This document shows positions 1 through 11,576 of a stretch of 11,576 bases of DNA, piece by piece. The translations under genes and the position numbers were made by a program. Source of the stretch: an uncultured Bacilli bacterium (GTDB taxonomy: Bacteria; Bacillota_I; Bacilli_A; RF39; UBA660). The DNA lies in assembly GCA_934133155.1 (NCBI GenBank), contig CAKPAT010000035.1, forward strand, positions 1 to 11,576. The letters are read 5' to 3'. Below the pieces are notes generated by a model, which ran no database searches, had not been told where the DNA came from, and was given only the letters and a program-made list of their open reading frames with translations. Position 1 is the first letter of the stretch, and each line of letters begins with the position of its first letter.

Positions 1-651
1 TTTATTTGCTATAAATCTTTAGGTAAAAAAACTTTATGTAAGATGGTTTATGCGATGGCTTTATTTTCTTTATTTTTAGAGATTTTTAGCCATTTTGATG
101 CTTTAATTTCTGATACTTTACTTGCTACGGTTTATGGTGGTATTTTGCTTGGTGTTGGTGTTGGACTTGTTATTAAAGAAGGCGGATGTTTAGATGGCTC
201 AGAAATGCTTGCTATTTTAATTAGCAGAAATAATAGTTTATCGATTGGACAGGTTGTTTTTTTCTTTAATATTTTTGTTTATGGTATGGCTTTATTTGTT
301 TTTGGTGTTGAAAGGGCTTTATATTCACTGCTTACTTATTTTGTTACTTACAAGGTTATTGATATGGTATCAGATGGACTTAATAGTGCGAAAGCAGTGT
401 TTATTCTTACTGCTGATTGTGAGGAAATTGCAGGTATGATTTTAAGCAGATTAGGTAGAACGGCTACAATTGTTAATGGTAGAGGTATTGTTTCTAATGA
501 TAATAAAGATGTTTTATACACTGTTATTACAAGGTTTGAAGTTTCTATGCTTAAGGATATTTTAAGTGAAGCTAAGGCTTCTAGTTTTGTGACGATTTTT
601 GATGTTTCTGAAATTATCGGTAATCATATTAAGAAGGTGCCTTTAAAGTGA
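1..651 (+). CDS. YitT family membrane protein (5' partial)
   Basis: The reading frame is open from base 1, and the first Met (base 43) lies inside the protein, so the N-terminus is missing; family members are roughly 280 residues and 216 are seen here. What remains shows hydrophobic segments with the family-like GGILLGVGVGLVIKEGG loop (bases about 130-185), then NSLSIGQ, FFNIFVYG and a GxE-ALYSLLTYF segment. These are followed by a soluble C-terminal domain (ATIVNGRGIVSN ... SSFVTIFDVSEIIG) matching the DUF2179 ligand-binding-like domain that follows the DUF161 membrane region in YitT proteins. The biochemical role of this family is not established. The stop overlaps the GTG of the next gene, suggesting co-translation. 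Family assignment is from recognised pattern; substrate is unknown. Confidence 0.85.
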   Translation, partial: FICYKSLGKKTLCKMVYAMALFSLFLEIFSHFDALISDTLLATVYGGILLGVGVGLVIKEGGCLDGSEMLAILISRNNSLSIGQVVFFFNIFVYGMALFVFGVERALYSLLTYFVTYKVIDMVSDGLNSAKAVFILTADCEEIAGMILSRLGRTATIVNGRGIVSNDNKDVLYTVITRFEVSMLKDILSEAKASSFVTIFDVSEIIGNHIKKVPLK

Positions 652-1229
652 AGTATTTTAAATGGATTTTATTTAGTTTTTGTTTGATTTTGTTTTCTTT
701 TTTAGCTTATTTTGTTACTCAAGGGAAAACGGTTTTATTTGATGATAATATTCATTCTTTTGTGACTTCATTTGCTAATGATTATTTGACTTTTTTTGTT
801 AGGTTTATTACTTTTTTTGGAAGTGCGTCATTTGGAATTTTATTTGTGATTATTATGTTTTGTTTTAAACCTTATTATGGTAAGTTAATGTTTTTTAATT
901 TCACAGGTATTTTTCTTTTAAGCTTTATTCTAAAATATATTTTTATGCGGGATAGACCGAGCTATATGACTATAAATGAGGTGAGTTTTAGTTTTCCTTC
1001 ATTTCATGCGATGTTTTCTTTAGCTATTTATGGATTTATTATTTATTTGATTTGGAAAAGCAATTTTAAATACAGAAAGTTAATTTGTTTATTTTTAATT
1101 TCACTTATTTTGACTATTGGTTTAAGTCGTATTTATTTGGGCGTACATTATGCGACTGATATTTTAGGAGGGTATTTAATTTCACTTGCTTATTTGATTT
1201 TATTTACTTCTTTTCTGAAATCTAAGTGA
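648..1229 (+). CDS. PAP2-superfamily membrane phosphatase
   Basis: A 193-residue integral membrane protein with about six hydrophobic segments and the three phosphatase signature motifs of the PAP2 / type 2 phosphatidic acid phosphatase superfamily: K-x6-RP at residues 96-104 (LKYIFMRDRP), PSFH at 117-120 in place of the textbook PSGH, and SR-x5-H-x3-D at 160-171 (SRIYLGVHYATD). The predicted catalytic His are H120 and H167, with D171. Such enzymes dephosphorylate lipid phosphates or pyrophosphates (phosphatidate, phosphatidylglycerol phosphate or undecaprenyl pyrophosphate) at the outer membrane face; the substrate cannot be chosen from sequence. The start is GTG at 648, overlapping the upstream stop as GTGA, with an AAGAAGGTG Shine-Dalgarno at 631-639. 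No in-frame ATG lies near the N-terminus. Confidence 0.9.
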   Translation: MKYFKWILFSFCLILFSFLAYFVTQGKTVLFDDNIHSFVTSFANDYLTFFVRFITFFGSASFGILFVIIMFCFKPYYGKLMFFNFTGIFLLSFILKYIFMRDRPSYMTINEVSFSFPSFHAMFSLAIYGFIIYLIWKSNFKYRKLICLFLISLILTIGLSRIYLGVHYATDILGGYLISLAYLILFTSFLKSK

Positions 1230-1239
1230 TATTTTATTT

Positions 1240-1274
1240 TTGTAGTTGTTTTTGAGTGGACTTTATATTATTAT
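1240..1274 (+). promoter_or_regulatory. possible weak sigma-A promoter
   Basis: The 66-base gap before the zinc-ribbon gene holds TTGTTT (1246-1251), 17 bases, then TATTAT (1269-1274). An overlapping alternative is TTGTAG (1240-1245), 18 bases, TATATT (1264-1269). Either would start transcription close to the AGGAGG site. In such AT-rich DNA these matches are weak evidence. Confidence 0.25.
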
Positions 1275-1295
1275 ATTTTTAGGAGGTAATTTTTT

Positions 1296-1952
1296 ATGAA
1301 ATGTGATAAATGTGGTAGAGAACTTGAAGAAGGGGAAGTTTGTGCGTGCAAGTTTAAGCATGATTTTAAATTTAAAGATAATATACTTGGTTTAAAAGAT
1401 ATTTTTTTAAATCCTTCTAGTAGCTTAAAAAAATATAGTGAAGAGGGCAATTTTAATTTTTCTTTGATTTTTGTTTTAGTTTTAAGTGTTTTATCTGGTT
1501 TGTTTGGAATGCTTTTTGTTAAAGAAACGTTAGCTGTTCCGGTCAATAATTTTTTGGGTTATGCGGTGAGCTATAACATTGATTATTTCAGGATATTCAT
1601 TAATATTTTTATTTCTATTTGGAGTGGATTTATTCTTTTATCTTTGCTTATATATTTATTTTTTGGAAAGGTATTTAAATTAGATATTAATTTTAAGAAT
1701 TCTTTTAATATTGTAACTGGTAATTTTGTTTATTTTGGTTTAGCTTTAGTTTTAAGTTTTCTATTTATTTTTGTTAATGTTTGGTTTGTTTATATTTTTG
1801 CTGTACTTGCTTTTGTTTTATTTGTTTTAACTTTAGCTTTATTTTTCAGAGAAAGTTATGATTTAAAAGATTATAAGTGTATTTATGGTATACTGGGCAC
1901 TTTAATGAGCTTTTTCGTAATTATTCTTTTGATTTATAAAATTTTAAATTAA
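1296..1952 (+). CDS. zinc-ribbon / Yip1-like multispanning membrane protein
   Basis: A 218-residue protein that starts with a short zinc-ribbon-like knuckle (C3-x2-C6 ... C16-x-C18) facing the cytoplasm, followed by an amphipathic stretch KDIFLNPSSSLKKY (residues 34-47) typical of the segment before the membrane domain in Yip1-like proteins. Five hydrophobic segments follow at about 55-75, 99-123, 143-163, 163-184 and 196-215. No enzymatic motif is visible. Bacterial Yip1-like proteins with an N-terminal zinc ribbon are common in Firmicutes but have no agreed function. The start is secure: a perfect AGGAGG at 1281-1286 lies nine bases before ATG 1296. The stop is followed six bases later by the hairpin that precedes sigG, which could also terminate this transcript. 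Confidence 0.6.
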   Translation: MKCDKCGRELEEGEVCACKFKHDFKFKDNILGLKDIFLNPSSSLKKYSEEGNFNFSLIFVLVLSVLSGLFGMLFVKETLAVPVNNFLGYAVSYNIDYFRIFINIFISIWSGFILLSLLIYLFFGKVFKLDINFKNSFNIVTGNFVYFGLALVLSFLFIFVNVWFVYIFAVLAFVLFVLTLALFFRESYDLKDYKCIYGILGTLMSFFVIILLIYKILN

Positions 1953-1958
1953 TTGTAT

Positions 1959-2004
1959 AAAAAATCTCTTTTTGCACCATAACAGGTATGAAAGGAGATT
2001 TTTT
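1959..2004 (+). promoter_or_regulatory. RBS-occluding leader hairpin of sigG
   Basis: The left arm 1959-1974 (six A, TCTC, TTTTT, G) pairs with 1989-2004 (TG, AAAGGAGA, six T). This gives 16 consecutive pairs, three of them G-U; then one C-A mismatch, three more pairs (ACC 1976-1978 with GGT 1985-1987) and a six-base loop. The AAAGGAG Shine-Dalgarno of sigG (1991-1997) lies wholly in the 3' arm, so the folded leader would block ribosome entry. In Bacillus subtilis the sigG mRNA has a conserved leader hairpin that occludes the RBS and lowers translation several-fold; this looks like the counterpart. The A-run / stem / T-run layout also resembles an AT-rich bidirectional terminator, so attenuation is an alternative. 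No convincing SigF/SigG-type promoter was found upstream. Confidence 0.75.
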
Positions 2005-2005
2005 T

Positions 2006-2782
2006 ATGGCACGTCATAAAGTGGATATATGTGGCGTGAATACTGCGGATATTAGGGTTTTAAGCTCTCAAGAACAAGTTACTTTATTTAAGAGATATCA
2101 AAGTGGTGATATGCGGGCTAAAGAGGAACTGATTAACGGTAATTTGAAACTTGTTTTATCTATTTTGAAGAAGTATAGAAGCAGATGTGATAATATGGAT
2201 GATTTGTTTCAGGTGGGCTGCGTGGGGCTTATTAAAGCGATTGATAATTTTGATTTATCACATGATGTTAAGTTTTCAACTTATGCAGTTCCAATGATTT
2301 TGGGCGAAATTAAAAGATATTTAAGGGATAACAGTAGTTTAAGAACTCCTAGGAGTGTGAAAGATTTGGCTTATAAAATTTTGAAGTTTAAGGAGAATTT
2401 TATTAATGAAAATTTGAAAGAGCCATCTATAAAAGAGATTAGTTTAAGTTTGAATTTACCGGAGGTTGATGTTTATAATGCACTTAATTCTTTAAAAGAT
2501 ACGGTTAGTATGTTTGAACCAATTTATAATGATGGGGGAGACGTAATTTATTTAGCTGATCAGATTGGTAATCCGGATTATTTTTATGATTTAGAGACTA
2601 AAATTGCTTTGAGGGATGCTCTTTTGAAGATTAAGGATAAAGAAAGGTATGTGCTTATGGAAAGATATATAATGGGTAAAACGCAAACGGAATTAGCTGA
2701 AGAAATTGGAATTAGTCAGGCACAGATTTCTAGGCTGGAAAAAAGTGGGCTTAAGGTTTTAAAGAAGATTATCAATGGATAA
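2006..2782 (+). CDS. sigG: RNA polymerase sporulation sigma factor SigG
   Basis: Directs forespore-specific late transcription during endospore formation by guiding RNA polymerase to SigG promoters. The 258 residues (B. subtilis SigG is 260) begin MARHKVDICGVNT, the characteristic SigG N-terminus (K-V-[ED]-I-C-G-V-[DN]-T) not found in SigF. Region 2 is seen at about 36-110 (DDLFQVGCVGLIKAIDNFD at 65-83; FSTYAVPMILGEIKRYLRD at 90-108), region 3 at about 115-165, the FEPIYNDGGD linker at 170-179, and region 4 with the helix-turn-helix KTQTELAEEIGISQAQISRLEK at about 225-246, shown here only as endpoints. ATG 2006 is chosen because AAAGGAG lies eight bases before it and the SigG consensus starts there; an in-frame ATG at 1988 lies within the hairpin. 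Here sigG is not next to sigE/spoIIGA as it is in Bacillus. Confidence 0.96.
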   Translation: MARHKVDICGVNTADIRVLSSQEQVTLFKRYQSGDMRAKEELINGNLKLVLSILKKYRSRCDNMDDLFQVGCVGLIKAIDNFDLSHDVKFSTYAVPMILGEIKRYLRDNSSLRTPRSVKDLAYKILKFKENFINENLKEPSIKEISLSLNLPEVDVYNALNSLKDTVSMFEPIYNDGGDVIYLADQIGNPDYFYDLETKIALRDALLKIKDKERYVLMERYIMGKTQTELAEEIGISQAQISRLEKSGLKVLKKIING

Positions 2783-2797
2783 ATTTTCTTTTTTTTT
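2761..2797 (+). terminator. possible intrinsic terminator of sigG
   Basis: AAAGAAGATT (2761-2770) pairs with AATTTTCTTT (2782-2791) over ten pairs with one G-U. An inner ATC/GAT pairing (2771-2773 with 2778-2780) closes an AATG loop, leaving A2781 bulged. The right arm runs into seven T (2791-2797). The hairpin overlaps the sigG stop. Its low GC content makes it a moderate candidate. Confidence 0.45.
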
Positions 2798-2799
2798 AA

Positions 2800-2828
2800 T
2801 TGTTTATTAGTCTTAATTTTGATATAAT
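2800..2828 (+). promoter_or_regulatory. sigma-A promoter of the tad-murC operon
   Basis: TTGTTT (2800-2805), a 17-base spacer and a perfect TATAAT (2823-2828), with TGA immediately before it giving an extended -10 (TGnTATAAT). Transcription would start near 2835, leaving a short leader with the AGGTGAT Shine-Dalgarno (2839-2845) before ATG 2851. This suggests vegetative expression of the tad operon independent of sigG. No operator-like repeat is apparent around it. Confidence 0.75.
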
Positions 2829-2850
2829 TATTTATGATAGGTGATGGTAC

Positions 2851-3177
2851 ATGAATAAGAAAGGTCAAGCTTTGGTTGAGTTTATTTTGATACTTCCTGT
2901 GCTTATTTTTATTCTTTTAGCTATCTTTGATGTTGGTATGCTTTTTATGAGTAAATATGATTTGAATAATAATTTAGATACTGTGGCCGATTTTTATATG
3001 AATGGGGAAGAGAAAAAAGCTTTGGCACTTGCTTCTTTAGATAATTTTAATATTGATACTAAAAATGAAGATGATATGCTTTTGATTACGGTTTCTAAAA
3101 AGATTGATACAACTTTTTTGAAAAATTATGAACTTAAAACTAGTAAGAGCATTTTTAAAGAGGAAAGTTATGAATAA
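2851..3177 (+). CDS. TadE-like pseudopilin / Tad assembly protein
   Basis: A 108-residue protein with a class III prepilin-type N-terminus: MNKKG, then QALVEF and a single hydrophobic helix to about residue 32 (FILILPVLIFILLAIFDVG). The G5-Q6 junction followed by Glu at mature position +5 (Q6-A-L-V-E10) is the classical TadE/TadF signature, cleaved by a TadV/CpaA-like prepilin peptidase. The rest is a small, polar domain, probably extracellular. TadE-like proteins are minor pilins or assembly factors of Tad (type IVc) pili, and position as first gene of a run of tad genes supports this. The 3' end overlaps the next gene by eight bases. No prepilin peptidase is present in the window, so processing must rely on one encoded elsewhere. 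Confidence 0.85.
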   Translation: MNKKGQALVEFILILPVLIFILLAIFDVGMLFMSKYDLNNNLDTVADFYMNGEEKKALALASLDNFNIDTKNEDDMLLITVSKKIDTTFLKNYELKTSKSIFKEESYE

Positions 3178-3523
3178 CCGAGGTCAGAGTTTAGTGGTGT
3201 TTGTTTTGCTTTTGCCTTTAATTTTTATTTTGATTATGATTATCGTCGAAGTTGGTAATTTGGGTATTTTAAAAAGTAAGGATGAAAGTGAAATTAAAAG
3301 GGCGATTAGTTATGGCTTTAGACATTTATCTGATGATGATGTTTTTGATAATATGTATAAGCTTATTTCTAAAAATACTGATGGCACAGCCAGTGTTAGT
3401 TATGATGGTAATTTAATTAAGGTTAGTTTTAAGGAAGATAATGTTGGTATTATTTTAAAAAAATTTGATATTGATGTTACTTATGTAGGTGATGTTAATA
3501 GTAAGAAGATTTATAAGGAATAG
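3170..3523 (+). CDS. second TadE-like pseudopilin
   Basis: A 117-residue protein starting MNNRG-QSLVVF, with one hydrophobic helix (about residues 8-27, LVVFVLLLPLIFILIMIIVE) and a small C-terminal domain of about 85 residues ending in a likely beta-rich segment (TASVSYDGNLIKVSF). The layout matches TadE/TadF/TadG-like minor pseudopilins, but mature position +5 is Val rather than the usual Glu. I chose ATG 3170: AGAGGAAAG lies just upstream, and starting there puts the cleavage motif at the N-terminus as in its neighbour. The longer in-frame start at 3128 would bury the motif behind 14 extra residues. The start lies inside the 3' end of the preceding gene, so translation is probably coupled. 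Confidence 0.8.
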   Translation: MNNRGQSLVVFVLLLPLIFILIMIIVEVGNLGILKSKDESEIKRAISYGFRHLSDDDVFDNMYKLISKNTDGTASVSYDGNLIKVSFKEDNVGIILKKFDIDVTYVGDVNSKKIYKE

Positions 3524-3534
3524 AGGCGGTTTAT

Positions 3535-4278
3535 GTGGCTTTAAATCAAGCACAAATTATTACAGTTACTTCGGTTAAAGGTGGTACAGGTAAAACAACG
3601 CTTACTTTATGTTTAGCTGGTATTTTATCTTTGAAAAAGAAGAAAACGATTATTGTTGATTTTGATATGCATGCGGGAACTATTGCAGCTAGTTTAAATG
3701 TGCCTTTTAATAAGGATTTATATGTTTTAACGGACGATATTGGCAATAATAGGTTTGGTAATATTGAAGATTATATTTTTAAATATAATGATTTTATTGA
3801 TGTCTTGCCGGCACCAAAAGATCCTAGGAATGCTTATAAGATTAACTCTAAATATGTAAGTATTATTTTGGATTATTTAAGGTTTAAATATGATGTTATT
3901 TTGATTGACACTAATCACATTATTGATAATATTAATTTAATTACCTTCGATCATAGTGATACGATTATTTATTCGGTAACTAGTGATTTAATGGATTTAA
4001 AAAATATGAAAACAATGCTTTCTATTTATCAAGATATGTCTTCTTTTAAGTATGTACTTGTTTTGAATGAGGCTTTAAATAGGGAACTTTTGACTTCTTA
4101 TGATGCAAGTACGATTTTAGGTGTAGATATTAAGTATGTTATTCCGAAGTCTTTTTATATGAAAAATATGCAAAAAGTTATTCAAAATGGTGAGGTTTTA
4201 ACTCTTCTTCCTTATTTACAAAAGTCTAAGGGGTATAAGGTTTTAGAAAGTTTAGTTAATGATGTTTTAAAGGGGTGA
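3535..4278 (+). CDS. TadZ/CpaE-type MinD-like ATPase
   Basis: A 247-residue P-loop ATPase of the ParA/MinD superfamily. The deviant Walker A is SVKGGTGKTT (residues 13-22, with signature K15 and K20), the A' region IIVDFDMHAG is at 39-48 (D42, D44), and Walker B is YDVILIDT at 119-126 (D125). In Tad systems TadZ/CpaE localises and helps assemble the secretion machine at the inner face of the membrane; its place just before TadA supports that role. The N-terminal receiver-like domain of Caulobacter-type CpaE is absent: the P-loop begins at residue 13. The start is GTG 3535, preceded by AGAGGCGG (3522-3529). The ATG two bases earlier (3533) is in another frame and stops after three codons. Confidence 0.85.
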   Translation: MALNQAQIITVTSVKGGTGKTTLTLCLAGILSLKKKKTIIVDFDMHAGTIAASLNVPFNKDLYVLTDDIGNNRFGNIEDYIFKYNDFIDVLPAPKDPRNAYKINSKYVSIILDYLRFKYDVILIDTNHIIDNINLITFDHSDTIIYSVTSDLMDLKNMKTMLSIYQDMSSFKYVLVLNEALNRELLTSYDASTILGVDIKYVIPKSFYMKNMQKVIQNGEVLTLLPYLQKSKGYKVLESLVNDVLKG

Positions 4279-4282
4279 GGTT

Positions 4283-5608
4283 ATGGAAGCTAAAAAGTTT
4301 ACGCAAGAGTTTGCTTATGAAGAAAATAACAATTTAGTACGTCAAGTTGATGATTATGATGAGTTTCCGAATAAAGATTTACTTGATAAGCTTCGCAGTA
4401 GGATTATTCAGAATATTATTGATAATGATGCTTCAAATAATAATTCAATGGGTGAATTTATTAAAGAGCAAATTGATAGGACTATTGAAGGATATGACCT
4501 TACTAATGAAGAGAGAAGTTATATTTATAATTTAATTGATAATGAGATTAATGGTTTTGGCCCTTTAACGGAACTTTTGGATGATAAGTCTATTACGGAG
4601 ATTATGGTTAATAGTCCTAATGAAATTTATGTGGAACTTGATGGTAAAATTATTCGTGATAGTAGTGTTAGTTTTATTAATAAGGAACATATCGTAAGGG
4701 TTATTCAAAGGTTAATTCAGCCGATTGGTAAGACAATTGATGTGGCTCATCCGATGGTTGATGCAAGGCTTTCTGACGGTTCAAGACTTAATGCGGTTTT
4801 GCCTCCTTTATCTTTAAATGGTCCGGTACTTACTATTCGTAAGTTTAAGGCGGAGCTTGCCAATATTGAGGATTTTTTAAGGACTGGTACTTTGACGCCT
4901 TATATGGCAAGATTTTTAGCAGCGTGTGTGCATGCTAAACTTAATATTATTGTTGTTGGTGGTACTGGTGCTGGTAAGACAACGCTTTTGAATGTTTTAT
5001 CTTCGTTTTGTTCGCCGGATGATCGTATTATTACGATTGAGGATGCAGCGGAACTTAAGCTTAAGCAGTCGCATGTTATTTCTTTGGAAACTAGAACTAC
5101 TAATTATGATGGTGGTGGTGCGATTACAATAAGGGATTTAGTTATTAATTCTCTTAGAATGAGGCCAGATAGAATTATTGTTGGTGAGGTTCGTGGTAAG
5201 GAAGCTTTTGATATGCTTCAAGCTATGAACACTGGTCATGATGGTAGTATGACGACTATGCATGCGAACTCTCCGGTTGATGCTTTAAATAGGCTTGAGA
5301 CGATGGTTTTAATGAATGGGGTGGAAATTCCTGTTAGTGCTATTCGTGAATATATTGAGAGTGCTATTCAAATTGTTGTTCAGGTTAAAAGACTTTCTGA
5401 TGGTAGAAGACGTGTTAGTAGTATTACAGAAATTATAGGCCTAGAAAATGGAGAAATTATTCAAAAAGAAATTTTTCAGTTTAAACAGACGGATGTTTTG
5501 CCAAATGGTGATGTTGTTGGTGAATTTTTAATGCATGATTATGTGCCTAAGGTTTATAGTAGAATTAAGGCTAAGGGCATTGACGATTTGGATGATATTT
5601 TTAATTGA
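4283..5608 (+). CDS. tadA: TadA/CpaF secretion ATPase
   Basis: Hexameric cytoplasmic motor of the Tad pilus, a member of the type II/IV secretion (VirB11-like) ATPases. The 441 residues are typical in length. After a variable N-terminus (1-70) comes the N-terminal domain with GFGPLTELLDD (91-101) and ITEIMVNSPNEIYVE (104-118). Next are the basic IRKF site (185-188), Walker A GGTGAGKTT (226-234), the acidic box TIEDAAELKL (251-260), Walker B RIIVGEVRG (297-305) and the His box TGHDGSMTTMHANS (317-330). All expected catalytic motifs are present, so the enzyme should be active. It is four bases after the TadZ stop, with a GGGGTGAGG Shine-Dalgarno. It would power TadB/TadC for filament extension, and possibly retraction, as Caulobacter CpaF is reported to do. 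Confidence 0.95.
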   Translation: MEAKKFTQEFAYEENNNLVRQVDDYDEFPNKDLLDKLRSRIIQNIIDNDASNNNSMGEFIKEQIDRTIEGYDLTNEERSYIYNLIDNEINGFGPLTELLDDKSITEIMVNSPNEIYVELDGKIIRDSSVSFINKEHIVRVIQRLIQPIGKTIDVAHPMVDARLSDGSRLNAVLPPLSLNGPVLTIRKFKAELANIEDFLRTGTLTPYMARFLAACVHAKLNIIVVGGTGAGKTTLLNVLSSFCSPDDRIITIEDAAELKLKQSHVISLETRTTNYDGGGAITIRDLVINSLRMRPDRIIVGEVRGKEAFDMLQAMNTGHDGSMTTMHANSPVDALNRLETMVLMNGVEIPVSAIREYIESAIQIVVQVKRLSDGRRRVSSITEIIGLENGEIIQKEIFQFKQTDVLPNGDVVGEFLMHDYVPKVYSRIKAKGIDDLDDIFN

Positions 5609-5627
5609 TTAGTGGGGAGGTAATGTT

Positions 5628-7100
5628 ATGGATGCTTTTCAGTTTAATATAAATAGTGCTAAGCCAACTAATCAAACTATTAATGTTGTTTTCACTAAAA
5701 GTTCTGATGTTACCTCTTATGTTTATCAGATATATAAAGATGGTAATGTTATTTTTGAAAAGGAAAGTGATTTAGAAAGTACTTCTATTTATTTATCTGA
5801 AACAGGTAATTATCAGATTGTTATTACGGCTAATTTGAAAAATGGTTTTTCTAAGACTATTCAAAGTGGGGTTTATGCGGTTGATAAGGAGCTTCCGGTG
5901 ATTGAGATTTCTTCTGACAGTATAAAAATTAATAAGGGTGAGAAGATTGATTTAGCTATTAAAGCTTCTGATAATGTTGATGGTGATATTACAACTTTGG
6001 TGACAAGTAATGCTTCAGATATTGCGAGTACTGGTGGTGAGCTTGTTTATACGGTAACGGATAGTGCAGGGAATACGGCTTATAAAAGTGTTGATGTGAG
6101 TATTGTTCATGGCAATTTGCTTTTTTTACAGGTTGTTATTATTGCTGTTTTACTTTTTGTTATTTATTTGATGTTTAGATTTTTAAATACCTTAAAGTTT
6201 GAAAAGAGAATTACACCTTTCGTGATTGAACCTTTTGAAAATAATGATCCGACATTTTTTGATAAGTTTTTTGGACTTTATGATCGAATTATTTCTAAGG
6301 TGGGGCATGTTTTTGAAAAGTCTATTTTTATAAAGAAATATGCTGATAGGCTTGATAAATATGCGATTGTTTCTTCTTTTCATAAAAATGGTTTAGATAT
6401 TTTTAGTGGTAAGATTGTGATTGGCATTTGTTTTTGTTTGATTGCGATTGTTGCGAAAGCTTTACAACTTAAGGTAATAGATTCTTCGGAACTTATACTT
6501 GTATTTACTTTAGGCTTCTTTGTTTTAGATGTTTTACTTATGGCTAAATATAAGGTGTTCAGGTGGAAAGTGGAAAGTGATTTTATTGCAGCAATCACGA
6601 TTATGAATAATTCTTTTAAATCTGGAAGAAGTATTATTCAGGCGATTGATAATGTAAGCAGTGAACTTGATGGAATTATTGGCAGAGAGTTTAATAAAAT
6701 GAGTTTGGAACTTTTATATGGACTTTCTATTTCGGATGTTTTTAAAAGGTTTGCACATAGAATTGATTTAGAGGAAGCAAGTTATTTAACGGCGTCTTTA
6801 TCTATTTTGAATAAGACTGGCGGAAATATTACTGAGGTATTTTCTTCGATTGAAAGAAGTTTATTTGATAAAAGAAAACTTAGACTTGAGCTTAAGTCAC
6901 TTACTAGTGGCAGTAAACTTGTGGTGTTTGTTTTAATTGGTATTCCTTTTTTCTTTGTGTTTGTGGTAAGTTTGATTAATCCTGATTATTTTATGCCTTT
7001 TATTAATACATCTATTGGTAATATTTTACTTTTGTTTATGATTTTGTATTATATTATTTTTGTTATTTTCGTTAGAAAGGTAATGAAGGTGGTGATTTAA
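5628..7100 (+). CDS. TadB platform protein with N-terminal Ig-like ectodomain
   Basis: A 490-residue membrane protein, much longer than usual TadB (about 300). Residues 313-430 are a type II secretion F domain, flanked by membrane helices at about 263-280, 288-306, 431-450 and 464-482, the normal TadB core that couples to TadA. In front lie about 160 extra residues. Residues 1-87 are beta-rich with YKDGNVI and ETGNYQIVITAN, Ig/fibronectin-like; 88-160 match the bacterial Ig-like (DUF5011-type) pattern with NVDGDIT (117-122) and YTVTDSAGNTA (141-151). A helix at 164-184 follows, then a basic stretch (R184, K190, K193, R194). The positive-inside rule therefore puts the Ig region outside, yet no signal peptide exists, and an in-frame TAG at 5610-5612 excludes an upstream start. 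The Shine-Dalgarno is GGGGAGG (5613-5619). Confidence 0.85.
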   Translation: MDAFQFNINSAKPTNQTINVVFTKSSDVTSYVYQIYKDGNVIFEKESDLESTSIYLSETGNYQIVITANLKNGFSKTIQSGVYAVDKELPVIEISSDSIKINKGEKIDLAIKASDNVDGDITTLVTSNASDIASTGGELVYTVTDSAGNTAYKSVDVSIVHGNLLFLQVVIIAVLLFVIYLMFRFLNTLKFEKRITPFVIEPFENNDPTFFDKFFGLYDRIISKVGHVFEKSIFIKKYADRLDKYAIVSSFHKNGLDIFSGKIVIGICFCLIAIVAKALQLKVIDSSELILVFTLGFFVLDVLLMAKYKVFRWKVESDFIAAITIMNNSFKSGRSIIQAIDNVSSELDGIIGREFNKMSLELLYGLSISDVFKRFAHRIDLEEASYLTASLSILNKTGGNITEVFSSIERSLFDKRKLRLELKSLTSGSKLVVFVLIGIPFFFVFVVSLINPDYFMPFINTSIGNILLLFMILYYIIFVIFVRKVMKVVI

Positions 7101-7795
7101 TGAAGAGGAGTTTTATTCAAAAGATTTACCGCCTTAATGATATTGAAAGTTTAGAGAAGGATTTAAATTATTTAGGAAAAGAGGCTAAATATGATGCTTT
7201 AACATTTTGCAATATAAGACTTTTTACTAGTATTTTGGTGTTTGTTTTAGTTTTGTATATTAGTAAGATTGGCTATTTACTAGCACCTTTTGTTACTATT
7301 TTGTATTATTATGGATTTTATTATTATAATATTACTAGAAGAATTAGTTTACGAAATAAACGTTTGGAACATCAGTCTTTGTTTTTCTTTGAAATTTTAA
7401 CACTTACGTTAGAGTCTGGACGTAATTTGGAGAATGCTTTGAATGTTACTTGTGATAATGTTTCTTCGGATATTTCTTCGGAGTTTAAAGAGGCTTTAGA
7501 TGAGATGAAGTATGGAAAGTCTTTACTTGAAGCTTTAAGTGGTATTAAATCACGTATATCTTCGGATATTATTAATAATATTATACTAAATATTATGCAG
7601 ACTAGTGAGTTTGGAAATAGCATTATTGATACGCTTCATAATGAGGTTGATTTTTTAAGGGATAAACAGATTTTAGAGATTAAAGAGAAGATTAATAAGA
7701 TACCTAATAAGGTAAGTATTATTTCTGTTTTGTTTGTTGTTCCGCTTATTTTAGTTTTGATTTTAGGACCATACATAATTCAGTTTATTGGTTAA
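7100..7795 (+). CDS. TadC-like inner-membrane platform protein
   Basis: A 231-residue partner of TadB in the Tad platform. Two closely spaced N-terminal helices lie at about 41-57 and 58-76. They are followed by a type II secretion F domain (95-200) with FEILTLTLESGRNLENAL (about 97-114), MKYGKSLLEAL (136-146) and the TSEFGNSIIDTL stretch (168-179). A C-terminal helix (205-229) begins after EKINKIPNKV and ends in LILGPYIIQF; this ending is typical of TadC. Its ATG shares one base with the TadB stop (TAATG), indicating tight translational coupling, with GAAGGTGGTG just upstream. TadB and TadC are thought to form the membrane scaffold on which TadA acts. It is somewhat shorter than proteobacterial TadC, mainly at the N-terminus. 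Confidence 0.88.
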   Translation: MKRSFIQKIYRLNDIESLEKDLNYLGKEAKYDALTFCNIRLFTSILVFVLVLYISKIGYLLAPFVTILYYYGFYYYNITRRISLRNKRLEHQSLFFFEILTLTLESGRNLENALNVTCDNVSSDISSEFKEALDEMKYGKSLLEALSGIKSRISSDIINNIILNIMQTSEFGNSIIDTLHNEVDFLRDKQILEIKEKINKIPNKVSIISVLFVVPLILVLILGPYIIQFIG

Positions 7796-7807
7796 GGAGG
7801 AGTTATT

Positions 7808-9112
7808 ATGTATTATTTTATCGGTATTAAGGGGACTGGTATGAGTGCACTTGCTTGTTTACTTAAGGATTTAGGTTATAGTGTTATGGGCAGTGATAAG
7901 GAAAGACATTTTTTTACTGAAGAGGGTCTTAATTTAAGAGAAATTAAGGTTTTACCTTACTCTTCTTCTAATATTACTTCTAATATGATTATTATTCGTG
8001 GTAATGTGATTGGCGATGATCATCCGGAAATTATTCGAGCTAAAGAGCTTGATTTGCAAATTTATACTTATCAGGAGATGGTTAGTAAGCTTACTAGTAA
8101 GTTTATGACGATTACGGTTGCGGGCTGTCATGGCAAGACGACTACTTCTTCTATGCTTGCGCATGTGATTGAGGGGTCTAGTTATTTGATAGGTGATGGC
8201 AGTGGATATGGTAATAAGGAAAGTAAATATTTTATTTTGGAGGCCTGTGAGTATAAAAGACATTTTCTTGCTTACCATCCTTATTATGCGATTATTACTA
8301 ATATTGAACTTGATCATGTTGATTATTATAAAAATATTGATGACGTGATTGATGCTTATACTTCTTATGCGAATAATGCGGAGAAGATGGTTATTGCTTG
8401 TGGTGATGATTCTTATACCCACTCTTTGGAAGTTAGTAAACCAATATTTTATTATGGTCTTGATGATGATAATGATATAATTGCTAAAAATGTTGTATAT
8501 AATTCTTTAGGCATTAGTTTTGACGTGTTTGCAGAGGATAATTATTATGGACATTTTGAGCTTCCTATTTATGGTAAGCATATGCTTTTGGATGCTTTAG
8601 CAACTATTAGTGTTTGTTTTTATGAGAGAATGGAAGCAAAAACTGTTTCTAAGTTACTTAAAACTTTTAAAGGTGCGAAAAGAAGATTTAGTGAAAATTT
8701 TGTTTTGGATAATGTGGTTATTGATGATTATGCACATCACCCAACAGAGATTAAAAGTACTTTGAAGGCTGTTTCACAAAAGTATCCGGATAAGAAAGTT
8801 GTTGCGATTTGGCAACCTCATACTTTTTCTAGAACTGAAGCTTTCTTTGATGATTATGTAGAGATTTTTAATAATTTATCTGATGTTTATATTGCGGATA
8901 TTTATAATGCACGTGGGGAAGAGGGTTATCATGTGACCACTGAAGATTTGATTTCTTCTATTAAGGGTGCACATCATTTGAATTTGAACAATCCTTCGGA
9001 ACTTACTAAATATAAAAATGCGGTTTTAGTATTTATGAGTCCTAATGATTTGACTGATTTTGAAAAAGCTTATATAGAATGCTATAAAAATCAAGAAGAG
9101 AATGCGAAATAG
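7808..9112 (+). CDS. murC: UDP-N-acetylmuramate--L-alanine ligase
   Basis: Cytoplasmic ATP-dependent enzyme that adds L-Ala to UDP-MurNAc, the first peptide step of peptidoglycan precursor synthesis. The 434 residues match normal MurC length (B. subtilis 432). Seen in order: the N-terminal Rossmann motif FIGIKGTGMSALA (4-16), ATP loop GCHGKTTTS (106-114), EACEYKRHF (145-153), TNIELDHVDYY (164-174), and the C-terminal domain with DDYAHHPTE (306-314) and WQPHTFSRT (335-343). The Mur-ligase G-x-HN-x2-NA motif reads GKHMLLDALA (256-265), with both Asn positions changed. Start ATG 7808 has AAGGAGGAG seven bases upstream and follows tadC by 12 bases, so murC appears to be the last gene of the tad operon. 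Whether another murC exists cannot be told. Confidence 0.95.
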   Translation: MYYFIGIKGTGMSALACLLKDLGYSVMGSDKERHFFTEEGLNLREIKVLPYSSSNITSNMIIIRGNVIGDDHPEIIRAKELDLQIYTYQEMVSKLTSKFMTITVAGCHGKTTTSSMLAHVIEGSSYLIGDGSGYGNKESKYFILEACEYKRHFLAYHPYYAIITNIELDHVDYYKNIDDVIDAYTSYANNAEKMVIACGDDSYTHSLEVSKPIFYYGLDDDNDIIAKNVVYNSLGISFDVFAEDNYYGHFELPIYGKHMLLDALATISVCFYERMEAKTVSKLLKTFKGAKRRFSENFVLDNVVIDDYAHHPTEIKSTLKAVSQKYPDKKVVAIWQPHTFSRTEAFFDDYVEIFNNLSDVYIADIYNARGEEGYHVTTEDLISSIKGAHHLNLNNPSELTKYKNAVLVFMSPNDLTDFEKAYIECYKNQEENAK

Positions 9113-9135
9113 TAGTTTCATCGACTACTTTTTTT
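9111..9135 (+). terminator. intrinsic terminator of the tad-murC operon
   Basis: AGTAGT (9111-9116) pairs with ACTACT (9124-9129), extended by a T-G wobble around a five-base loop, and runs directly into seven T (9129-9135). It overlaps the murC stop codon and separates the operon from the promoter at 9220. Confidence 0.75.
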
Positions 9136-9150
9136 GTTCCGTTTTTTTTA

Positions 9151-9175
9151 AATTTTAGTTTTAAATGCTAAAATT
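9151..9175. repeat. 8-bp inverted repeat upstream of lipoprotein promoter
   Basis: A perfect inverted repeat, AATTTTAG (9151-9158) and CTAAAATT (9168-9175), with a nine-base spacer. It lies about 45 bases upstream of the -35 element at 9220 and lacks a following T-run. It could be an operator or chance in AT-rich DNA. Confidence 0.25.
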
Positions 9176-9219
9176 AGATTATGAAAGGTAATTATGCGTT
9201 AAATTTTGTTTTTTAACAA

Positions 9220-9248
9220 TTGAAATATTACTGTTTTTCGTTTATAAT
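9220..9248 (+). promoter_or_regulatory. strong sigma-A promoter of lipoprotein-pilin unit
   Basis: TTGAAA (9220-9225), exactly 17 bases, then a perfect TATAAT (9243-9248). Transcription would begin near 9255, just before the AGGAG Shine-Dalgarno of the lipoprotein gene, giving a very short leader. This is the best consensus match in the window and makes the lipoprotein and prepilin-like gene independent of the tad operon. Confidence 0.85.
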
Positions 9249-9259
9249 TTAATTAACAT

Positions 9260-9264
9260 AGGAG
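9260..9264 (+). promoter_or_regulatory. RBS deciding the lipoprotein start
   Basis: AGGAG lies nine bases before GTG 9274 but only three before the in-frame GTG 9268. This favours 9274, which also gives a standard MKK-start lipoprotein signal peptide. Confidence 0.7.
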
Positions 9265-9273
9265 TGGGTGTTT

Positions 9274-9594
9274 GTGAAAAAAATTATTTTATTTTTGATT
9301 GTTATAGTATTTGTTGCTGGATGTGGTAAGAATGATGCACCTATTAAGGTATATGCTGGTGATTTTGAGTTTGACTGTTCATATAGTGAAAATCAAATTG
9401 ACGTGAAGATTATCAATAATAATGATACTGATAAGGAAATTAAGGTTATTCATGCAACGATTTCTGATGTGTCAGGTATGGAAAATAAATATGATATGCA
9501 GCTTGATGAGGTGATTAAGGCTGGAGATTATTTTAATGTCAGTATGGGTTATAGAACTTCAGATATTAAAAAAATTAATTTTAGTTATGAGTAG
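9274..9594 (+). CDS. small lipoprotein of unknown function
   Basis: A 106-residue predicted lipoprotein. The signal peptide MKKIILFLIVIVFVAGC has two basic residues, a hydrophobic core and a lipobox V-A-G-C with C17 as the lipidated residue. The mature part (about 90 residues) looks beta-rich, with alternating hydrophobic residues (QIDVKIINNN, EIKVIHATISD, YFNVSMGY) as in small Ig-like or FxLYD-like domains, but I do not recognise a specific family. It should be anchored to the outer leaflet of the cell membrane. It is first in a two-gene unit, with its stop seven bases before the prepilin-like gene, so a role in export, anchoring or assembly of that surface protein is plausible but unproven. 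GTG 9274 is chosen over GTG 9268 on Shine-Dalgarno spacing. Confidence 0.75.
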   Translation: MKKIILFLIVIVFVAGCGKNDAPIKVYAGDFEFDCSYSENQIDVKIINNNDTDKEIKVIHATISDVSGMENKYDMQLDEVIKAGDYFNVSMGYRTSDIKKINFSYE

Positions 9595-9601
9595 GTGAAA
9601 T

Positions 9602-10246
9602 ATGAAAAAGAAAGGTTTTACTTTAATTGAGCTATTAGGTGTACTTGTTCTTCTTTCTGTAATACTCCTTATTATTGTCCCACCTATTACTAAGAGTATC
9701 AAAAGCGGACAGGATGATGCTTTAGAAAGACAAAAGGATAATATTGTTTTAAGTGCGAGAAATTGGAGTGCGGATAATAAGACAGAACTTCCAACTTCTG
9801 GTGAGATTAAAAGTGTTACTTTAAAAGAACTTCAAGAAGGTGGATATGCAGAGAAGAATATTAAAAATCCTAAGACTAATGAGGAATTAGATCCTGATAC
9901 TGTATGTGTTGATATTGAAAATAAAAATAATATTTATTATTATAATTATAATGAGCAATGTGCTTTTGGTGAAGCTTATACTGTTACTTATGATGGTAAT
10001 TTGGGTACTGTTTCTGGTGAGACTACTTTAAGACAGTATGCTAATAAAAATGTTGATTTATCTATCAGAGCTACTAGAAATGGTTGGATATTTGTTGGCT
10101 GGAGTACGGATAAGAATGAAAAAGAAGCTCTTAGTGAGTATAAAATGCCTAATAAGAATATAACTTTATATGCTATTTTTAAGAAAGCTGTTGTTGTTAG
10201 TTATAATGCTGAGGATAGTTTAACTATTAGTAAAAAGGCTGCCTAA
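9602..10246 (+). CDS. type IV prepilin-like protein with InlB-type repeats (N-terminal part, frameshifted)
   Basis: The N-terminus MKKKG-FTLIELLGVLVLLSV is a type IV prepilin leader: cleavage after G5, Phe at +1, Glu at +5, and a hydrophobic helix to about residue 28. Residues 38-120 form a pseudopilin-like head (SARNWSADNK, VTLKELQEGGY, IKNPKTNEELDP) with C102 and C120 likely paired. From residue 126 comes an InlB B-repeat / Flg_new module: YTVTYDG at 126-132, GWIFVGWSTD at 161-170 and MPNKNITLYAIF at 182-193. A second repeat begins at about 198 (VSYNAEDS), but the frame stops at TAA 10244-10246 partway through it. The repeat continues in the next frame, so this is the N-terminal third or less of a longer gene. 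AGGTG (9593-9597) precedes ATG 9602; it is coupled to the lipoprotein gene. Confidence 0.85.
   Translation: MKKKGFTLIELLGVLVLLSVILLIIVPPITKSIKSGQDDALERQKDNIVLSARNWSADNKTELPTSGEIKSVTLKELQEGGYAEKNIKNPKTNEELDPDTVCVDIENKNNIYYYNYNEQCAFGEAYTVTYDGNLGTVSGETTLRQYANKNVDLSIRATRNGWIFVGWSTDKNEKEALSEYKMPNKNITLYAIFKKAVVVSYNAEDSLTISKKAA
10224..10243 (+). other. frameshift site in the prepilin-like gene
   Basis: The upstream frame is open to 10243 and the downstream frame is open only from 10224, so the frame change must fall in these 20 bases. They contain an A5 run (10232-10236). Deleting one A turns S-K-K-A-A-stop into S-K-R-L-P-N-I-T-P, restoring the repeat pattern. Confidence 0.8.
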
Positions 10247-11576
10247 TATTACTCCTAAAAGTGGTTATACTACTTTGGGTTGGTATGACGGTAGTACTTT
10301 ATCTTGGGATGATGAGAAAAAAGGCATGTTTGGTTTAAATGCTACTAGTAAAAAAGTTGGTGAGTCTGGTGGCAAGCTTACTGTTAGTGATAGTATGAGT
10401 ATTACGGCTTTAGCAAGTACTGGTAATTATAAGTTGGTTTTTGATTATAAGACTAATGGTGGAACTAGTTTTACTTCAAGTATTGGAAGCGATACTGGTA
10501 ATTATGCATATGGTACAAAAATTTTGATAAATAATGTTGAAGGTATAAAATCTGGTTGGGTTTTTGTTGGCTGGAATACTGATAAAAATGCGAAAAACGG
10601 ATTATCTAGTTTTACTATGCCGGCTAATGATACAACTTTATATGCAATTTATAAGAAAGAAGCAATTATTTTATCTGCTACTTTTGATGGTAATGGTGCT
10701 TTGCTTAAGGATACTGATAGGACTAAATGCGTTTTGAAAGAAGTTTATAATAATGATGCTCAAAATACTAGTTGCATGGTTGATACTCCTGATTTTGAAA
10801 GAACTTCTTATACGAAAATTGGGTTTAGCTTAGATAGTACTTCGCATACTAGTGATAAAGCTTATAGTAATGGTAAAATTACTTTAACTGGTAGTAATAC
10901 TGATAAAACTTGGTATGCTATTACTAAAAAAGATATAAAGGTTTCATTTGTTGTTCAAGATACTAATGCAGCTAGCACTTCTGCTGATGCGGTTATTTGC
11001 TCTATTTATAATAAAGAATCTAACTGTGCTATTACTGTTCCAACTTTAACTGCTAGTAATGGTTATACAGCTATTGGATGGAATAAAAATAAAAATGCCA
11101 CTGAAAGTTCTTTAACTTTTGGTAGTAAGGTTTTATTTGAAGCAGATGATACTTATTATTCTATTACGAGAAAATCATCTGGACTAAAGGCCACATTTGT
11201 GGGAAATGGGGCAAGTGTTAGTAGTAGTTCAGTGTCTTGTTACGTATATAATGGTGCTAGTGGATGTTTTATAACTGTTCCAAGTATTATACGTGATGGA
11301 TTTGAAATTTTAGGCTTTAGTGAGGTCAAAGATAGTTACACGGCTAGTGTTAAAGCAGGTGCTAGTTTAAATATTACTAAAAATATAACTTTGTATGCGG
11401 TTACTCATAAAGATGTAACTATCACTTATGGTAAAGGTCATAATGTTGTAAGTATTGGTAAGGAAAATGACAGCTGCCCAATTTGGAATTCTTCAACCAA
11501 CTGTTCAGTTATTTTGCCAACAATTACGTCAGCTACTGGTTTTAAGGCTGATGGGTATTATAAAGATAGTACTAGG
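10224..11576 (+). CDS. continuation of the InlB-repeat prepilin-like protein in the +1 frame (3' partial)
   Basis: Reading in the frame of base 10242, no stop occurs from 10224 to the window end; from 10242 that is 445 codons. The translation begins LPNITPKSGYTTLGWYDG, the exact continuation expected for the repeat interrupted upstream, and then gives further InlB/Flg_new-like repeats: SGWVFVGWNTDKN, MPANDTTLYAIYKK, YTAIGWNKNKN, ITLYAVTHK. There is no plausible start codon with a Shine-Dalgarno at its head, so it is not an independent gene. Removing one A of the A5 run (10232-10236) fuses it to the preceding part as one protein of at least 658 residues. The C-terminus, and hence any wall anchor, lies outside the window. 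It is probably extracellular and adhesive. Whether the break is real or a sequencing indel is unresolved. Confidence 0.75.

Follow-up and report, generated by a model that had tools for sequence, protein, structure and literature searches.

The sigG gene of an uncultured Bacilli bacterium, carried by a stretch of 11,576 nucleotides that was analysed as a whole (hereafter the window), raises the question of why its Shine-Dalgarno sequence (SD) lies in one arm of a long hairpin. The original prediction was that this hairpin is the equivalent of a leader hairpin in Bacillus subtilis and damps the translation of sigG's own mRNA. We have compared this with other explanations, using the window itself and a collection of related sigG loci.

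The sigG locus and its hairpin

By best match the gene is SigG-type. Its product has its top matches to NF006071 (347 bits) and TIGR02850 (330 bits), with 250 bits for the SigF model TIGR02885. It scores below the NCBI curated cut-offs (372 and 457), though about 80 bits above SigF, and the SigG of a relative (G001) likewise falls below the curated cut-off. An in-frame ATG at 1988, 18 nt 5' of the likely start, would lengthen the protein by MKGDFF, and the program-made list of open reading frames has this ORF begin there.

The product of the upstream gene gives a weak Yip1 match, just below the gathering score, in a family profile search. On the 3' side of sigG, profile searches find TadE, ParA-like and type II secretion-like genes and murC; the Tad/type II secretion-like genes (TadE, ParA-like, T2SSE and T2SSF) follow immediately after sigG, at 2851-7795. 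At 9602-11576 a prepilin-like ORF stops at 10246 and similar repeats, read by eye, continue in another frame towards the window end, which would point to a frame break or an assembly error. An Rfam search of the window for riboswitches and other known RNAs gave no match at gathering score. The features around the start of sigG are as follows.

1296..1952, + strand, co-directional upstream gene (218 amino acids); its stop codon, 1950-1952, ends 1 base 5' of the -35 element
1954..1959, + strand, -35 element TGTATA, forespore-type (sigmaF/sigmaG-like), from a matrix built on sigG loci, the class being taken from the sigmaF/sigmaG consensus and the SASP genes of the order
1959..1978, + strand, hairpin left arm, from folding
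1960..1977, + strand, promoter spacer of 18 nt, AAAAATCTCTTTTTGCAC, encoding most of the left arm
1978..1984, + strand, -10 element CATAACA, of which the first base belongs to the closing pair of the stem and the remaining six make up the loop
1985..2004, + strand, hairpin right arm, from folding, which includes the SD together with most of the T-run
1990..1992, + strand, start of the sporulation mRNA as predicted from the position of the -10 element
1991..1997, + strand, Shine-Dalgarno AAAGGAG, from the sequence
1999..2005, + strand, T-run of 7 T between the SD and the start codon; an extension of the stem and a possible terminator U-tract
2006..2782, + strand, sigG coding region, 258 amino acids from the ATG at 2006

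Folding of positions 1955-2008 and 1940-2040 bears out the pairing that had been proposed. The hairpin spans 1959-2004 and has 19 pairs: 16 are continuous (1959-1974 with 1989-2004, three of them G-U), followed by a C-A mismatch (1975/1988) and three more (1976-1978 with 1985-1987) that enclose a loop at 1979-1984, and AAAGGAG is sequestered. The shorter fold has an energy of -17.7 kcal/mol (z -5.4), with none of 200 shuffles equally stable, and the wider fold gives z -5.0. In RNAs with their 5' ends at 1600, 1800, 1900 or 1950 the SD is predicted to be 0.2% unpaired; once the 5' end is at 1969 or later, the predicted unpaired fraction is 0.41-0.74. There is also a 9-pair stem at 2010-2038, at the beginning of the sigG coding region.

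A predicted forespore-type promoter within the hairpin

The first set for comparison comprised 80 related sigG loci (37-75% identity) from named genome contigs, for the most part MAGs of uncultured Bacilli; one genus among these relatives, Candidatus Aphodocola, is placed by NCBI under Bacilli incertae sedis. In the order to which relative G001 belongs, a search matched 252 of 288 genomes at E 1e-55 or better, and supplied 30 loci and 117 stretches around further matches, all among the matches listed. Removal of a partial match (L080) and of duplicates reduced 227 upstream regions to 210, the window included; G181 (internal stop) and G006 and G008 (already included) were left out of the set. 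Nine of the 210 regions had a promoter score of 8.6 or less and were dropped, leaving 201 loci.

These 201 loci were classed by their nearest upstream ORF and by the presence of a terminator-like hairpin 5' of the -35 element. Both calls are mechanical, and the terminator cut-off of -5 kcal/mol was set once. A locus is termed exposed if it has a co-directional neighbour, no terminator and a gap of up to 60 nt, and insulated if a co-directional neighbour is followed by a terminator. A hairpin is termed strong at -9 kcal/mol or stronger.

In the window, the left arm (1959-1978) overlaps the interval from the -35 to the -10 element (1954-1984). The iteratively trained matrix reads TG[AT]ATAAA, then CA[TA][AT]A[TC]A, and the distance from TGNATA to CA is 18 nt in about 86% of cases. 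The motif exceeds the 99th background percentile in 201 of the 210 sigG upstream regions, as scored by a matrix trained on the same loci; the background is the same scan applied 315-400 nt upstream in 202 regions. The C of the -10 element lies 16 nt from the GG of the SD in 122/210 loci. A strict promoter-plus-SD pattern was searched in 60 genomes and occurs at 15 sites, spread over 13 of them; seven of these sites are sampled sigG loci and an eighth lies near a spoIIGA.

The motif fits the sigmaF/sigmaG consensus. SASP genes are a standard target of sigmaG. Such a gene was found in 63 of 117 genomes of the order, often with TGTATG-N17-CATTCTA and a similarly spaced SD. In a promoter scan of 30 SASP loci, several of which look mislocated, 14 exceed the 95th percentile of the null and seven the 99th. 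In these loci (L279-L308) the promoter is of sigmaG type, and the SD lies about 17 nt past the C of the -10 element. Many of them also have TGTACA flanking the -10 element on both sides, a second case of an inverted repeat embedded in a promoter.

RNA from the forespore-type promoter of sigG should start near 1991, about at the SD. Such an RNA would therefore be without the left arm, and the stem could not form in it, if the start is where we predict it. The whole promoter-initiated RNA of the window has no unusual stability (z -0.48). The original prediction had itself named a sigG start downstream of 1974, leaving the left arm out of the mRNA, as the case that would tell against it, and this is where the predicted start falls. 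With the left arm inside the promoter and predicted to be absent from the promoter RNA, the proposal of a B. subtilis-like leader hairpin acting on sigG's own mRNA is not upheld.

The spacer and the SD region covary across loci. Against their own SD regions, the spacers of the 201 loci have a mean duplex energy of -10.2 kcal/mol. Exchanged spacers average -7.2 kcal/mol (10,000 permutations, best -7.7, z -21, a contrast to which relatedness contributes) and shuffled spacers -4.3 kcal/mol. The value of -9 kcal/mol is reached by 123/201 own pairs and by 33% of exchanged pairs. This swap test does not depend on register and is the main evidence of covariation.

Pair counting was applied to 38 exposed, non-redundant loci, which were aligned without gaps and had been chosen without regard to hairpin strength or pairing. 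The covariation score of 0.254 in the register of the window exceeds all 500 shuffles, every slid register gives at most 0.198, and 12 of 17 stem pairs are altered on both sides in some row. Two of the five measures are, though, also reached by 7/500 shuffles, and a slide of the register by -1 brings a small rise on two counts. RNAalifold found no consensus structure in the promoter-anchored alignment of the 38 exposed loci. The register of the stem relative to the promoter varies, being 55 in 31 of 74 strong loci and between 50 and 60 in the other 43. Covariation is seen by swapping and by pair counting.

Hairpin strength and the upstream neighbour

The presence of the hairpin is associated with unprotected co-directional neighbours. 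A strong hairpin occurs in 89/105 exposed loci (median -14.1 kcal/mol) and in five of the six loci with a co-directional neighbour at a longer gap. The corresponding figures are 14/55 where the co-directional neighbour is followed by a terminator (median -5.2), 13/30 where the neighbour is divergent (median -6.9) and 2/5 where no neighbour was called. There are exceptions: 16/105 exposed loci are without a strong hairpin and 27/85 insulated or divergent loci have one. Seven loci (L038, L042, L044, L078, L160, L189 and L192) are called divergent, mostly on a small ORF of about 80 amino acids, and have a strong hairpin, contrary to the rule.

The paired tests omit seven ambiguous loci and the five without a called neighbour. 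When each exposed locus is compared with its nearest insulated or divergent locus (by N-terminal identity), the hairpin of the exposed member is the stronger one in 72 of 85 pairs; the rule is followed in 32/36 pairs at 80% identity or more, but in only 1/3 at 90% or more. Independent pairs, taken as supported, non-overlapping paths through a SigG tree of 201 rows, give 9.3 for and 0.3 against of 14 (median p 0.004). Exposed loci compared with terminator-bearing loci alone give 7.0 to 0.1 of 12 (p 0.016), and with divergent loci alone 3.7 to 0.7 of 6 (p 0.38, not significant). The 201-row tree is weakly resolved, with strong support for 36 of its 198 inner branches, because more than 100 rows hold only about a third of SigG. 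In a tree of full-length sequences only, the pairs stand at 6.1 to 0.3 of 12, the median p being 0.06 with the cut at -9 and 0.016 with it at -7. The fewest changes needed are 21 for the hairpin and 22 for exposure on the full-length tree, and 43 and 42 on the larger, poorly resolved tree.

That the hairpin accompanies sigG beside differing upstream genes, as had been suggested, is confirmed: the 166 co-directional upstream proteins form 88 single-linkage clusters, short ORFs being counted as singletons. Ten upstream neighbours that were scanned include PriA, formate-THF ligase, ThyX, TtcA-like, DeoD, SigE, TrmL-like and RluA-family proteins, and two without a family match. SpoIIGA is found in 51/60 genomes of the order, which are therefore probably spore formers. 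In some genomes sigG still lies behind sigE and in others it has been relocated beside housekeeping genes. The statement that the gene is outside any spoIIGA-sigE-sigG cluster holds for the 1.95 kb visible upstream in the window; in some relatives sigE is still found immediately upstream or at a distance of about 2 kb. Relative G001 has two sets of spoIIGA, sigE-like gene and sigG (C28:76744-81179 and C1:325-3995), possibly from a strain mixture in the assembly, C1 being only a 4-kb contig.

Relatives lacking the pairing had been named as evidence against a conserved hairpin. Taken literally, this describes the closest relatives, L001-L006 (-1.3 to -5.7 kcal/mol), but five of them score an upstream terminator, and in L006 the upstream terminator-like hairpin, at -4.6 kcal/mol, is just short of the cut-off.

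The same division is seen in the predicted openness of the SD. Among 104 exposed loci its median is 0.002 in read-through RNA compared with 0.80 in promoter RNA, and values below 0.1 are predicted for 86/104 in the former and 0/104 in the latter. Medians in read-through RNA are 0.36 for the 55 insulated loci and 0.26 for the 30 divergent loci. An SD less than 0.05 unpaired is far more frequent in sigG (0.539 of 206, about 111) than among other genes in the sampled loci (0.066 of 273, about 18). In a second control set, such an SD is found in 20/161 genes with a co-directional neighbour ending within 90 nt of the start and in 9/186 of the remaining genes, a mild enrichment beside abutting co-directional neighbours.

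Read-through, other explanations and known systems

The best explanation of the hairpin, and one we consider probable, is a lock against read-through that is embedded in the promoter. RNA running in from the upstream gene would have both arms and would fold, so that the sigG SD would be buried and the gene left untranslated; this RNA may also be terminated at the U-run. Polymerase carrying sigmaF or sigmaG would initiate at a promoter whose spacer encodes the left arm, and its RNA, starting at the SD, would not fold and would be translated. Synthesis of SigG would thus be set by the point of origin of the transcript.

The T-run bears on the part played by termination. At least five T among the seven positions after the SD are found in 94/104 exposed loci compared with 18/55 insulated and 15/30 divergent loci, and termination may therefore act alongside the hiding of the SD; the attenuator-like role that had been proposed may apply, as a U-run follows the stem. 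These counts, and the stand-alone terminators that take the place of the hairpin at other loci, would also suit an element that serves mainly as an intrinsic terminator for the upstream unit, overlapping the start of sigG and pairing with the SD only as a by-product. Yet the T-run pairs with the A-run after the -35 element and is expected from stem extension, it is absent from 5/92 strong exposed hairpins, five of the six longer-gap loci still have their strong hairpin at the SD, and the stem with its 7 T is not reported by a consensus terminator scan. We regard a primarily terminating role as unlikely. It is highly improbable that the inverted repeat acts at the DNA level and serves a dimeric regulator of PsigG as its operator: it does span the promoter, but the arm sequences differ between loci and covary with the flanks of the SD, and the presence of the hairpin tracks the neighbour and not the promoter. 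As for chance complementarity within an AT-rich region, CT-rich spacers pair with any AAAGGAG, as the 33% of swapped pairs reaching -9 kcal/mol illustrates, but the 0/200 shuffles, the z of -21 for own against swapped spacers and the rarity of a buried SD in other genes (about 18/273) make it scarcely credible.

A leader hairpin damping translation of sigG's own mRNA has a precedent in B. subtilis, where a small hairpin acts in this way: 5 bp within the 30-nt leader of the PsigG RNA pair with the ribosome binding site (RBS), and hairpins of similar energy are predicted in 15/15 Bacilli and 4/13 Clostridia (PMC5942855). The window hairpin resembles it in pairing with the sigG RBS, but it has 19 pairs instead of five, and its left arm lies 5' of the predicted start and not within the leader; the SD is predicted to be 0.41-0.74 unpaired with 5' ends from 1969. 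We consider this explanation very unlikely. Identity of the window hairpin with the small B. subtilis hairpin was rejected, since the left arm is situated between the -35 and -10 elements, upstream of the predicted start.

The lock against read-through is closer to a second B. subtilis structure, a hairpin of 20 or more bp that was proposed to block read-through from spoIIGA-sigE and that cannot form in PsigG RNA (PMC5942855, citing Masuda 1988 and Sun 1991). Both hairpins include the sigG RBS, the one in the window having 19 pairs and being predicted to be absent from promoter RNA. In B. subtilis, as described there, the read-through comes from spoIIGA-sigE; in the window it would come from a Yip1-like gene and in relatives from many unrelated genes. 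The filling of the promoter spacer by one arm, the SD at the predicted start and a presence that tracks the neighbour set the present case apart from what is described there. The window hairpin resembles the B. subtilis read-through hairpin in its presumed working but is not classed as the same case, because its upstream gene is Yip1-like and not spoIIGA-sigE. The sigG gene of C. difficile is likewise preceded by spoIIGA-sigE, and its transcription from two promoters was inferred (PMC3789822).

Similar arrangements occur outside sporulation. In the transposase gene of IS10/Tn10, the RBS is covered by folding in RNA that comes from outside promoters but not in the native transcript; that is a mobile element of unrelated sequence. 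For gene e (lysozyme) and I-TevI of phage T4, a long early RNA hides the RBS and late-promoter RNA escapes; the late promoters sit inside or beside the 5' strand of the hairpin, and the translation block was measured there (PMC3014915). As in gene e, the sequence layout of the window places a developmental promoter (here with a predicted start) in the 5' part of the structure. Unlike the window, that system consists of phage genes and promoters, and no shared ancestry is claimed. A literature search for similar devices gave none relevant among 10 titles out of 126, and we do not assert that the neighbour rule is unpublished.

SigG promotes its own transcription. In B. subtilis cells without the anti-sigma factor CsfB, misexpression of sigG during growth makes the cells sickly (PMC5942855). 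We infer selection against SigG outside the forespore. On balance we favour the view that, in this order of gut Bacilli, about 46 nt combine a forespore promoter, a translation lock and perhaps a terminator to form a checkpoint for SigG based on transcript origin. The checkpoint would have been gained and lost repeatedly with changes of neighbour, sigG being shielded interchangeably by a terminator, a divergent neighbour or the hairpin. A lock that reads transcript origin would allow safe relocation of sigG behind housekeeping genes, and a promoter placed within a hairpin would be a compact means of deafening a gene to upstream transcription. Through the neighbour rule, the single-species proposal of 1988 can be tested by comparison, with clear predictions, and one sees how the timing of a developmental gene may survive genome rearrangement.

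The original prediction also extended the control to deep branches of the Firmicutes. Twenty sigG loci were found only by a search of the phylum, one of which (L260) duplicates L058; six of the 19 scored have an SD less than 0.05 unpaired, and one of the six (L247) is closed in the short RNA too. This no more than suggests wide conservation, the feature being modestly present outside the sampled order. By eye, L239, L242, L244 and L246 share a recurring GTTGC/GCAAC pair, with the left part 5' of a CATA-type -10 element and the right part abutting the SD, which is perhaps a related arrangement in other lineages.
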